DNA of 61,896 nucleotides. Origin: Microscillaceae bacterium (GTDB lineage Bacteria > Bacteroidota > Bacteroidia > Cytophagales > Microscillaceae). The notes beneath the pieces are model-generated. The model was not told where the DNA came from. It ran no database searches and saw only the letters and a list, made by a program, of their open reading frames with translations. Positions 1 to 61,896 of the stretch are shown one piece after another (the stretch's first letter is position 1; each line of letters starts with the position of its first letter). The translations under genes were made by a program, and so were the position numbers. The stretch is taken from the NCBI GenBank assembly GCA_012031215.1, contig JAAUUB010000005.1:1-61896 (forward strand), read 5' to 3'.

Positions 1-117
1 TTCTTCGCTTTTAGCGATGGGGATGTCCAGATATTTCTCGCTCAATGACAAAAAGAATTGCCCGATGTTTTCCCGAAGGATTTTATCATAGGCTTTATTT
101 TCTGTTTTGTCGGCCAT
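1..117 (-). CDS. PD-(D/E)XK nuclease family (Rpn/transposase-like) protein, N-terminal part, cut by window edge
   Basis: The first 39 codons of a leftward gene; the ATG lies at 117-115 and the rest is outside the window. All 117 bases are identical to the start of the complete gene at 5542-6381, so this is a second copy. Only the N-terminal helix is visible; the nuclease core is off the edge, so the family is assigned from the complete copy. Whether this copy is full length cannot be seen. Confidence 0.75.
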   Translation of the reverse strand, partial: MADKTENKAYDKILRENIGQFFLSLSEKYLDIPIAKSEE

Positions 118-306
118 CTTGTTTTTTTATGGAATAGAAGGCAAGCAGGGATGGGATTTACCCCCTCATCTTCATCTTAGCATTTTTACCCACACTGCTC
201 GCTGAAAGCAAAGCTTAGGAAGCACTTCAATCCAAAGATATAATAAAATGCTGAAAATAAAGCCCAAGCAATCGCCAAAATATGGCTTCGTGATGCAAAA
301 GCCTAT
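1..306 (+). repeat. Direct repeat, left copy (bounds the island)
   Basis: Bases 1-306 match 6265-6563 in the same orientation. The coding part (1-117) is identical; the following ~190 bases differ at a handful of positions and by a few short indels. Similarity stops near 309 (left) and 6567 (right). The repeat probably continues to the left of the window. The unit between repeat starts is 6264 bp. Confidence 0.9.
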
Positions 307-309
307 GGC

Positions 310-745
310 CAGCGCGAGGCGCATCTGAGCCGTTTGCGCTTGTTGATTGGGCTTAACGACACAATTTAAAATCAGTTGGGGGAAGGCAAACAGCAGGAAA
401 TCTTTTAAAAACCTATCAATGCCCTTGCATTCAAGCCTGCTTAGTAAAGACAAGCTCGACCGAACCCTCGTTAACCATATGCAAGGAGCTAACCAACGCG
501 ATGACATCCTTTGGATAGGAATTAAGCTTTGAAGAAAAAGACCGCGGCTACCTTGCAATTTTACTATCAACTGGAAAATGCATAAAGACACAACAGGATG
601 CTTGATGAAAAATACGATTAAATCTGTCGCAATCCTACCATCTACTCAGTTCTTCGGAACTTCCCCCGGAAATCCCAAAGCATAGAGAAAAGCGCAAATT
701 GTCATTTGCCATTTTTCTGCTTATATTAGCATAAAAAATTAGTGT
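310..745. other. No intact gene; possible short coding remnant on the minus strand
   Basis: Between the repeat and the first antitoxin I see no convincing gene. On the minus strand, 544-431 reads as 37 codons ending in TGA, with a protein-like composition (it contains SYPKDVIALVSSLHM) but no start codon, so it may be the tail of a decayed gene. A 139-codon minus-strand open frame across 172-591 runs through the non-coding part of the repeat and has no recognisable content. Confidence 0.3.
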
Positions 746-994
746 ATGGAATACAAACTCCAAATCCCGCTGAGCTTTCAACAGTTAACTAACTTGGTAT
801 TGCAACTGCCTACATCTGCGCAAAAACGATTGGTAGCGGCCATAGAAAGCCAACAATCACCGCCGCCCAAAATACAGATGAAAACCGTCGCGCAAATCAA
901 AGATACAAACTACCGCTATCCTCATAAACAACCTCAAAAATTAGTAGGCTTGTGGGAAAATGAACCCGAAATGGATCAGTTTTTTTTACAATAG
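746..994 (+). CDS. Putative antitoxin of a PIN-domain toxin-antitoxin pair
   Basis: Encodes 82 aa. It sits 13 bp upstream of a PIN-domain toxin in the same direction, the usual antitoxin-toxin order. The start MEYKLQIPLS followed by a helix-rich stretch (QQLTNLVLQLPTSAQKRLVAAI) resembles small VapB-like antitoxins of Bacteroidota and cyanobacteria. The C-terminal half is basic then acidic and ends LWENEPEMDQFFLQ, plausibly the toxin-binding tail. The antitoxin role rests mainly on position and size; I do not recognise a named DNA-binding fold. It probably binds the toxin and represses its own operon. Confidence 0.65.
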   Translation: MEYKLQIPLSFQQLTNLVLQLPTSAQKRLVAAIESQQSPPPKIQMKTVAQIKDTNYRYPHKQPQKLVGLWENEPEMDQFFLQ

Positions 995-1007
995 GCCGCA
1001 TGAGGAG

Positions 1008-1475
1008 ATGAGATACGTTTTTGATACCAATGTCTTAGTGCATCAACTAAGAAATACCCCTACTTGGCAATTTATAGCGGCGACATATGAGCCCTTTGCT
1101 GAGGACGTAGAAACATACCTTAGTTTTGCCTCAGTAGCCGAGATTTTGTCTATGGCAGAACAAGCAAATTGGGGGAAATCAAAGCAAAATCAGCTTCTTG
1201 AAGCTATCAATGAGTTTGAAATTGTGGCAGTATCAGGGGACGTGGGCGATGCGCTTGTACAGGCTTATGTACAAATTGATAGTTTCAGTCAGGGAAAAAA
1301 CTCAAAACTCCCTCTGCCCATTGGCACATCAGCAAGGAATATGGGAAAAAATGATATTTGGGTGGCGGCCACAGCCTATGCTCTGGATGCAAAACTCATG
1401 ACCACAGACAAAGATTTTTTGCATTTAGACCCTACATTGCTGGAAGTTGTGTTTGTGCACATTCAACCGCATTAA
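1008..1475 (+). CDS. PIN-domain toxin, VapC-like ribonuclease
   Basis: Encodes 155 aa from the ATG at 1008, directly preceded by GAGGAG; the longer frame from 960 would overlap the antitoxin. PIN signatures are in order: an N-terminal FDTNVLVH carrying the first Asp, a mid-protein SVAEIL carrying the Glu, NDIWVAATA with the second Asp, and a C-terminal TTDKDFLHLD. These acidic residues coordinate the metal in PIN nucleases, which cleave RNA (often tRNA or rRNA) when the antitoxin is lost. Together with the gene upstream it forms a type II toxin-antitoxin operon beside a restriction-modification gene. The target RNA cannot be told from sequence. Confidence 0.9.
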   Translation: MRYVFDTNVLVHQLRNTPTWQFIAATYEPFAEDVETYLSFASVAEILSMAEQANWGKSKQNQLLEAINEFEIVAVSGDVGDALVQAYVQIDSFSQGKNSKLPLPIGTSARNMGKNDIWVAATAYALDAKLMTTDKDFLHLDPTLLEVVFVHIQPH

Positions 1476-1981
1476 ACCCATTTGTAAAACCGGGAAGCTT
1501 TGCCTTACTAATCTTGTGCTTCTCGTTCTTGCCACGCCTCTTCTCCATACCTAATCAAAAGCGGTTTGTCCGTGGGTGCGAAGTGCCTCCCCAAGCCTGG
1601 AAGCTTGCCCGAGGGGAAATCCTGAGGTGCCGAGAGCAAAAAAACCAGTGAATAATTTTTGTTTTTTATAAAAAAGGCTATTTTAGCAAAGGTTTTTTAA
1701 GAATTTAGCCAAGTGTCCGCTATGAACAAGCGAATTCAACTTTGTTCCATTACTCTACCCAGTATGCCTTGTGTGGTGTCGCTGGCTAAGGGGTAGGATA
1801 AAACATTTTCCTATAAAGCTGGGGAAGGCATCCAAGTTATTCAGGTCTTCCAGACCAAAGGCACTCCTGCTTATTTTATTGCAACAAGTCTATTAAAAGC
1901 CCTTTCGTTACTTCAAATATAAAAAGAATGATGGGGTATAAACAAAAGATATTGCTTCAACCTTATAAATCTTAGGCAGAT
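1476..1981. other. Intergenic, no gene seen
   Basis: About 500 bases without a supported gene. It contains a low-complexity AT stretch around 1650-1710 and, at 1800-1858, a segment with counterparts on the other side of the restriction-modification gene (separate entry). Short open frames here lack family signatures and starts. Confidence 0.6.
1800..1858 (+). repeat. Flanking repeat motif, left of the restriction-modification gene
   Basis: AAAACATTTTCCT at 1800-1812 and TCCAGACCAA at 1849-1858 recur in the same order and orientation at 4392-4404 and 4424-4433, on the far side of the restriction-modification gene. The left copy includes the small inverted repeat GGTCT-tcc-AGACC (1844-1856). 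The spacing between the two blocks differs (36 versus 19 bases), so this is a degenerate pair. Confidence 0.5.
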
Positions 1982-4252
1982 ATGTATGATGAAACCAACT
2001 TTCTGAAAGCCCTCTCTCAATCCTTTGTGAATTATTTGAAGTATGGTGCAAGAAGTACAGAGAAGCTCAAGCCTATCCATCTATTTTTGGCGAATACGTT
2101 ACAAGATATTTTTGGACAGGATTACCAAATACATTATTTAGGCGAAAACTCAAAAGAGCTTACCATAGCAGGTAAATACTACCCAAAAGATATTGATATT
2201 GCCGTTACCCATAATAAAAAACCTATTTTCTGTTTGGGCTTGAAGTTCGTAACATCAAATTATAAACAAAATGCCAACAATTATTTTGAAGGAATGATGG
2301 GCGAAACTGCTAATATTCAACGTCAAAACATGCCTTATGCTCAAGTAATTGTTTTACGTTACAAAACACCTTACTATAAAAAGGAGTTAAATGAGCAAAA
2401 AGATAAAACACCATCAAAAATTGAAATCATCAATCAAAAAGACCTTGGCAAATATGTGAATTTGGTATTTGATACGCAACAAGCCCACTGTCCTTTTGCT
2501 ATCGGTATCTTATTGGTAGAAATCAACGAAGCTACAAGTGAGGTCAAAAAAATTGAGCCAAATTCCGTTTTAGATAGTAAATTTGCAGAAGTCTTGGAAA
2601 AAAAGTTTCTGTTTCCAATCTTTTCAAGAGGTGATAACTTTTTCAAAATTTTACAAAACTCAATTGTAATGGCTTCACTAACAAAGGCTTATGATAATCA
2701 AAAGCTATTAGGGCAAGTATATACCCCTCGGTTTGTGGTGGAAAAAATCTTGGCTGATATTGGTTTTGATAATCCAAGTATTTTAGGAAAAACGATTTTA
2801 GACCCGTCTTGTGGAGATGGACGTTTTTTGGTTGTAGTAGCCGAAAAAATTATTGAACTTTCACCCAAAGAAAGCTTAAAAGAAAATTTAGAAAAAATTT
2901 ATGGTTGGGATATTGATGAGGAAGCTATTGCTTATTGCCTTGAAAATCTGAATGAATTGATAAAATCACTCGACATAAAAATAAATTGGAATATTAAAGT
3001 TTGTAATTCATTGAAGAAAATCATTGAGTTTGATACACAGAAATTTGATTTCATTGTAGGCAATCCACCCTACATTCGGATACAACACTTGGAAGAAACA
3101 GAACGAACTTTTGTGCAGAAATTCTATAGATTTTGCAAGAGTGGTTCTACGGATACTTATATTGCTTTTTATGAATTATGTAACTTTTTGTTGGCTAAAA
3201 ACGGTATTTGTGGGCTAATTACACCTAATACGTTTTTTTACAGTGAAACTGCAAAATTTATGCGTGCTTATTTTACTATTAAGCAAAGCATTATAAAAAT
3301 TACTAATTATGCGGATATTCAGCTATTTGAAAATGCCACTACTTACAGTGCCATAACTATCTTTGGCAAACAAGCTAATAAGGCTTTTGTATTTGAGCAA
3401 GCCAAGGGTCCAACAGAATTTGAAACAAGAGTTATCAGTTTTTACGAAATCAAAGAACAAAAAATTTGGCAATTAAGCATCAACCCAAACATAGAGAAAG
3501 AAGGCGTAAAATTGAAGGAAATTTGTGATATTCATGTAGGTATTACTACGCTTTGCGACAAAGCCTATATTTTTTCAGTACAAGATATTGAGAATGAACC
3601 TGATTTTGTATTGGCAAAAACGCATTTCAAAGGTTTAGTGAAATTGGAAAAAGCGGTATTGAAGCCGATTATCAAAGCTTCAAAACTTAAAAGCAGTACC
3701 GACAAGATTAATCAATACGTTTTATTTCCTTACCAAAAGGTGAGTGGAAGACACAAAATTATGCCCGAAGAAACCCTAAAAAATACATTCCCTTTGACTT
3801 ACAATTATCTTTTAGGCATAAAAGACGAGTTAGATAAACGAGATAACGGGAAGCTTAATACTGTGGCGTGGTATGCTTTTGGGAGAAGTCAGGGTTTGGA
3901 TACAAGTTTTGGCAAAAAGATTTTATTTTCTCCTATGAACAATAAACCTAATTTTGTTTTGATAGAAAATGAAGAGTGTACTTTTTATTCTGGTTATTGT
4001 ATTAAGTATCAGGGGGATTATGAGTTTTTACTAGAACAATTAAATTCACAAAGATTGGCTGATTTTATTTCCGTTTCAAGCCGTGATTTTCGTGGCGGCT
4101 GGAAAGCCTACAACAAAAAAGCCTTGGAAGATTTTACGATAACAAGGCCTCCTAACGAAAAAATGAGTCTAAAAAAAGCAATAAATTCGTCTAATACTAG
4201 CTTGGTGGAAAGTAGGGCGAGAGTACTAACTTTGGACTTTGGTATTTTCTAA
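1982..4252 (+). CDS. Single-chain restriction-modification enzyme (type IIG-like) with N6-adenine methyltransferase domain
   Basis: Encodes 756 aa. The methyltransferase core is clear: GQVYTPRFVVEKIL (motif X region, near residue 245), DPSCGDGRFL (motif I, AdoMet binding, near 275) and NPPYIR (motif IV, catalytic, near 362), in the gamma-class order seen in M.TaqI and Eco57I-type enzymes. The C-terminal third resembles the TaqI-type target-recognition domain. The N-terminal ~200 residues contain DIDIAV followed by KPIFCLGLKFVTSNYKQN, a layout compatible with a PD-(D/E)XK nuclease in which the Glu of E-x-K is not obvious; this assignment is inferred. No separate endonuclease gene is adjacent, supporting a fused enzyme. 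The gene is visibly more AT-rich than the window average, which suggests horizontal transfer. A stand-alone methyltransferase is the alternative. Confidence 0.85.
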   Translation: MYDETNFLKALSQSFVNYLKYGARSTEKLKPIHLFLANTLQDIFGQDYQIHYLGENSKELTIAGKYYPKDIDIAVTHNKKPIFCLGLKFVTSNYKQNANNYFEGMMGETANIQRQNMPYAQVIVLRYKTPYYKKELNEQKDKTPSKIEIINQKDLGKYVNLVFDTQQAHCPFAIGILLVEINEATSEVKKIEPNSVLDSKFAEVLEKKFLFPIFSRGDNFFKILQNSIVMASLTKAYDNQKLLGQVYTPRFVVEKILADIGFDNPSILGKTILDPSCGDGRFLVVVAEKIIELSPKESLKENLEKIYGWDIDEEAIAYCLENLNELIKSLDIKINWNIKVCNSLKKIIEFDTQKFDFIVGNPPYIRIQHLEETERTFVQKFYRFCKSGSTDTYIAFYELCNFLLAKNGICGLITPNTFFYSETAKFMRAYFTIKQSIIKITNYADIQLFENATTYSAITIFGKQANKAFVFEQAKGPTEFETRVISFYEIKEQKIWQLSINPNIEKEGVKLKEICDIHVGITTLCDKAYIFSVQDIENEPDFVLAKTHFKGLVKLEKAVLKPIIKASKLKSSTDKINQYVLFPYQKVSGRHKIMPEETLKNTFPLTYNYLLGIKDELDKRDNGKLNTVAWYAFGRSQGLDTSFGKKILFSPMNNKPNFVLIENEECTFYSGYCIKYQGDYEFLLEQLNSQRLADFISVSSRDFRGGWKAYNKKALEDFTITRPPNEKMSLKKAINSSNTSLVESRARVLTLDFGIF

Positions 4253-4391
4253 GTACTTTTCTGCTTATGTGGAATACGATGTTGTTAAATAATTCCTCCT
4301 GCCGCAAGTCTGATTGAAGCGGGTACTTGAAGCATTTTCCGCTTTTTATTCATGCACTTACAGCAGTAAGGAGAGCCTGCATACCAGGTTA

Positions 4392-4433
4392 AAAACATTT
4401 TCCTCATTGGTCTGGATGGCATATCCAGACCAA
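4392..4433 (+). repeat. Flanking repeat motif, right of the restriction-modification gene, with 11-bp inverted repeat
   Basis: Right-hand counterpart of 1800-1858. It also holds a perfect 11-bp inverted repeat: TTGGTCTGGAT at 4407-4417 and ATCCAGACCAA at 4423-4433 around a 5-base loop. No T-run follows, so a transcription terminator is unlikely; a recombination or recognition site, or a hairpin left by a mobile element, fits better. Confidence 0.5.
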
Positions 4434-4513
4434 CGGGGATGCTCATAGGGTCGTAGATAGAACGCAGGCGGCGCCTAGTCTTAGCACAACCAGACCAGAC
4501 ACAAAGGGGAGAT

Positions 4514-4903
4514 TCACCATTTTTCTAATTTTAGTGTGTCGATATGCTCAAAATGTTTATCACGGCTTACCAAAATCAAATCATTTTCAAGAGCCAGAGA
4601 TGCTATCCAAATATCATTTTCAGGAATCTTTGTGCTTTTTTTTTTAAGAGCGGCTTTGATTTTTCCGTAAACATAAGCAGTTTGTGCATTGCAAGTGAGT
4701 ATATCAGTTTCTATTTCAAATTCTTTAAATTTCAAAATATTTTCTTGAATTCTTTGTGAATGATATGCCCCATAGTACATCTCTCCCAAAGCCATGGTAG
4801 GGATATAGATTTCTGCTGCATTTAGGATTTTATCTAAGATATTCTGTTCCTCCGCAAACAATGCAATAATAATATTTGTATCTAATAAATATCTACCACT
4901 CAT
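4514..4903 (-). CDS. PIN-domain toxin, VapC-like ribonuclease
   Basis: Encodes 129 aa from the ATG at 4903, starting MSGRYLLDTNIIIALF. This start overlaps the upstream antitoxin stop by 11 bases, typical of translationally coupled toxin-antitoxin pairs; the longer frame to 4933 would overlap more and lacks conserved residues. PIN residues visible: the N-terminal LDTN Asp, the Glu of MALGEMYYG, NDIWIASLA with the second Asp, and SRDKHFEHID. It is a different subfamily from the PIN toxin at 1008, so the two modules are probably independent rather than duplicates. Expected activity is metal-dependent RNA cleavage, blocked by the partner at 4893-5114. Confidence 0.92.
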   Translation of the reverse strand: MSGRYLLDTNIIIALFAEEQNILDKILNAAEIYIPTMALGEMYYGAYHSQRIQENILKFKEFEIETDILTCNAQTAYVYGKIKAALKKKSTKIPENDIWIASLALENDLILVSRDKHFEHIDTLKLEKW

Positions 4904-5114
4904 CTTCATCAATCTTTTTACAATCTTCATCAATGCTTTTTTGCATCAATTGTATATCACTTGATGGAATACTACCTGCGAATTTGAGTAAATTTTGCGG
5001 CTTCTTGGGTGCTGATGCCCTCCCAAGCATGGCTTCTAAAAAATCTACCAAACGCAATTTTTGCATTGTAGTAAGTTTTTGGAGCAAAGTGAGTATTTTA
5101 ATTTCCGTGTTCAT
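4893..5114 (-). CDS. Antitoxin of VapB/DUF2281-like type
   Basis: Encodes 73 aa from the ATG at 5114 (MNTEIKILTLLQKL). The frame stays open upstream to 5333, but that part looks like translated intergenic sequence. The N-terminal amphipathic helix and the acidic, tryptophan-ended tail (AGSIPSSDIQLMQKSI, then EDEW) match the layout of small antitoxins paired with PIN toxins, in which the tail plugs the toxin active site. Its last 11 bases overlap the toxin start. It probably autoregulates the pair. Confidence 0.85.
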   Translation of the reverse strand: MNTEIKILTLLQKLTTMQKLRLVDFLEAMLGRASAPKKPQNLLKFAGSIPSSDIQLMQKSIDEDCKKIDEDEW

Positions 5115-5541
5115 ATCTTCTGATATTATAAACAAACTTAGGGAACAACATTTATTTCGTAAACTTGAAGAACGGTTTTTCCTTAAAATCTTTTTCTTCG
5201 GGTTCTTAGCGCAATCATATACCCACTCTGGCGTAAGCATTAGTGAAGAGATGCTTGTGCCGCTCATTTCCGAAAGCATCCGCTTTCCGCCGTAGGCGAA
5301 GGGTCTTTGAAATGCCAAAATACCAAAAAACAAAACCTGCCTGATTTTATATCTCTCTCAAACACCACAGCATATCAAATCCTGCACCTTCGGTTAGAAG
5401 CGGACGCCTCTGGTAATTGATAGTCCAAGCACCGCTTCGCTCATGCTTGGATTAGGTGGGACGCGCTTGGCACTCCCCCCCGAACAGCTTTCAATTTTTG
5501 TTTTTTACCGCTGAGCGAGCGGAATAGCAGAGAGTGGATGA
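5115..5541. other. Intergenic, no gene seen
   Basis: Holds the promoter region of the leftward toxin-antitoxin pair and the 3' end region of the leftward PD-(D/E)XK gene. No recognisable gene, repeat or strong hairpin was seen. Confidence 0.5.
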
Positions 5542-6381
5542 TTAGCTGATTTCACCCGCCTTTACTTTTATGATAAAATCAAGGGATACTTCAAAAAGGT
5601 CGGCGATTTCTTCTGAGGTCAATTTACCTTGAGTGAGTGCTTTTTGGATACCTTGTATCTTGGTTTTTAATTCGCCAATTTGCTCTCCTTTTTGGATGCC
5701 GATTTGCTCTCCTTTTTGGTAGAGCGCGTCTTTTTCTATGTCATAGACCAAGGCCATATCTTGTAATTGTTTGGTGGTGAATGCTGTCAAATTCCGCAAA
5801 CGGGATAATACCAATAGCTGACGAATGTATTTTTGTAACGTCATCGCATCTTTGCTTAGTTCTTGCAATCGCTGGATTATTTTTGACAAAACTTCTTGGG
5901 CTTCTTCCTTTTTGAAATTACACAAGATGGCCAGCATAATCTCTTCGGGTATCTCCGATTCTAAAATGACTTGGTAATCCAGTTCGTGCAGACTTTTTAA
6001 CGCAAATCCTCGGAATACTTCTTCCTCCCTCAGTTGTGTCTGCATTTTGGAGGGGCTTGCCCCTAAGTAAATGACCAATTGCCGAACAGGCAGACCGTAT
6101 TTTTTGCGCAATATGCCAAAGTATTCCTGCATTCTGTAAATCATATCGCGTTCGTCCTTGGTCTGAAATTCCAGATGCAGGATGAATTTTTCGCCCGAAG
6201 GGCTGTGGATGATGCGCAAAAAATCGGCTTCTTTCTCGAGGGTGGTATAGAGTTGGTCTTTCAGTTCTTCGCTTTTAGCGATGGGGATGTCCAGATATTT
6301 CTCGCTCAATGACAAAAAGAATTGCCCGATGTTTTCCCGAAGGATTTTATCATAGGCTTTATTTTCTGTTTTGTCGGCCAT
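5542..6381 (-). CDS. PD-(D/E)XK nuclease family (Rpn/transposase-like) protein
   Basis: Encodes 279 aa. The segment ADFLRII ... EKFILHLEFQTKDE ... MQEYFGILRKKYGLPVRQLV near residues 50-105 matches the PD-(D/E)XK core of Rpn-type recombination-promoting nucleases and related putative transposases common in Bacteroidota and cyanobacteria; the Asp and the Glu-x-Gln are the likely catalytic positions. A helical middle is followed by a repeated QIGIQKGEQIGELK stretch and a C-terminal helix pair. The same start occurs at 117-1, so the gene lies in a long direct repeat. Rpn proteins have been linked to recombination and phage defence; here its copies bound an island of toxin-antitoxin and restriction genes. 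Confidence 0.8.
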   Translation of the reverse strand: MADKTENKAYDKILRENIGQFFLSLSEKYLDIPIAKSEELKDQLYTTLEKEADFLRIIHSPSGEKFILHLEFQTKDERDMIYRMQEYFGILRKKYGLPVRQLVIYLGASPSKMQTQLREEEVFRGFALKSLHELDYQVILESEIPEEIMLAILCNFKKEEAQEVLSKIIQRLQELSKDAMTLQKYIRQLLVLSRLRNLTAFTTKQLQDMALVYDIEKDALYQKGEQIGIQKGEQIGELKTKIQGIQKALTQGKLTSEEIADLFEVSLDFIIKVKAGEIS

Positions 6382-6563
6382 CTTGTTTTTTATGAGAAGG
6401 CAAGCAGGAATGGGATTTACCCCCTCATCTTCATCTTAGCATTTTTACCCACAATGCTCACTGAAAGCAAAGCTTAGAAAGCACTTCAATCCAAAGATAT
6501 AATAAAATGCTGAAAATAAAGCCCAAGCAATCGCCAAAATATGGCTTCGTGATGCAAAAGCCT
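6265..6563 (+). repeat. Direct repeat, right copy (bounds the island)
   Basis: Matches 1-306. It covers the first 117 bases of the PD-(D/E)XK gene plus ~180 bases of its upstream region; the conserved non-coding part includes CTGAAAATAAAGCCC and GGCTTCGTGATGC blocks. Conservation of non-coding sequence shows a recent duplication or gene conversion rather than selection on the protein alone. Confidence 0.9.
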
Positions 6564-6780
6564 GTGGTCTGAGGGATAGCACTGGTACTTAGTCTCTTTT
6601 AAGCGCAAGACCAGGAAACATCCCGATTAGCGGATTTCAAATAATTGGTCATCCTCTTTTATCGCTGCTGTACCAGGTAGCAAGGCATGAAAACGCCGCA
6701 CAAGCGGGGCCTTTTTTTGTAAAATCGCTTTTCTTGAGTCCGGGCCAGAGAATTGAGCAATTTTCGGATTTTATCCCGGA
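6564..6780. other. Intergenic, weak terminator-like hairpin
   Basis: Upstream region of the alkylation repair operon. A short GC hairpin (CCGC-acaa-GCGG, about 6698-6709) followed by a run of seven T around 6714-6720 could be a rightward terminator, but the stem is only 4-5 bp and no rightward gene ends before it. Nothing else is visible. Confidence 0.35.
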
Positions 6781-6804
6781 TAGAACATCCCGATATTTGT
6801 TCTA
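6781..6804. promoter_or_regulatory. Perfect dyad operator upstream of the alkylation repair operon
   Basis: TAGAACA at 6781-6787 and TGTTCTA at 6798-6804 form a perfect 7-bp inverted repeat around 10 bases, 14 bases before the ATG of the AraC-methyltransferase gene. GATATTTG (6792-6799), a 7-of-8 match to the Bacteroidota -7 element TAnnTTTG, lies inside it, so a bound protein would cover the promoter. The binding protein is unknown: the operon's own AraC-type regulator (normally direct half-sites), a LexA-like repressor (GAAC/GTTC halves) or another dimeric regulator are possible. Confidence 0.6.
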
Positions 6805-6818
6805 TAATTTTAGAAACA

Positions 6819-7661
6819 ATGAACGAGCAACAACAACTCAATTACCATCGCATTGCTGAGGCAATCCAGTACATCCACACCCACTTTCGGGAACAACCTA
6901 CTTTGGAGGAACTGGCTTCAAAAGTACACATAAGCCCTTTTCATTTTCAGCGTTTGTTTCACGAATGGGTAGGCACGACTCCCAAAAAATTTTTGCAGTA
7001 CATCAGTATTGAGCACGCCAAAAAGCTACTCAAAGCGCAGCAAGCCAGCCTTTTTGAAACGGCTTTTGAAACGGGGCTTTCCGGTACGGGCCGACTCCAC
7101 GACCTCTTTGTCAAGATTGAAGGGATGAGTCCTGCCGAGTATAAGAATGAAGGCCAAAACCTTTTGATAAATTATCGCTTTGCCGAAAGTCCTTTTGGGA
7201 AGGTGCTGGTGGCTTCTAGCCCCAGGGGGGTGTGCGAAATGGCTTTTGAAGAAGACGAAACAAAAGCACGGCAAAATTTACAACAAAAATTTCCCCGGGC
7301 GAGCTTTCAGCAGCAATCGGATGACTTTCAGCAAAAAGCCTTGTCCATATTTGAGCAAGACTGGCAGGCCTTGCCCCAAATAAAATTACATCTGAAAGGC
7401 ACCGCTTTTCAGTTGAAAGTATGGGAAGCCCTCCTGAAAATCCCGATGGGAAGGCTCTCTACCTATGGCGCAGTTGCCCGAGAGATTGGCCAAGCCCAGG
7501 CCTCCCGGGCCGTTGGCACAGCCATTGGCCACAACCCCGTGGCTTTTCTTATTCCTTGCCACCGGGTAATCCAGGCCACCGGACATTTTGGCGGCTATAT
7601 GTGGGGCGAAACCCGAAAAACCGCCATCATTGGCTGGGAAATGGTACGCACAAATCCCTGA
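6819..7661 (+). CDS. AraC-type regulator fused to O6-methylguanine-DNA methyltransferase (Ada-like without N-terminal zinc domain)
   Basis: Encodes 280 aa from MNEQQQLNYHRI; the open frame begins at 6753, but the ATG at 6819 lies just after the dyad promoter. Residues ~5-100 form an AraC double helix-turn-helix (LEELASKVHISPFHFQRLF). Residues ~110-275 are the suicidal DNA repair domain that takes alkyl groups from O6-alkylguanine onto a cysteine: IPCHRVI contains the acceptor Cys, and the ASRAVGTAIGHNP helix precedes it. E. coli Ada carries in addition an N-terminal zinc domain that senses methylphosphotriesters; here that domain is a separate gene 9 bp downstream. The three genes to 8507 form a compact operon. 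Confidence 0.93.
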   Translation: MNEQQQLNYHRIAEAIQYIHTHFREQPTLEELASKVHISPFHFQRLFHEWVGTTPKKFLQYISIEHAKKLLKAQQASLFETAFETGLSGTGRLHDLFVKIEGMSPAEYKNEGQNLLINYRFAESPFGKVLVASSPRGVCEMAFEEDETKARQNLQQKFPRASFQQQSDDFQQKALSIFEQDWQALPQIKLHLKGTAFQLKVWEALLKIPMGRLSTYGAVAREIGQAQASRAVGTAIGHNPVAFLIPCHRVIQATGHFGGYMWGETRKTAIIGWEMVRTNP

Positions 7662-7669
7662 ATGCTTTT

Positions 7670-7915
7670 ATGCTACTCAACCGTGAAATATCTGCTCCCG
7701 ATTTACGAAGTAAAATCCGGCAGGGAGTCATTCAATGGGGAGGCCATCAAAAACGAAAAATCTACGGCAGGCTGCGTTGTGTTGCCGGAAAGAAAATGAA
7801 AAAGGAAAACCGCGTTTTCTTTGGCTCCGAAAAAGAAGCCCTGGAAATAGGCTACCGACCTTGTGGACATTGCAAAAAGGAAGCTTATAAATGTTGGAAA
7901 GATGGAATTATTTGA
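7670..7915 (+). CDS. Free-standing Ada-type zinc-binding domain protein
   Basis: Encodes 81 aa from the ATG at 7670, 9 bp after the preceding stop; its last 14 bases overlap alkB. KIYGRLRC near residues 30-37, KKENRVFF near 46-53 and YRPCGHC near 63-69 match the Ada metal-binding domain. In E. coli Ada four cysteines bind zinc and Cys38 takes the methyl group from the DNA phosphate backbone. Here only three of these cysteines are visible (RCVAGKK, then CGHC); the position expected for the first ligand has no Cys. It may therefore bind zinc differently or be unable to accept a methyl group. It probably supplies, in trans, the sensor or DNA-binding function missing from the neighbour. Confidence 0.85.
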   Translation: MLLNREISAPDLRSKIRQGVIQWGGHQKRKIYGRLRCVAGKKMKKENRVFFGSEKEALEIGYRPCGHCKKEAYKCWKDGII

Positions 7916-8507
7916 AAAAAAGACCGACAAAGCGAAAAATTATCTGCCCTACGATGGGGTGGTTCATTATCATGGCAAGTTGTTTACTGCCGAAGAAGCC
8001 CAGGAATACTTCAATAAGCTGTTTCATAACATTGCCTGGCAACACGATGAAGCCCTTATGTTTGGAAAAAGAATCATCACCAAACGAAAAGTGGCCTGGT
8101 ATGGCGAAAAGCCTTTTGAATATACCTACTCCAAAATCCGAAAATATGCCCTGCCCTGGACAAATGAACTTTTAAGCCTTAAAAACATAGTAGAACAGGA
8201 AAGCGGCGAAACATTTAATTCCTGTCTGCTTAATCTCTATCACAGTGGGGCGGAAGGCATGGCCTGGCACAGCGACGACGAAACGGATTTAAAGAAAGAG
8301 GGGGCCATTGGCTCTCTGAGTTTTGGGGCCAAAAGAAATTTACCTTCAAACATAAAAAACCCAGGAAAAATCGACTTGATTTTAGAACCGGGAAGTCTTT
8401 TGGTCATGAAAGGCCACACCCAAACCCATTGGCTACACCGGCTGCCGCCGAGCAAAAGGATTCAAGCTGCGAGAGTAAACCTGACCTTCCGAACAATGAT
8501 AGATTAG
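7902..8507 (+). CDS. alkB: Alpha-ketoglutarate-dependent dioxygenase AlkB
   Basis: Encodes 201 aa from MELFEKKTDKAKN; the in-frame ATG at 7863 would overlap the previous gene by 53 bases, so 7902 is preferred. AWHSDDE carries the His-x-Asp iron ligands, the second His lies in THWLHR, and RVNLTFR carries the arginine that binds 2-oxoglutarate. The enzyme removes methyl groups from 1-methyladenine and 3-methylcytosine by oxidation. Last gene of the operon with the methyltransferase and Ada zinc protein, so direct reversal of O- and N-alkyl damage is co-expressed. Confidence 0.95.
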   Translation: MELFEKKTDKAKNYLPYDGVVHYHGKLFTAEEAQEYFNKLFHNIAWQHDEALMFGKRIITKRKVAWYGEKPFEYTYSKIRKYALPWTNELLSLKNIVEQESGETFNSCLLNLYHSGAEGMAWHSDDETDLKKEGAIGSLSFGAKRNLPSNIKNPGKIDLILEPGSLLVMKGHTQTHWLHRLPPSKRIQAARVNLTFRTMID

Positions 8508-8755
8508 GCTGGCCTGAGAAACCAAAAGAAAGCACTCATTTTTTTGCCCGTGTTTGCCTTGGACCAAGATGCTTACCTGGACAGCAGCCCGTTCTTTTTC
8601 CTGATTTTTTGCTTGTTTCAGCTACAAAATTCAGGCTTGAGGTTCCGCATCATTTCAAGACCAAAAACAAGCTTTTTGAAGGACTTGCCAGGCTTTTTGA
8701 CCTGCTCGTTTAGGGATATCGTACACTGCCTTTTTTCAGGTATAAAAATCGAAGA
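8508..8755. other. Intergenic, no gene seen
   Basis: Between alkB and the TetR promoter. No supported gene; the open frames here are short and without family features. Confidence 0.5.
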
Positions 8756-8813
8756 TTGTTCTTCTTTGCCTTTGTGGTAGTTTTGGACAAAGAGGGCGCG
8801 GAAATGTGCGCCC
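8756..8813 (+). promoter_or_regulatory. Promoter and dyad operator of the TetR gene
   Basis: TTG (8756-8758) and TAGTTTTG (8778-8785) with a 19-base spacer fit the Bacteroidota -33/-7 promoter (TTTG / TAnnTTTG). A perfect inverted repeat, GGGCGC (8794-8799) and GCGCCC (8808-8813) around 8 bases, begins just where transcription should start. Placement right after the -7 element is typical of an autorepressor site. Gene start is at 8862. Confidence 0.6.
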
Positions 8814-8861
8814 CCACCAAACCTCCTGATTCAATTCAAAGGTGAAATTCTTCGTAAAATC

Positions 8862-9428
8862 ATGACGCAAGCAAGCAAGCAAACCTGGATTGCCGCCGGA
8901 TACCGGGCTTTTGCCCAAGAAGGCCCGGCGGGGCTCAAAATAGAAGTCCTGGCCCAGGCGGTATTTCGGAGCAAATCTTCTTTCTATCACTATTTCGGCG
9001 ACTTGGAGCACTTCACCGAATGCCTCCTTCGGCAGCACTTGGAAAGGGCCAAAATCATTGCTGAGCGCGAAAAAAACCTGCCCCAGGTCATTCCCGATTT
9101 GATTGAACTGCTTCTGGAAGTCAAAGAAGATTTATTTTTTAGCCGGCAATTGCGCATCCATCGGCACATTCCGGCTTTTCAGGCTTGTTTTCAAAAAGCC
9201 GATGCCGAATTGGAAACGGCCTTTCTCCATATCTGGGCCGAGGCCATTGGCCTGGAGGGCCGTCCGGCTGTATCGCGGGCAGTCTTAGACCTGGCGATGG
9301 AAAATTTCTATCTCCAAATCACGGAAGAAAGCCTTAGCTATGATTGGTTGCTTCATTTTATCCAAAATATCCGGTCTTTGGTGAGTGCCTTGGTTCCTTC
9401 TGGCCAAAACAAAATACCCCTTGCCTGA
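8862..9428 (+). CDS. TetR/AcrR family transcriptional regulator
   Basis: Encodes 188 aa. Residues ~5-50 have the TetR helix-turn-helix pattern: AGYRAFAQEGPAGLKIEVLAQ, then SKSSFYHYFGDLEHF, where SFYHYF is the recognition-helix signature. The remaining ~135 residues are helical and variable, as expected for the ligand pocket and dimer interface. No transporter or enzyme lies next to it in the same direction, so the regulon cannot be guessed; the operator-like dyad at 8794-8813 suggests autoregulation. A terminator hairpin follows at 9520. Confidence 0.9.
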   Translation: MTQASKQTWIAAGYRAFAQEGPAGLKIEVLAQAVFRSKSSFYHYFGDLEHFTECLLRQHLERAKIIAEREKNLPQVIPDLIELLLEVKEDLFFSRQLRIHRHIPAFQACFQKADAELETAFLHIWAEAIGLEGRPAVSRAVLDLAMENFYLQITEESLSYDWLLHFIQNIRSLVSALVPSGQNKIPLA

Positions 9429-9519
9429 TTTCCCAATTTGTAAGCTGACTTTGAAAAGTAGCTCCAATGTAAAGGGATGTACTTAGTGCTTGGGAACCTA
9501 TTTTTATATGTAGCATCAA

Positions 9520-9546
9520 AAAAGGCAGTCTTGCCAACTGCCTTTT
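9520..9546. terminator. Bidirectional intrinsic terminator
   Basis: A 10-bp stem (AAAAGGCAGT at 9520-9529 with ACTGCCTTTT at 9537-9546) and 7-base loop, with T/A-rich flanks on both sides. It lies between the rightward TetR gene and the leftward peroxidase gene and can end both. Confidence 0.85.
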
Positions 9547-9573
9547 CTTGTTTTCAATCCCTGTCTGGGTTAA

Positions 9574-11484
9574 TTAATACGCCCCTCCCGGCGTTCGGGT
9601 AGGCAAGCCCGGAATGGCGGGCAGGCGGGCAGGCTTTTCATAAGCACCCGATTGGTCGTTAAGGGCTTTCATAAAAGCGACCAGGTCGGCCTGTTCCTGC
9701 GGGCTCAGGTTGAGCGGGTCGGGAGGCAGGGTTTGATATTCTAGCTCAATGCCGATGCCGTAGCCACCGCCCCGGTTATAAAAGTCAACTACTTCTTCTA
9801 GGGTCTGGTAAACGCCGTTGTGCATGTAGGGGGCCGTCAATTCGGCATTGCGGACCGTAGGCGTTTTGAAAGAAAACATATACTGCGGAAATTTGAATTT
9901 GTAGTACTTGCCCGAGTCTGGGTCAATCTGTGCGTTGGCGGTATCGGGGCGGGCGGGCACACCAATCACTTCGGTTTCGCTGACCAAAAATGCCGGAGGC
10001 ACAGTTCCATTAAAAAGCGGAATAAAATGGCAGGTAGCGCATTTGCCTTTTCCGGCAAAGATATTGAAACCCCGTTTTTCGGCAGTATTGAGGGCATTTT
10101 TCTCGCCCCGCATGTAGCGGTCAAAGCGTGCATTGAGAAGCACCAGGGTGCGGGTGTAGTGGCCCAGCGCGGCTTGCAGATTTTTGACGCTGAGGGCTTC
10201 TTTTTCGCCGGGAAAAGCTTTAGCAAAAAGGGCTTTGTACTCCTCACTTGTCTTAATTTTCTCAAGGGCCAGGTCAAGCGAACTGTGCATTTCATTGGCA
10301 TTGCTCATCACGTCCAGGGCTTGGTGCTCGAGGTTTTTGGAACGGGCATCCCAGAAAAAGGCCCCTTGCAAAGCGGCATTGAGCAAGGTGGGCGAGTTAC
10401 GCCCGATGGAATTTTGTCCGTCAAAGGCCAGGCTTTTCACTCTCCCATCGGTAAATGCCTTTTCAGGCTGATGGCAGGAAGCACAGGCGCGTTGGTTATT
10501 ACCCGATAGAATAGGGTCAAAAAACAGCATTTTGCCCAATTGTGCCATTTCCGGGCTCATTTTATGCTTCCACTCACGGGCATAAAAATCTACATTAAAT
10601 GCCTGCGGCTCAAAAAGTGTTTTAATGTTCGCGCGCAAAGGCCGGGGCGCAAAATCAAAAAAAGTAATATTTAAAGCCTTTTGACTTTCCCAAAGGCTTT
10701 CCGCGAGTGGATTCATTCGCTCAGCAATGAAGTAAAGCCGGTCAAAACCATTGAAATCCGAATGGCCTTGCAAATACTGGATGGCCTCTTCAAACCGTGT
10801 TTTGAGCCGAAGATGCACTTCCTGGCTTTGGGCTGCCTCAGCTTCTACAAACATCCAAGCCGTTTCTTGCAATTTTTTGAGTGATTGGGCTGCTTCGGGC
10901 AGGCTGGAATTGGCAATGGGCGAATCAAAGCCCGTGATACCAAGGATAATAATACGGTGGAATTGATTACGGATAGCATCCCACACGTAATCAGGGGTCA
11001 GCGTCAAATTTTCAGAAACATATTCCAGATGCTTGACATTATTCTCTAAAATTTCTACCTGTAAAAATAAGCTATCACGCAGGGCTGGGTCATATGCTGG
11101 ATAGAGATATTCTTCAATGACCTGAAAACCTTCCGGAGGTAAAACTTTGGCATCATAAACCTCAATTTCATCCAGGGCCGCGCCATTGATTTTCTTGGCA
11201 TTATAGGGATTATAGGTTTCAGTGAGAAACTCTACGTTTTTATATTGAAGACGGGCCGCCAAAAATGCCTTTTGTAGTTCGGCTTGTGGGGCCTCCTGGC
11301 TCACTTTTTCTTTAAGTTGTAAAACTGCTTTCTGAAACTTTTGAATGTCGCTTTGGTAAGTACGGACAATGACTTGCAAGACGGCCTCCTGCTTTGGCAA
11401 AGGTCGAGCCGAGATATTGCGCCAAATCACCCAGCCAAAGCCCGCCAGCAAGATTATAGTAATATAGAGTGTAATTTTTGGCAT
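9574..11484 (-). CDS. Di-heme cytochrome c peroxidase family protein (MauG/CCP) with extra N-terminal helical domain
   Basis: Encodes 636 aa, roughly twice the usual ~330 aa of bacterial di-heme peroxidases. One N-terminal membrane segment (residues ~5-22) is followed by ~270 helical residues containing LPPEGFQVIEEYLYP, which resembles the GxHxIE region of imelysin/EfeO-like domains with the His replaced. The C-terminal half has two c-type heme sites, CASCH (near residue 331) and CATCH (near 480), with the intervening LGKMLFFDPILSG and SPTLLNAALQG typical of this family. It should act in the periplasm, reducing peroxide or oxidising another substrate. It follows the PhoX-like gene in the same direction, but a terminator hairpin lies between them. 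Confidence 0.88.
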   Translation of the reverse strand: MPKITLYITIILLAGFGWVIWRNISARPLPKQEAVLQVIVRTYQSDIQKFQKAVLQLKEKVSQEAPQAELQKAFLAARLQYKNVEFLTETYNPYNAKKINGAALDEIEVYDAKVLPPEGFQVIEEYLYPAYDPALRDSLFLQVEILENNVKHLEYVSENLTLTPDYVWDAIRNQFHRIIILGITGFDSPIANSSLPEAAQSLKKLQETAWMFVEAEAAQSQEVHLRLKTRFEEAIQYLQGHSDFNGFDRLYFIAERMNPLAESLWESQKALNITFFDFAPRPLRANIKTLFEPQAFNVDFYAREWKHKMSPEMAQLGKMLFFDPILSGNNQRACASCHQPEKAFTDGRVKSLAFDGQNSIGRNSPTLLNAALQGAFFWDARSKNLEHQALDVMSNANEMHSSLDLALEKIKTSEEYKALFAKAFPGEKEALSVKNLQAALGHYTRTLVLLNARFDRYMRGEKNALNTAEKRGFNIFAGKGKCATCHFIPLFNGTVPPAFLVSETEVIGVPARPDTANAQIDPDSGKYYKFKFPQYMFSFKTPTVRNAELTAPYMHNGVYQTLEEVVDFYNRGGGYGIGIELEYQTLPPDPLNLSPQEQADLVAFMKALNDQSGAYEKPARLPAIPGLPTRTPGGAY

Positions 11485-11560
11485 TTCGAATAGAGGTTAA
11501 AATCTTAGGAATAGAAAGGAAAACAAAGAAAATATCTTGAATTTAATGGACGGTGAAAAT

Positions 11561-11591
11561 AAAAAAGATACTGCCGGAAAATCCGACAGTA
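11561..11591 (-). terminator. Intrinsic terminator after the PhoX-like gene (leftward)
   Basis: Stem TACTGcCGGA (11569-11578) with TCCGaCAGTA (11582-11591), one internal mismatch, loop AAA. On the minus strand it is followed by a T-run (the A-tract at 11561-11566). It lies 19 bases beyond the stop of the 11611-13065 gene and would limit read-through into the peroxidase gene. Confidence 0.75.
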
Positions 11592-11610
11592 CCTTGAAGA
11601 TTCGTATTGC

Positions 11611-13065
11611 TTAACGGGGCAAGCCTTTCACAATTACCAATTGGCTTCCCTGATTTTCGGACACCCGGATGGTGCCTCCGTCAGGATTGCGGAATTCGTT
11701 TTTGCGCCAGGTATGGGGCTGCAGGCAGATAATAAAAGTATTTTCTGAACCTACCATGTCTGATATATCCAGCATTGCACCATATTCCCAACGGCCAAAG
11801 CGGTCATCACCACCCGCAGCAGCGTTTGTGCCGTAGGTAGTAGCCAAAGCGGTATTGTTACGGAAGTGATCCAGTTCCAATACAACTTTTACCTCTTTGG
11901 TAGCGATGTTGTACTGATAAACATAAGCATCGTGGGTTTCGTCGCCGTAGCTGTTGGCATCTTCCTGCACATACACATAGTTTTCCGTTACGCAGATGTT
12001 ATCTGGGTTTTGAAATTTATCAGCTACTCCAGGGCGAACGTCACCGTCCAAAATCACTTCAATTGTTCCAACAAGGGGATTATTGGCATCCAGTTTCAGA
12101 CGATACACACGGCCATACAAAGTACGGGTGTCATTGTTTTCGTCATTGCCTGTAACGGTAAAATAAAGCTCACGATTGTTAGCGGCTGAGCCCCGACGAT
12201 AATCTACGTCTTCAACCCGGTTGAACTCAATGCCATTATTGGCTTCAACGAAGGCATTGATGTCGGCTCCGGTGCGGCTGGCGTGATTAGGAATCAACAC
12301 AAACTCAACGTTATAAGTGTTGTTCAAGGTGATATCATTTTCAACACTATTCAAGTCAGTACGGCGCAAGAAATACAGGTCGCCGCTGTTCAAATCACCC
12401 ACTACATTGCTGATGTACATGGCTACGTTGCCACCGCCAGTGTTGCCCGAGTCATCATCTCCAATCACAACTACGGTTTTGCCAGGATAGGCATCTTTTG
12501 ACAATGGAACTGCGTTTTCGGCATTCCAACGGCCCAGACCAGCTACCTCACGAGAAATAGAAGACAAGCCGGGTGCGGCAAAAGGATCCAGGGCGTGGGT
12601 GCGAGATTCTACTCCTGACTCACCACAAGTCAAAAACATAGGACCAAAGCCATGCTCTTCGGGCGTAGCCATCGTAGCAGAGCAAAGCCGCCACTTACCC
12701 CCGGTGGAGTTCAGGATGTATTCACCATTGACAGGCTTCATATTGCGGTCCAACGTCAGGCGAGATACGGCAAAATTGTCTTCGTGGTTTACCAACAAAG
12801 TGAAAGTACCATCTCCATTAGGAATCATACCGGCACCATCGGCACTGCCTCCGAAGCGATAAGGAAGGAAATCGGTGTCTTCGCTGCTGAACATGCTGAA
12901 AATTTGCATGCCGCTAGGTGCGCCCGGACCTGCTTTAACCATGGCCGGGGTTACAGAAGTGTTCTCAAAAGTTACACTTGTCGTTCCCGAAGGATCGTCA
13001 TCTGAGCAGGCAACCATCACAAATGGCAATGCCAATGTGAGAAAAAGGTAGTTGAGCTTTTTCAT
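11611..13065 (-). CDS. PhoX-like (DUF839) secreted lipoprotein, possible phosphatase
   Basis: Encodes 484 aa. The N-terminus MKKLNYLFLTLALPFVMVAC with Cys near residue 20 is a lipoprotein signal. The mature protein is rich in short beta-strands with patterns such as LLVNHEDNF, YRRGSAANNRELYFTVTGN, KFQNPDNICV and YVQEDANSYG, which match the beta-propeller of PhoX/DUF839 proteins; PhoX enzymes are calcium- and iron-dependent alkaline phosphatases. Whether this member keeps the full metal site I cannot confirm, so the activity is inferred. Likely anchored to the outer or inner membrane facing outward. Promoter at 13105-13136. Confidence 0.75.
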   Translation of the reverse strand: MKKLNYLFLTLALPFVMVACSDDDPSGTTSVTFENTSVTPAMVKAGPGAPSGMQIFSMFSSEDTDFLPYRFGGSADGAGMIPNGDGTFTLLVNHEDNFAVSRLTLDRNMKPVNGEYILNSTGGKWRLCSATMATPEEHGFGPMFLTCGESGVESRTHALDPFAAPGLSSISREVAGLGRWNAENAVPLSKDAYPGKTVVVIGDDDSGNTGGGNVAMYISNVVGDLNSGDLYFLRRTDLNSVENDITLNNTYNVEFVLIPNHASRTGADINAFVEANNGIEFNRVEDVDYRRGSAANNRELYFTVTGNDENNDTRTLYGRVYRLKLDANNPLVGTIEVILDGDVRPGVADKFQNPDNICVTENYVYVQEDANSYGDETHDAYVYQYNIATKEVKVVLELDHFRNNTALATTYGTNAAAGGDDRFGRWEYGAMLDISDMVGSENTFIICLQPHTWRKNEFRNPDGGTIRVSENQGSQLVIVKGLPR

Positions 13066-13104
13066 TTGCTTGAAATACGTTTAAGGATTAAATATTTGAT
13101 GCCA

Positions 13105-13136
13105 CAAAGGTAGGTGGAGAACAAGGCGGGTCGCAA
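13105..13136 (-). promoter_or_regulatory. Bacteroidota-type promoter of the PhoX-like gene
   Basis: On the minus strand TACCTTTG (13112-13105) is a perfect TAnnTTTG -7 element and TTG (13136-13134) lies 21 bases upstream as -33. The distance to the ATG at 13065 is about 40 bases. Confidence 0.55.
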
Positions 13137-13458
13137 GAAAAGGGATTTAACTTTTCATTAAAAAACCATCCTGGATTGGCCCTCAATTTTCATAATAATT
13201 TTAATAATTTTAATAAACAATTAATCTAAATGGTAAAAGTACCATAGTTTAAAGTTATTACCCAATAAATACAAAAGTATTACTATCCATCTGTTTACTT
13301 ATCAAGAAAAATTCTAAATAATTATTAATTTATTGTGAAAGGTTAGTTTTGGCACACTTCTCCCCTAGATTGAAAATTTTCCCAAAAAAGTAACAAATCC
13401 CCTCCTTTGACTTAAATAAATCTTTGAAATCACTGGTTGGACTTCAAATTCTTTACCC
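13137..13458. other. AT-rich intergenic region
   Basis: About 320 bases between divergent transcription units, very AT-rich at 13140-13340. No gene, strong hairpin or repeat recognised; it presumably holds upstream sequences for both sides. Confidence 0.6.
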
Positions 13459-13581
13459 ATGAAAATCCGTTCTTTCACACTTGCCTGGCTGCTTCTTGCT
13501 TTGATTATCCTGAGCACCAACGCCTGCCAGCCCCGTGGCTACAAAAGACACAAGCCCTGCCCTTGTCTTCAAAAGAGATAA
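13459..13581 (+). CDS. Very small lipoprotein, 40 aa
   Basis: ATG at 13459, TAA at 13579-13581. The product starts MKIRSFTLAWLLLALIIL, a hydrophobic signal, followed by STNAC, a lipobox with Cys at residue 23. The mature part would be only 18 residues, basic, with a CPC pair near its end. Lipoproteins of this minimal kind are frequent in Bacteroidota but often missed by gene finders. It precedes the metB promoter by ~50 bases in the same direction. Function unknown; metal or surface binding by the Cys pair is only a guess. Confidence 0.6.
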   Translation: MKIRSFTLAWLLLALIILSTNACQPRGYKRHKPCPCLQKR

Positions 13582-13633
13582 GGCCCGCCTGGATGCCCTC
13601 TTTTTGATTTGCTTTGGCCTTTTCACCAAGTAA

Positions 13634-13655
13634 TTAAGGATTAATCCTTACTTTT
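13634..13655 (+). promoter_or_regulatory. 16-bp perfect palindrome abutting the metB promoter
   Basis: TAAGGATTAATCCTTA (13634-13649) is perfectly self-complementary. TACTTTTG (13648-13655), a perfect -7 element, overlaps its last two bases, and the metB ATG is 22 bases further on. A protein bound to the palindrome would sit in the promoter spacer, a typical repressor position. No -33 element is clear. Confidence 0.6.
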
Positions 13656-13677
13656 GGATTCTTAAAAGGAAACCGAT

Positions 13678-14817
13678 ATGAAATTTGGAACCAAAGCCAT
13701 CCACGCCGGAGTGCAGCCCGACCCTAGCACCGGGGCCATTATGACCCCCATCTACCAGACCTCTACGTATGTGCAGGAAGGCATAGGCAAACACAAAGGC
13801 TATGAATACTCGCGCACCCACAATCCTACCCGAACGGTATTGCAGGAGAACCTGGCAGCTCTCGAGAACGGACGTTATGGCCTGGCTTTTGCCTCGGGGA
13901 TGGCGGCCGTGGACGCGGTGCTCAAACTCCTGCGCCCTGGCGATGAAATCATTGCCAGCAACGACCTCTATGGGGGCACTTACCGGATTATGAGCCGGGT
14001 ATTCCAAAATTTTGGCCTCCTGACCCATTATGTCGACCTGAGCGATGCCCAAAACCTACGGGCGCACATTACTGAAAAAACCCGCCTGGTCTGGGTAGAA
14101 ACGCCTACCAACCCTCTGCTCAATGTGGTTGATTTAGAAGCCATTGGTCGAATCACCCAAAAACAAGGCATCTTGCTGGTGGTGGACAATACTTTTGCGA
14201 CCCCTTATCTGCAAAATCCCCTGCAATGGGGGGCCGATATCGTGATGCACTCGGCCACCAAATACCTGGGCGGGCACTCCGATGTGGTGCTGGGGGCGCT
14301 CATCACCAACCGCGAAGACCTGCGCGACCAACTGGCTTTTATCCAAAATGCTTGTGGCGCTGTGCCGGGACCCCAAGACTGTTTTCTGCTTTTGCGAGGC
14401 ATCAAAACCCTGCACGTGCGCATGGACCGGCATTGCGAAAATGGTCGTGCCGTTGCTGAATATCTCGACAAGCACCCCCAAATTCAAAAAGTCTATTGGA
14501 TAGGCCTGCCAAGCCACCCCAACCACAAAATTGCTCGCAAGCAAATGCGCAATTTCGGGGGTATGGTTTCATTCACCCTCAAAGACGACCGCCTGGAATC
14601 GGCCATTCGGGTAATGGAAAATTTTAAAATCTTTGCCCTGGGCGAATCCCTGGGTGGGGTAGAATCGCTTTGTACGCACCCGGCCACGATGACCCACGCC
14701 AGCATCCCCCAGGAGCAACGCCTCAAAAGCGGCCTGCGCGACACCCTCATCCGCCTGAGCGTGGGCATAGAAGACATTGACGACCTGCTCGGCGACCTGG
14801 AGGATGCCCTGGGATAA
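13678..14817 (+). CDS. metB: Cystathionine gamma-synthase / gamma-lyase family PLP enzyme
   Basis: Encodes 379 aa, full length for the family. Hallmarks: FGTKAIHAG at the start, YSRTHNPTR (phosphate/PLP region), FASGMAAVDA, WVETPTNPLLNVVDL, VVDNTFATPYLQNPL, and HSATKYLGGHSDVV, whose Lys forms the Schiff base with pyridoxal phosphate. These enzymes make cystathionine from cysteine and an acylated homoserine (synthase) or split it (lyase); the two cannot be separated by eye, so the symbol is provisional. folB follows after 12 bases and is likely co-transcribed. A palindromic operator candidate lies at 13634. Confidence 0.93.
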   Translation: MKFGTKAIHAGVQPDPSTGAIMTPIYQTSTYVQEGIGKHKGYEYSRTHNPTRTVLQENLAALENGRYGLAFASGMAAVDAVLKLLRPGDEIIASNDLYGGTYRIMSRVFQNFGLLTHYVDLSDAQNLRAHITEKTRLVWVETPTNPLLNVVDLEAIGRITQKQGILLVVDNTFATPYLQNPLQWGADIVMHSATKYLGGHSDVVLGALITNREDLRDQLAFIQNACGAVPGPQDCFLLLRGIKTLHVRMDRHCENGRAVAEYLDKHPQIQKVYWIGLPSHPNHKIARKQMRNFGGMVSFTLKDDRLESAIRVMENFKIFALGESLGGVESLCTHPATMTHASIPQEQRLKSGLRDTLIRLSVGIEDIDDLLGDLEDALG

Positions 14818-14829
14818 ACCACCTCAGCC

Positions 14830-15180
14830 ATGAAAAAAAATAATTTGGGCAAAATTTCGCTCGAAGGAATGGAGTTTTTTGCTTACCACGGCTTCTATAA
14901 AGAAGAGCGCAAGATGGGCAACAAATACCATGTAGATATTACCGTAGAGCTAGACCTGCAAGCGGCCGCCCAAACCGACAAGCTCTCTCAAACCCTGGAC
15001 TACGAGAATTTGTATCGCCTGATTCAGGAAGAAATGAAAAAGCCCACCAAGCTGCTCGAGCACCTCGGCCACGAAATCATTGCCCAGGTCTATGCCCATT
15101 TTCCCGAAGTACAATCGGTGGAAGTGAGTGTGGCCAAGTACAATCCCCCGGTGGGGGCGTTTGCAAATGGGCCAAAGTAA
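14830..15180 (+). CDS. folB: Dihydroneopterin aldolase
   Basis: Encodes 116 aa, the normal length. ISLEGMEFFAYHGFYKEER is the FolB N-terminal signature with the catalytic/ligand Tyr-His-Gly, followed by YHVDITVELDL and LDYENLYRLI; the Glu/Lys region VEVSVAKYNPPVGAF lies near the C-terminus. It splits 7,8-dihydroneopterin to 6-hydroxymethyl-dihydropterin in folate synthesis, as a cytoplasmic multimer. Twelve bases downstream of metB. Confidence 0.95.
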   Translation: MKKNNLGKISLEGMEFFAYHGFYKEERKMGNKYHVDITVELDLQAAAQTDKLSQTLDYENLYRLIQEEMKKPTKLLEHLGHEIIAQVYAHFPEVQSVEVSVAKYNPPVGAFANGPK

Positions 15181-15249
15181 CACTCAAACGCTGAGCGGCA
15201 TAAAACCCTCCGCACTGGTTTATGGTTATGCTGTCAAAACAAAAAAAAT

Positions 15250-16131
15250 ATGCCCCCATTTTTCCTTTTGGGTTGGGCTTGCCTGACCTTCGTCACCCCA
15301 AACCCTATGCCCAAGCCCGCTTACCAACTCTTTGATGCCCAGGGCCAGGCCCTCACTTATGAAGCCCTGCGACAAAGTGCCCAAAAAGCCGAAATCATCC
15401 TTTTTGGCGAATTGCACAACAATCCTATCTGCCACTGGCTTCAGTTTGAGCTTTTTCAAGACCTCTTTGCCACTTTTGGCCCACGCCTGAAGCTGGGGGC
15501 CGAAATGTTTGAGGCCGATAACCAGCTCATTTTAAACGAATACCTGGCTGGGCTTATCAGCGAAAAACACCTCCACGACGAGGCCAAGCTTTGGGACAAC
15601 TACGATACCGATTATCGCCCCCTTGTAGAATTTGCCAAAACCCAGGCCCTGCCCGTGATTGCGACCAACATCCCGCGCCGCTATGCCGCCCTGGTCTCCA
15701 AGCAAGGCCCCGAAGCCCTGCAAAAGCTGAGCCCCGAAGCCCGGCAGTGGATGATGCCCTTGCCCCTGCAAGCTGACCTCAGCCGCCCCGCCTATGCCAA
15801 TATGATGAAAATGATGAGCGGACATGGCGGCGGAATGGGGGCGATGAAGCCCGAAAACTTTGCCTATGCCCAGGCCGTCAAAGATGCCACAATGGCTTAT
15901 TTCATTCTGAAAAATCTGGAAAAGGGCGAAGTGATGTTTCATTGCAACGGAAGCTACCACTCCGATAATTATGACAGCATTGTCTGGTTTTTGCTAAAAG
16001 AAGCCCCTAAAAAATCTGTACTGACCATTGCCACCGTAGAACAAGAACAACTCCTGCGACTGGAAGAGGAAAATTTGCGCCGCGCCGATTTTGTGCTGGT
16101 CATTCCTAAAAATATGACCAAAACTTACTGA
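15250..16131 (+). CDS. ChaN-like heme-binding protein
   Basis: Encodes 293 aa. IILFGELHNNPICHWLQFELFQDL, LGAEMFEADNQ, DNYDTDYRPLVEFAK and VIATNIPRRYAALVS are the signature blocks of the ChaN/cofactor-heme-binding family, surface or periplasmic proteins that bind stacked hemes. The N-terminus is hydrophobic (MPPFFLLGWACLTFV) but short for a signal. If the run of eight A at 15241-15248 were seven, the frame would extend to the ATG at 15228 and add MLSKQKN, giving a normal positively charged n-region; I suspect a one-base error. The heme-uptake operon at 19.2-23.4 kb may be functionally related. Follows folB after 69 bases. Confidence 0.85.
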   Translation: MPPFFLLGWACLTFVTPNPMPKPAYQLFDAQGQALTYEALRQSAQKAEIILFGELHNNPICHWLQFELFQDLFATFGPRLKLGAEMFEADNQLILNEYLAGLISEKHLHDEAKLWDNYDTDYRPLVEFAKTQALPVIATNIPRRYAALVSKQGPEALQKLSPEARQWMMPLPLQADLSRPAYANMMKMMSGHGGGMGAMKPENFAYAQAVKDATMAYFILKNLEKGEVMFHCNGSYHSDNYDSIVWFLLKEAPKKSVLTIATVEQEQLLRLEEENLRRADFVLVIPKNMTKTY

Positions 16132-16284
16132 AAAAAACAGAAGCAGTCGGGAAATTGAAATAACTGCCGAAGCCAAACTAGCAAAACGGCTACCAACATT
16201 CAATGTGTAGCTTTGATGGAAAGAGGGCAAGTAATTTTTTGAAAAATATCAGGAGGGATTTCTTCTGCTAATTTTTTGACCTGT

Positions 16285-16556
16285 TTAGGTCTTGGGTGGC
16301 CTGGTAAAAGTGCCATAGCGGGTGGCCCGATACCGTAAAATGCCAACACCCAAAATCAAAGGCGAAAGGGCAAGCAGGAAAATCCCCAGTTCTTTCCGCT
16401 ATTTTAAAAACTCGACTTGAAAAATAGCGGCTGCCATACTTAAAAACACAGTGGCCGTCCGAAAATAGGCCAAAAATTGCGCTCATTGGCCAGATGACTA
16501 CGGTCAATCGCCGGTCAGTTGCGGGTGATAAATTTTTCTTTTTCTTCTTTCTCCAT
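16285..16556 (-). pseudogene. DUF202 (YidH-like) membrane protein remnant
   Basis: The minus strand from the ATG at 16556 starts MEKEEKEKF and contains SHLANERNF, then after restoring one T (run of five A on the plus strand, 16472-16476) YFRTATVFLSMAAAIFQ, then ELGIFLLALSPLILGVGIL. NERxxLAWxRT followed by hydrophobic helices is the DUF202 signature. In addition to the frameshift there are two in-frame stops (TGA before the NER motif and TAG at 16401-16399), which single homopolymer corrections do not remove. I read it as a true or partly error-caused pseudogene of a small membrane protein of unknown function. Confidence 0.6.
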
Positions 16557-16603
16557 TTTTGAAAAGTACATTGCTTATAGCACTTTTACCTGCCACCCCC
16601 AGG

Positions 16604-16626
16604 CCGGAAGGGTTTTTCCCTTCCGG
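16604..16626. other. Strong hairpin between DUF202 remnant and thioredoxin gene
   Basis: CCGGAAGGG (16604-16612) and CCCTTCCGG (16618-16626) are perfectly complementary around TTTTT. It lies 71 bases beyond the stop of the leftward thioredoxin gene. No T-run follows on either strand, so terminator function is uncertain; RNA stabilisation or a rho-assisted stop is possible. Confidence 0.5.
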
Positions 16627-16696
16627 TGGCGATTTGAAAACTGATAGACTCCCTTTAATTTTTTTTAGTGATGAAGGCGCAGATGTAAATAATGCC

Positions 16697-17488
16697 TTAG
16701 TACAAAGCCATGTCAAATTTACGTCGGTACTGACGGGTGAGCGGATGAGATGCCCCCAAAAAGTGAAAAAAAGCAATTGTGGCCCGCCGGGGCAAGTCTT
16801 CGGCGTAGTGCTTGTCCAGGCGCACGGCCTCAATGAGTGCCACCAGTGCGGCTTCGTTGGCATACTCACGCAGCGCGGCTTGGGCTTGAGCGATTTTTTC
16901 GGTGATGGGCCCAGACTCCGTGATGGAGTGTTGCTGGAGTTCGACCAAGCAGGTAATGCCTTGAACTGCTTCGTAATATTTGGCCTTTTGCCGCAAAGGA
17001 GCCAGTAGCTCGAGGGCTTCTTCGGGGGCCGAACCTACCTTCCACTGGGCCAGACGCAAACGGGCCTCCTCAAAATCGGGGGCCTGGGCCACCAGGTCTT
17101 CCAGAGCCGGGAGAGCCAACAAACCCTCAGCCTGGAGACGGACCTCTATGGCCGCCAGTTCTTTCTTGAGCGGATTGGGGAGATGTTCTTCCAGCCAGGT
17201 CTGTAACTGGGGGCGAGGCAATGCCCCCGTAAATTCGGCCACTACCTCCCCATGCAAAAACATCTTTAGGGCCGGAATCCCCCGAATACGATACTTTTGG
17301 GAAAGCTCCGGGGCCTGGTCGGTATTGACTTTTACCAAAACCCAACGACCCGCTGCTTCTTGGGCCAGTTGCTCAATCACGGGGCCGAGAAACTGACAAG
17401 GCCCGCACCAGGGGGCCCAAAAATCTACCACCACGGGTACTTGGTGGCTGGGCGTAATGACTTCTCGCTCAAAGGTTTGTAAATCCAT
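16697..17488 (-). CDS. Thioredoxin-domain protein with TPR-like C-terminus (CnoX/YbbN-like)
   Basis: Encodes 263 aa. Residues ~1-105 are a thioredoxin fold with VVVDFWAPWCGPCQFLGP (active-site WCGPC) and the cis-proline region IRGIPALKMF. Residues ~110-263 are helical, with repeats like those of the C-terminal domain of YbbN/CnoX, a chaperone-redox protein that protects clients during oxidative stress. E. coli CnoX has lost the second catalytic cysteine, but this one retains CxxC and could be an active disulfide reductase. Single gene; 111 bases separate it from the upstream M48 protease gene in the same direction. Confidence 0.9.
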   Translation of the reverse strand: MDLQTFEREVITPSHQVPVVVDFWAPWCGPCQFLGPVIEQLAQEAAGRWVLVKVNTDQAPELSQKYRIRGIPALKMFLHGEVVAEFTGALPRPQLQTWLEEHLPNPLKKELAAIEVRLQAEGLLALPALEDLVAQAPDFEEARLRLAQWKVGSAPEEALELLAPLRQKAKYYEAVQGITCLVELQQHSITESGPITEKIAQAQAALREYANEAALVALIEAVRLDKHYAEDLPRRATIAFFHFLGASHPLTRQYRRKFDMALY

Positions 17489-17599
17489 CTTCGTCCAATG
17501 GGTTTAAAATTATCGGCGCACGACAGGCAGATGTCCGCCTGCCTTTTTTACCAACTTACAAACATATTTTGTTTCAAAAATAATTCCCGTAGCAAACCG

Positions 17600-18409
17600 C
17601 TAAGGCAGGCTGTTTTTAAGGACTTCATAAGGCTGGCCGCTGAGCTTGGTGCTGCAGCCCTCTTCCTGGGCCCTTTGGTTGATGTCGCGAACCCGGGTTT
17701 GGGAACTGGGGTGAGTGCTCAAAAACTGAGGCGGTTCTTTGCCACTTCCTTGAGATAGGATTTTTTCAAAAAATCCGGCCGCTCCATTGCATTGGTAGCG
17801 AGTGCGGGCCAGGTATTTGACCGAGTATGCATCAGCTTCTTCCTCCATATCGCGGCTAAACTTGAGGCCGGCCAGGTTGCCACTCAAAGCCCCCACGATT
17901 TGGCCCAGTTGACCCGGATTGCGCCCCAAAATCATCCCCAATACAAAAGAAACTCCGTATTGCTTGGTCATGTTGCGGGTAGAGTGGCGTTGGTCGGCGT
18001 GACCAATTTCGTGCCCCATCACGCCTGCCAATTGGTCTTCGTTGTCCAGATATTTGATAAGTCCAGTATAAACATAAATATAGCCTCCTGGAGTAACAAA
18101 GGCATTCAAAGTTTTGTCATCGTGGATGATATAGAGCTTCCACTCAAAATTTTGGCGGTATTTGACCATTCCAGATTGCAAAATTTCGTCGCGAATGCGG
18201 CGCAATTCACGATAGGCTACCGGATAGCGGGCCTCCTCTAAAATAGGATATTCCTGGGTGTTTTTAGCAATTTCGGCCTCAACCTGTTTACCCAGTTGAA
18301 TATCGTCCTGGATAGAAAACAGGTTGAAGTTTCCGAACAATTGCGCCGCGACCGGATTACTCCACAAAACCAGCCCCAGACCGATAAAGAAGACAAAGCT
18401 TTTTTTCAT
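17600..18409 (-). CDS. M48 family metalloprotease, exported
   Basis: Encodes 269 aa from MKKSFVFFIG; the longer frame to 18526 lacks a signal and is rejected. A signal peptide (VFFIGLGLVLWSNPVAAQ) is followed by the M48 catalytic domain: GVMGHEIGHADQRHS holds HExxH, and EEEADAYSVKYLA supplies the third zinc ligand (Glu). STHPSSQTRVRDI is the conserved C-terminal block. Relatives such as BepA/YfgC and LoiP handle misfolded outer-membrane proteins in the periplasm; it lacks the TPR tail of BepA. Located upstream of the thioredoxin-TPR gene, both plausibly in envelope quality control. Confidence 0.93.
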   Translation of the reverse strand: MKKSFVFFIGLGLVLWSNPVAAQLFGNFNLFSIQDDIQLGKQVEAEIAKNTQEYPILEEARYPVAYRELRRIRDEILQSGMVKYRQNFEWKLYIIHDDKTLNAFVTPGGYIYVYTGLIKYLDNEDQLAGVMGHEIGHADQRHSTRNMTKQYGVSFVLGMILGRNPGQLGQIVGALSGNLAGLKFSRDMEEEADAYSVKYLARTRYQCNGAAGFFEKILSQGSGKEPPQFLSTHPSSQTRVRDINQRAQEEGCSTKLSGQPYEVLKNSLP

Positions 18410-19169
18410 ACGTACTATTGTTTGATTAGAAAAATATTTAAACCAATTGACCAGAAACATCGCTGCAAGGAAGCAAACATCAAAGGTTTGTGTTAATTCA
18501 TTTTTTGATGCCGCCAAGATAGACAAAAACGGCCAAACTAAGGCACGCCGCCTCTTTAGAGTGCTTAGGCAGGAGAAAACCGGCCAGTTTTTCCAGATTC
18601 TTATTTGGAATTATCTGCTCATTTGGCGCACTTTGAAACTGTTTTGACAAAACTTTGGGGATTGGTTTCTACTTCTTAAAAATTGTCATTGTTTTTATTT
18701 CTAATTCTTGAAGTGAAAAAATTTGATTATCCCCAAATACGCAATAATCTCGTCAAGAAATACTTACCCGAGTGGCTTGATGAATAATATCAGTCCTTCG
18801 GGCTTAAACACAGGATGCCCAGAAGAAGAGCTGTTTTTAGCCGAAATGCATTTACATAAACCTTAAGGAGAGCCATTTTTATAGCCAGTAGCTTTTTTTT
18901 TATAATCCCAATATATCAGAAATGTAATTGAAAAAATGTAGCATTTCGGCAATACTCTTCTTGATGAAGGCATGGTTTACGCGGTTTTTTTGCGCAAATT
19001 ACCCATTTGCTATTTCTGAAAAAAGCCGCCAAGCCCCCGATTAACTCCAAATGCTGAAAATAGCTAATAAACAATGTGAGGGTCATGGTGAGTAAAAAAA
19101 ACGCCTGCCTTTTTTGCACAATTAGCCACTGCTTTGCGCCATTGCTGGTAGATGAATGAGATACGCTAT
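18410..19169. other. Long intergenic region, no gene seen
   Basis: About 760 bases, AT-rich. The plus-strand frame from 18715 (KKFDYPQIRNNLVKKYLPEWLDE, then a stop) looks protein-like for 24 codons, begins with GTG and has no continuation; it could be a gene fragment. A minus-strand 67-codon frame at 18916-19119 has no features. No RNA gene recognised. Confidence 0.45.
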
Positions 19170-19172
19170 AAA

Positions 19173-19201
19173 AAAGGCCCGGTCAAAATAACTGGGCCTT
19201 T
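19173..19201 (-). terminator. Intrinsic terminator of the heme operon (leftward)
   Basis: AAAGGCCC (19173-19180) pairs with GGGCCTTT (19194-19201), loop 13 bases. On the minus strand the stem is followed by TTTTTTATAG. It lies 38 bases after the HmuY stop and ends the four-gene operon. Confidence 0.85.
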
Positions 19202-19238
19202 CACATAAAACGGTTCAGTATTGCGAATAAAAAAAGAC

Positions 19239-19856
19239 TTAAAAGCTTGTCCCGATGGGCTGATAGACATATTTAAAAGTGTAATATCGACTAGGGGCCG
19301 TGGGGTCGGGCGGGTTGGGTGCGTTTTGGTAATAGCTCAAAATCTCGAACTTGGCATATTTCCCGTCGTGGGTGCGGACCACAAACACTTTGCCCGCAAT
19401 CGGGGTAATGAGATTTTGGATAGGGTCATAATTATACCAACCATTGCCGTTTCCGGTGGGCAGGGCATAGGCATTGGGTCCGTCTTGCTGAAATGTGACT
19501 GCATCGGGAATGGCCTGCACTTCTTCAAACAAACCCGCCACAATGCTCAGGGCGGCATTGCCGGTGCGGGTAGGTTCATCGCTGATGCCTATTTCATCGC
19601 CTCCGTTCAGCAGGATGGTAGTGCCTCGAAAAGCAATGTCCCATTCATCATTGTTTACAATGTCTCCTGCCGAGAAGCTAAAACGGGTAAAAGGTCCGCC
19701 AACAGGTTGTCCCATTCCGCCTGTTTGCGGAGCAGGCAGGTTTTCAAAGATTTCCACCCTCAGGGGCGTGGGCACGGGTGTATCGTTTTCGCCGCAGGCC
19801 GTCAGAAAGGCCAGGGCCATAAAACCAGTAAAGAAAATTAAAGCACGAAGGTTCAT
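19239..19856 (-). CDS. hmuY: HmuY family heme-binding lipoprotein
   Basis: Encodes 205 aa. Lipoprotein signal with FLTACGEND (Cys near residue 21). The mature part has the HmuY pattern: TRFSFSAGDIV, EWDIAFRGTTILLNGG, a middle with GWYNYD, and C-terminal GKYAKFEILSYYQNAP plus YYTFKYVYQP. HmuY of Porphyromonas gingivalis takes heme from host proteins at the cell surface and passes it to the TonB-dependent receptor HmuR; here the receptor gene lies two genes upstream in the same operon. The axial heme ligands are not conserved in all members and cannot be assigned here. Last gene before the terminator. Confidence 0.9.
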   Translation of the reverse strand: MNLRALIFFTGFMALAFLTACGENDTPVPTPLRVEIFENLPAPQTGGMGQPVGGPFTRFSFSAGDIVNNDEWDIAFRGTTILLNGGDEIGISDEPTRTGNAALSIVAGLFEEVQAIPDAVTFQQDGPNAYALPTGNGNGWYNYDPIQNLITPIAGKVFVVRTHDGKYAKFEILSYYQNAPNPPDPTAPSRYYTFKYVYQPIGTSF

Positions 19857-19874
19857 GTTGATGAAATTTTGAAT

Positions 19875-20336
19875 TTAAACAATAGAAGTAGTAAAGATTA
19901 AGTGTTTCCAGCGTGGATATTCGAAGCCGATGAGCCATACATTGGCCGCCAACAGGCCCCCCGTCTCGAGCAATTCTCCGGTTTCGTGAGGCTCGAGATA
20001 AAGGTGAAAAAGAAAGATTTGAATCGTAACGGGCACGGCCATCACGGCTCCGGCAAAGCGAAAAACCTGGCTCAAAATCAGGAGAGCCACCAGCACCTCG
20101 CTGATGCCCAGAAACTGCCAGAAATAGCCTGTTTGCTTCATGCCAAAAATGTAGTTCTTGATTTTGAGCGTGGCCGGGTCTATCTGGTCAAATTCTCCTT
20201 TTTTGATTGCTTCCAGTTGGGTAGTGGGTGTAGGCATAGGCCCGCTAAACTTTTTGAGGCCGCCTTGCAGCAACATCCCGCCCAAGAAGAGGCTCAGGAC
20301 AATGTTGAGTACTCGGATAATTCGGATTGTTTTCAT
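19875..20336 (-). CDS. DoxX-like membrane protein in heme operon
   Basis: Encodes 153 aa with four predicted hydrophobic segments (residues ~8-26, 68-90, 93-112, 122-140). LNIVLSLFLGGMLLQGGLKKFSGP and GYFWQFLGISEVLVALLIL resemble the DoxX/DoxD-like family of small inner-membrane proteins, whose biochemical role is unsettled. It sits 28 bases after the receptor and 18 bases before hmuY, so it belongs to the heme uptake unit; a role in electron or heme transfer across the membrane is inferred only. Confidence 0.75.
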   Translation of the reverse strand: MKTIRIIRVLNIVLSLFLGGMLLQGGLKKFSGPMPTPTTQLEAIKKGEFDQIDPATLKIKNYIFGMKQTGYFWQFLGISEVLVALLILSQVFRFAGAVMAVPVTIQIFLFHLYLEPHETGELLETGGLLAANVWLIGFEYPRWKHLIFTTSIV

Positions 20337-20364
20337 AGAAAGTCAAGTGATAGATAAATACAAA

Positions 20365-22437
20365 CTAAAAGCTATAAGCTACTTTGAGCAGCCATTGCCG
20401 GCCCGGAATATTGGAAATATTGACCGGGTCCGTAAAATCAAGCAAATTATTAAGCCCTATCTGGGCCGAAAATCCATACTTGAATTCCTGGCTCAAGGTC
20501 ATATTCAGCAAGCAATACCCTTTCACAAATTCGTCATACTCGTCCAGAATCTGGTTTTGGTTGCTGTCAAAAAGACCGTAACGACTACGATAAAAAAGGC
20601 GGATAGCCAGGTTCGTTTTCCATTTCGGAACCTCAAAATTGATTTTAAAATTGGCCAGCTGCCGGGAACGGTTAAACAAGCCAAAATAATCCTGCCTTTG
20701 CAGGCGGAAAGAAGAAAGGGTGTTGGGGTCGCGGGCAAAAACCTGCCCCTCCTCCAGTCGGCTTAAAACGTCCCGGTCCTGGGCCTCTAAGAATTGATAC
20801 CCCGCCGAAAAAGTCCAGTGTTTGCTAGCCCGATATTGGGCATTGACTTCTAGGCCATAGGTCAGGATGCGGTTGAGATTGAAATAGGAAAACACGTTCT
20901 GACCATTGGTGCGCTGGGCGACGGCCCGGGTATCAATCAGGTTTTGAATCTGATTGTAGAAGAAATTGACATCCAGGCTCAGGCGATTTTTCTCCATACT
21001 TCCGCCCAGATTGAGGTTGAGCGAGCTTTCGGGGCGCAAAGGGGCCGAAAAATCAAGCGCATTGCGAAACAAAAGCTGCCCTTGAGCCTCCAGCGCATCC
21101 ATACGCGCGGGAGCCACATTGTAGCCAAATACCGAATACCCTACCGCACTGTTGGTAAAATCGAGATACAATTGCCGCAGGTCGGGGGCTTTATAGCCAT
21201 ATCCCAGCGAAGCCTTCAGAAAGAGATGTGGCTGTACCTCATAGGTGAGGCCAAGTTTGGGGCTTAGTTGAGATTGGTATTGGTGGTGGTGGTCATAGCG
21301 AAAGCCCAGCAAAATATTCCACTTTTGCCCGATAAACCATTCAAACTGAGCAAAGAGGTATTCGGACTGCAAGCGGGCCGTTTGGCTAAAAAGGGTACGC
21401 AGCAGGGTTTTCGTAGTTCATCCCCACTCCCGCGGTCAGGGTGTTATGGCCCATTTTATAATGCGTGCGTATCTCTGGACGGTAAAACCACTGCCGATAA
21501 AGATTTTCTTCAAAAAGCACCTGCCCCGCATCGCGCAGGCCTTCATCAAAGCGGTAGTGGGTGGCGTAGAGGTCATACTCCATTTTCCAGTTTTTGCGGA
21601 GGGTTTGGCGCACCAGTAACGTTTGGTTCCATTCCCGGCTAAGGCTCTTGCCAGCAAAGAGGGCTTCATTGATGAAGGCCCGGTAATCCTGGTCCTGGCC
21701 GTAGAAGCGGGAATGAATCATAAGCGACAGCTTTTCCGAAGGGCTAATCTTGATTTTGGGCTGAAAAGTAAAATTATGAAAAGGCTCCACCGTAGGCAAG
21801 CGCGCCGCCTCAGCCAGGCTATAGCCCCGGGAGGCAAAATAATTGGCAAAGACATCGAGACTTACTATGCCTTTGTTGTATTGCAGGGTCGCCGAGGCAT
21901 CGTGGGTGCCAAAGCTGGCCAAGCGATAACCGGCCTGCCCCTGCCACTTGCCGTCTTTTTCAGCTTCCCGGGTAATGATATTGACAACCCCCGCCAGGGC
22001 CTCGGAGCCATAGAGCGAAGAAGAAGCTCCTTTGATGATTTCGATACGCTCGATATTGTGTACCGTCAGGCGCGATAAATCCAGCGTGCCGGCCTGTCGG
22101 CCTACCATAGGCTGGCCATCTATCAAAATCATGGTGTAGGCCGCATCCAGGCCTTGCAATTGTAAACCTTCCCCCCGCCAAAGTCGGGCACGGTGAGCAA
22201 ACCTGTTTGCTCTTGCAACACTTCATTCAAGCGGCTAAGCCCGGTTCTTTGAATGGCCTGGCCCGAGACCACCGTTACAGGCACCGGCAGGGCCATTCGG
22301 TCGCGCACAGTCCGGGTTCCGGTGATGACAATGTCGGGCAGGTCAATACTCGGAAGGGTATCCGGGCGTGACTGGGGCTGGGCGTTCAGTGGCCCAAGCA
22401 AAGCAAGCACCAGGCCCCCCAGGGCAAGGAATCTCAT
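20365..22437 (-). CDS. TonB-dependent outer-membrane heme receptor (HmuR-like), frameshifted twice in this sequence
   Basis: Three frames join to about 690 aa. Part 1 (22437-22129): signal peptide, DIVITGTRTVRDRMALPVPV (TonB-box and plug start). Part 2 (22159-21386): plug signatures MILIDGQPMVGRQ and IEIIKGASSSLYGSEALAGVVNII, then barrel strands. Part 3 (21372-20365): barrel ending in LLKVAYSF with the terminal Phe needed for barrel insertion. The breaks sit in C6 at 22171-22176 (one more base restores FGGGEGLQLQGLDAAY) and T4 at 21408-21411 (one more base restores NYEKTLLRTLFSQTARLQ), so they look like read errors. It imports heme or a similar ligand using TonB energy. Start overlaps the DUF6607 stop by 4 bases (ATGA). 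Confidence 0.9.
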
Positions 22438-23331
22438 TTTTTTACTTCAAAGAAATTGTCAATAATCGGGTGAAAAGCTGTGGTGGGGGCTTCCGGGTCA
22501 AGGGCGAAGAGATGCATAAACAGCGGCTTGCCATCTACCTGCTTTTTGAGCTTGATGTATTGCTTTTGGGCCATCTCGGCTTCCCATTTGGTACGTATCT
22601 TTGCCCAGAAAGCTTGGTTTTCCTGCCACCAGGCTTGCGCCACCCGGCATTTTTTCGTCGGCCACTCTTGTGTAAAGGTCCAACCCTTTTTCCTGGGCCA
22701 GACGGTAGTCCTGGCCTTCTTCGCTGCGGATGATTTTGTCGTTATCCTGCTCGTGGAGCCAGCCGTAAGCGGTGATTTCGTGGCGATTGCGGCGTTTCAG
22801 GAGGTTATAGTCCTTTCTTACGGTAAATTCTCGGCGAGGCAAGGGCGCATCGGCGGTACTTTCCCAGTAATGCCGCCCGTCTTGGTGTACCCAAGAAGCA
22901 GAACCTTCGTAGCGGGGGCTGTCGTCCACCTGATAGACTTTTTGTGTCCATTGCCCTTTTACCTGTTCAGGCCGAAGAGTGATTTTTTTCCAGTCATTAA
23001 AGCCATTGTAGCTCCATAGCTCGGTGTGTTCATAAAGCCAGTCCTGGCGCCAGTGTTTTACGATGGCCGTATCATTGACAATCAATATGTGCTGTAAGAC
23101 AATTTTGCCCGAAGTATCTTCTACCTTTTGCACCCATTCCAGGCCCCGGTCGTGTTTTGTTTTGGAGGGCTTGTATGAGGCCGTGTCCTGGGGAAAAGCA
23201 AAGGTTTCGGCAAAGTTAAACGCTACCTCATAACAGCCACACATAGACAAAATGGCCTGTCGGTCTTCGGAAGATTGCGCAAAACCGGATAAAGACCCCA
23301 GGCAAGCCAAAATAAATAAGTAGTTTTTCAT
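22434..23331 (-). CDS. DUF6607 family exported protein, first gene of the heme operon, frameshifted in this sequence
   Basis: About 298 aa after joining two frames. Signal peptide MKNYLFILACLGSLSGFAQ, then MCGCYEVAFNFAETFAF and repeated aromatic beta-like segments (WVHQDGRHYWESTADAPLPRRE). The break is in the T6 run at 22650-22655: removing one base gives DEKCRVAQAWWQENQAFW and continues to FFEVKK. Such proteins are found next to TonB receptors of heme systems; their function is unknown. It is likely periplasmic. The stop overlaps the receptor ATG by 4 bases, so the two are translationally coupled. Confidence 0.8.
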
Positions 23332-23365
23332 TTTCGTTGTTTTTTAGATTAATTAAGAATAATGG

Positions 23366-23398
23366 CAAATATAAATCTTTATTTAGACTAAGTCCAAA
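23366..23398 (-). promoter_or_regulatory. Promoter of the heme operon with Fur-box-like dyad in the spacer
   Basis: Minus strand: TTTG (23398-23395), 21-base spacer, TATATTTG (23373-23366), a near-ideal Bacteroidota promoter 35 bases from the DUF6607 ATG. On the plus strand TTTAGACT (23382-23389), A, AGTCCAAA (23391-23398) is an inverted repeat with one mismatch that covers the -33 element and spacer. A metal-dependent repressor such as Fur bound here would shut the operon when iron is sufficient. The assignment to Fur is inferred from the genes controlled. Confidence 0.65.
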
Positions 23399-23518
23399 CA
23401 AAAATTAAAAAAATATCTATTCTTTTGGCCAGGAATAAAATGTGGCAGAAACCAGGGCTTTTCGGGCTCAGAAGTGCGGGCAAGCACTTGGCAGAAGCAG
23501 AAAGTGAGAGCCACAGTC

Positions 23519-23958
23519 CTAGACGTGAACCTCGGTGGGGGGCAAGTGGCCAATCAGAAAAGAGGCCCGGACAGAATAAAAAAGGGAATAGGGCAGGTCT
23601 TCAAACTGATTTTCAATTTTGATAAGCTGCTGGGGGCTTTGCACATAAACCCCCAGGGCCACATACTCGGCACAGACCTCCACTTCCAGGCCTGGCACTT
23701 CCAAAAACTCGTTCAGGCGGCGGTGAATCAGTTCGTAGGTCAGTCGGTCTAGCACCGAGCACCCAAACCGGTGATAATCTAAGGTGGGCATAAAATCGAC
23801 CAGATATTGCATCGCAACCCTGGACACCAATCTTTGCAAGAGACCCAATGGATAACCCACCCCGCCACCAATTGACTTGCCAGCCGCAAATTTTGCCATT
23901 GCTGAGGCTCCATCAGGCGGATGATTTTTTGATACAATTCTTCGGTTTTTTCTTCCAC
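23519..23958 (-). CDS. Hypothetical protein, frameshifted in this sequence
   Basis: The minus strand from a GTG at 23958 reads EEKTEELYQKIIRLMEPQQWQ and LRLASQLVAG, then continues in another frame as YPLGLLQRLVSRVAMQYLVD and LTYELIHRRLNEFLEVPG to a stop at 23519. One extra base in the C4 run at 23860-23863 joins them (LVAGVGYPLGLLQ), giving about 146 aa. The composition is protein-like and helical. I do not recognise a family. The start is uncertain, and the C-terminus may contain a further error, since it ends with an unusual ASFLIGHLPPTEVHV. Confidence 0.45.
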
Positions 23959-24097
23959 TTTATATGTATTTTTCCAAAAATAATGTAAAATCGCAGAAAA
24001 ATACTGAAAACAAAGCAGAAATCCAATGGAACAACTGTTGAGGCATCATTTTTATCTCGGAAGTAAATCTTAATTTGCACACAAGCATTGACCGAAC

Positions 24098-25471
24098 ATG
24101 CAAAAAACCTTTTCCAAAAAATTTACTTTTCTTGCCTTGCTATTGCTGACGGGCATTTTGCTGACGGGCTGCCAGGACTCTGCCGGGATAGAAAGCCAAA
24201 ATGCCCTTGACCAATCTCTGCGTGAAAACCTGGAACTAGCCTCGGCAGGTCAGGGCATAGACTACTACCTTCTGCCCGAACCCACTCAGTACGCCCTTAT
24301 TCCTCAAGACCCGCGCAATCCTCTCAATGCCGCCAAAGTGGAACTGGGCAAGCTCCTTTTTCACGAAACGGCAATGGGCTTGAAACCACGCAAAACCATC
24401 AGTTTGCAGTTTTATTCTTGTGCTTCTTGCCACCACGCGCCGGCAGGCTTTCAGGCCGGTATTCCGCAGGGTATTGGCGAAGGGGGGCTTGGTTTTGGGC
24501 ACAAGGGACAAGGGCGGGTGCGCCATCCCGACTATGTGCTTGATTCGGATTTGGATGTGCAAGATGTGCGTTCTCCTTCGGTGCTCCACGTGGCCTTTCA
24601 AACAAACATGCTCTGGAATGGGCAATTTGGGGCCTTTGGGCATAATCTAGGCACAGAAGCCCTCTGGACAGCCGGAACCCCGAAAGACAGAAATCATCTT
24701 GGCTTTGAGGGAGTAGAAACCCAGGCCATTGCCGCTATGGATGTGCATCGCCTACAAGTAGAAGGCTCGGTGCTCAAAACGCATCCTGAATATGTGGCAC
24801 TTTTCAACGCTGCTTTTCCCGATGTCCCTGCCGAATCGCGCATCAATGTGCTCCATACCGGGCTGGCCATTGCCGCCTATGAGCGTACTCTGATGGCCAC
24901 AATGGCCCCCTTTCAGCGGTGGCTCAGGGGGGAATATCAGGCCATGAATGAGGCCCAAAAAAGAGGGGCTTTGTTATTTTTTGGCAAAGCCCAATGCTAT
25001 CAATGCCACAATGGGCCCGCCCTGAGTGCAATGGATTTTTATGCCCTGGGGATGAAAGATTTGTACCAGCGTGGCGATGCCGCTGCCGTCGATTTTAACT
25101 CCCTAGGCAATAAAGGGCGGGGCGGATTTACCAACCGACCCGAAGATATGTTCAAATTTAAAGTCCCGCAATTGTATAATCTGGCTGACTCGCCTTTCTA
25201 TGGACACGGGGCTTCCTTTGGTTCCATTGCGGAGGTGCTTCGTTATAAAAACTGGGCCATTCCTGAAAACACGCAGGTTCCTCCTGGGCAATTGGCCGCA
25301 GCATTTCTCCCTTTGGGCCTCAGCGAAGCGGAAATTGACGATTTACGGGAATTTCTCGAGACGGGCCTTTATGACCCCGACCTCCGCCGGTATGCGCCCC
25401 TCAGCCTGCCCTCAGGCAATTGCTTTCCTAACAATGACCCCCTCACGCGCGCTTACTTGGGCTGTAATTAA
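24098..25471 (+). CDS. Di-heme cytochrome c peroxidase family lipoprotein
   Basis: Encodes 457 aa. Lipoprotein signal with ILLTGCQDS (Cys near residue 25). Two c-type heme motifs, CASCH (near residue 108) and CYQCH (near 301), are placed as in MauG/CCP proteins; LGKLLFHETAMG and SVLHVAFQTNMLWNG are family blocks around heme 1, and FKVPQLYNLADSPFYGHGASFGS is the heme-2 region. Likely faces the periplasm or cell surface; peroxide reduction or oxidation of a partner is expected. It is a different subgroup from the 636-aa peroxidase at 9574, lacking the N-terminal helical domain. Confidence 0.92.
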   Translation: MQKTFSKKFTFLALLLLTGILLTGCQDSAGIESQNALDQSLRENLELASAGQGIDYYLLPEPTQYALIPQDPRNPLNAAKVELGKLLFHETAMGLKPRKTISLQFYSCASCHHAPAGFQAGIPQGIGEGGLGFGHKGQGRVRHPDYVLDSDLDVQDVRSPSVLHVAFQTNMLWNGQFGAFGHNLGTEALWTAGTPKDRNHLGFEGVETQAIAAMDVHRLQVEGSVLKTHPEYVALFNAAFPDVPAESRINVLHTGLAIAAYERTLMATMAPFQRWLRGEYQAMNEAQKRGALLFFGKAQCYQCHNGPALSAMDFYALGMKDLYQRGDAAAVDFNSLGNKGRGGFTNRPEDMFKFKVPQLYNLADSPFYGHGASFGSIAEVLRYKNWAIPENTQVPPGQLAAAFLPLGLSEAEIDDLREFLETGLYDPDLRRYAPLSLPSGNCFPNNDPLTRAYLGCN

Positions 25472-25635
25472 GAAATTGCCCCCCCGGTGATTTAACAATG
25501 GCGGGAAACTATTTTAGCTGCTTTTTTTAAGATTTGCTTGCCTGGGTGGGCAGCCTTGCAACCCATTTGCACCTATTTTTCGCGGCGTAGTGAGCTGTCT
25601 GCCTTTTTGCGTAAACTTTTTTCGCAACTTTTATG

Positions 25636-25643
25636 TAGTTTTG
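25636..25643 (+). promoter_or_regulatory. -7 element candidate for the GWxTD gene
   Basis: TAGTTTTG is a perfect TAnnTTTG match, 33 bases before the ATG at 25677. No well-spaced -33 element is visible. Confidence 0.4.
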
Positions 25644-25676
25644 TCCTGGGATGGGTTCATTTTTACCAGATTCATT

Positions 25677-26978
25677 ATGCATTACCAAAGAAAGATTCAT
25701 CGTAACATCCTTGTTCATATTTGCGGGCTTGGCCTGCTGGGCTTCCTGGGAGGCTGTTTTAGTCGTCCGCCCGTAGGCACTGGCACTGACAACCCCAGCA
25801 ACCGGAATCCGGCGGGCGAAACCGAGGTGATAGACCGCCGACCGATTCAGGCCCGCCAAATGGTATTGGAAGATGGCGACAGCCTGCGAGTATTTTTGGA
25901 ACTGGAACTGCCCCGTTTTGCGGATAAACCCTTAAATGCCAAGCAAATTAGTCAGGAAATTATTGTGAAATATGGTCTTTTGGCCGACTATACCAGCCGG
26001 GAATTTTTAGAAACCAGGGAAATCAAGCTCTTGCCAGAACGCATTCAAAAAATTGGAACAAAATTCCACACATATTTCAATATTGCCAAGCGACCCAAAA
26101 TCAATGAAGTGATGATTTTGGAAGTGAGCGATGCCCTTACCAAACAGAGCGACCAACTGGATTTTTTATTGAGCTATACCATTACCAAAATACGCGAACG
26201 CTTTGGCTTGTTTAATGCCAAAGGCCAGTACCCACTCTTTCGCAACTACCTCCGGGCCGAAGATACAGTACAAATCGCCGACGTAGCCCTCAGCTCTCAG
26301 ACCCTTATTGTACGCTATTATGCCCAGTCTTTTAATCCCGCCCCGCCGCCCATGTCGGCCCGAAACGAGGAAGTGCCCCGCACCATGAGCACCGATTCGG
26401 TCTTTTTGCTCCAAACCAATCGTCCGATACGATTTTCTCAAACAGGCCTTTACCTTATTCAAGAAGACACTAGCAATTTTTATGGCCTGAGCATCTATGT
26501 TTCGGCTTTGAAATATCCCAAATTGAGCCAAGTAAAAGAAGTGATTGCGCCGATGATTTACATCACTACCAGTGAAGAACTGGCCGAACTACAAAATGCC
26601 GAAACGCCTAAAAAAGCCCTTGACAAGCTATGGCTCAAGCTCATGTCTGGCAACACCGCCTTGGCCCAACAAGTGATTCGGGAATATTTCCAGCGAATAA
26701 AATCGGCCAATCAACTGTACACTACCCACAAACCGGGCTGGCAAACCGATATGGGGATGATTTTCGTAGTCTTTGGACAGCCCACCCGCATCATCCGACT
26801 AAATGACAAAGAGATATGGATTTATACCCAGTCCGGCAATTTTTCGGAGATGCAGTTTACTTTTTTACGGCGACCCAACCAGTTTAGCGATTATGAATAC
26901 AGCCTCCTGCGCTATCCTGAATACAAGGAAATCTGGTATCCGATGATAGAACAATGGCGTACCGGCAAGGTGCAATGA
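25677..26978 (+). CDS. GWxTD domain lipoprotein
   Basis: Encodes 433 aa from MHYQRKIHRN; the longer frame from 25590 lacks a signal. A lipoprotein signal (LLGFLGGCF, Cys near residue 25) leads to a proline-rich linker, a beta-rich middle and the C-terminal domain with PGWQTDMGMIFVVFGQPTRI, the GWxTD signature, followed by KEIWIYTQSGN. GWxTD proteins are widespread in Bacteroidota and related phyla; no biochemical function is established. The FkbM and GT2 genes follow closely in the same direction and may be co-transcribed. Confidence 0.9.
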   Translation: MHYQRKIHRNILVHICGLGLLGFLGGCFSRPPVGTGTDNPSNRNPAGETEVIDRRPIQARQMVLEDGDSLRVFLELELPRFADKPLNAKQISQEIIVKYGLLADYTSREFLETREIKLLPERIQKIGTKFHTYFNIAKRPKINEVMILEVSDALTKQSDQLDFLLSYTITKIRERFGLFNAKGQYPLFRNYLRAEDTVQIADVALSSQTLIVRYYAQSFNPAPPPMSARNEEVPRTMSTDSVFLLQTNRPIRFSQTGLYLIQEDTSNFYGLSIYVSALKYPKLSQVKEVIAPMIYITTSEELAELQNAETPKKALDKLWLKLMSGNTALAQQVIREYFQRIKSANQLYTTHKPGWQTDMGMIFVVFGQPTRIIRLNDKEIWIYTQSGNFSEMQFTFLRRPNQFSDYEYSLLRYPEYKEIWYPMIEQWRTGKVQ

Positions 26979-27029
26979 TTGTATGCAAAATGGCCGTATA
27001 AATATCCGGCTTGGGAAAAAAAGAATGGC

Positions 27030-27857
27030 ATGGCTTATTATTCCAAAAAGATGTTGGCCCGCAAGTGCCTTTTGCTTGCATTTCATGGTTTCAAAAACCG
27101 TAAACTTGGTTTTGGTCGGACTTTGGGCTTTTGCCGGCGGTATCTATGGCAGAGCTTGCGCCACCCGGCAAAGGTTCCGATTGGAATACGCACCGAAGAT
27201 GGGCTGGTTTGGCTTCGGACCCACACCTCTGATTTAGAGGTCTTTTTCCAACATTATGTATATGGCGAACTTTGGACGGAAGCCCACCGCCGCCCGGAAA
27301 ATATTCAGTATATTTTGGATTGCGGAGCCAATATCGGCTTAGCTACTTTGGTATTGGCCCGCCTATATCCCGAGGCCCGGTTAGCGGCCGTAGAACTGGA
27401 GGCAGAAAACTTTGCCCTTTTGCAAAAAAATTGTGCCCGGCTGCTGGATAATGGCCGCTTAAAGACCTGGCAAGGGGCTTTTTATCACAAGGCCCAGGCC
27501 CATTTGCAAATCCAGCCCGGGCAATTGGGCGAATGGAATTTCTCGACCCTGGAAGAGGAAGAAACCTCGATTGCCCCCAACGCTCCTGCCATTATCACCC
27601 TCGAGACCATTACCGAAGCCTGGAACGGCCAACCGCCGGATTTGATAAAAATGGATATTGAGGGAGGCGAAACGGGCTTCCTGCAAAACGACGAATGGTG
27701 CAACCAGGTGCTGCCTAGTATGGTTTGGGCCGTTGAACTACATGGCTTCGCGGCACACAGTGCCTATTTTTATCAATTGCGCCGTCATCAGCTTTCGGCC
27801 TATCGTATGGGAGAATACTGGGTCAGCAGTCCTTCTTCTTTCACCACTTCCCAATGA
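27030..27857 (+). CDS. FkbM family methyltransferase
   Basis: Encodes 275 aa from MAYYSKKML; an upstream TTG-initiated extension to 26979 is less likely. AdoMet-binding motif I is ILDCGANIGLATLVLARLYP near residues 95-115, followed by AAVELEAENFALL (acidic ribose ligand) and IKMDIEGGETGFLQ, the FkbM signature near 208-221. Such enzymes usually O-methylate sugars of polysaccharides or glycolipids. The stop overlaps the start of the GT2 gene by 4 bases (ATGA), so both probably act on the same glycan. Confidence 0.9.
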   Translation: MAYYSKKMLARKCLLLAFHGFKNRKLGFGRTLGFCRRYLWQSLRHPAKVPIGIRTEDGLVWLRTHTSDLEVFFQHYVYGELWTEAHRRPENIQYILDCGANIGLATLVLARLYPEARLAAVELEAENFALLQKNCARLLDNGRLKTWQGAFYHKAQAHLQIQPGQLGEWNFSTLEEEETSIAPNAPAIITLETITEAWNGQPPDLIKMDIEGGETGFLQNDEWCNQVLPSMVWAVELHGFAAHSAYFYQLRRHQLSAYRMGEYWVSSPSSFTTSQ

Positions 27858-28735
27858 TGCCTTCCCACCCCCTTGTTTCGGTGATTGTACCCAGCTATAA
27901 TGCCGCGCATTTTTTAACACAAACCCTGGCCTCGGTAGCGGCGCAAAGTTACCCGCATTGGGAAGTGCTGGTCATAGACGATGGCTCTACGGATGAAACC
28001 CCTGCCCTGCTCAGTGCCCTTGCTATGCCCGCTTTACGCTATCATCGCCAGGCCAATCAGGGCGTGGCGGCGGCCCGTAACCAGGGTTTGGCCCTGGCCA
28101 GAGGAGAATTGATTGCCTTTCTCGATGCCGATGACCTCTTCACGCCCGATAATTTGCAGCAAAAAGTCGAGTTTTTACAAGCCCATCCCACTATCGGGCT
28201 GGTTCATGCTGCTGAGGAAGTGTTTGACTCCCAAACAGAGCAAACCCTGCGCTTGGCGACGGGCCAAGGTGGAAAAGTGCAAAAAGCCTTGCTCGAGATG
28301 CGCGAAAATGTGATTCATAGCCCCTCAAGCGTGCTTGTAAGGGCCCACCTGCTGGAACAAGTGGGCGGCTTTGACACCCGCCTTTCTACCTCGGCTGACT
28401 GGGAGATGTGGGTGCGCCTGGCCGGGGTTACCGACTTTGGGTATTTGCCCCAGGCACTGGTGCGCTATCGGGTGCACAGTGGGCAAATGCACCGCAATAT
28501 TCGCAAGATGGAACAGGATATGCGCTATGCCTTTGCCAAAAGCCACCGGGCGGGTTTTTTTGAAAGTGAAAAACATTATCGCTACTGCCGTGCCAATCTC
28601 TACCTCACCCTCAGTGCCTGCTACTGGGGCGACCAGCGCGATTATATCAGGTTTGCCCGGTTTTTTTTGCGCTCCTTGGTTACGCATCTCCGTCCTTTTT
28701 GGCAGAGAGTGCACCAACGGATAAGCAAAAAATAA
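27854..28735 (+). CDS. Glycosyltransferase family 2
   Basis: Encodes 293 aa. GT-A fold signatures: VSVIVPSYNAAHFLTQTLASV, VLVIDDGSTDET (nucleotide-sugar binding) and AFLDADDLFTPDNL, where the DxD coordinates the metal. GGFDTRLSTSADWEMWVRLA carries the catalytic ED-like region. No membrane segment, so it is likely a cytosolic or membrane-associated enzyme adding a sugar to a surface glycan. Translationally coupled to the FkbM gene. Confidence 0.93.
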   Translation: MMPSHPLVSVIVPSYNAAHFLTQTLASVAAQSYPHWEVLVIDDGSTDETPALLSALAMPALRYHRQANQGVAAARNQGLALARGELIAFLDADDLFTPDNLQQKVEFLQAHPTIGLVHAAEEVFDSQTEQTLRLATGQGGKVQKALLEMRENVIHSPSSVLVRAHLLEQVGGFDTRLSTSADWEMWVRLAGVTDFGYLPQALVRYRVHSGQMHRNIRKMEQDMRYAFAKSHRAGFFESEKHYRYCRANLYLTLSACYWGDQRDYIRFARFFLRSLVTHLRPFWQRVHQRISKK

Positions 28736-28796
28736 GCTTTTTTTAGCAATTTACCCAGATTCTTGCCTAAAATTTACAAAATCTCCTTACATTGCT

Positions 28797-28804
28797 TAAT
28801 TTTG
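28797..28804 (+). promoter_or_regulatory. -7 element candidate for the type ISP-like gene
   Basis: TAATTTTG, a perfect TAnnTTTG match, 38 bases before the preferred ATG at 28842. No clear -33 element. Confidence 0.4.
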
Positions 28805-28841
28805 TAACAATCTCGTGCGCAATGGGTTGAAAAGAAATAAA

Positions 28842-31406
28842 ATGGAAATGGGGGTAAATTTAGAATTGAAGCCGGAGAGCACGCTTCTTGAACCGGACAA
28901 AACGGCATTGCAAGCCTCCCAGCTTTTAGAAGCCTTTGGACAAAGTCCGGCGTTTGCGCAGGTCTTAAACCTGGGGCAGCAATTCCTTCATCCTCAGTTT
29001 TCGCCGGAAATGGCGGCTAGTTTAGCCCTGGAATTTGCAAAAATTGCCCAAGAAGGGCCCTCTCTTTTTCCGAAGGTAGATTTCTGGCGGCACAATTCCC
29101 TTGCGCCTCACTTTGCCCCTTTGCTTGAGCTCTTGCACCAAAACCCTTTTCCGCTCACGGAGGGTTTGCCCTGGCCCGCGACCAGCCTCACGATGGAAAA
29201 GCTCCGCTTTGGCTTGCTGGCCGCGCGTTTTTATGCCCAGTATTCTCTAAAAATGGATTGGGAGGCGAATCTGCCTACCCTATTGCTACAGCCGCCGGCC
29301 TTGGCACTTGAGCCTTTGCTACAAGAAACCCTCTTTCCAAAAAAAACAAAGGGAAAAAAAGACCTTCGGCCCATTGTTTGTGCAGACCGACAATTTGCCT
29401 ACGTATTGTTTTCAAGCCGCTACAATGGCTTCTAAAAACACTCGCCGCGCGGCCTTTAAGACAGAGCTGGTGTGGAGTCATTGGGCGCATCCGGCCACAC
29501 CGGGTCGTATTGCCCCTCAGGGTTCTTTGTTTGATACGCCTGCGCCCAATCAGCAAGCCTGGCAAAAACTAAGGAGTGAGGCCTTGCGCCTCGTGATGGG
29601 CTTTGAGATGTCTTCCAATAAAACAAAACAAATGAGCCCCTCTCCTGAGTCAGATTGGCGGCCTTTTTTGCAATATGGTTGGGAGATTTTGGCTGAGGAG
29701 GGCCTCTTGGGCTATTATTTCTCCGCTTTTCAGCCCGATAAAAGCTGGCAGGAATGGGCCTCGGCCCGGCAAGCTGCTTGGTATTGGTGGTCTGCCCCGG
29801 ATAGTGCTGAGGGATGGCTATTTGTGCTCAAACAGGCGCGCACTAAGGATTTTTTTTCCCAGACTTTGGCCTTGCCCGATTTGTCCCAGCCGCGCAGTGC
29901 CATGGTGTGGCAGCGTTTCTTTGAGGAAAAGCATTCACCGCCTGCCCAGGTAGAAGAGGCTCCCGTGCGCTATGTGGCAAGCCTAAAACCTGACAAGGAA
30001 GAGATTTTGCCCAAGAGCTTTCCCCTATATCCCTCGGCTCAGGCCCCGGGCATATTTCGTTATTGTGTGCCAGGACTGAGCCTGGGCAAAGCCCAGCATT
30101 GGCATCACGCTCAGTCAGAGATTTTGGCCCGCTATGCCCAAGCCCATTTGGGTCAGGTCTTGGCCCAAGACCCACTCATTGCCAGGCGTTGGCAAAAAAA
30201 CGCCTGGGTAGGCCGGGAGTGGCCTGTTTTTGACTCAAACCAGCTTCAGGTGCTTTGCATCCATCCCTTTCAGACTGCCTTTTTTTATGCCGAACCTGCT
30301 CTTTGGCCCGAAGGCAGTATGTGGGAAAAGGTTTTTCGCCCCGGATTTGAGAATGTGTACCTGCTTTGGGGAGAAGGCGGGGCCTGGGCCGTCAAAAATC
30401 CGATAAGCCGCCATTTTGCGGGCAAAACCTGGGCCTTGCCCCGTTTCCAGCTTGACTGGGGAGGCCAGGTCAGCGATAACATCAGCCCGGAAGCCCTTAA
30501 ATCTTTTAAAACCTATTACGAAACCCAATGGCAAGACCGCCTGGGGCAGTTGGAAAACCATTTTCATTTTTGCTGAATTTGCAGTTTTTGGAAAACTGCC
30601 CTGTGGAGCCAGCCTTGGCCCTTGATATGCGTCCGCTGGCTCTTTTTGGAGAAGACTTTTCCCGGTCTCATTTTTTACTTACCCACTTTGCCCAGCCCGA
30701 TGCCAATTTTTTTGCGCATTTCAAGGCTTTGGCGGAGGCTTTTCATCAGGCCCGGCGGGCTTTTGAGCAAACAGGCAAGCGGGCTTGCCGGGGGCGGGAG
30801 GGCTTTCTGGCTTTGCAGTATTATTTTCAAAGAGGTGAGGCGGCCCTTCGCGCGGCCCAGGAATATTTGCAAGAAAGCCAGCTTCACCCGCTAGGACTGG
30901 AGCGCGAAATTGAGACGGATGATATTTTTCATTATACTTATGCTGTTTTATGCGCCCAGGCTGATTTTGGCGGCGAAGCCATTCCGGCCATACCCTTCTA
31001 TCGTGATTTTTGGTCCTGGGTAGGTTGGGGAAAGGCGCTGCTTGAGCTTCATCTTGACCCGGCCCCCAGTCCTCTGAGAGGTTTATCGGCGCAAGAGCGG
31101 TATTTGCGCAAGCCCCAGCGCCGGTTTAGCTATACCTGGCAGCCAGCGCAGGGCCGGGTAGTTTTGCAAGGGGGCAATGCCGCGTTGGAAATCAAAAAAA
31201 TAAATCCCGAGGCTTGGGATTTTCGCCTCGGAAAATACAATTTGTGGGAATGGGCCTGGCAGGGCTTTGGGCCGGAAATTGTCAAAAACGCCGAATTTTT
31301 GATACAAGCCTCCGAATCTATCCATCAAGGGGCGGGCCAAATCGGGCGATTGGTGTACGAAACCCTGCAAATCCGTAAGACGATGACTTATGCCCAGGAA
31401 TTTTAA
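28842..31406 (+). CDS. Type ISP restriction-enzyme-like protein lacking recognisable methyltransferase motifs; frameshifted twice in this sequence
   Basis: Three frames join to about 855 aa after correcting A7 at 29354-29360 (remove one) and T5 at 30567-30571 (add one: FHFLLNLQFLENCP). The C-terminal part matches the specificity region of type ISP / Eco57I-like enzymes: IHPFQTAFFY (RPFD...YY-like), ISPEALKSF after a FPLYL-like stretch, DDIFHYTYAVLC, KALLELHL, and PEAWDFRLGKYNLWEWA. The middle keeps methyltransferase-fold echoes (LRFGLLAARFYAQYSLK; LAEEGLLGYYFSAF) but I find neither a DPAxGSG-type motif I nor NPPY, and no nuclease or helicase. It may be a DNA-recognition protein derived from a restriction enzyme, or a decayed one. 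No neighbour is a partner subunit. Confidence 0.6.
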
Positions 31407-31463
31407 AAATGTGGCAAAGGAGAAATTTCTCTGGCTTTTATGCTTTATGAAGCCAGGACCTTC

Positions 31464-31937
31464 TCAGGCCAGGTGTTCTTCCTCTAAAAACTCGACCAGG
31501 TTTTGATTGCATCGCCATAAAATCTCGAAAACCAATTCAAAGTCGGCCATCGTGCCATCATAAGGGTCGGGGACTTCCAGGTTTTCTTTTTCCGTATCAA
31601 AGTTGCGCATCAGCATAATTTTAGGTTCTGCGGCGTGATTGACCCTATTTTTTAGGTTGATAAGATTGTCATAATTGGATTTGTCCATTGCAATGATGTA
31701 TTCAAAGCGGTCAAAATCTTCGCGGGCAATCTGGCGGGCGCGGTGGGTAAGAGCGATGCCGTTTTGCTCGGCCACGGCACGCATTCGCTCGTCAGGAAGC
31801 TCCCCGATATGGTAAGCCGAAGTGCCGGCCGAGTCACACTCGAGCCCCAGTGCACTTTGGGCGGCCAGTTTTGAAAAAATACCTTCGGCCATAGGAGAGC
31901 GGCAAATATTGCCTAAACACACAAAAAGTACTTTCAT
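31464..31937 (-). CDS. Low molecular weight protein-tyrosine phosphatase
   Basis: Encodes 157 aa from MKVLFVCLGN. The P-loop VCLGNICRSPMAEG near residues 6-19 has the Cx5R(S) catalytic signature, and VPDPYDG near residue 125 carries the general-acid Asp. These enzymes dephosphorylate tyrosine on proteins (often polysaccharide-export kinases) or act on arginine phosphate. No kinase gene is adjacent. Stand-alone leftward gene. Confidence 0.95.
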   Translation of the reverse strand: MKVLFVCLGNICRSPMAEGIFSKLAAQSALGLECDSAGTSAYHIGELPDERMRAVAEQNGIALTHRARQIAREDFDRFEYIIAMDKSNYDNLINLKNRVNHAAEPKIMLMRNFDTEKENLEVPDPYDGTMADFELVFEILWRCNQNLVEFLEEEHLA

Positions 31938-32255
31938 AATCAATCAGCCTTATGGTGGATACCTGCTTTTTATCTTGTCGGGAAAATTACACAAAAAAGA
32001 TGCAGAAATGAAGTGTAAACAAGCAGATGGCTAAAATTTGCGCCTACTTTGGGGCTGCACGGAGTTCTTAGACCTCGGCCCCCTGGCAAAGAATCAAAAG
32101 GCCCCGGGCCAAAGTGATAGAAGGCCTGAAACTTGCAAAGGAGAGATTTTTTGTCTCGAAGATGCAGAAAAGAAAATTTGGAATTTCTAAAAGATAAAGT
32201 TTATGCTTTAACTTCGCACCCAAAATCAAACCATCATTAAAACACAAAAATAGAA
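31938..32255. other. Intergenic between divergent genes
   Basis: About 320 bases between the phosphatase and FKBP genes. TAACTTCG at 32209-32216 is a 7-of-8 match to the -7 element and lies 39 bases before the FKBP ATG. Nothing else recognised. Confidence 0.45.
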
Positions 32256-33419
32256 ATGCGTCTGAATCAGATTGGTTTTCTTGGGCTAATGGTTCTAAGC
32301 TTGAGCCTGCATAATTGCAAACAAAAAGGAGGGGACTTTAAAGCCACCCCCAGCGGCATCAAATACCAGATTTTTTCGGCCAATAAAAACAAAAAATTAA
32401 AAGCGGGTGATTTCTTTGACTTCCACATGGTCATCCTCAATTCCAAAGATTCAATCATCCAGGACTCTTACAAAAACCCGGATGGGGCCATTAAAAACCA
32501 GCAGTTTCCAGAAGATTCTACCAAAGGAGGCCTGATTGAAGCTTTTCTCTTGCTTTCGGAAGGCGATAGTGCCATTTTCAGGATTAGCAATGATTCCCTG
32601 ATTGCCCAGCGCAACCGCTCTATCCAAAAATCGCTGGATATGATGAAAACCCAAATGGAAGCACAAGTAGCGCAAGCTTCTAATGATTCTACCCGCAAGC
32701 TCATTGAGCAAAGATACAAAAACCAAATCCAGCTTGGCGAAGCCCAAATGAAGCAGGAGGACCCCAATTTGCCCAAAGGAGGCTATGTAGAGTATCGGGT
32801 GAAACTTTTGGCCATCAAGACCCGCGAAGATGTAGAAAAAGAAATGCAGGAAGCCAATAAAAAGCGCATTGAGGAAGCCGAAAAGCGACTAGGCGGCGAG
32901 AAAAAACAGATTGAGCAATACCTCAAAGACAAAAAACTGAACGGAAAATCTACGGCTTCCGGCTTGTTTTATGTCATTCAGAAGGAAGGCACTGGGGCTT
33001 CTCCTCAGGCCGGCGATTCGGTATCCGTGAGTTATAAAGGCATGCTGCTCAACGGAAAAGTTTTTGATACTAGCATTGAGGCCGAGGCCAAAGCGGCAGA
33101 GGTGTTCAATCCTAATCGCACTTATGGGCCTTTTAAATTCACCCTGGGTCGTCAGCAGGTGATTCCGGGTTGGGACGAGGGCATTGCCCTACTCAAACCA
33201 GGCACAAAAGCTTTGCTGCTCATTCCCTCGCGCCTGGCCTATGCTGAAAGAGGCACGCAAGACGGAAGCATTCCGCCCCACACTATTTTGGTTTTTGAGG
33301 TCGAGCTATTTGGTTTTAAATCAGGCCAGGACAACAAAACCTCGGGTAATGGTAGAAAATCCGGTGCTTATCCTGGGAGCCAAGGGGCTGGGGCAGGTGG
33401 CTTTGGAGATATTCAATAG
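32256..33419 (+). CDS. FKBP-type peptidyl-prolyl isomerase, lipoprotein
   Basis: Encodes 387 aa as read. Lipoprotein-type start (MVLSLSLHNCKQK, Cys near residue 21). Residues ~30-190 form a degenerate first FKBP-like domain with GDFFDFHMVILNSKDSII; residues ~190-235 are a charged helix; residues ~245-355 form an intact FKBP domain with GDSVSVSYKGMLLNGKVFD, VIPGWDEGIALLKPGTKALLLIPSRLAYAERG and SIPPHTILVFEVEL. It should catalyse proline isomerisation in periplasmic protein folding. The last 33 residues are read through the start of the next gene, a 71-base overlap; one more T in TTTT at 33314-33317 would give a stop right after ELFGF, so the true end is probably near 33319. Confidence 0.9.
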   Translation: MRLNQIGFLGLMVLSLSLHNCKQKGGDFKATPSGIKYQIFSANKNKKLKAGDFFDFHMVILNSKDSIIQDSYKNPDGAIKNQQFPEDSTKGGLIEAFLLLSEGDSAIFRISNDSLIAQRNRSIQKSLDMMKTQMEAQVAQASNDSTRKLIEQRYKNQIQLGEAQMKQEDPNLPKGGYVEYRVKLLAIKTREDVEKEMQEANKKRIEEAEKRLGGEKKQIEQYLKDKKLNGKSTASGLFYVIQKEGTGASPQAGDSVSVSYKGMLLNGKVFDTSIEAEAKAAEVFNPNRTYGPFKFTLGRQQVIPGWDEGIALLKPGTKALLLIPSRLAYAERGTQDGSIPPHTILVFEVELFGFKSGQDNKTSGNGRKSGAYPGSQGAGAGGFGDIQ

Positions 33420-33987
33420 CCACGGCCTGCTGGTGTATGGCTTTCTGGAAGATGACGAAACCTGGCATCAGCGTCAAATAGACCACGTTTCGGTATTGGG
33501 CCGCACCGATGACCAGGCTTTCCTGAAACTTATCGGGGCCAAATGCGAAGCCTTTGTGGCAACGGACGAAAACCAATATCGCAAGCACCTTGTCAATCTG
33601 CTCCTGGAAAAGCGCAAAGTAATGCCCCTCAATGCCATTCATGCCCAGGCCTATCTGGCCCAGTCGGTACAGCTTGGGCACGGCAACCTCATCGGGCCGG
33701 GTGCTATTCTGAATGCAGGGGTGAAGCTGGGCAGTCATAGCATTGTCCACGCACGTGCCTTGATAGACTACGGCAGCCAAATAGAAGATTACGTGCAGAT
33801 TGGCGCGGGTAGTGTGCTCAATTCTGAGGTGATTGTTGAAGAAGAGGCCTTTATTGGCTCCGGGGTAACGGTGGTGGCTGGGGTCAGGATTGGTAAGCAG
33901 GCCCGGGTAGGGGCGGGTTCGGTGGTGATTCAGGAGGTAGCACCCGGCGCAACGGTTTTTGGCAACCCCGCTCAGGCAGTGAAATGA
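33349..33987 (+). CDS. NeuD/PglD-like sugar O-acyltransferase, left-handed beta-helix
   Basis: Encodes 212 aa from MVENPVLILGAKG; the frame from 33184 would overlap most of the FKBP domain. The N-terminal ~75 residues resemble the small nucleotide-sugar binding domain of PglD/NeuD (LILGAKGLGQVALEIF, GFLEDDE). The rest is a hexapeptide repeat helix (LGHGNLIGPGAILNAGVKLG, IGSGVTVVAGVRIGKQARVGAGSVV), ending in GNPAQAVK typical of acetyltransferases. The family acetylates amino-sugars of surface glycans with acetyl-CoA; the specific substrate is unknown. Confidence 0.9.
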   Translation: MVENPVLILGAKGLGQVALEIFNSHGLLVYGFLEDDETWHQRQIDHVSVLGRTDDQAFLKLIGAKCEAFVATDENQYRKHLVNLLLEKRKVMPLNAIHAQAYLAQSVQLGHGNLIGPGAILNAGVKLGSHSIVHARALIDYGSQIEDYVQIGAGSVLNSEVIVEEEAFIGSGVTVVAGVRIGKQARVGAGSVVIQEVAPGATVFGNPAQAVK

Positions 33988-34083
33988 GTAAAAGAATAAT
34001 TGATTTTTTGAAAAGTAAGCCATCCGGCTCTTATTTTGCATTTTTTCGTTTGATTGAAAATAGATACCTAATTCCTGGACACA

Positions 34084-35014
34084 ATGGAACAAAAACCTTC
34101 TAATCGTAGCCAGAGACGCAATACTTTCATTTTTTTGGTCTCGGCCCTGGTGATTGCCAACATCGTCTTGTTTTATCTGGTTATTCAGAATAAAAAACGC
34201 CCAAATCCAACGCGAAAAAGAACGCGCCGCCGAACAAAAGCAAGACTATGAGCGGCAGTTGGGTGATTTAGCCCAGCGCCTTGAATCCCAAATCAAACGC
34301 GCCAAAAAATTGGAATCCGACAACAATAAGTTTATTGATTCGCTTCAGAATGTGCTCAAAGAGGTGCAACAAGACCGCGACAATCTCCGGCAAACCTCTC
34401 AACTGACCCAGAACCAAGTCGCTACCTTTCGCCAAAAGATTGAGGCCTACGAGGTGCTTTTGCGCAAAAAAGACGAAGAAATTGAAAAGCTTCGCGAAAC
34501 GGCCCAAATCCTCTATGATGAAAACAATGACCTCAAGGTGCAAAAAAACGAACTGACCAGCACCATCACCGAAATCAGCAAAGAAAGAACCCAAATGCAG
34601 GGCAAGCTAGACCAGGCCGCCGTGCTCAAAGCCGAAAACGTGAATGTCAATGCTGTGGATGACCGGGGCCGCGAACAGAGCGGAGGCCAATACCGGGCCA
34701 ATAAGATTGACCGATTGGCCATCACTTTTAATGTTGCCGACAACAAACTGGCCCGCATTGGCAACAAAGATGTTTATATGCGGGTATTGGAACCGGCTGG
34801 GACCTTGCTCATCAATCCGGGCAGTTCGGGAAGCTTTGAAGCCGACGGGCGACAGATGCAATACTCGGTGCGCAAGCAAATCTTGTTTGATAACTCGCGC
34901 CAAACTGTGCGTTTTGATTTTGACCGCACGGGCGAGTTTGTGCCAGGCCGCCATACAATTGAATTTTATTGTGAAGGCTATCGGATTGGCTACGGCACTT
35001 TTGAAGTCAGATAA
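34084..35014 (+). CDS. Membrane-anchored coiled-coil protein with C-terminal beta domain, frameshifted in this sequence
   Basis: The ATG at 34084 starts MEQKPSNRSQRRNTF, a basic segment before one membrane helix (FIFLVSALVIANIVLFYLVI). The A6 run at 34192-34197 needs one base fewer to join NKNAQIQREKERAAEQK; the product is then about 309 aa. Residues ~35-160 are a heptad-rich coiled coil (QKQDYERQLGDLAQRLESQ). The last ~120 residues are beta-rich (VYMRVLEPAGTLLINPGSSG, GRHTIEFYCEGYRIGYGTFEV). The layout is bitopic, with the coiled coil probably on the cytoplasmic or periplasmic side. I do not recognise a named family; a structural or envelope role is likely. A terminator follows. Confidence 0.7.
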
Positions 35015-35035
35015 TTTTTTTAGGTCTTGGTCTCA

Positions 35036-35064
35036 AGAGGCATTCGGAAACGAATGCCTTTTTT
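35036..35064 (+). terminator. Intrinsic terminator with GAAA tetraloop
   Basis: AGGCATTCG (35038-35046) pairs perfectly with CGAATGCCT (35051-35059) around GAAA, followed by TTTTTT. Ends the 34084-35014 unit, 23 bases after its stop. Confidence 0.9.
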
Positions 35065-35160
35065 GCGAACTTCCCCTTGTTTTATAAAAAAAATCTAATT
35101 TTTTTAAGGCTTTGTCCAAAATTATTGAATAGCAGTCCTTTTCATTAGGAAAAATGCCTT

Positions 35161-35168
35161 TATATTTG
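35161..35168 (+). promoter_or_regulatory. -7 element candidate for the peptide transporter gene
   Basis: TATATTTG, a perfect TAnnTTTG match located after the preceding terminator and 66 bases before the ATG at 35235. No clear -33 element. Confidence 0.5.
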
Positions 35169-35234
35169 TCCGGTTTTTGGCATTAGATTACTTTTTTGGA
35201 TTGTGTCAATAAAAGACTTACTTTAAAATTGAAC

Positions 35235-37136
35235 ATGGAAACACCCACCGACCCCACAGCGGAACGGCATCCAAGTGCCCTGTATCTTTTGTTTTTTACC
35301 GAAATGTGGGAGCGTTTCAGCTATTATGGAATGCGCGCCCTGCTTACCTTGTACCTGGTTTCGGAAGTTACGAAGGGGGGGCTGGGCTGGACTTCGGCCC
35401 AGGCCGGGCAGCTTTATGGCATCTATACGGGCTTGGTGTATGTAACCCCGCTCATTGGGGGAATTTTGGCCGACCGCATCCTGGGCTATCGGCTGGCCAT
35501 TTTTTTGGGCGGAGCCACTATGGCCCTGGGGCACGCCAGCTTGGCACTGGAGTCTATGTTTTTCTTCTATCTGGGGCTGTTTCTCATTATCATTGGCAAT
35601 GGTCTCTTCAAGCCCAATATTTCTTCTATGGTGGGGCAGCTCTATCCGGAGGGAAGTCGCCTGAAAGATTCGGCTTATACTATTTTCTATATGGGCATCA
35701 ACCTAGGGGCTTTCATCGGCACCCTGATTTGTGGCTACCTGGGTGAAAACATTGGCTGGCACTACGGCTTTGGGGCGGCTGGCATAGGCATGACCCTGGG
35801 CTTGGTCTTATTTTATTTCGGGCAGTCCATGCTGGGAGAGATAGGCAAACGGCCCAAGGCCCAAAGTTTGGTTTTTGAAGCCGACCCCCACCTGCCCCTG
35901 GAAACCGAGAAACAATACGCGCTTTATCAAGAGGGCTATCGGGTCAAAAAACCCCTGAACAAAGTAGAACGCGAGCGACTGTACGTCGTCTTTACACTTT
36001 CTTTTTTCTCCATCTTGTTTTGGCTGGCATTTGAGCAAGCCGGTTCTTCCATGAATATTTATGCCCTCAAATACACGGACCGCTTTCTGGGAGAGTCCCT
36101 CCAGATAGATGCCTATGAGGTCAAGTCGGCCAAGCCTTCTCCCAATGATTCGGTACTCTTGCTCAAAGTAGCGGAGCTGCTCAATGAAGCCAACAATAAA
36201 AAATCAACCCAGGAGCTCAAAAATGAGCTAGAAGCCCTAGAGGTAGAGGTATTTGTGATGGAGGAAAAAGCGCTTCGGGGCAACGAAACCCTCAAAGAAG
36301 CAGAAGCCGAGATGGTCCGCTTTGCTAAATCCCCCCTGCAAAATCCGGTCTATTTTTCCAAAACAGAGACCCACCGCACCGAACTGAGCCAAAAGCCTGC
36401 CCTGGAAATCGCCCGGGGCCGCTATGTAATGCGAAAATTTGACTCCTTGAAAATAAAACTGGCCGATAAAATAAGCATACAGACCGCTACCCGCAATAAG
36501 TCCAGCCTTTCGGCCCGTGATTTGGCCTCAGTAAAAGAAGTATATGTCCCCAAAAAGTATGCAGAGGGCTATAAAGTGCTGGCACTCAATAAATCACAGC
36601 CCAGCTTCGTAGTGCCCGCCTCTTGGTTTCAGTCGGTCAATGCTTTTTTTATTTTCACCCTGGCACCTTTCTTTTCCTTGCTGTGGATACAGCTCGACCG
36701 GGCAAAGCTCAATCCAAACGGCCCGGTCAAATTTGCCATTGGTCTGCTCTTGCTGGGCCTGGGCTTTGTGGCATTGGTGATTGGCTCGGCCAGCATTGCC
36801 AAGGGTGCTGAAACCGCCTCAGTCAGTATGGTATGGCTCATTTTGGCCTATCTCTTACACACCATGGGCGAGCTTTGTCTTTCGCCGGTGGGCTTGTCTT
36901 TTGTCAATAAACTTTCCCCTGTGCACTTACTGGGGATGATGTTTGGCGTGTGGTTTTTGGCTTCGGCCATTGGCAATTATATCGGGGGCGCTTTGTCGGG
37001 TTTGGTGGACTCCCTGGCCGAAAAAGCCAGCCTTTCGGATTTCTTCCTCATTTTTGTGTTTATCTCGGTGGGTGCTTCTTTGTTGCTTTTCCTGCTGTCG
37101 CCGATTCTGAAAAAATGGATGCACCAAGTAAGATAA
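35235..37136 (+). CDS. POT/PTR family peptide:proton symporter with large soluble insertion
   Basis: Encodes 633 aa from METPTDPTAER; the frame from 35196 adds only non-conserved residues. FTEMWERFSYYGMRALLTLYLV is the ExxERFxYY proton-coupling signature in helix 1, and NIGWHYGFGAAGIGM and VPASWFQSVNAFF are further family blocks. Bacterial POT transporters are usually ~500 aa; here about 170 charged, partly coiled-coil residues (~285-455; e.g. ELKNELEALEVEVFVMEEKAL) lie between YALKYTDRF and the VPASWFQS helix. The core should import di- and tripeptides with protons across the inner membrane. The added domain probably lies in an extramembrane loop; its function is unknown. Followed by a strong terminator. 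Confidence 0.93.
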   Translation: METPTDPTAERHPSALYLLFFTEMWERFSYYGMRALLTLYLVSEVTKGGLGWTSAQAGQLYGIYTGLVYVTPLIGGILADRILGYRLAIFLGGATMALGHASLALESMFFFYLGLFLIIIGNGLFKPNISSMVGQLYPEGSRLKDSAYTIFYMGINLGAFIGTLICGYLGENIGWHYGFGAAGIGMTLGLVLFYFGQSMLGEIGKRPKAQSLVFEADPHLPLETEKQYALYQEGYRVKKPLNKVERERLYVVFTLSFFSILFWLAFEQAGSSMNIYALKYTDRFLGESLQIDAYEVKSAKPSPNDSVLLLKVAELLNEANNKKSTQELKNELEALEVEVFVMEEKALRGNETLKEAEAEMVRFAKSPLQNPVYFSKTETHRTELSQKPALEIARGRYVMRKFDSLKIKLADKISIQTATRNKSSLSARDLASVKEVYVPKKYAEGYKVLALNKSQPSFVVPASWFQSVNAFFIFTLAPFFSLLWIQLDRAKLNPNGPVKFAIGLLLLGLGFVALVIGSASIAKGAETASVSMVWLILAYLLHTMGELCLSPVGLSFVNKLSPVHLLGMMFGVWFLASAIGNYIGGALSGLVDSLAEKASLSDFFLIFVFISVGASLLLFLLSPILKKWMHQVR

Positions 37137-37190
37137 GCTGCACAAAATCATCTGTCTAGGTTTTTAGAATAGTCGTGAATAATTTTTTTA

Positions 37191-37220
37191 CTCACCTATC
37201 GGAAGGTGAGCGGTTTTTTT
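37191..37220 (+). terminator. Intrinsic terminator of the peptide transporter
   Basis: CTCACCT (37191-37197) pairs with AGGTGAG (37204-37210), 6-base loop, then CGG and seven T (37214-37220). Confidence 0.85.
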
Positions 37221-37629
37221 GTCCTTTAAAAAAATTTGGAAAGACAAAGAATACACAACCAAAAGGCGAGCGGAGAGTATGAAGAAACTATTGTTCATTT
37301 TTCAGACCAGTCGCTGGGTTTTTTTGTATTGCGCAATTTTTCCCAAAAACTGGCTCGTTGTTTTTCAATGCTTTGCGTGATGACTCAAACTTCTCCTCCT
37401 TACTTTTTAGAATACCAATGTTTGTTTTTGACGTATATTGAAGCTTAGCCCAAGCGTTTTGCTTAGTGCGGAGGCCCTCAGAATAAAAACATCTTTGCTT
37501 GCACAGTTCTTCGCTTTTAGGCTTAACTTTGTGAAAAGCAACACACTAGAAGGGGAAATTTAACAACAAAATTTTTTCAAAAATCAGGCCTCCGTTTTAT
37601 AAATAAGTAGGGTCTTAAAAAAAGAAAAG
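37221..37629. other. Intergenic, no gene seen
   Basis: About 400 bases upstream of the response regulator. A 70-codon plus-strand frame at 37236-37448 has no family features and starts inside AT-rich sequence, so I do not call it. Confidence 0.5.
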
Positions 37630-37987
37630 ATGAGGGTATTGCTGATAGATGATGATCCTATCAACAACATTGTGAATCAGAAGCTTTTAAAAAAATTCAA
37701 TCCCCATCTGGAGATTACGGAGTTTTTAAACGCCAAAGAGGCACTGCGTTTTTTTACAGGATTCTTCAACAGCGCCAGAAATCATTTTATTGGACATCAA
37801 TATGCCAGAGATGAATGGCTGGGAATTTTTGGGTGCTTATCAACAATTCCACCTTGACTGTCGGCTTTATCTGCTTACGTCTTCCATTGCCCAAGAAGAT
37901 ATGAAAAGGGCGAAGTCATTTCCCGAAGTGATTGATTTTTTGGTCAAACCGCTTGACCAGCACAAGATTAAGCGGATATTTACTTAA
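37630..37987 (+). CDS. Single-domain response regulator (CheY-like), frameshifted in this sequence
   Basis: Two frames join to about 118 aa when one T is removed from T7 at 37749-37755 (giving RFLQDSSTAPEIILLDINMP). VLLIDDDPINNIVNQKLL holds the acidic pocket, LLDINMPEMNGWEFL the phosphorylated Asp, LLTSSIAQED the conserved Thr/Ser, and DFLVKPLD the Lys. The whole protein is the receiver domain, so it signals by protein contact, not DNA binding. No kinase gene is adjacent; the partner is unknown. Confidence 0.88.
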
Positions 37988-38069
37988 AAATTGGTGGTTA
38001 TTTTGCCCGAATGAAACCAAGCAATTTGGCAAGCAAAATGTAAATAGATTGGCTTAAATCCCGTTTTAT

Positions 38070-40660
38070 ATGATGATATTACCCAAAGCAGTAAGACGGC
38101 TGTTAGATGATTCCCCCGCAGGCCTTCATTTTTGTTTCATTGTCTTTTTTTTTCTTTTTACCAAGCATAGCTTTGGACAAACCCCTCCCCCACCAGTGGC
38201 CCTACCGGCCAGCCAGGTTAGTGCCAATGGTTTTGAAGCCAATTGGGGGGTAGTGTCAGTAGCTAACCAATATACACTAGAACTCAGCGAGGAACCTCTT
38301 TTTATCGAACCCGATTATTTTGATGTTGGCAATGAAACCTCGGTACTCATTGAAGGCCTACTTGCAGGCACTTTTTATTATTATCGGGTAAGAGCCATTC
38401 AAAATGGGGTGTTTTCTATTTATTCAAATGTAGTAACGGTGCTGACCCTGCCCGATGCTCCGGAGGTACAAGCGGCCAGTTCTGTCAGCAGCAATAGCTT
38501 TGTGGCCAATTGGACGGAGGTAAGCACTGCTACACAATATTACCTGGATGTCTCGATAGAAAATGATTTCAGCAGTTTTATCTTAGAAGGCATTGCTACG
38601 ACGCAAAATAATTTCTTTGTAAGCGGGCTCACGCCTGGTCAGACTTACTTCTATCGGGTCAAGGCTGAAAACGCCAGTGGATTTTCAGGTTACTCCAATA
38701 CGGGCTCGGTCTTGCTCCCCTCTACCAGCAGCAACGCTCCGGCAGCTCCTTCGGCCTTGTCAGCTTTGGCCGTTTCCAGCACTTCTATTCGGCTTTCCTG
38801 GCGCGACAATGCCATTAATGAGACCGGATTTGAAATTGGCCGTTCGCTTACCTTAGTGGGAGGCTATGAGAGCATTGCGATTTTGGCCCCCAACACAGGC
38901 AATACCACCACGGTCGTCTATATTGATGAAGGGCTTTCGCAAGGCACTACCTATTTTTATCGTGTCCGAACTTTGGGTGAGCTGGCAAACTCCCTGTTTT
39001 CTACTCCGGTTTCGGCCACTACCCCCGCCGATGTGCCCAATGCCCCCGGCAATTTGCAGGGATTTGCGCTATCGGATACCGAAGTCTATCTAACTTGGGA
39101 AGATAACTCAGATGATGAAACGAGCTTTGCAATTTTCCGAAGCACCGTGCTGCTTCCCAATACCTTTGCACAGATTGGCACGGTGGGGCCTGATTTGACC
39201 GAGTTTTTTGACAATACCGTCCAGGCAGATGTTTTATATTATTATACAGTGGTAGCCCTCAAAGAGGGGGTAGCTTCTGGGCCCAGCAACCTGATTGGGG
39301 TGTTTACGGCACCTGTGCCTTCGCCCCCGCGAAATTTGGTCGCTAGCCTGGTGGAGCCTTATGCCATTGAAATCATTTGGAACGATGAGTCGGACAATGA
39401 AGACGGCTTTGGGGTAGAGATTTCGGAAATTGGCACGAGTAACCTCTTTGTGTTTTTGATTGATACGCCGGCCAATGTCAATACCATTCGGGTGGATGAA
39501 TCGCTTTGGTCGGTTGAACCCAATCAGCGCTATCAGTTTCGCGTCTTTGCTTATAACAGTTTTGGTTTTTCGGCCTATAGCAATGTCTTGACGGCGAATA
39601 CCATCATTGACCCCACCGTTGAACTGCCCGAAGCACCTTCTAACATGGTGGCGGAGCCTGTATCTACCCAGGAAGTGGCCTTGCGCTGGAGCGACAACGA
39701 TGATAACGAAAGCAGCTTTAGCATTGAGCGTTCTCCGGCGGTGTTGAGCAGCAATGGGGAGATTATTTTGAGTAGTTTCGTAGAAATAGACCGGGTATTG
39801 GCTGGCACGACCAATTACAATGACCTCGGTGTCGCGGCCAATACCCTGTATGCCTACCGGGTAAGGGCTCTGAACGGAGGGGGACGCTCGCTGCCCAGTG
39901 ATACGGCGCTGGTAGAAACCGTTTGCAATATTGTCAGTGTGATTGAAACCGATATTGATGGGAATGGGTCTATCGCCTGTGGTTCAAAACAAATCCTGCT
40001 CGACCTGCAAACCAATGTTACGGCGGGGGCCTTTCAATGGTTTAAAATGATGCCCTCATCGTGAACGCCAATCTGCCTGCCCTGAACGTGAATCAAACCG
40101 GAGAGTATTACTGCCTTATTTTTGCGGGGGATTGCCAGGAAAGCTCAGACATCAAATCAGTCATTATTGAGCCAGCCTTTAGTGTAGATGTGCAATTGGT
40201 GGATGGCCGGCTTTTTGCATCCATCACCGGAGCCACCCAGTACCAGTGGTATTTTAATACCGAACCCATTGCGGGCGCTACGGGCGAAACCTGGCTCCCT
40301 TCATTGCCGGGCATCTATTATGTAGTGGTTACTAATGAAAACTGCTCGGCCACCTCGCCCCCTTTTGCCTACCAGGTGAATGTTACGGCACTCAATCCAG
40401 AAAATCCGCTTGCTTCCATCTCAATTTTTCCAAATCCGGTGCTGGATGCGCTTCACTTCTACTGGGAATATGCTTCCCCAGGCAATTATCAGATTCGCTT
40501 GCGCAATGCCCTGGGGCAAACCTTTTACTTTTATGAAGGCCAAAAAACTGGTGCCATTCTCAATCTGAGTTTGCCACTGGCCTTCCTTCCTTCGGGCCTA
40601 TATATCTTAGAGCTAAACTGGGCACAATACCAAATACAAAAAAGAATTTTAAAGCAATGA
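38070..40660 (+). CDS. Fibronectin type III repeat surface protein with T9SS C-terminal signal, frameshifted in this sequence
   Basis: About 863 aa after adding one A to A4 at 40044-40047 (QWFKNDALIVNANL). A long signal peptide is followed by about six fibronectin type III domains of ~90-100 residues (recurring ANW...YTLELS, ..TFYYYRVRA, ...YSNV patterns), two Ig-like segments with QWF...GEYYC and YQWYF...GIYYVVV, and a C-terminal ~80-residue type A sorting domain: SISIFPNPVLDALHFYW ... GLYILELNW. T9SS moves such proteins to the cell surface or medium and removes the C-terminal signal. A role in adhesion or substrate binding is likely. Confidence 0.9.
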
Positions 40661-40730
40661 GTATCTCCTTTGGCTCGGCCTCGGAACACAAAAAAATCCC
40701 TTGAAATCGTAGGTATTCAAAAAAATGACT

Positions 40731-40738
40731 TAATTTTG
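40731..40738 (+). promoter_or_regulatory. -7 element candidate driving greA through a leader with a hairpin
   Basis: TAATTTTG, a perfect TAnnTTTG match, 153 bases before the greA ATG. The terminator hairpin at 40825-40857 lies between. No better promoter is visible in the 34 bases after that hairpin, so greA transcription probably has to pass it. Confidence 0.45.
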
Positions 40739-40824
40739 TAATCACATTTCACAAAAAAATGAATTAAGGCCAAAAGCTTTGCACTGTCTCTTGCCCCAAA
40801 TACAAAAGGGCAAAATTTTCTTAC

Positions 40825-40857
40825 AAAGAACGGTAGCCGGAAAGAGCCGTTCTTTTT
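40825..40857 (+). terminator. Intrinsic terminator in the greA leader
   Basis: AAAGAACGG (40825-40833) pairs with CCGTTCTTT (40847-40855) around 13 bases, followed by T residues. It may simply end the upstream surface-protein mRNA (stop at 40660) or act as an attenuator releasing a short leader RNA before greA. Confidence 0.8.
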
Positions 40858-40891
40858 GTTTTTATCTATTGTTACTCAAAAAAGTACACTT

Positions 40892-41365
40892 ATGGCAAAA
40901 GTTTCTTATTACACCAAAGAAGGGCTCGACAAGCTCAAAAAAGAACTTCAGGAGCTAAGAACCAAAGGAAGAGCCGACATTGCCCAACAAATAGCCGAGG
41001 CCCGCGACAAAGGGGATTTGAGCGAAAACGCCGAATACGATGCCGCCAAAGATGCCCAGGGATTGCTCGAGCTAAAAATCTCCAAGTTGGAAGAAATCGT
41101 GGCCAATGCCCGAGTCTTAGACGATTCCAATATCGATACCACCAAGGTGTCTATCCTCTCCACGGTCAAAATCAAAAATAAAAAGCTCAACAAAGATTTT
41201 ACTTATACCCTGGTTTCAGAAGAAGAAGCGGATGTGAAAGCGGGCCGCATCTCTATTCAGTCGCCCATTGGAAAAGGATTACTGGGTAAATCCGTAGGAG
41301 ATACCGCTTTGATTGAGGTGCCCGCCGGAAAATTGGAATTTGAAATACTCCATATTAGCCGCTAA
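40892..41365 (+). CDS. greA: Transcription elongation factor GreA
   Basis: Encodes 157 aa from MAKVSYYTKEGLDKL; standard GreA length. The N-terminal coiled coil carries the tip ARDKGDLSENAEYDAAKD, whose acidic residues (Asp-Leu-Ser-Glu-Asn) reach into RNA polymerase and trigger cleavage of backtracked RNA. The C-terminal FKBP-like domain has ISIQSPIGKGLLGKSVGDTALIEVPAG. Regulation may involve the hairpin at 40825-40857. Confidence 0.97.
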   Translation: MAKVSYYTKEGLDKLKKELQELRTKGRADIAQQIAEARDKGDLSENAEYDAAKDAQGLLELKISKLEEIVANARVLDDSNIDTTKVSILSTVKIKNKKLNKDFTYTLVSEEEADVKAGRISIQSPIGKGLLGKSVGDTALIEVPAGKLEFEILHISR

Positions 41366-41504
41366 GCCAGTTTTGCGGGTCAATCCCTGGCCAGCCGCAC
41401 TCCCCAAAAATCCCTTAAAAGCAATTTAGCAAAAATCCCAATTGGTTTGCACGCTTTTTCTTTATATTTAAAAGGAAAAAATGTGCAAACCTTATCATTA
41501 GAAT

Positions 41505-41908
41505 ATGTCAAGCATTTTCACCAAAATCATTCACGGCGAAATCCCGAGCCATCAAATCGCCGAAAACGAAGATTACTTTGCTTTTTTGGACATCCAGCCG
41601 ATTGTAGAGGGGCATACCCTGGTGATACCAAAGACTGAGATTGATTATATCTTTGATTTGGACAACCAAACCCTACTGGGCTTACACCTCTTTGCTAAGA
41701 AAATAGCCTTGGCCCTGCGCCAAACCTTTGACTGTGCCCGGGTGAGCCTTATTGTGGCTGGTTTTGAAGTGCCCACGCCCATATCCACCTCATCCCCAGC
41801 AACACAATGGACGACCTGAACTTTGCCAACCGAAGCCAGCCTCGCCCAGAACAATTGGCCGACACGGCCGCCCGCATCCGCGCCCAGCTTCGCTTAGAGG
41901 GCCTTTGA
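41505..41908 (+). CDS. HIT family nucleotide-binding protein, frameshifted in this sequence
   Basis: About 134 aa after adding one C to CCC at 41772-41774. MSSIFTKIIHGEIPSHQIAE and FLDIQPIVEGHTLVIPK are the HIT N-terminal blocks, and the restored VPHAHIHLIPSN contains the His-x-His-x-His catalytic triad. The family hydrolyses AMP-linked substrates such as AMP-lysine or dinucleoside polyphosphates. The last 15 bases overlap the end of convergent rsmA. Confidence 0.93.
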
Positions 41909-42678
41909 ATCAAAGAAGAAATTGGTCAACGCTACAAACTCATTCACGGAAAGGGTTTCGGCGCGTCGGTCAAAAATAGCCGCTTCCAGCCCTTGTCCCG
42001 GCCTGGCCAAGCCTTTGAGGGCATTGCGCAAGGTTTTACGCCTTTGCTGAAAAGCCACCTTGACAACCGTGAAAAACTTACGCTCATCGCAAGCCAGGGC
42101 CTGGGTCTCGTTGCGTAGCAGATGCACCACCGCCGACTGCACCTGTGGCGGCGGAATGAATACCTCGGGCGGAACCGTAAAACAGTAGCGCACTTCATAA
42201 TAGGCTTGTAAAAGCACACTCAATATGCCGTAGGTCTTACTGCCCGGCGGAGCCGCCAGCCGCTCGGCCACCTCTTTTTGCAACATGCCAACCACCTCAG
42301 GCACTTGCTGACGGTATTCCAATACCTTGAAAAAATTTGGGAAGAAATATTATAGGGAAAATTACCAATAATGCCAAACTTGCTTTCCTCCCCAAAAAAT
42401 GCGGGCCAAGGGGTCTGCAAAAAATCGGCTTGCAATAGCCGGGGGGCCAGGTCCGGGAAATATCGCCGTAAATACGCAATTGATTCCACATCCATCTCTA
42501 CGGCATACAAATCAATGTCTGGGTTTGAAAGTAAATACTGAGTAAGGGCACCCGTTCCAGGCCCTATTTCCAATAGTTTTTGATAGCCTTGCGGACGAAC
42601 AAGCAAGCCGGCAATTCGCTCGGCAATGTCAGGGGCATTCAAAAAATGTTGTCCTAAATGTTTTTTTGGTTTTACCAT
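41894..42678 (-). CDS. rsmA: 16S rRNA (adenine1518-N6/adenine1519-N6) dimethyltransferase, frameshifted in this sequence
   Basis: About 261 aa from MVKPKKHLGQHFLN after adding one base to the A6 run at 42330-42335 (restores SSQIFFKVLEYRQQVPEVVGML). KHLGQHFL is the RsmA/KsgA N-terminus, LEIGPGTGALTQYLL is AdoMet motif I, IGNFPYNISSQI carries the catalytic NLPY-type motif (here NFPY), and VPPEVFIPPPQVQSAVVHL is a conserved C-terminal block. It dimethylates two adenines near the 3' end of 16S rRNA during 30S maturation. Such a near-universal gene is unlikely to be truly broken, which supports a read error. Confidence 0.95.
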
Positions 42679-42740
42679 ACCGCCTTGGCTTGCATTTGAA
42701 AAAGCATCATCTGTAAAAAAACACACAAATGAGGATAAAA

Positions 42741-43999
42741 TCAACGCTGGAAGGAAGGAAGGCTTTGCCAGAAGGCCGGGCTTTTCAAATATTGCTGGTC
42801 AAACTGCTGCTCCATGGCCTCAAAAAGATAATAGGTTTCGGGGGGAGGCAATAGCTGATGGTGTATTTGTAAGACCCTCAGTTCGCGAATATGTTGAAAA
42901 CGGGTGGTCTTCCAGCTTTTCCGAAATGCCATATCATTCTCAAAGCGCAGATAAGCAGGAAACCATTGCCCCTCTCTCTCCTGATAAACCACTTCCAAAC
43001 GGTTGAAAATAGACTTTTGGTTTTTATTTTCCTGCCAAAGGGTGTAGCCCATCCGCACGATGGCCGCATCCTCGGCCCGGATATAAAGTTCGCCATCGGC
43101 CCAAAACCGGGCAGTCCGGCTTTCTTGTCGCAAGATTTGCAAATACGGATGGCGGTCATTGGCCTGCACGCTTACCACATACACCGATTGGCCCTGCCAG
43201 GTAATGGCACGGTCTATCTCGAGCGAGTGTTGAAGAAGAAAGGATGGATTTAGCTCATAGCCGGTTTCAATGGAAGAACTTCTCAGATAATTGCGAATAG
43301 GGTTATTGAAGAGCAAAACGGCCATGGGGTGGCTCCCCACTAGGCTCAGATGCCCGCTTCGCCCTCCGATGTTGTTTTCATAGTGTTCGCCAAAGTGAAT
43401 TGGATAGCCCTCGGACCATCTTTTTTGATAGATTTTTACCTGCACATCCTCCTCAAGGTGCGCAAATCCAGGATCGTATAGCCCTACGGTGGCTTCGGTG
43501 AGGTAGTGCGCCTTTTGTGTAGAATCTTCTAAGCACTCGCGGTAATAGCCCTCGACAAAAAAAGGCTGGCGGGGAAAATTTTTTCCCGATTTTTTTGAAT
43601 GGCCTTTTGCACAAGTTTTTGGGGGTCGGGCCAGGCTTTGTGGCTCACCTCAATCAGGGGAGTAGAAAACGCCTCGCTCTGTAACAAAATAGGCCGGCCC
43701 GGCGAAGACCAATCAGCTAGGCGGAGGGTTTGGTGCTGATAGCCTATATGCGAGATGAAAATCTGTGCGGTGGGTTCATCTAAGACCTCGATTTGGAAAA
43801 ATCCCTGGGCATCCGTAAAAGTGCCCCGGTTTTGGCGGCTCTCCTGTACGTGCACAAAAGGAAGAGGCTGAAGGGATTCGGCATCAAGTACCTGCCCTTT
43901 GACAAGGATAGATTGAGCCTGGAGTTGGGGCCTTCCCCATAAAATTTGTCCCCCAACCAGTATCAATTGGAAGACAAAGAAGTAATATTTTCTCCGCAT
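42741..43999 (-). CDS. Exported protein with carboxypeptidase regulatory-like domain, frameshifted in this sequence
   Basis: About 419 aa from MRRKYYFFVF after adding one base to A7 at 43557-43563; the restored reading includes FFVEGYYRECLEDSTQKAHYL. A signal peptide is followed by the CarboxypepD_reg-like domain (ILVKGQVLDAESLQPLPFVHV, GTFTDAQGFFQIEV, ISHIGYQHQTL), typical of Bacteroidota outer-membrane proteins. The C-terminal ~280 residues are beta-rich and resemble the uncharacterised domain often joined to it. Probably at the outer membrane; function unknown. rsmA follows after 62 bases in the same direction. Confidence 0.82.
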
Positions 44000-44230
44000 A
44001 CATTGCAAAATCTTGGCTATAAGCTTTCCACAAAGAAATAAAAGCCCTGCTTTTCTCACTGATTATGCTCTAAGATAGGCAATTATTACTTTATCCAAGC
44101 CATCCGATTCTAAAAAAACCTGCCTCTACCAATCGCCCTCCTCAGAAATAAGGTGGAGATAAAACCATATTTTTTCCTAACTTTACTTCAATTTTTAAAA
44201 TCAAGGCTTCCTGTCAAATAAAGCTTCTCT

Positions 44231-45269
44231 ATGCAACGTGCTCAGTGGCAAGACCGTTGGAACCTACTCCGAAAACTAAGTCTGGCAAAGGTTTGGAACG
44301 TAGCTCGAATATTAACAAGCTACTATTACTCACGTTATCGACGGCGGCCTTTTTTTGCGTGGCTTGCCCCTCAGCCTGGCCATTGAGCCTACTACGGCCT
44401 GTAATCTGCGCTGCCCAGAGTGCATCAGTGGGCTTAGGGCCTTTACCCGACCCACGGGCATGCTGGGCCGGGAAATTTTTGAAAAGACAATTGAAGAACT
44501 GCAAAAAAAACTTTTATACCTGACTTTCTATTTTCAGGGGGAGCCTTATCTGCATCCTGATTTTCTGGAAATGGTACAATTTGCTTCGAAAAAAGGGATT
44601 TATACGGCCACCTCTACCAATGCCCATTACCTGAGTGAAGAAAAAGCCCGCCAAACCATCGCTTCGGGGCTTGACCGCCTCATCATTTCGCTGGACGGAA
44701 CCACGCAAGAAACCTATGCCCAATACCGGGTGGGGGGCAAGCTGGACAAAGTAATTGAGGGAACCAAAAACATCCTGCACTGGAAAAAGAAAATGCGCTC
44801 GGCCACCCCTTATGTGGTTTGGCAATTTTTGGTGGTAAGGCCTAATGAGCACCAGATTCCGGAGGTCAAAAAATTGGCCCGGGAAATAGGCGTAGATGCC
44901 CTGGCCCTTAAAACGGCTCAGATTTATGACTATGCGCAAGGCTCCGACCTTATCCCTTCCTTAGCCCAGTATTCGCGATATGTGCGGCAGTCAGACGGGA
45001 CGTATCGCATCAAAAACGCCTTGCACAACCAATGCTGGAAGATGTGGCACTCTTGCGTGATGACTTGGGATGGTCGCATTGTACCCTGTTGTTTTGACAA
45101 AGATGCAAACCACGAAATGGGCCAAATCAATGCCCAGACCCGGTTTCAGGAGATATGGCAAAGCCCGCCTTATCAGGCCTTCCGGCAAAGCCTGCTCAGG
45201 TCGCGTAGTCAGATTGAGATGTGCCAAAACTGTACTGAGGGGCTTAAAGTCTGGGCCCAATCACCCTGA
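44231..45269 (+). CDS. Radical SAM/SPASM domain protein, frameshifted in this sequence
   Basis: About 346 aa from the ATG at 44231 after removing one T from T7 at 44350-44356 (joins RRRPFLRGLPLSLAIEP). ACNLRCPEC near residues 56-64 is the CxxxCxxC that binds the radical-generating iron-sulfur cluster; GEPYLHPDF is the AdoMet-binding GGEP-like block. The C-terminal SPASM region has cysteines in NQCWKMWHSC, IVPCCFDKD and MCQNC for further clusters. The PECxSGLRxFTRPTGML segment defines a family common in Bacteroidota, of unknown substrate. No peptide precursor gene is obvious nearby. Confidence 0.92.
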
Positions 45270-45387
45270 GTAGGCCAAGGGCCCTGGCGAGAATTGTCTT
45301 GCCAAAAAGAAGCTATCCGATGATATTTTGCATTCTTTTTGTTTTGTAATCTTGGCTTGAGAAACCCTTCACCTGATTTCGGCTAGT

Positions 45388-47451
45388 ATGAAGTTTATAC
45401 CCTGCTCACTTGTGACTTTATTATTTTGGGCCAATGCCATCGGTTTGTCCTGGGGGCAAAAAACCCTCAACCCCCCCCCACTGGATGAAGGCCCCGTGCG
45501 AGAATGGCTTCAGCAACTGGAAACCGCTCAAGATACGGCTCGTATCCATCTTTTGCTCAACCTGGCCTGGGAATATCGCGAGGTAAGCCCTTTGATAGCC
45601 CAACAATTTACCGAAGAGGCCCAGGGCTTGTCGCAGGCCTTAGAAAACGACCCCAACTGGGCCAGAAGCTGGAACCAACTGGGAGCTTTGCACTTTATTT
45701 TTGCCCAGCAACTCAGCCCAGAAGCGGTTGCGCCCGTTCCCTGTCAGTATTTTCAAGTTTTGGCCTGGCGGCTGGCTTCTCAAAAAGCCCTCCAAAAATC
45801 ACTGGCCAGCTTTCAGCGCAGTGCGGCCATTGCCTATGCTTCTCATCAGCGAGAGGCGCAATCCATTGCCCTCAACAACCTAGGGCGGGTTTATTGGGCC
45901 TTGGGCGATACAATCCGGGCCTGGCGCTACCTGGAGCAGGCCCTGGTCATTGGCTTGCCAATGAAAAACCGCACCAGCCTGGCCCTGATTCTGCGCAACA
46001 TGGGCGACATCTATGCCCATCAACGGGGATATTTCAAGGCCCTCAAACACTACCTGCGGGCCTCTCAGATTTTGGAAGCCAGGCGTGAAGGAACTTTGCT
46101 GGCTGATTTGAGCCTTCGGCTGGCCCAGGTATATGCCCAATTGGGCAATGAAGTCCAGGCCGAAAAACTGACCCTCCAAAGTTGGGAACTGGCCCAAAGA
46201 TTTAAAAATGCTGCCGTCCTTGCCCAAGCCCCCCGCCTGCTGGCCCAGTTTTATCAGCAACGCGCCCAACTGGCCGAGGCTAGCCGCTGGCTAAATCTGG
46301 CCCTGGCCCTCAAAGATTCTATCGAGGCCCAACAATCGGCTCTACGGTGGAAAAAAGAAGACGCTTTGTTTATCCGGCTCAAACGCGAAGAAAGGCTCGA
46401 GCTACTCAAAAATGTCAAAATTATCCGTGAAGACGAACTGCTCATTCGGCGCATTTTGCAATATGGCATTTGGGTCGCTTTTATTTCTCTTGCTGTATTT
46501 GCTTTGTTGCTCTATCGCAGCAAGCGCCGAAGCCAAAAGGCCAATCATCTACTTACCTATCAAAAACAGGAGATTGCGGCCCAGCGCGATGCCATTGTTC
46601 ATAAAAACCAGGAGCTTGTGCAAAAACACAAGGAAATCAGCGAAAAAAATGAAAGAATGGGAGAGTTGCTCGAGGATGTAAAACGCAACAATGTCAGAAT
46701 GACGGAGAGTATTCGCTATGCCGAGCGAATTCAGCGGGCCCTTTTGCCCGTAGAGATACATTTGCGCGAAAACTTTAGCGACCATTTTGTCATTTATAAA
46801 CCTCGAGATGTGGTCTCGGGCGATTTTTACTGGTTTAGCCGGGTGGGAGAAATGCGTTTTCTGGCCGTTGTGGATTGTACTGGGCACGGGGTTCCGGGGG
46901 CTTTGATGTCTATGATTGGCAATACCCTGCTCAATGAGATTGTGAACCACGAAGGCGTGTATGAAACGGATGCCATCCTGAGCAAACTGCACGAAGGCAT
47001 CCGGACCGCTCTCAAGCAACAGGATTCCCGCAATTCGGATGGGATGGACCTGGCCCTTTGCCGCATTATTCCCCAAGAAAACAATGAATTCCAAATACAA
47101 ATCAGCGGGGCCAAGAGCACGGTCTATTTTTTTCACCAGGGCCATTTGGAAACCTTCCGAGGCGACCGCAAATCCATTGGTGGATGGCAAAAAGAAAGTC
47201 ACCGGGAGTTTAGTCGTCAGGAATTTGCTTTGCGTCGCCACGATAAATTGTATTTTGGCACGGATGGCTATCCCGATGCCGCCAACGATAAGCGGCGTAA
47301 ACTAGGCTATCGGGCTTTTGAAAGAATTATTTGCGAAACCATACAGCAACCCATGATAGAACAGGGGGCCGCCCTCTTGGAAGCCCTTTATGTACACCAG
47401 GGGCAAACAGAACAGCGCGACGACATCACGTTGCTTGGCATTCAGTTGTAA
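45388..47451 (+). CDS. SpoIIE-type PP2C phosphatase with TPR sensor domain
   Basis: Encodes 687 aa. Signal peptide (ends near GLSWGQ), then TPR-like helices over residues ~40-340 (ALNNLGRVYWALGD, ILRNMGDIYAHQRGYFKALKHYL), a membrane segment near 352-372 (YGIWVAFISLAVFALLLY), a coiled coil with E/K-rich heptads, and a C-terminal PP2C domain: GDFYWFSRVGEMRFLAVVDCTGHGVPGALMSMIG, DGMDLALCRI, LYFGTDGYPDA, RDDITLLGIQL. The acidic residues bind two metals. The periplasmic TPR part probably senses a signal and the cytoplasmic phosphatase acts on a partner such as a STAS protein. A STAS-like gene lies convergent just downstream. Confidence 0.93.
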   Translation: MKFIPCSLVTLLFWANAIGLSWGQKTLNPPPLDEGPVREWLQQLETAQDTARIHLLLNLAWEYREVSPLIAQQFTEEAQGLSQALENDPNWARSWNQLGALHFIFAQQLSPEAVAPVPCQYFQVLAWRLASQKALQKSLASFQRSAAIAYASHQREAQSIALNNLGRVYWALGDTIRAWRYLEQALVIGLPMKNRTSLALILRNMGDIYAHQRGYFKALKHYLRASQILEARREGTLLADLSLRLAQVYAQLGNEVQAEKLTLQSWELAQRFKNAAVLAQAPRLLAQFYQQRAQLAEASRWLNLALALKDSIEAQQSALRWKKEDALFIRLKREERLELLKNVKIIREDELLIRRILQYGIWVAFISLAVFALLLYRSKRRSQKANHLLTYQKQEIAAQRDAIVHKNQELVQKHKEISEKNERMGELLEDVKRNNVRMTESIRYAERIQRALLPVEIHLRENFSDHFVIYKPRDVVSGDFYWFSRVGEMRFLAVVDCTGHGVPGALMSMIGNTLLNEIVNHEGVYETDAILSKLHEGIRTALKQQDSRNSDGMDLALCRIIPQENNEFQIQISGAKSTVYFFHQGHLETFRGDRKSIGGWQKESHREFSRQEFALRRHDKLYFGTDGYPDAANDKRRKLGYRAFERIICETIQQPMIEQGAALLEALYVHQGQTEQRDDITLLGIQL

Positions 47452-47462
47452 ACCAGGAGGGG

Positions 47463-47885
47463 CTAGGCTTGTAAAATCCACTGCAAGGCCGAGGATTCGT
47501 CAAAAAAATTGCGGATTTCAACGTATTGGGTGTTGAGATTGCGGTCGTTCAGGAGTTGCTCAGAGGTGCGCTTGGCCGACATCTCGGCAAAAAAGGCCTT
47601 CGAAAGCACATTGGCACAACAAAACCGGCCCATTTTCTTAAACTTCTGCATCACCATCGGAAAGTATTCCTTCAAAATCCATTGCTCACACTCCGGATGC
47701 AGAGAGCGGACTTCGGTTTGCACCACCAGCCAGCGCATGGCCCCATAATCATAGGCAATATCCGCCGCCTTGAGGTATAGCTCCTTAAAAAGGGGGGTAA
47801 TTACTACCCCACTCATCTCCAGTCGCAGAAGGGCTTGCTGGGTGTCCAGATGAACTTTTACATTTTCTTTTTGAAAACTTTGCAT
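47463..47885 (-). CDS. STAS/SEC14-like small protein
   Basis: Encodes 140 aa. A strand-helix pattern (VKVHLDTQQALLRLEMSGVV; MRWLVVQTEVRSLHPECEQWILKEYFP; RFCCANVLSKAFF; TQYVEIRNFFDESSALQWI) matches the STAS/SpoIIAA-like fold common in Cytophaga-type bacteria. Such proteins often act as phosphorylation-controlled binding partners, but I see no clear phosphorylatable serine motif. It ends 12 bases from the stop of the SpoIIE-type phosphatase on the opposite strand; a functional link is inferred from proximity only. Confidence 0.65.
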   Translation of the reverse strand: MQSFQKENVKVHLDTQQALLRLEMSGVVITPLFKELYLKAADIAYDYGAMRWLVVQTEVRSLHPECEQWILKEYFPMVMQKFKKMGRFCCANVLSKAFFAEMSAKRTSEQLLNDRNLNTQYVEIRNFFDESSALQWILQA

Positions 47886-48001
47886 AAAATTCCCTTTATA
47901 TTTTGGTTACGAATTTACCAAAATTTGGCCAACTATCCAATTCACAATGGGAATTATTAAATTTTAGCCTATTTTCGTTGTGATTATCAAACCTAGATTT
48001 C

Positions 48002-48601
48002 ATGCGCCAAATTATTTTTTGGGTAGTTCTGCTCATCTTGCTTTATTTCTTGTATTGGATAAATTCGGCTCATGGGCCCCAAAACGACCTGGCCCGCCTG
48101 CAAGAAAACTACGCTGAGGAAGTTGAGCAAATATGCCGGGAAATGCAATTGCCTGCCCCTTATTTCAAGGCCCTGATAATCCTGGAATCCTCGGCCCGAA
48201 AACCTGCCCCCTCGCGCTTTGAGCCGCACGTTTTTGCCCGCCTGCTGGAAGTGCAAAAGGAAGCCGCCCCCGCTATGGCCGTTTTACCTCAGCGCAGTTG
48301 CGCCTCCTCTCTCAGGACGAACTCAGAGCCCTGGCCACTTCCTGGGGGCCTTTGCAAGTAATGGGTTATCATTGTATCCCGATGGGGCTGGCCATTTCCC
48401 AGCTTCAAGGCAATCGTGGGCTTTGGTACGCCATCCAATGGGCCGACAAAAGCTATGGGAAATGGGCTACGCCGGGGGGACTTTGAAAATGCCTTCCATA
48501 TCCACAACACAGGCCAACCTCTACCCCAGAACGGACGGCCTCGTACCCACGACCCGCACTACATCCAAAAGGGCTTGGATTGGATCGAAAAATTAAAATA
48601 A
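48002..48601 (+). CDS. N-acetylmuramidase-like (lysozyme-like) exported protein, frameshifted twice in this sequence
   Basis: About 199 aa after adding a C to C5 at 48267-48271 (restores APRYGRFTSAQLRLLSQDEL) and removing a G from G6 at 48474-48479 (restores KWATPGDFENAFHIHNTGQP). An N-terminal membrane anchor (FWVVLLILLYFLYWI) is followed by ALIILESSARKP with the probable catalytic Glu, SRFEPHVFARLLE, and SWGPLQVMGYHCIPMG, a pattern of the muramidase domain (DUF3380-like) found in phage endolysins. It likely cuts peptidoglycan glycan strands in the periplasm. The assignment rests on these motifs and is moderately secure. Confidence 0.75.
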
Positions 48602-49021
48602 ATTTCTCAGAAACGCAGCCAGGCTTTTCCCTTATCTCTAATGTATTCGGGTGCTTCAGAATATTGTAAGTGCGGAGCCCAAGCCGCTCACAAGCAACTC
48701 AAACTAAAAATATCATTTTCACCTTTGCTTTCAATAGAGCCACCACTCTCTAAAATACTTTTAAAAATTTCATTTGTTCCGGCAAAAAAATGCGCCGCCC
48801 CACAAGTCCGTTCTTGAATTTGGCCATTCATCTGTGGGCAAACCCAAGCACCTGCAAACAACAAGTGCCAAAAACCACCCGTGAAGCTTGGCAAAAATCG
48901 ATTGATGCCCCTCTCGCGGGCCTTAATTACACCTGTTTGGAATATTTGATTAAAAAGCCCCCGCAGATGGCCCGCCCCCTCATTTGCCGGAGTTGCTTTT
49001 GGACATACGCCAAACTTCGCC
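48602..49021. other. Intergenic, no secure gene
   Basis: About 420 bases. A minus-strand frame at 48688-48894 (68 codons) has a protein-like second half (FAGTNEIFKSILESGGSIES) but a poor start, so it could be a small gene or remnant. A plus-strand frame at 48790-49038 has no features. Confidence 0.35.
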
Positions 49022-49029
49022 TAATTTTG
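49022..49029 (+). promoter_or_regulatory. -7 element just before pabA, implying a leaderless mRNA
   Basis: TAATTTTG is a perfect TAnnTTTG match only 5 bases before the ATG at 49035. If used, transcription would start at or next to the A of the ATG. It could be a chance match, with the true promoter further upstream. Confidence 0.3.
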
Positions 49030-49034
49030 ACAAG

Positions 49035-49634
49035 ATGAAAGCAGGTCATTTGCAAGCTCAAGACAAGTCCCAGATACTGGTCATTGATAATTATGATTCC
49101 TTTGTGTATAACCTGGTGCATTATCTGCGCGATTTGGGGCAGCACCCGGTGGTGCGCCGAAATGATAAAATAGCCCTGGAAGAAGTAGCGGCTTTTGACA
49201 GAATCTTGCTCTCCCCTGGCCCCGGCTTGCCACAGGAAGCGGGCATAATGCCCGCCTTGCTTCAGCAATATGCTTCAAGTAAAAGTATTTTGGGCGTTTG
49301 CCTGGGGCATCAGGCCATTGGCGAAGCCTTTGGAGGCACCCTGGTCAATCTGCCCCAGGTATTGCACGGGCTGGCTTCGCAAACCACTGTACTGGACCAG
49401 GAGGACGTGTTTTTCCGGGGCTTACCACTTTCTTTTAAAGTGGCCCATTATCATTCCTGGGTGGTAGAAGAAGCCTCTATCCAGGGTCGGCTCATCGTAA
49501 CGGCCCGCGATGAAAATGGACTTGTCATGGCCCTTAGGCATCCGCAATACCGGGTGTGGGGGGTACAATTTCATCCTGAATCGGTATTGACCGAACACGG
49601 AAAGCAAATGCTCCAAAACTGGCTGGCTTCTTAA
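49035..49634 (+). CDS. pabA: Glutamine amidotransferase of aminodeoxychorismate/anthranilate synthase
   Basis: Encodes 199 aa from MKAGHLQAQDKSQ. Class I amidotransferase signatures: ILVIDNYDSFVYNLVHYL at the start, LLSPGPGLPQEAG, GVCLGHQAIGEAFGG with the nucleophile Cys, and VWGVQFHPESVLTEHG with the catalytic His and Glu. It supplies ammonia from glutamine to a chorismate-using partner (PabB for folate, TrpE for tryptophan); the partner is not in the window, so PabA and TrpG cannot be separated. mltG follows after 15 bases. Confidence 0.93.
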   Translation: MKAGHLQAQDKSQILVIDNYDSFVYNLVHYLRDLGQHPVVRRNDKIALEEVAAFDRILLSPGPGLPQEAGIMPALLQQYASSKSILGVCLGHQAIGEAFGGTLVNLPQVLHGLASQTTVLDQEDVFFRGLPLSFKVAHYHSWVVEEASIQGRLIVTARDENGLVMALRHPQYRVWGVQFHPESVLTEHGKQMLQNWLAS

Positions 49635-49649
49635 TTTTTTTCTAAAAGT

Positions 49650-50688
49650 ATGAAACTCACTCGCCGCGAAGTATTTTTTGGCTCTATTTTGCTGGTTTCA
49701 TTCCTGCTAAGTTTTTCTTTATTTTATGTTTATCAAATCTTCCGCTCGCCTAACTTTCAGGTGGGCAAAAAAGAAGCCTCGCTCATCATTCCAGAGGGCA
49801 CCGATTTTTCGGGCCTGATGCAAATCCTGGACCGGGAAAACCTTATTCAGGATAAAATTTCTTTTGCCTTCCTGTCCAAGCTTTTTCGGTATCAGCAAAA
49901 TGTGAAGCCCGGCCGCTACCAGATAAAACCCAATATGAACAACTGGGAAGTGCTCAGGATGCTTCGGGCCGGCATGCAAAGCCCGGTAAAGCTCACCTTC
50001 AACAACCTTCGCACAAAATCAGATTTTGCCCGGCGCATAGCGCGCCAACTGAGCCTGGAGGCTTCCGCCCTGGAAGCCTGGCTGAAAGACACCCTCCTAG
50101 TCAAGAAAATGGGTTTTGACACCAGCAACATCCTGGTGATGTTTATTCCCAATACCTACGAGTTGTATTGGAATACCCCCTCTGCCCAAGTTTACACGGC
50201 GAATGCACCAGGAATATCAAAAATTTTGGAACGCCCGCCGCCGGGCGCAAGCCCAAAAATTGGGCCTGACACCGATTGAAGTTGCTATCCTGGCTTCTAT
50301 TGTGCAGGCCGAAACCAATCAGCATTCAGAAAAACCACGCATTGCCGGGGTCTATCTCAATCGCCTGCGCCGCAATATCAAATTGGAAGCCGACCCAACG
50401 GTCATTTTTGCCCTGGGCGATTTTAGCCTGAAAAGGGTTCTAAAACGGCATCTGGAAACGCCTTCGCCGTATAATACTTATCTCAATACGGGCCTGCCGC
50501 CTGGCCCCATCAACCTGCCCACGCCAGCCTCCATAGAGGCCGTGCTTCAAGCCGAAAGCCATGACTACCTGTTTTTTTGTGCGAAGGAAGATTTCTCGGG
50601 TTATCATACATTTGCCAAGACCTACGCGGAACACCAACGCAATGCCCGTCTTTTTCAAAAAGCCCTGGATATGAGGGGAATAAAATAA
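49650..50688 (+). CDS. mltG: Endolytic murein transglycosylase MltG, frameshifted in this sequence
   Basis: About 346 aa after removing one C from C5 at 50176-50180 (restores YWNTPLPKFTRRMHQEYQKF). N-terminal membrane anchor (FGSILLVSFLLSFSLFYVY), LysM-like region with LIIPEGTDFSGLMQIL, and the YceG catalytic domain with ASIVQAETN, whose Glu is catalytic, then IAGVYLNRLRRNIKLEADPTV and PSPYNTYLNTGLPPGPI. MltG cuts nascent glycan strands and sets their length. Located next to pabA, as in many genomes (there usually pabC-mltG-tmk), although here only the amidotransferase is adjacent. Confidence 0.95.
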
Positions 50689-50839
50689 TTTCCTGTCTTC
50701 GGTTTGCTCTCTTTTTGGGGTAAAAATTACGTCTGTGCTACTCTTCCAGGTTTCGAGGGTGTTCTGGCCCGCTTTTTTCGGTTGTTTTGATGTGAGTTCC
50801 GTAAAAGTTATCAAATCAAAATTGGTCTAATTAATTTGT

Positions 50840-51379
50840 ATGAAAGCGCTCTATTGCATCAGTATCTTATTGGTCAGTATGATGACCACCACCACAGGAA
50901 AGTATCAAACACAAACCGGAGATGTAGGATTGATTTTTGACCTAACCTTAGGCGAAATGAAAGCCAGCACCGATAAAGCTACCTCTACACTCGACTTTTC
51001 GGCCGAAGAAGTACATTTCAGCATGGAAGTCAATTCCTTTCGCTTTGAGAACCCCTTGCTTGAGAAGCAGTTTAAGGAGGTGTATATGGAATCTGATAAA
51101 TATCCCAAAACTACTTTTATAGGTAAGTTCAAGCAAGTGATTGATTTCAATAGCCCCAAAGCCCAGGCCGTGGAAGTCAATGGCACATTGCAAATGCATG
51201 GCATTTCTAAATCGCGTACCATTCCGGCGGTCATCACGGTTAAAGAAGGCAAGCTACACGTACGCTCGGAGTTTTTGGTCAAGGCTTCTGACCACGGCAT
51301 CAACATTCCAAGCGTTTTTTTCACAAGTGGCAAAGATGAAATCAAGGTGGTATTGGACGCAGATTATGTGAAAATGTAA
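50840..51379 (+). CDS. YceI family exported protein
   Basis: Encodes 179 aa. Signal-like start (YCISILLVSMMTTTTG), then the YceI lipocalin-like barrel: VGLIFDLTLGEMKAST, VHFSMEVNSFRFENPLLEKQFKE, YMESDKYPKTTFIGKF, VNGTLQMHGISKSRTIP, FLVKASDHGINIP. The family binds isoprenoid lipids in the periplasm; physiological role unclear. A bidirectional terminator follows at 51511. Confidence 0.92.
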   Translation: MKALYCISILLVSMMTTTTGKYQTQTGDVGLIFDLTLGEMKASTDKATSTLDFSAEEVHFSMEVNSFRFENPLLEKQFKEVYMESDKYPKTTFIGKFKQVIDFNSPKAQAVEVNGTLQMHGISKSRTIPAVITVKEGKLHVRSEFLVKASDHGINIPSVFFTSGKDEIKVVLDADYVKM

Positions 51380-51491
51380 TACTCCCGGAAGTCTTCCCGG
51401 TGTTTTTGAAAATAATAACTTTACTATCTTCTCCTTTTTACTTGCTAAACTATCACAAAAGGGAAAACCAGAGGGTTTTCTACTTTTTCAT

Positions 51492-53279
51492 TTAAGGGGG
51501 TTCTTTAAAAAAAAAGCCTTCGTTTGGCACGAAGGCTTTTTGATTATCAAGTAATTGCAAATACTTATTTTTGATGATGCGCATTTCTACACGTCGGTTG
51601 AGCGAGCGCCCTTCTTCAGTGTTGTTGTTGGCAATTGGTTTTTCCTCTCCGAAAGAAGAAGTGTTGATTTGCGAAGCGGGTATGCCCTTAGAAACTAGAT
51701 AGGCTTTGACTGCATCGGCACGTTCCTGTCCCAGGCGGAGGTTGGCATCAGCATCGCCTACATCATCGGTATGGCCCACCAGTTCCAGCAGGTCGTTGGG
51801 ATGAACTTTCATGACCTCTACCACCAGGTCCAGGTTAGAGTAGGAAGTGGCCTCTATGATGGCCGTGCCACTCTGGAAGTGTACATATTTGGCCGATTCC
51901 AGGATTTTCAACTCCGTCGGGGTGAGTTGCACTTCGCTGGCCGGGCAGCCTTGTTTGGCCGCTACGCCAGGCACATCAGGGCAAAGGTCGTCTTTGTCGG
52001 GCACTCCGTCATTGTCTTTATCCGGGCAGCCATTGCTTAGCCTTGGCCCAGCGGCATCCGGGCAGGCATCATCTTTGTCAGCAATGCCGTCGCCGTCAGA
52101 GTCGGGGCAGCCGCTGAGGTTTTGGGGGCCACTTTCGTTGGGGCAATTGTCAAATTTATCCGGAATACCATCGCCGTCGGAGTCAGGACAACCCAGCAAA
52201 GCTTTGGGTCCAGGTGTGTCAGGGCAGGCATCGTTTTCGTCGGCCACGCCGTCGCCGTCCCGGTCTTCGCTGGGGCGGGCTTCGGGCCTGCCTTTGCGCA
52301 GTTTGAGAGCTGCGGTCAGTTCAAAGACCCCATTTTGCTGTATGGAAGATATGTCATTCGAGGTAGGCACGTCATAGCTGACAGCCAACATATAATTGGG
52401 CTGATTAAACTCCAGCAAAAGCACCAGTGCGTCATTGGTATCATACCAGGTGCCTAGCCCAAGTGAGCCTTCGCGCACAAAGCCCTCGCTGGCGCCGATA
52501 AAGTGGTAGCGAAACCAAGAACCCAGATTAAGCTGGTTGTTGCCCGCAAAATTCAGGAATCGAGCACTGGGGAGGATAGAAAAGCGGTCGGTTTGCAATA
52601 CCCGCACCGCCCCCTGTGGCCACAAAAGAGGCAGGCAGATTAGCCCCCATTCCCTCGACAAAGGCCACATCCGGCTCAGTGAAGTTGAGGTAAGAAATGC
52701 CCAAAAATGCCTTTTGGCGGCCCATTTCATCGTCCATTCCCCAGAAGGCGCCCCCACCCAGGGACAAATAGCCTTTGGTTTGGCCATCAATCATTTCGCC
52801 CGAGCCCGCCGCCGGATTGAAAAGCCGCTGATAAATTGCGCGCCTGTGCTTTGGCCATCCAAATCTACCCGCTTTTGAAAATAGCCGCCCTGAAGCCCGA
52901 TATTGAGATAAGAACCTCCCAGCGAAAACTTGTGGGCATAGCCCGCCAAAAAGCCATTGGTTTTCAAAAAACCAACCGCATTGTCGCTGATAATGGTAAG
53001 GCCCACTGAGCCAATATGGCGATTGGCCGATTTATTCAAAAAGGGATACAAGACCGAAAACATGGGCGTATCAAAGCTTTCACCCGCTTCCACCTGTTTG
53101 CGGCGGTAGTTGAACGTCAACTGAATGTCCTGACCCGAAGCAAACATACCTGGGTTGGTCAAAAAGGGCGTATAATGGTATTGAGAAAAAGTGGGATTGC
53201 TGAGGTCTTGCGCCGGAGCCATATTGGCCCAGAAACCCAGGAGCAGGGCCACACCCAGAAATCGTAGTATTGTTTTCAT
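51492..53279 (-). CDS. PorP/SprF-type outer-membrane protein fused to TSP3 repeats and an OmpA domain; frameshifted in this sequence
   Basis: Three frames join to about 570 aa. Part 1 (53279-52791): signal peptide then PorP/SprF start (LSNPTFSQYHYTPFLTNPGMF). One base added to A4 at 52820-52823 gives SGFFNPAAGSGEM; one base removed from C5 at 52610-52614 gives GAVRVLQTDRF. After the barrel come four thrombospondin type 3 calcium-binding repeats (DRDGDGVADENDACPD and similar) and an OmpA peptidoglycan-binding domain (ELVGHTDDVGDADANLRLGQERAD). One more base in T5 at 51568-51572 would end the protein at MRIIKK with the stop at 51565-51567; as read it runs into the terminator. SprF-like partners help T9SS export of large adhesins such as the one upstream. 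Confidence 0.88.
51511..51541. terminator. Bidirectional intrinsic terminator
   Basis: A 12-bp stem (AAAAAGCCTTCG at 51511-51522 with CGAAGGCTTTTT at 51530-51541), 7-base loop. Lies between convergent YceI and PorP-OmpA genes. The OmpA frame as read runs through it, a sign that its true stop is earlier. Confidence 0.9.
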
Positions 53280-53308
53280 TTTTTATGCATTTTAGAATGG
53301 TAAGGAAA

Positions 53309-53332
53309 AGAAGCCGGAAAGGCCCGGCTTCT
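53309..53332 (-). terminator. Intrinsic terminator after the giant adhesin (leftward)
   Basis: AGAAGCCGG (53309-53317) pairs with CCGGCTTCT (53324-53332), 6-base loop. On the minus strand it is followed by TTTTCCTTACC. It lies between the adhesin stop (53349) and the PorP-OmpA ATG (53279), so the latter may depend on read-through or its own promoter. Confidence 0.7.
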
Positions 53333-53348
53333 GTTTTAGATGTTTGGG

Positions 53349-56300
53349 TTAGCGCAAGAGACGAATCACCCCGGTGTTTTTGCCATTGTATTCCACTGGC
53401 GTACCATCGTTAAAAGTACCTTCCAGGAACCATACATACGCACCGGATGGCTGTTCTTTGCCTTCATTGGTGCCATCCCAGCCCGTTTGCGTGGCCGCAT
53501 TGACATCCGAAGTTTCAAAGACCAGGTTGTTGTTCCGGTCAAAGATTTTGAGGCTCAGCCGCGCAATGCTTTGTCCACCCAGGAAGAGCCGGAAGTTTTC
53601 ATTCTGGCCATCGCCATTGGGCGAAAACAAAGTGGGTATAAACAAGGTGGTTACCGGGTTTACATCAAAGATGATGGAATAGGCAAAAATGCTGAACTCC
53701 CTTCCATCATTAAGGCGGAAGTCAAAGCTGGCATACGCATCGCCTGCGGCCCCTGTGGCCGGAGTAAAGACCAGGTTAGGAATACTGGCCGTCGGGATTT
53801 CAAGCCCTATGCTGACAGGCGCTCCATTGAAAGTAAGCGTAGCTCCGGCAGGCAGGTTCAGGGCTTCAATCCGAATAGTGGTCAATACGTCCACCGGGTC
53901 CACATCCGGGTCCTGGAATTCAAAATCGCCCGCCGTGTGCGCATAACTGCTGTTCTGACCAATACGAATTACTTTGTCAGAGCCAATGGGCGGCGTATTG
54001 GGGCGAATAATGGTTTGCACCCCTCCACTGACAAAAGTACCCGTAACACTGGCCAGGCTGAAGGCTACATCATCCAGGGTAGGCGTAACAATGAAAATGG
54101 TATTGCCATCTGTACCATTGGGCGCAATATCTACCGAGAGGAAAAAGTAGCTTGTTTCGTCTTCTTCCAGCAAGACATCAATACAACTGAAAGCAATCAC
54201 CCCGCCCGAAGGTAAAATGTTGCGGGTGGCGATTACTTGAGCATCGGCCACATTTTCCGTACTGCTTTTCCATAGTTTCACACTACCGGGCACAATGTCA
54301 TCTGCATCGTAGGTCCCTCCCGTGCGGAGGATGAGGTCTTTCAGAAGTGTATTGACATTGGTAACGGCCATATCCAGGCGATAAATCACGTGGTTGCTGG
54401 TGCCTTGTAAAACTTCGGCATCGGCCACCGCCGGCGTTTGAATCGCCACGTTTGCCGAGGGGAGCGGCGTACCATCAATCACGATGTTATCCACCGCAAA
54501 ACCATCGGCCCAGAAGCCATTGTCGCGATAGAGGAAGGATACCAACACATTAGGCTCTCCAGCAAAGGCATCTAAAACGGCTTCGCGGGCCAGGAAAGAA
54601 CCGGAGGGAGTAAGTTGGAGCACTGTCTGCCAGTTAGCCCCCCCATCTATACTTGCCTGGACAAAAGCCGTTCCGCCAAAAGCCCCGTTAAAGAAGCCGG
54701 AGAAGGTCATCGTTACATCGCTATACGACGAGAAATTAAAGGGCGACATAATCAGGCGGTCGGCACTGGCATTGTTGGCTGGGCCGGGGGCATCGTCATT
54801 CATTGCCACCAGATTGCCCGTTCCTCCGGGAATATTCCAGAAAAAACTGCTCAAAGAACCCGAAGTACCAAAACGCCAGCCTACCCCCGTAGTAATCACC
54901 TGCCAACCATTTGGAATGGCCGTTTCGGTCTCAAAATTTTGGCTAAAAGGTAAAGCCGCCGCCAGGGTGGGAGATACACTCACACCGGTCAGTACGTTGT
55001 CGGCCAGGTTGGCATCATCGGCCAGCGTAACTTCTACATTAAATACAAAAGGCCCGCCGCTACTAATGTCGATAGTGGTGGTAAAGGTGTAGTTAAAGGT
55101 GGTAAAAGGTGGAATCACCGCCCCAACCACTTCGGTTACGGTTGTTCCATTCAGGGTATAGCTCACCTCAAAGTTAGAAATCGGCTGTGTGCCCCGGTTT
55201 TCAATAGCTATCGTGAGCGGCGCAAAGTTTTGCGAACAAGCCGAAAGTGAAATATCGCCCAACCGGGCATCAAAAGGCGGAATAAGCTGCACATTGACAT
55301 TGTCAATCGCCAAACCAAGAGCAAAGCCATTGTTGTCAGAGTACAAAAAGCTGAGCAAGGCGCAAGACTCTTCGCGATAATCAAACAGGCTCACTTCATA
55401 GTTTTGCCATTGCCCTTCCAGCCCGGCAATTTCCTGCACGGTAGTCCAGCTATTCCCCCCGTCGGTACTGATTTGCAGAAAAGCCCTTTCGCCAAATTCA
55501 CGCTGAAAATAAGCATCAAAGGTGATGCGGGTGCCATCGGTGATGGCAAAGTCCAGCGGGGGCAGAATCAGTCGGTCAGCAATTTTATTCCAGTTGTCAA
55601 TCTCAACGGTGGCCATGAACTGCGTGCCCGAAGGAGGCGCCGGGATTTCGTAAAAATTGGGAATACTGAAATCAGCGACTGTTCCCTGGGACCAGCTTCC
55701 GTCACTTGGTGTTTCAAAACGCTTGCGCCAGTTGCCTGCCAATGGGTCCGCGCCTTCAAAATTATCAACCAAGGGCACATTTGCGGGCAAGAGATTAAGC
55801 ACCGTGGCGGGCCCGAAGCTGTCGTTGGAAGGATTGCCATCGCTGGCCAGCCCTGTAAAAGCCTGTACGTTATTGGTGGCCGCCGAAAAATCTGCCTGGG
55901 TGGCAAAAGTAAAGCTGGCGGTACCAAAAGGCGGTATGGTTCCGGTAAAGTTTTCCGTGACGGGTGTCCCACCATTCACGGTATAGGTAACCGGGAAGTT
56001 GGTGATGGCCTCAAAGCCATAGTTTCGGACTTGTACCCGCACCGATTCCTGCCCCAGGCAATAGCCTTGTTCCTGTGGGCGAGTGATGGCGGCTACCCCG
56101 GCATCCTGGGCAAATACCTGGCGGAGGTTCACATTGTCCACCGCAAAACCAAATGCCCACTGGCCCAGGTCTTCATACACAAAAGACACAATGATACATG
56201 ATTCGCCGATAAACTGCGAAATATCCAAACTGTAAGACTGCCATACATCATCGCCGGTGAGGGTAAGCACCCGGGTCCAGGTAGTTCCATTAGTGCTTAT

Positions 56301-59300
56301 TTCCACGGCGGCACGCTCCAGCGGCCCAAAGAACACAGCTCCTTCAAAATAGGCATCAAACTCGAGTCGCAGTTGATTGCCTGAGGTGATGCTGCTAATG
56401 TCAATGGCCGGAGTGGCCAGTCGGTCAAAAGCGGCATTGTTGGTAGGCCCAGGTGCGTCGTCGTTCATCGCCACCATATTGCCACTGCCTACATCGGGTA
56501 TTTGCCAGAATGGGCTACTTAGAGAAGCGGCATCGCCATACAACCAGCCTACCCCATTGGTCGTAACCGCCCAGTTTTGGGTAAAAGGATTTGTATCAAA
56601 ATTGGTGGTGAAGGGAAAAGCCACGGGTACTTCATTGGTGATGGCATAGCCATTGAGTGCGTCATTGCCCGCATTGGCATCGCCCGCCAGGGTCGTAAAT
56701 GCGTTAATCGTGCTGGTGGGCCCGGAAAGATCCGCCGTTTGTGTAAAGGTATAATTGGCCACTCCAAAAGCAGGAATATTGCCCGTGAAGGTTTCGGTAA
56801 CGGTTGCGCCACCATTGGCCACATAAGATACATTGAAACCTGTGATGGCTTGAAAACCGAAGTTTTGGACACGCACCGTAATGGTTTCTGCTGTTCCCAG
56901 ACAGAAAGCACTATTTCCGGGTGCCACTACCGCAATCACACCAGCATCCAAGGGGGGAACTTCCCGAATATTGACATTGTCTATCGCGTATCCGGCCGCA
57001 AAGAAGCCATTATCATTGTAGCGGAAGGCAATCTGCACACACTGCCCCAGGTAAGGGCTAAGGTCTATTTGCTCATTGCGCCAGGCTGCCTGCGCCGTCA
57101 ATTGGCGCAATTGAATCCAGTTGGCACCGCCATCCACACTGATATCTACAAAGCCCGTTCCTCCGAAAGTCCCATTGAAAAAGGTATCGAAGCTCAGCCT
57201 TGCCTGATTGCCGGGCGTTACCAGCCCCAGGTCAACAGCAGGGGTGATGAGGCGTTCATTGTTTTTATTACAATTACAGGCATCGTCATTGGTGGCTATA
57301 ATCGTAGTGGAGTTCGTTGCCGGAATTTGCCAGAAAGCACTGCTAAGGGAAGCGGCAGTTCCAATCAGCCAGCCTCCATCGGTGGCCAGGGTTTGCTGGC
57401 TCCAGAGTGCCGGAAATACCCCAGCTTCAAAGTTTTGCACAAAAGGCAACGCTTCTCCGGCCAGATTTTCAATATTAACTACCCCCGAATTGTTGTTGGT
57501 GGCATTTCCATCCGCATTGCCATTGATAGTGGCTCCGGTAAAGGCTTCCAGGGTATTAATGGCCAGCGAAAGGTCAGCAGTCGGGGTAAAAGTATAATTG
57601 ACCGAAGAAAATGGGGGAATCGCATCCGGGAAAGTAACCGTTACGGGTGCACCACCATTGGCCACAAAGCTCACATTAAAGTTGAAAGCTGTATTAAAGC
57701 CAAAATTGGTGATTTCCACTGTTACCGGCACGTCATTGTCCAGGCAGAAGCCCGGTGAGCGAGGGCTTACAATGGCCGAAACGCCCACATCAAAGGGGAA
57801 AACTTCCTTGATCACGACATTGTCCACGGCATAACCTGCCGCGAAAAAACCATTGTCATCATAGCGGAAGGCGATTTGCACACAAGTCTGGCCTATATAA
57901 GGATTAAGGCTCACCCCTACCTGTCGCCAGCTTGTTACATTGGTCAGTTCCAGCAGTTGCGTCCAGGTTTGTCCCCCGTTTGTGCTCACTTCTACAAAGC
58001 CATCGCCTCCGAATGCCCCGTCAAGTAGGCATCAAATTCCAAGCGTACTCCATCCCCGGGCGCAAAGCCGCTCAGGTCAAAAATAGGCGTGATAAGCCTT
58101 TCCTGGTCTTTATTACAGTTACAGGCATCATCGTTGGTAGCCACAATATTGGTGCTGTTTGTGCCCGGAATCGTCCAGAATGCACTGCTGAGCGAACCCG
58201 CCGTGCCCGGCAGCCAGCCCCCGTCGGTAGCTTGGGTTTCCTGGCTCCAGCTTGCGGGAAGCCCTGCTTCAAAGTCCTCCTCGTAAGGAAAGGTATTGAT
58301 GGCGGTGCCTACCGTTACATTGAGCGGGGCCAGCGTATTATTGGTCTCATTGCCATCTATCGGCACAATACTGGCCGCAATGGTATAAGTATTGGGTGCC
58401 ACGTTGGCGGGTGTGGCAAAGGTGTAAAGTGTTACATCAAAAGGGGCCAGCGTTTGGGCCACAGTTTCGGTAACAATTGCCCCCGGTGTCTGTGTATAAG
58501 AAACATCAAAATTACTTTGGTTGCTGGTGCCGATATTGCCAATCAGTACCGATACTGCCCCACTACAGGGATTGAAACCAATGCTGCCCAGGGCCAGGTC
58601 GTTGGTAAAAGGCTGGAAAACAAACACATCGCTAATTTGCTCCCCCGCCGGAAAAGCACCAATCAAGGTTGCCGTGCCCGTGGTTTTATTTACGCTCCAA
58701 AGCTCAGCGGCAAAGCTACCCGAATTGAAAGCGGCATGATAAATGACCGAGCCATCGGCGGCAAAATTCCCCCCCTGACCAAAATTGGCATCAAAAGGCA
58801 ATGGATTGAGCGCCGTGGCGGTAAAAGTAGTTGGATTGACCCGATACCAGGTATCGGTTACGTTTCCTTGCAGATAAATATCGCCATTGGTGGGGTCCAC
58901 GGCCAGCGAAACCCCTACGGTTTCAGCCGTAACAGTGCCCAGCAAAGTCGCCACCCCCGTCGTTACGTTCACTTCGTAGATTTGACTGTTGATGGTTGGG
59001 TTGGTGGTAAGCATCAACATCCGCTTGTTGAAATCATCCCAGGATAAATCGGTGGGCGTTTGTCCAGCGGCTACGCCCGTCCCGCCTACCAATTCGGCAA
59101 TAGCTGTAACTTGGTTAAGCTTGTACCAAAATTGGGTATTGGCCGCATCGCAAAGATACCAGTTGCCGGTTCCGTCTGCATCTAAGCCGCCCGGAAACTG
59201 CGCCGCGCCCGAATTACCCACTACAGCTTCAAAGACCCCAGGATTGCTCAGGTCAAAGCGTACAATGTCGCCAACGCCATTTACACCAAAGGCGGTTTGT

Positions 59301-59434
59301 GCCTTGAGGCTTGGACTCAGGGCTAGTCCAAACAATGCCCATAAAAAAACGAGATACCCAGGCCAGCACGCCGAAACACTCCTTCTTTTCAGAAGTTTGG
59401 TTGGGGGCCAGGGGATAAAGTAGAATTTTGTCAT
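53349..59434 (-). CDS. Giant modular secreted adhesin with gliding-type (T9SS type B) C-terminal domain; frameshifted in this sequence
   Basis: About 2028 aa from MTKFYFIPWPP after adding one base to C4 at 58016-58019 (restores YLTGAFGGDGFVEVS). Order: a signal-like region ending SLKAQ; a ~230-residue beta-propeller-like domain (GVNGVGDIVRFDL, GGNFAADGSVIYHAA; DUF4394-like); five pairs of a CARDB-like domain (VTVEITNFGFNTAFNFNVSFVANGG) and a MAM/cleaved-adhesin-like domain (QNFEAGVFPALW ... FRYNDNGFFAAGYAIDNV); a ~150-residue domain starting ADAEVLQGTSNHV; a cadherin-like segment; and a C-terminal IPTLFSPNGDGQNENFRLF ... GWDGTNEGKEQPSGAYVWF domain, the CHU_C/type B sorting signal. It should be exported by T9SS and attached at the surface, probably for adhesion. 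Confidence 0.9.
54500..58350 (-). repeat. Five tandem CARDB + adhesin-like modules within the giant gene
   Basis: Modules begin near EDFEAGLPASW, QNFEAGVFPALW, TNFDTNPFTQNW, DNFEGADPLAGNW and QNFETETAIPNGW, spaced about 0.85-0.95 kb. The first two are closest at DNA level: the regions around 58090-58250 and 57250-57410 (plus strand) are near-identical in stretches such as the DDACNCNK codons, suggesting recent duplication. Limits are approximate. Confidence 0.8.
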
Positions 59435-59477
59435 AATAATTTTAAAGGTTAATGTTTTGTAAGATGCATCAGAACAA

Positions 59478-59942
59478 TCAGGGCTGCGCTTTTTCTCTTT
59501 CCAACAAACGCTGATAGACCTTTTCCTCAAACTCCGCCTGCTGGGCTGGGGTGAGCATATTCCACTTTTCGCTGTTGGCGGCTTTCACCTGGCGGATATA
59601 TTCATCCGCCGCCTGCCGGGCGCGTTGTTCGGGGCTAAGACCAGGACCACGCGATGTTTTGGGTTGAGGTCCTTGAGGATTTTGTTGTCTTTGCAAATCC
59701 TGCAAATGTGTTTCCCGCACTTGTCCTTTATTTTGTGGACTCAGGTTTCCCTGTTTTTCAAATTGGGCGCGCTTTTCGGCCTCTGCCTGTTTCTGCTTTT
59801 CCATTAGGACTTGTTTTTCGGCTGAGCTTTGGCCGGGAGCCGATTTCACCACCGGGGCTTTCCCGATAGAATGCTCCTGCGCCTGTGCAACCAGCCCAGA
59901 AAGGGCTAATAAGGCCAAAATCAGTAGGGTTTGTTTCATCAT
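59478..59942 (-). CDS. Small secreted helical protein, Glu/Lys/Gln-rich
   Basis: Encodes 154 aa. Signal peptide MMKQTLLILALLALSGLVAQAQ, then a charged, low-complexity helical region (EKQVLMEKQKQAEAEKRAQFEKQ) and a C-terminal helix pair (GLSPEQRARQAADEYIRQVKAA; LTPAQQAEFEEKVYQRLL). I do not recognise a family. It lies 43 bases upstream of the giant adhesin in the same direction, so it is probably co-expressed; a periplasmic helper or structural role is a guess. Confidence 0.7.
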   Translation of the reverse strand: MMKQTLLILALLALSGLVAQAQEHSIGKAPVVKSAPGQSSAEKQVLMEKQKQAEAEKRAQFEKQGNLSPQNKGQVRETHLQDLQRQQNPQGPQPKTSRGPGLSPEQRARQAADEYIRQVKAANSEKWNMLTPAQQAEFEEKVYQRLLEREKAQP

Positions 59943-60401
59943 TTTGAAAGGTTTAAGGTGTATAAATTGAATTGCGGATTAGTCATAGAAAGCACTGTTT
60001 GCGAATCGGTACAGTTTTAAAATAACAAAAAACGTTTATATGTAAGATTGCTTAAAAACCTACATTTCGTTTTTTCTAGGCAAAATCATCTGGCAATAAA
60101 ACAGTTAATATTTTAAATTTCAAAATATTGGACTTATTTTTTTTATACTGAGCACTTAGCAGGTTTTTTTTTGGATTAATCTTATTATCACCAAATTATT
60201 TGATACACAAAAAAGTTTTGACTATTCCCAACTATAAATCAGTGCTAATTTTTTCGAAAAAAAATTCCCTATTTATTGAGAATTTAACAATTCATCACTA
60301 AAACAAAATATTATAATAAGGTTGAAATCAAACAAGCTTTCTTGGAATTCGTATGAGTTAGCTTTTTGTCAGGAGGGTTTTTCGGAAGCGATAATTTTTA
60401 A
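59943..60401. other. AT-rich intergenic region between divergent genes
   Basis: About 460 bases, strongly AT-rich at 60040-60330, between the leftward adhesin unit and tpiA. No gene, RNA or notable repeat recognised. Confidence 0.6.
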
Positions 60402-60409
60402 TAACTTTG
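60402..60409 (+). promoter_or_regulatory. -7 element candidate for tpiA
   Basis: TAACTTTG, a perfect TAnnTTTG match, 103 bases before the tpiA ATG. No clear -33 element at normal spacing. Confidence 0.4.
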
Positions 60410-60512
60410 CCGGAGAAGCATTTGAGAAAAACTTTTAGGGGCGAAGAAAAAATCCTTAACTGCGAAAATTGGGGAAATATGTCTTAATTTCAAACTTTAC
60501 TAATCATTTTTT

Positions 60513-61278
60513 ATGCGCACCAAAATAGTGGCCGGAAACTGGAAGATGCACAAAACCCTGGCCGAAGGCCAAAGCCTGGCGGTGGAAATCATTCCGATGG
60601 TGGAAGCCGAAGTGAATGGCCCGGTAAAAGTAGTGCTTTGCCCCCCCTTTATTCATTTGAGTAGTCTGCGGGCTTTGATTCCCGCGGGAAAAAATATTTT
60701 CCTGGGCGCGCAAAACTGCGCTTCCGAAGCCTCCGGGGCCTACACGGGTGAAATCTCGGCCGGGATGCTCCAATCGATTCCGGTAGAATATGCCATTGTG
60801 GGCCATAGCGAGCGCCGGGAGTATTTTGCCGAAACACATGCCCAACTGGCAAGAAAAGTAGATGTGTTGCTGGCCCATCATATCACCCCTATTTTGCTGT
60901 GGCGAAAGCCTGCCCATTCGGGAGGCGGGCCAACACCTGGAGCTTGTCAAAAACCAGCTAAGCGAAAGTCTTTTTCACCTTTCAGAGGAAGCGATTCTCA
61001 AAATTACGATAGCTTATGAACCCATCTGGGCCATTGGTACGGGGGTAACGGCGAGTACCGCCCAGGCCCAGGAAATGCACGCGGCTTTGCGAGCCCACCT
61101 GGCCACTCAGTATGGGGAAAAAAATGCGCAGGAAATCCCGATTTTGTATGGAGGCAGCGTAAAACCCGGTAATGCGGCTGAGCTTTTTGCCCAGCCGGAC
61201 GTAGATGGCGGACTGGTAGGCGGGGCCTCTTTGCAATCCCGCGATTTTGTGGAGATTGTCAAAGCAGTGCCTTTCTAA
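60513..61278 (+). CDS. tpiA: Triosephosphate isomerase, frameshifted in this sequence
   Basis: About 255 aa. KIVAGNWKMHKT (Asn and Lys of the active site), AIVGHSERREYF (catalytic His), AYEPIWAIGTG (catalytic Glu) and ILYGGSVKPGNA plus GGLVGGASL (phosphate loops) are all present, but the frame changes near TTTT at 60892-60895 within the HITPI-(F)CCGESL segment; two more T give PIFCCGES, one fewer gives PICCGES. The enzyme interconverts dihydroxyacetone phosphate and glyceraldehyde 3-phosphate and is essential for glycolysis in most cells, so the break is almost surely a sequence error. Confidence 0.96.
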
Positions 61279-61461
61279 GCAAGAAGAGCCGCCAGCTCCT
61301 CTTGTCAGGCAATTCAAAAGCACATTATGCTGCTCAAATTTCTCATTTGCAAAAATTCTTCCGGCGCTACCCGTAATGCAAAGCCTCTGACCAAGACTAA
61401 TAGCCAGGGTAAAAAATCAGTTAAACCTTTTTAAAGTTTTACTATTATAGTTTAGATGTTT

Positions 61462-61469
61462 TATCTTTG
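61462..61469 (+). promoter_or_regulatory. -7 element candidate for the M16 peptidase gene
   Basis: TATCTTTG, a perfect TAnnTTTG match, 64 bases before the ATG at 61534. The -33 region is AT-rich without a clear TTG. Confidence 0.45.
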
Positions 61470-61533
61470 AGGAAAAAAATCAAAAATTCCTCAATTTTTG
61501 ATTAAATTATTCATTAAACCAAATTCTCAATCT

Positions 61534-61896
61534 ATGCTGTATTCGCTGCGCAAACTATGGCTGTTATCAGCCTTGCTCTTGTTTCAGGCTGGGCTAGTGG
61601 CCCAAAATGTTGAGCTAAACCAAGCCATTCCGCTGGACCCTAAGGTCAAAGTCGGACAACTGGAAAATGGTATCCGCTACTATATTCGTCAGAACCCCAA
61701 ACCGGAAAAAAGGTGGAGTTGCGCCTGGCCGTCAACGCTGGGTCCATGCAAGAAGACCCCGACCAGTTGGGACTGGCTCACTTTACCGAGCACATGCTCT
61801 TTAATGGCACGAAAACTTCAAGAAGAATGACATTGTCAGCTACCTCCAATCAATAGGAGTCAAGTTTGGGGCTGATTTGAATGCCTATACTTCTTT
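61534..61896 (+). CDS. M16 family zinc peptidase, N-terminal part, cut by window edge and frameshifted
   Basis: Starts MLYSLRKLWLLSALLLF (signal peptide ending near LVAQN). KVGQLENGIRYYIRQNPKPE is the usual M16 start. Adding one A to A6 at 61706-61711 restores KVELRLAVNAGS; adding one A to A4 at 61812-61815 restores NGTKNFKKNDIVSYLQSIG. Between them HFTEHMLFNGT carries the inverted zinc motif HxxEH. The gene runs off the right edge; full-length relatives in Bacteroidota are ~930 aa with two M16 repeats. Periplasmic peptide degradation is expected. Confidence 0.9.

Follow-up and report, generated by a model that had tools for sequence, protein, structure and literature searches.

Putative duplicated Rpn-type genes on either side of a small restriction-modification and PIN toxin cluster in a Microscillaceae genome

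Genes and repeats at the locus

The window, i.e. the whole stretch of 61,896 nucleotides analysed here, is an entire contig (G000:C250) of a Microscillaceae bacterium, window base 1 being contig base 1. The following features lie at its left end.

1-117, minus strand: first 39 codons of copy B of the Rpn-like gene, truncated by the contig end; 100% identical to the start of copy A within an exact 127-nt match
1-308, plus strand: left direct repeat, 96.8% identical to 6265-6567
198-361, plus strand: copy B of dispersed repeat U, a REPIN-like palindrome with the left arm missing (profile match E 6.5e-35); full copies fold with inverted arms
746-994, plus strand: probable antitoxin, a small gene paired with the first PIN toxin, whose start it overlaps (weak VapB15 match, E 0.01)
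960-1475, plus strand: PIN-domain (VapC-type) toxin (PF01850, E 1.5e-8, over the cut-off)
1982-4252, plus strand: fused restriction-modification (RM) gene, ~209 residues (probable restriction endonuclease) followed by an N6-adenine methylase from an internal Met at ~2668 (Eco57I/N6_Mtase; PADLOC MTase_II, 464 bits)
4514-4933, minus strand: PIN-domain toxin, tRNA(fMet)-endonuclease VapC-like (PF01850, E 3.9e-17), tested as 4514-4903 from the shorter start at 4903
4893-5207, minus strand: probable antitoxin, a small gene paired with the second PIN toxin, lying directly upstream of the toxin and overlapping it
5222-5460, plus strand: D, a dispersed near-palindromic REPIN-like repeat (E 1.7e-61) whose profile also matches the other strand; predicted fold about -79 kcal/mol
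5457-5541, minus strand: 3' flank common by alignment to three Rpn copies (A, C53 and the left end of C188), with an identical outer boundary
5542-6381, minus strand: complete copy A of the Rpn-like nuclease gene, coding for 279 aa (conserved D11, D53, E71-x-Q73 and R83; structure model; tblastn match to an annotated Rpn)
5542-5757, minus strand: candidate internal antitoxin frame (RpnS-like), 71 aa, from Met209 of copy A
6265-6567, plus strand: right direct repeat, aligned to the left one
6457-6576, plus strand: copy A of repeat U, both arms incomplete (profile match E 1.4e-23)

The preliminary description had placed an AT-rich RM gene and two PIN toxin-antitoxin pairs between the repeats, and the PIN domains are indeed clear, while the partner genes are barely recognised, with no significant family match; the second (4893-5207) matched no family model, and its toxin scored 93 bits against NF047863, below the cut-off of 140. 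The RM gene is AT-rich as described (GC 33.0% versus 48.7 ± 2.5% in 2-kb windows of the rest), but its ORF is a fusion, the ~209-residue part and the methylase being two separate genes in the relatives G017, G008 and G014. Since the former has no family match, its restriction function is only presumed. A foreign base composition marks the RM gene as well as one of the PIN pairs, and no Rfam family was found in the window. The RM fusion and the two PIN pairs were probably acquired separately and would together form a small defence cluster.

The Rpn-like protein and its C-terminal tail

The reading of the 5542-6381 ORF as an Rpn-like PD-(D/E)XK gene is borne out by conserved residues, their spacing and homology. 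D11, D53 and R83 are invariant in 66 homologues of copy A, and E71 and Q73 are retained in 65 and 63 of them, respectively. The five positions probed by mutagenesis in E. coli RpnA (D11, D63, E82, Q84 and R94; PMC5350276) are thereby all conserved in the family, with a spacing of 18/2/10 in copy A and 19/2/10 in RpnA. In tblastn the protein matched one annotated as Rpn (29% identity, E 3e-7). The curated Pfam (transposase_31/PDDEXK) and NCBIfam Rpn models did not match copy A even at E 10, and curated family models matched none of 23 of its homologues at 0.01. Because these models fail while residues and homology agree, we assign the gene to the Rpn-type nucleases as a divergent relative. As regards a PD-(D/E)XK fold in the N-terminal domain, the best matches of the predicted structure (pLDDT 90) were EndoMS and other nucleases, over residues 1-117 (Z ≤6.9), and a Foldseek search with the model gave no match at 0.001. 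Relatives of the protein were absent from viral contigs and phage genomes, and matches among plasmids were confined to Acaryochloris.

The C-terminal tail may encode an antitoxin. The Met that opens the internal frame is kept in 51 of the 66 homologues, a separate extra tail copy is present at 17 of 78 loci in relatives, as in the RpnS-antitoxin layout, and isolated tails also occur in the own genome; stand-alone tails have been described for rpnE/ypaA and rpnC (PMC10327210). Each Rpn copy would thus probably encode a toxic DNA nuclease (RpnL), with its antitoxin (RpnS) in the tail of the same gene, and we infer that such a pair would act in phage defence. The tail model resembles HTH folds (Z 6.8 to TrpR across 47 residues), although short helical matches are common at such Z.

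Repeats, contig ends and competing explanations

The direct repeats of ~300 bp, described earlier as sharing the first 117 bases of one gene, are confirmed: 1-308 and 6265-6567 align with 96.8% identity across 308 columns (E 5.8e-144). The match is exact from base 1 to base 127 (6265-6391 in the right repeat), a stretch that takes in the 117 coding bases at the start of the minus-strand ORF, whereas bases 128-308 contain 5 mismatches and two short gaps, of 1 and 4 bases. Owing to these differences, the left repeat is a distinct sequence rather than a duplicated read-out of the right copy, and the assembly duplication artefact that the preliminary description had allowed for does not hold. The 127 nt most likely correspond to the k-mer of the assembler, and two other Rpn-bearing contig ends (C106 and C249) also overlap by exactly 127 nt; the 127-bp identity is therefore a lower bound. 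The left repeat had been thought to run on beyond the window, and copy B is indeed cut off there, but the window edge is the contig end, an assembly break. Contig C53, which terminates in the correctly oriented 3' end of an rpn gene, was considered as the left neighbour. Its exact match to copy A spans only 99 nt, which leaves the linkage unproved, and a look beside ada in G018 revealed none of the C53 genes.

The non-coding upstream half of the repeats is conserved, as had been noted, but consists largely of the dispersed repeat U, found at about nine well-matched places in the genome, and is explained by this REPIN-like element. Copies A and B diverge within U, and their flanks outside it (309 onward and 6577 onward) are entirely unlike. 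Repeat D abuts copy A. With both strands counted, U and D have 16 and 10 profile matches, respectively, in the own genome; both are dispersed and intergenic, with inverted arms and predicted folds. The sole RAYT (PF01797, TnpA_REP) gene of the genome (C133:130-663) lies 94 bp from a D copy, a RAYT gene adjoins U in G006, and RAYT remnants adjoin U at L305 and D at L292. U and D thus appear to be REPIN-like elements associated with the TnpA_REP transposase. An integron attC identity of U, whose GCTTAAC end is like RYYYAAC, was rejected because no integron integrase exceeded the cut-off.

The genome holds 11 Rpn-like loci, 6 of which lie within 150 bp of contig ends (chance ~2e-8). The family has therefore been recently duplicated, which is evidently why Rpn-like genes break assemblies. 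The idea that rpn has defined mobile ends was rejected: three copies have a 3' boundary in common, but the 5' boundaries vary, C106 and C249 being alike from ~22 bp before the start codon and A and B from within U. The lack of a uniform 5' boundary agrees with published work, according to which such ends are absent.

The preliminary description suggested that the 6.26 kb could be a unit, perhaps in a tandem array or circle, in which recombination between the repeats would multiply or excise the RM and toxin-antitoxin genes, and these could stabilise it. This seems unlikely to us, even though the direct homology extends over at least 300 bp, the contig begins exactly at the 127-mer recurring at 6265-6391, and rpn regions are known to undergo tandem duplication (PMC10327210). 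No other contig of the assembly has an end that matches the interior of copy A exactly over 127 nt, a pattern that a self-looping graph would produce. The copies differ past the 127-mer, and the absent left flank may just have been left out of the bin or been too short to retain. Moreover, among 56 relatives, all outside the genus of the window organism, none has the block or this arrangement. RM gene homologues occur in the Rpn-free genomes G017 (82-86% protein identity), G036 and G009, adjoining purU in the first two, so the unit is not conserved; the interior genes occurring without the repeats had been named beforehand as evidence against it, and this is in part what was found. Still less probable is a strain mixture or misassembly, in which the two Rpn starts would be alleles of one locus merged from strain variants. 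The assembly is fragmented (306 contigs, estimated contamination 3.1%) and the break falls in a multi-copy gene, but the contig is unbroken from 128 to 6391 and past, with completely different flanks outside U, and for this reason one molecule should hold both Rpn copies unless the join is wrong.

U and D lie ≤1.3 kb apart at four loci of the genome, against 0.03 expected, with Rpn (window), VapBC with a frameshifted VapC (C228), Imm50 (C103) or ORFs of no assigned function (C187) as cargo. It is conceivable, if improbable, that they are the flanks of a RAYT-related element in which toxin, immunity or nuclease cargo, including Rpn copy A, has replaced the transposase gene. This is partly compatible with our main explanation, and the four loci with their cargo and the neighbouring RAYT gene and remnants speak for it. 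A strict U-cargo-D nesting was rejected because the order or orientation differs at C103 and C187; moreover, each of U and D is a palindrome that may be mobile by itself, most G006 U copies lie next to ordinary genes, and the pattern was noticed post hoc, at four loci. In a more general form, RAYT-associated U/D pairs in this lineage might enclose single genes for toxins, immunity proteins or nucleases (Rpn, VapBC, Imm50) that can be swapped for one another, the REPIN-like elements serving as points of capture or exchange of defence cargo. We hold this to be a long shot, yet REPIN-like elements framing defence genes offer a testable lead. No literature description of frequent pairing of this type around toxin or immunity genes was found.

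We consider it probable that duplicated members of an Rpn-type toxin family, with the antitoxin in the tail, flank a separately acquired small defence cluster. A and B would be two direct-orientation members of this multi-copy, recently duplicated family. Their common 5' coding end and upstream region suggest that one copy arose from the other by duplication or was overwritten by it through gene conversion; the stretch in common reaches into the dispersed U, inside which homology stops.

Comparison with known systems

The RM gene resembles Type II systems with an Eco57I/N6-adenine methylase (PADLOC MTase_II), its methylase being of the same family; relatives have a fixed upstream partner gene, which in the window is fused in frame to the methylase. 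Like VapBC type II pairs, the PIN genes combine, twice, a toxin with a small overlapping upstream gene, but unlike the curated pairs, the partners are poorly recognised and the toxins fall under the curated NCBIfam cut-offs.

The repeats recall the REPIN/RAYT systems of Bacteroidetes subclass 2.6 (PMC6006769; PMC3116915): as in these, the genome has one Y1 transposase, with NHVH, WQ and YIHxNP motifs, and dispersed intergenic palindromes near its gene. At ~200 bp and ~240 bp, respectively, U and D are longer than typical REPINs.

Copy A shares with Rpn (YhgA-like, COG5464/PF04754; E. coli RpnA-RpnE) the catalytic residues D, D, E-x-Q and R at corresponding distances (PMC5350276, PMC10327210). 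As in E. coli, the family has a short-repeat C-terminal tail with stand-alone tail copies (PMC10327210), and it is multi-copy, patchily distributed and found in the company of defence genes. In contrast to E. coli Rpn, it forms a Bacteroidota-centred subgroup too divergent for the Pfam/NCBIfam models. The analysis places this family, which current models miss, in the Rpn toxin-antitoxin defence group.

Direct repeats at the left contig edge

The ~300-bp direct repeats with an identical 117-base gene start, claimed in the preliminary description, are present: positions 1-308 and 6265-6567 of the window are 96.8% identical (E 5.8e-144), and their first 127 bases, 117 of which belong to the coding part of a gene on the minus strand, match exactly. 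From base 128 to 308, 5 mismatches and two small gaps set the copies apart. Therefore, the left copy (copy B) is a second sequence and not part of the right copy (copy A) read out twice, which argues against an assembly duplication artefact. The features concerned are as follows.

5542-6381, minus strand: Rpn-like gene copy A, full length, 279 aa
198-361: dispersed repeat U in copy B
6457-6576: dispersed repeat U in copy A
5222-5460: repeat D, abutting the 3' flank of copy A

The window comprises all of contig C250, one of 306 in this genome. Where contig ends overlap by exactly 127 bases, the most likely cause is a de Bruijn assembler run at k = 127. The right ends of two other contigs, C106 and C249 (L043 and L044), lie in the 5' region of another Rpn-like gene, with exactly 127 terminal bases in common; this stretch begins ~22 bp before the start codon, and the DNA upstream is unrelated between the two. 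The 127-bp identity is thus a minimum imposed by the assembly and, judging from this general behaviour, copy B is a gene cut off at the contig end, not a short gene. Contig C53 has the 3' end of one more Rpn copy at its terminus, oriented as expected for the left neighbour; since its terminal exact match with copy A covers just 99 nt, its linkage to C250 is unproved.

The source genome has 11 Rpn-like loci, and six of them are located <150 bp from a contig end (chance ~2e-8), which suggests that the copies are nearly identical and that the assembler could not resolve them. Multiple copies of the homologues are also present in other Cytophagales and Saprospirales genomes.

Dispersed repeats U and D

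The non-coding upstream sequence described as conserved belongs largely to the dispersed repeat U. U has 16 matches in the source genome and 34 in a relative, G006. Its full-length copies carry long inverted termini and fold along their entire length. D is nearly palindromic, its profile matching both strands. The single Y1 transposase of the source genome, of the RAYT/TnpA_REP kind (C133:130-663, L121), is 94 bp from a D copy, and its motifs NHVH, WQ and YIHxNP fit Bacteroidetes subclass 2.6; genes of that subclass are described as having atypical secondary structures on either side, further copies of which occur elsewhere in the genome (PMC6006769). The G006 RAYT gene (C47:7350-7900, L287) adjoins U, and remnants lie beside U in L305 (1640-1816) and beside D in L292 (2042-2260); such adjacency is seen in two genera. 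Taken with the palindromic, dispersed nature of the repeats and the published description of the subclass, this makes REPIN-like elements, an already known kind, the best reading of U and D.

Copies A and B diverge inside U, after 'CAAAAGCCTnTGG'. Past this point B follows the C298 copy of U, and A follows the C279 copy for ~10 bases. On these few bases, the simplest reading is that the duplication arose through recombination or gene conversion via the common repeat.

U and D occur <1.3 kb apart at four loci of the source genome, against 0.03 expected, with the following genes between them.

Window: Rpn copy A
C228:7386-8033 (L108): VapBC pair, VapC frameshifted
C103:5701-5994 (L106): Imm50 immunity gene
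C187:2729-3498 (L120): two ORFs without assigned function

A further U, on C147, is followed by an ATPase-like gene whose matches to PDC-S01 are weak. These REPIN-like elements could mark sites at which toxin and immunity genes are exchanged; alternatively, the U-D pairs and such genes could both just gather in the same tolerant intergenic sites. Exchange points are disfavoured in that the order and orientation of U and D are consistent in part only, ordinary genes are the neighbours of most U copies in G006, and the pattern was spotted post hoc.

Genes between the repeats

A restriction-modification gene (1982-4252, plus strand) and two probable PIN toxin-antitoxin pairs lie between the Rpn-type genes, confirming a small defence cluster. 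Both PIN genes resemble VapC, and each is overlapped by a small gene upstream of it. The restriction-modification ORF has a GC content of 33%, versus 48.7% for the rest, and is an in-frame fusion: in G017, G008 and G014, its first 209 residues correspond to a separate gene of ~230 aa and the remainder to a separate methylase gene (split homologues at L124 8922-11524, L126 8782-11530 and L123 3540-5824). The ~230 aa gene probably encodes the REase; it gave no family match. G008 has a further small gene between the REase-like gene and the methylase.

Homologues of the restriction-modification gene occur in G017, G036 and G009, none of which has an Rpn homologue; at this evolutionary distance the block is thus not passed on as a unit. 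The original observation was right and its interpretation half right: the defence cluster stands, whereas a mobile or amplifiable 6.26-kb unit is not demonstrated. Elsewhere in the window, 56945-58275 holds an internal repeat of ~490 bp (68% identity) inside large minus-strand ORFs with repeated modules.

Family and C-terminal tail of the Rpn-like gene

Even at E 10, no Rpn model of Pfam or NCBIfam picks up copy A, and none of 23 homologues matches those of Pfam at 0.01. A tblastn search yields a protein that carries the annotation Rpn family nuclease (E 3e-7). D11, D53 and R83 are invariant in 66/66 homologues, with E71 kept in 65 and Q73 in 63. Mutation of D11, D63, E82, Q84 and R94 in E. 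coli RpnA showed that these residues matter (PMC5350276); their order and spacing agree with ours (18/2/10 here, 19/2/10 in RpnA). Residues 1-117 of the AlphaFold model (mean pLDDT 90.1) align best with EndoMS and other PD-(D/E)XK nucleases, with Z only <= 6.9, and this predicted structure is supportive of, not decisive for, assignment to that nuclease class.

An extra copy of the C-terminal tail is found in 17 of 78 relatives, mostly directly after the gene, and such duplicates are candidate stand-alone antitoxins. Many Rpn-like genes of relatives, at the G007 and G008 loci L143-L180 and at L190, L191, L196, L206, L210 and L216, have one or two duplicated tails behind them. Isolated tails occur on C188, C75 and C196 of the source genome, a short direct repeat lies in the copy A tail (5674-5719), and 51/66 homologues retain Met209. 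By analogy, copy A probably acts as a toxin-antitoxin system, a toxic nuclease that would be blocked by its own C-terminal tail, also made alone. Published Rpn genes encode precisely such a nuclease and inhibitory tail, separate tail genes can come after the main rpn gene, and Rpn proteins are able to defend against phage (PMC10327210); the layout of nuclease plus separate tail copies is also that of the Rpn-like family described here.
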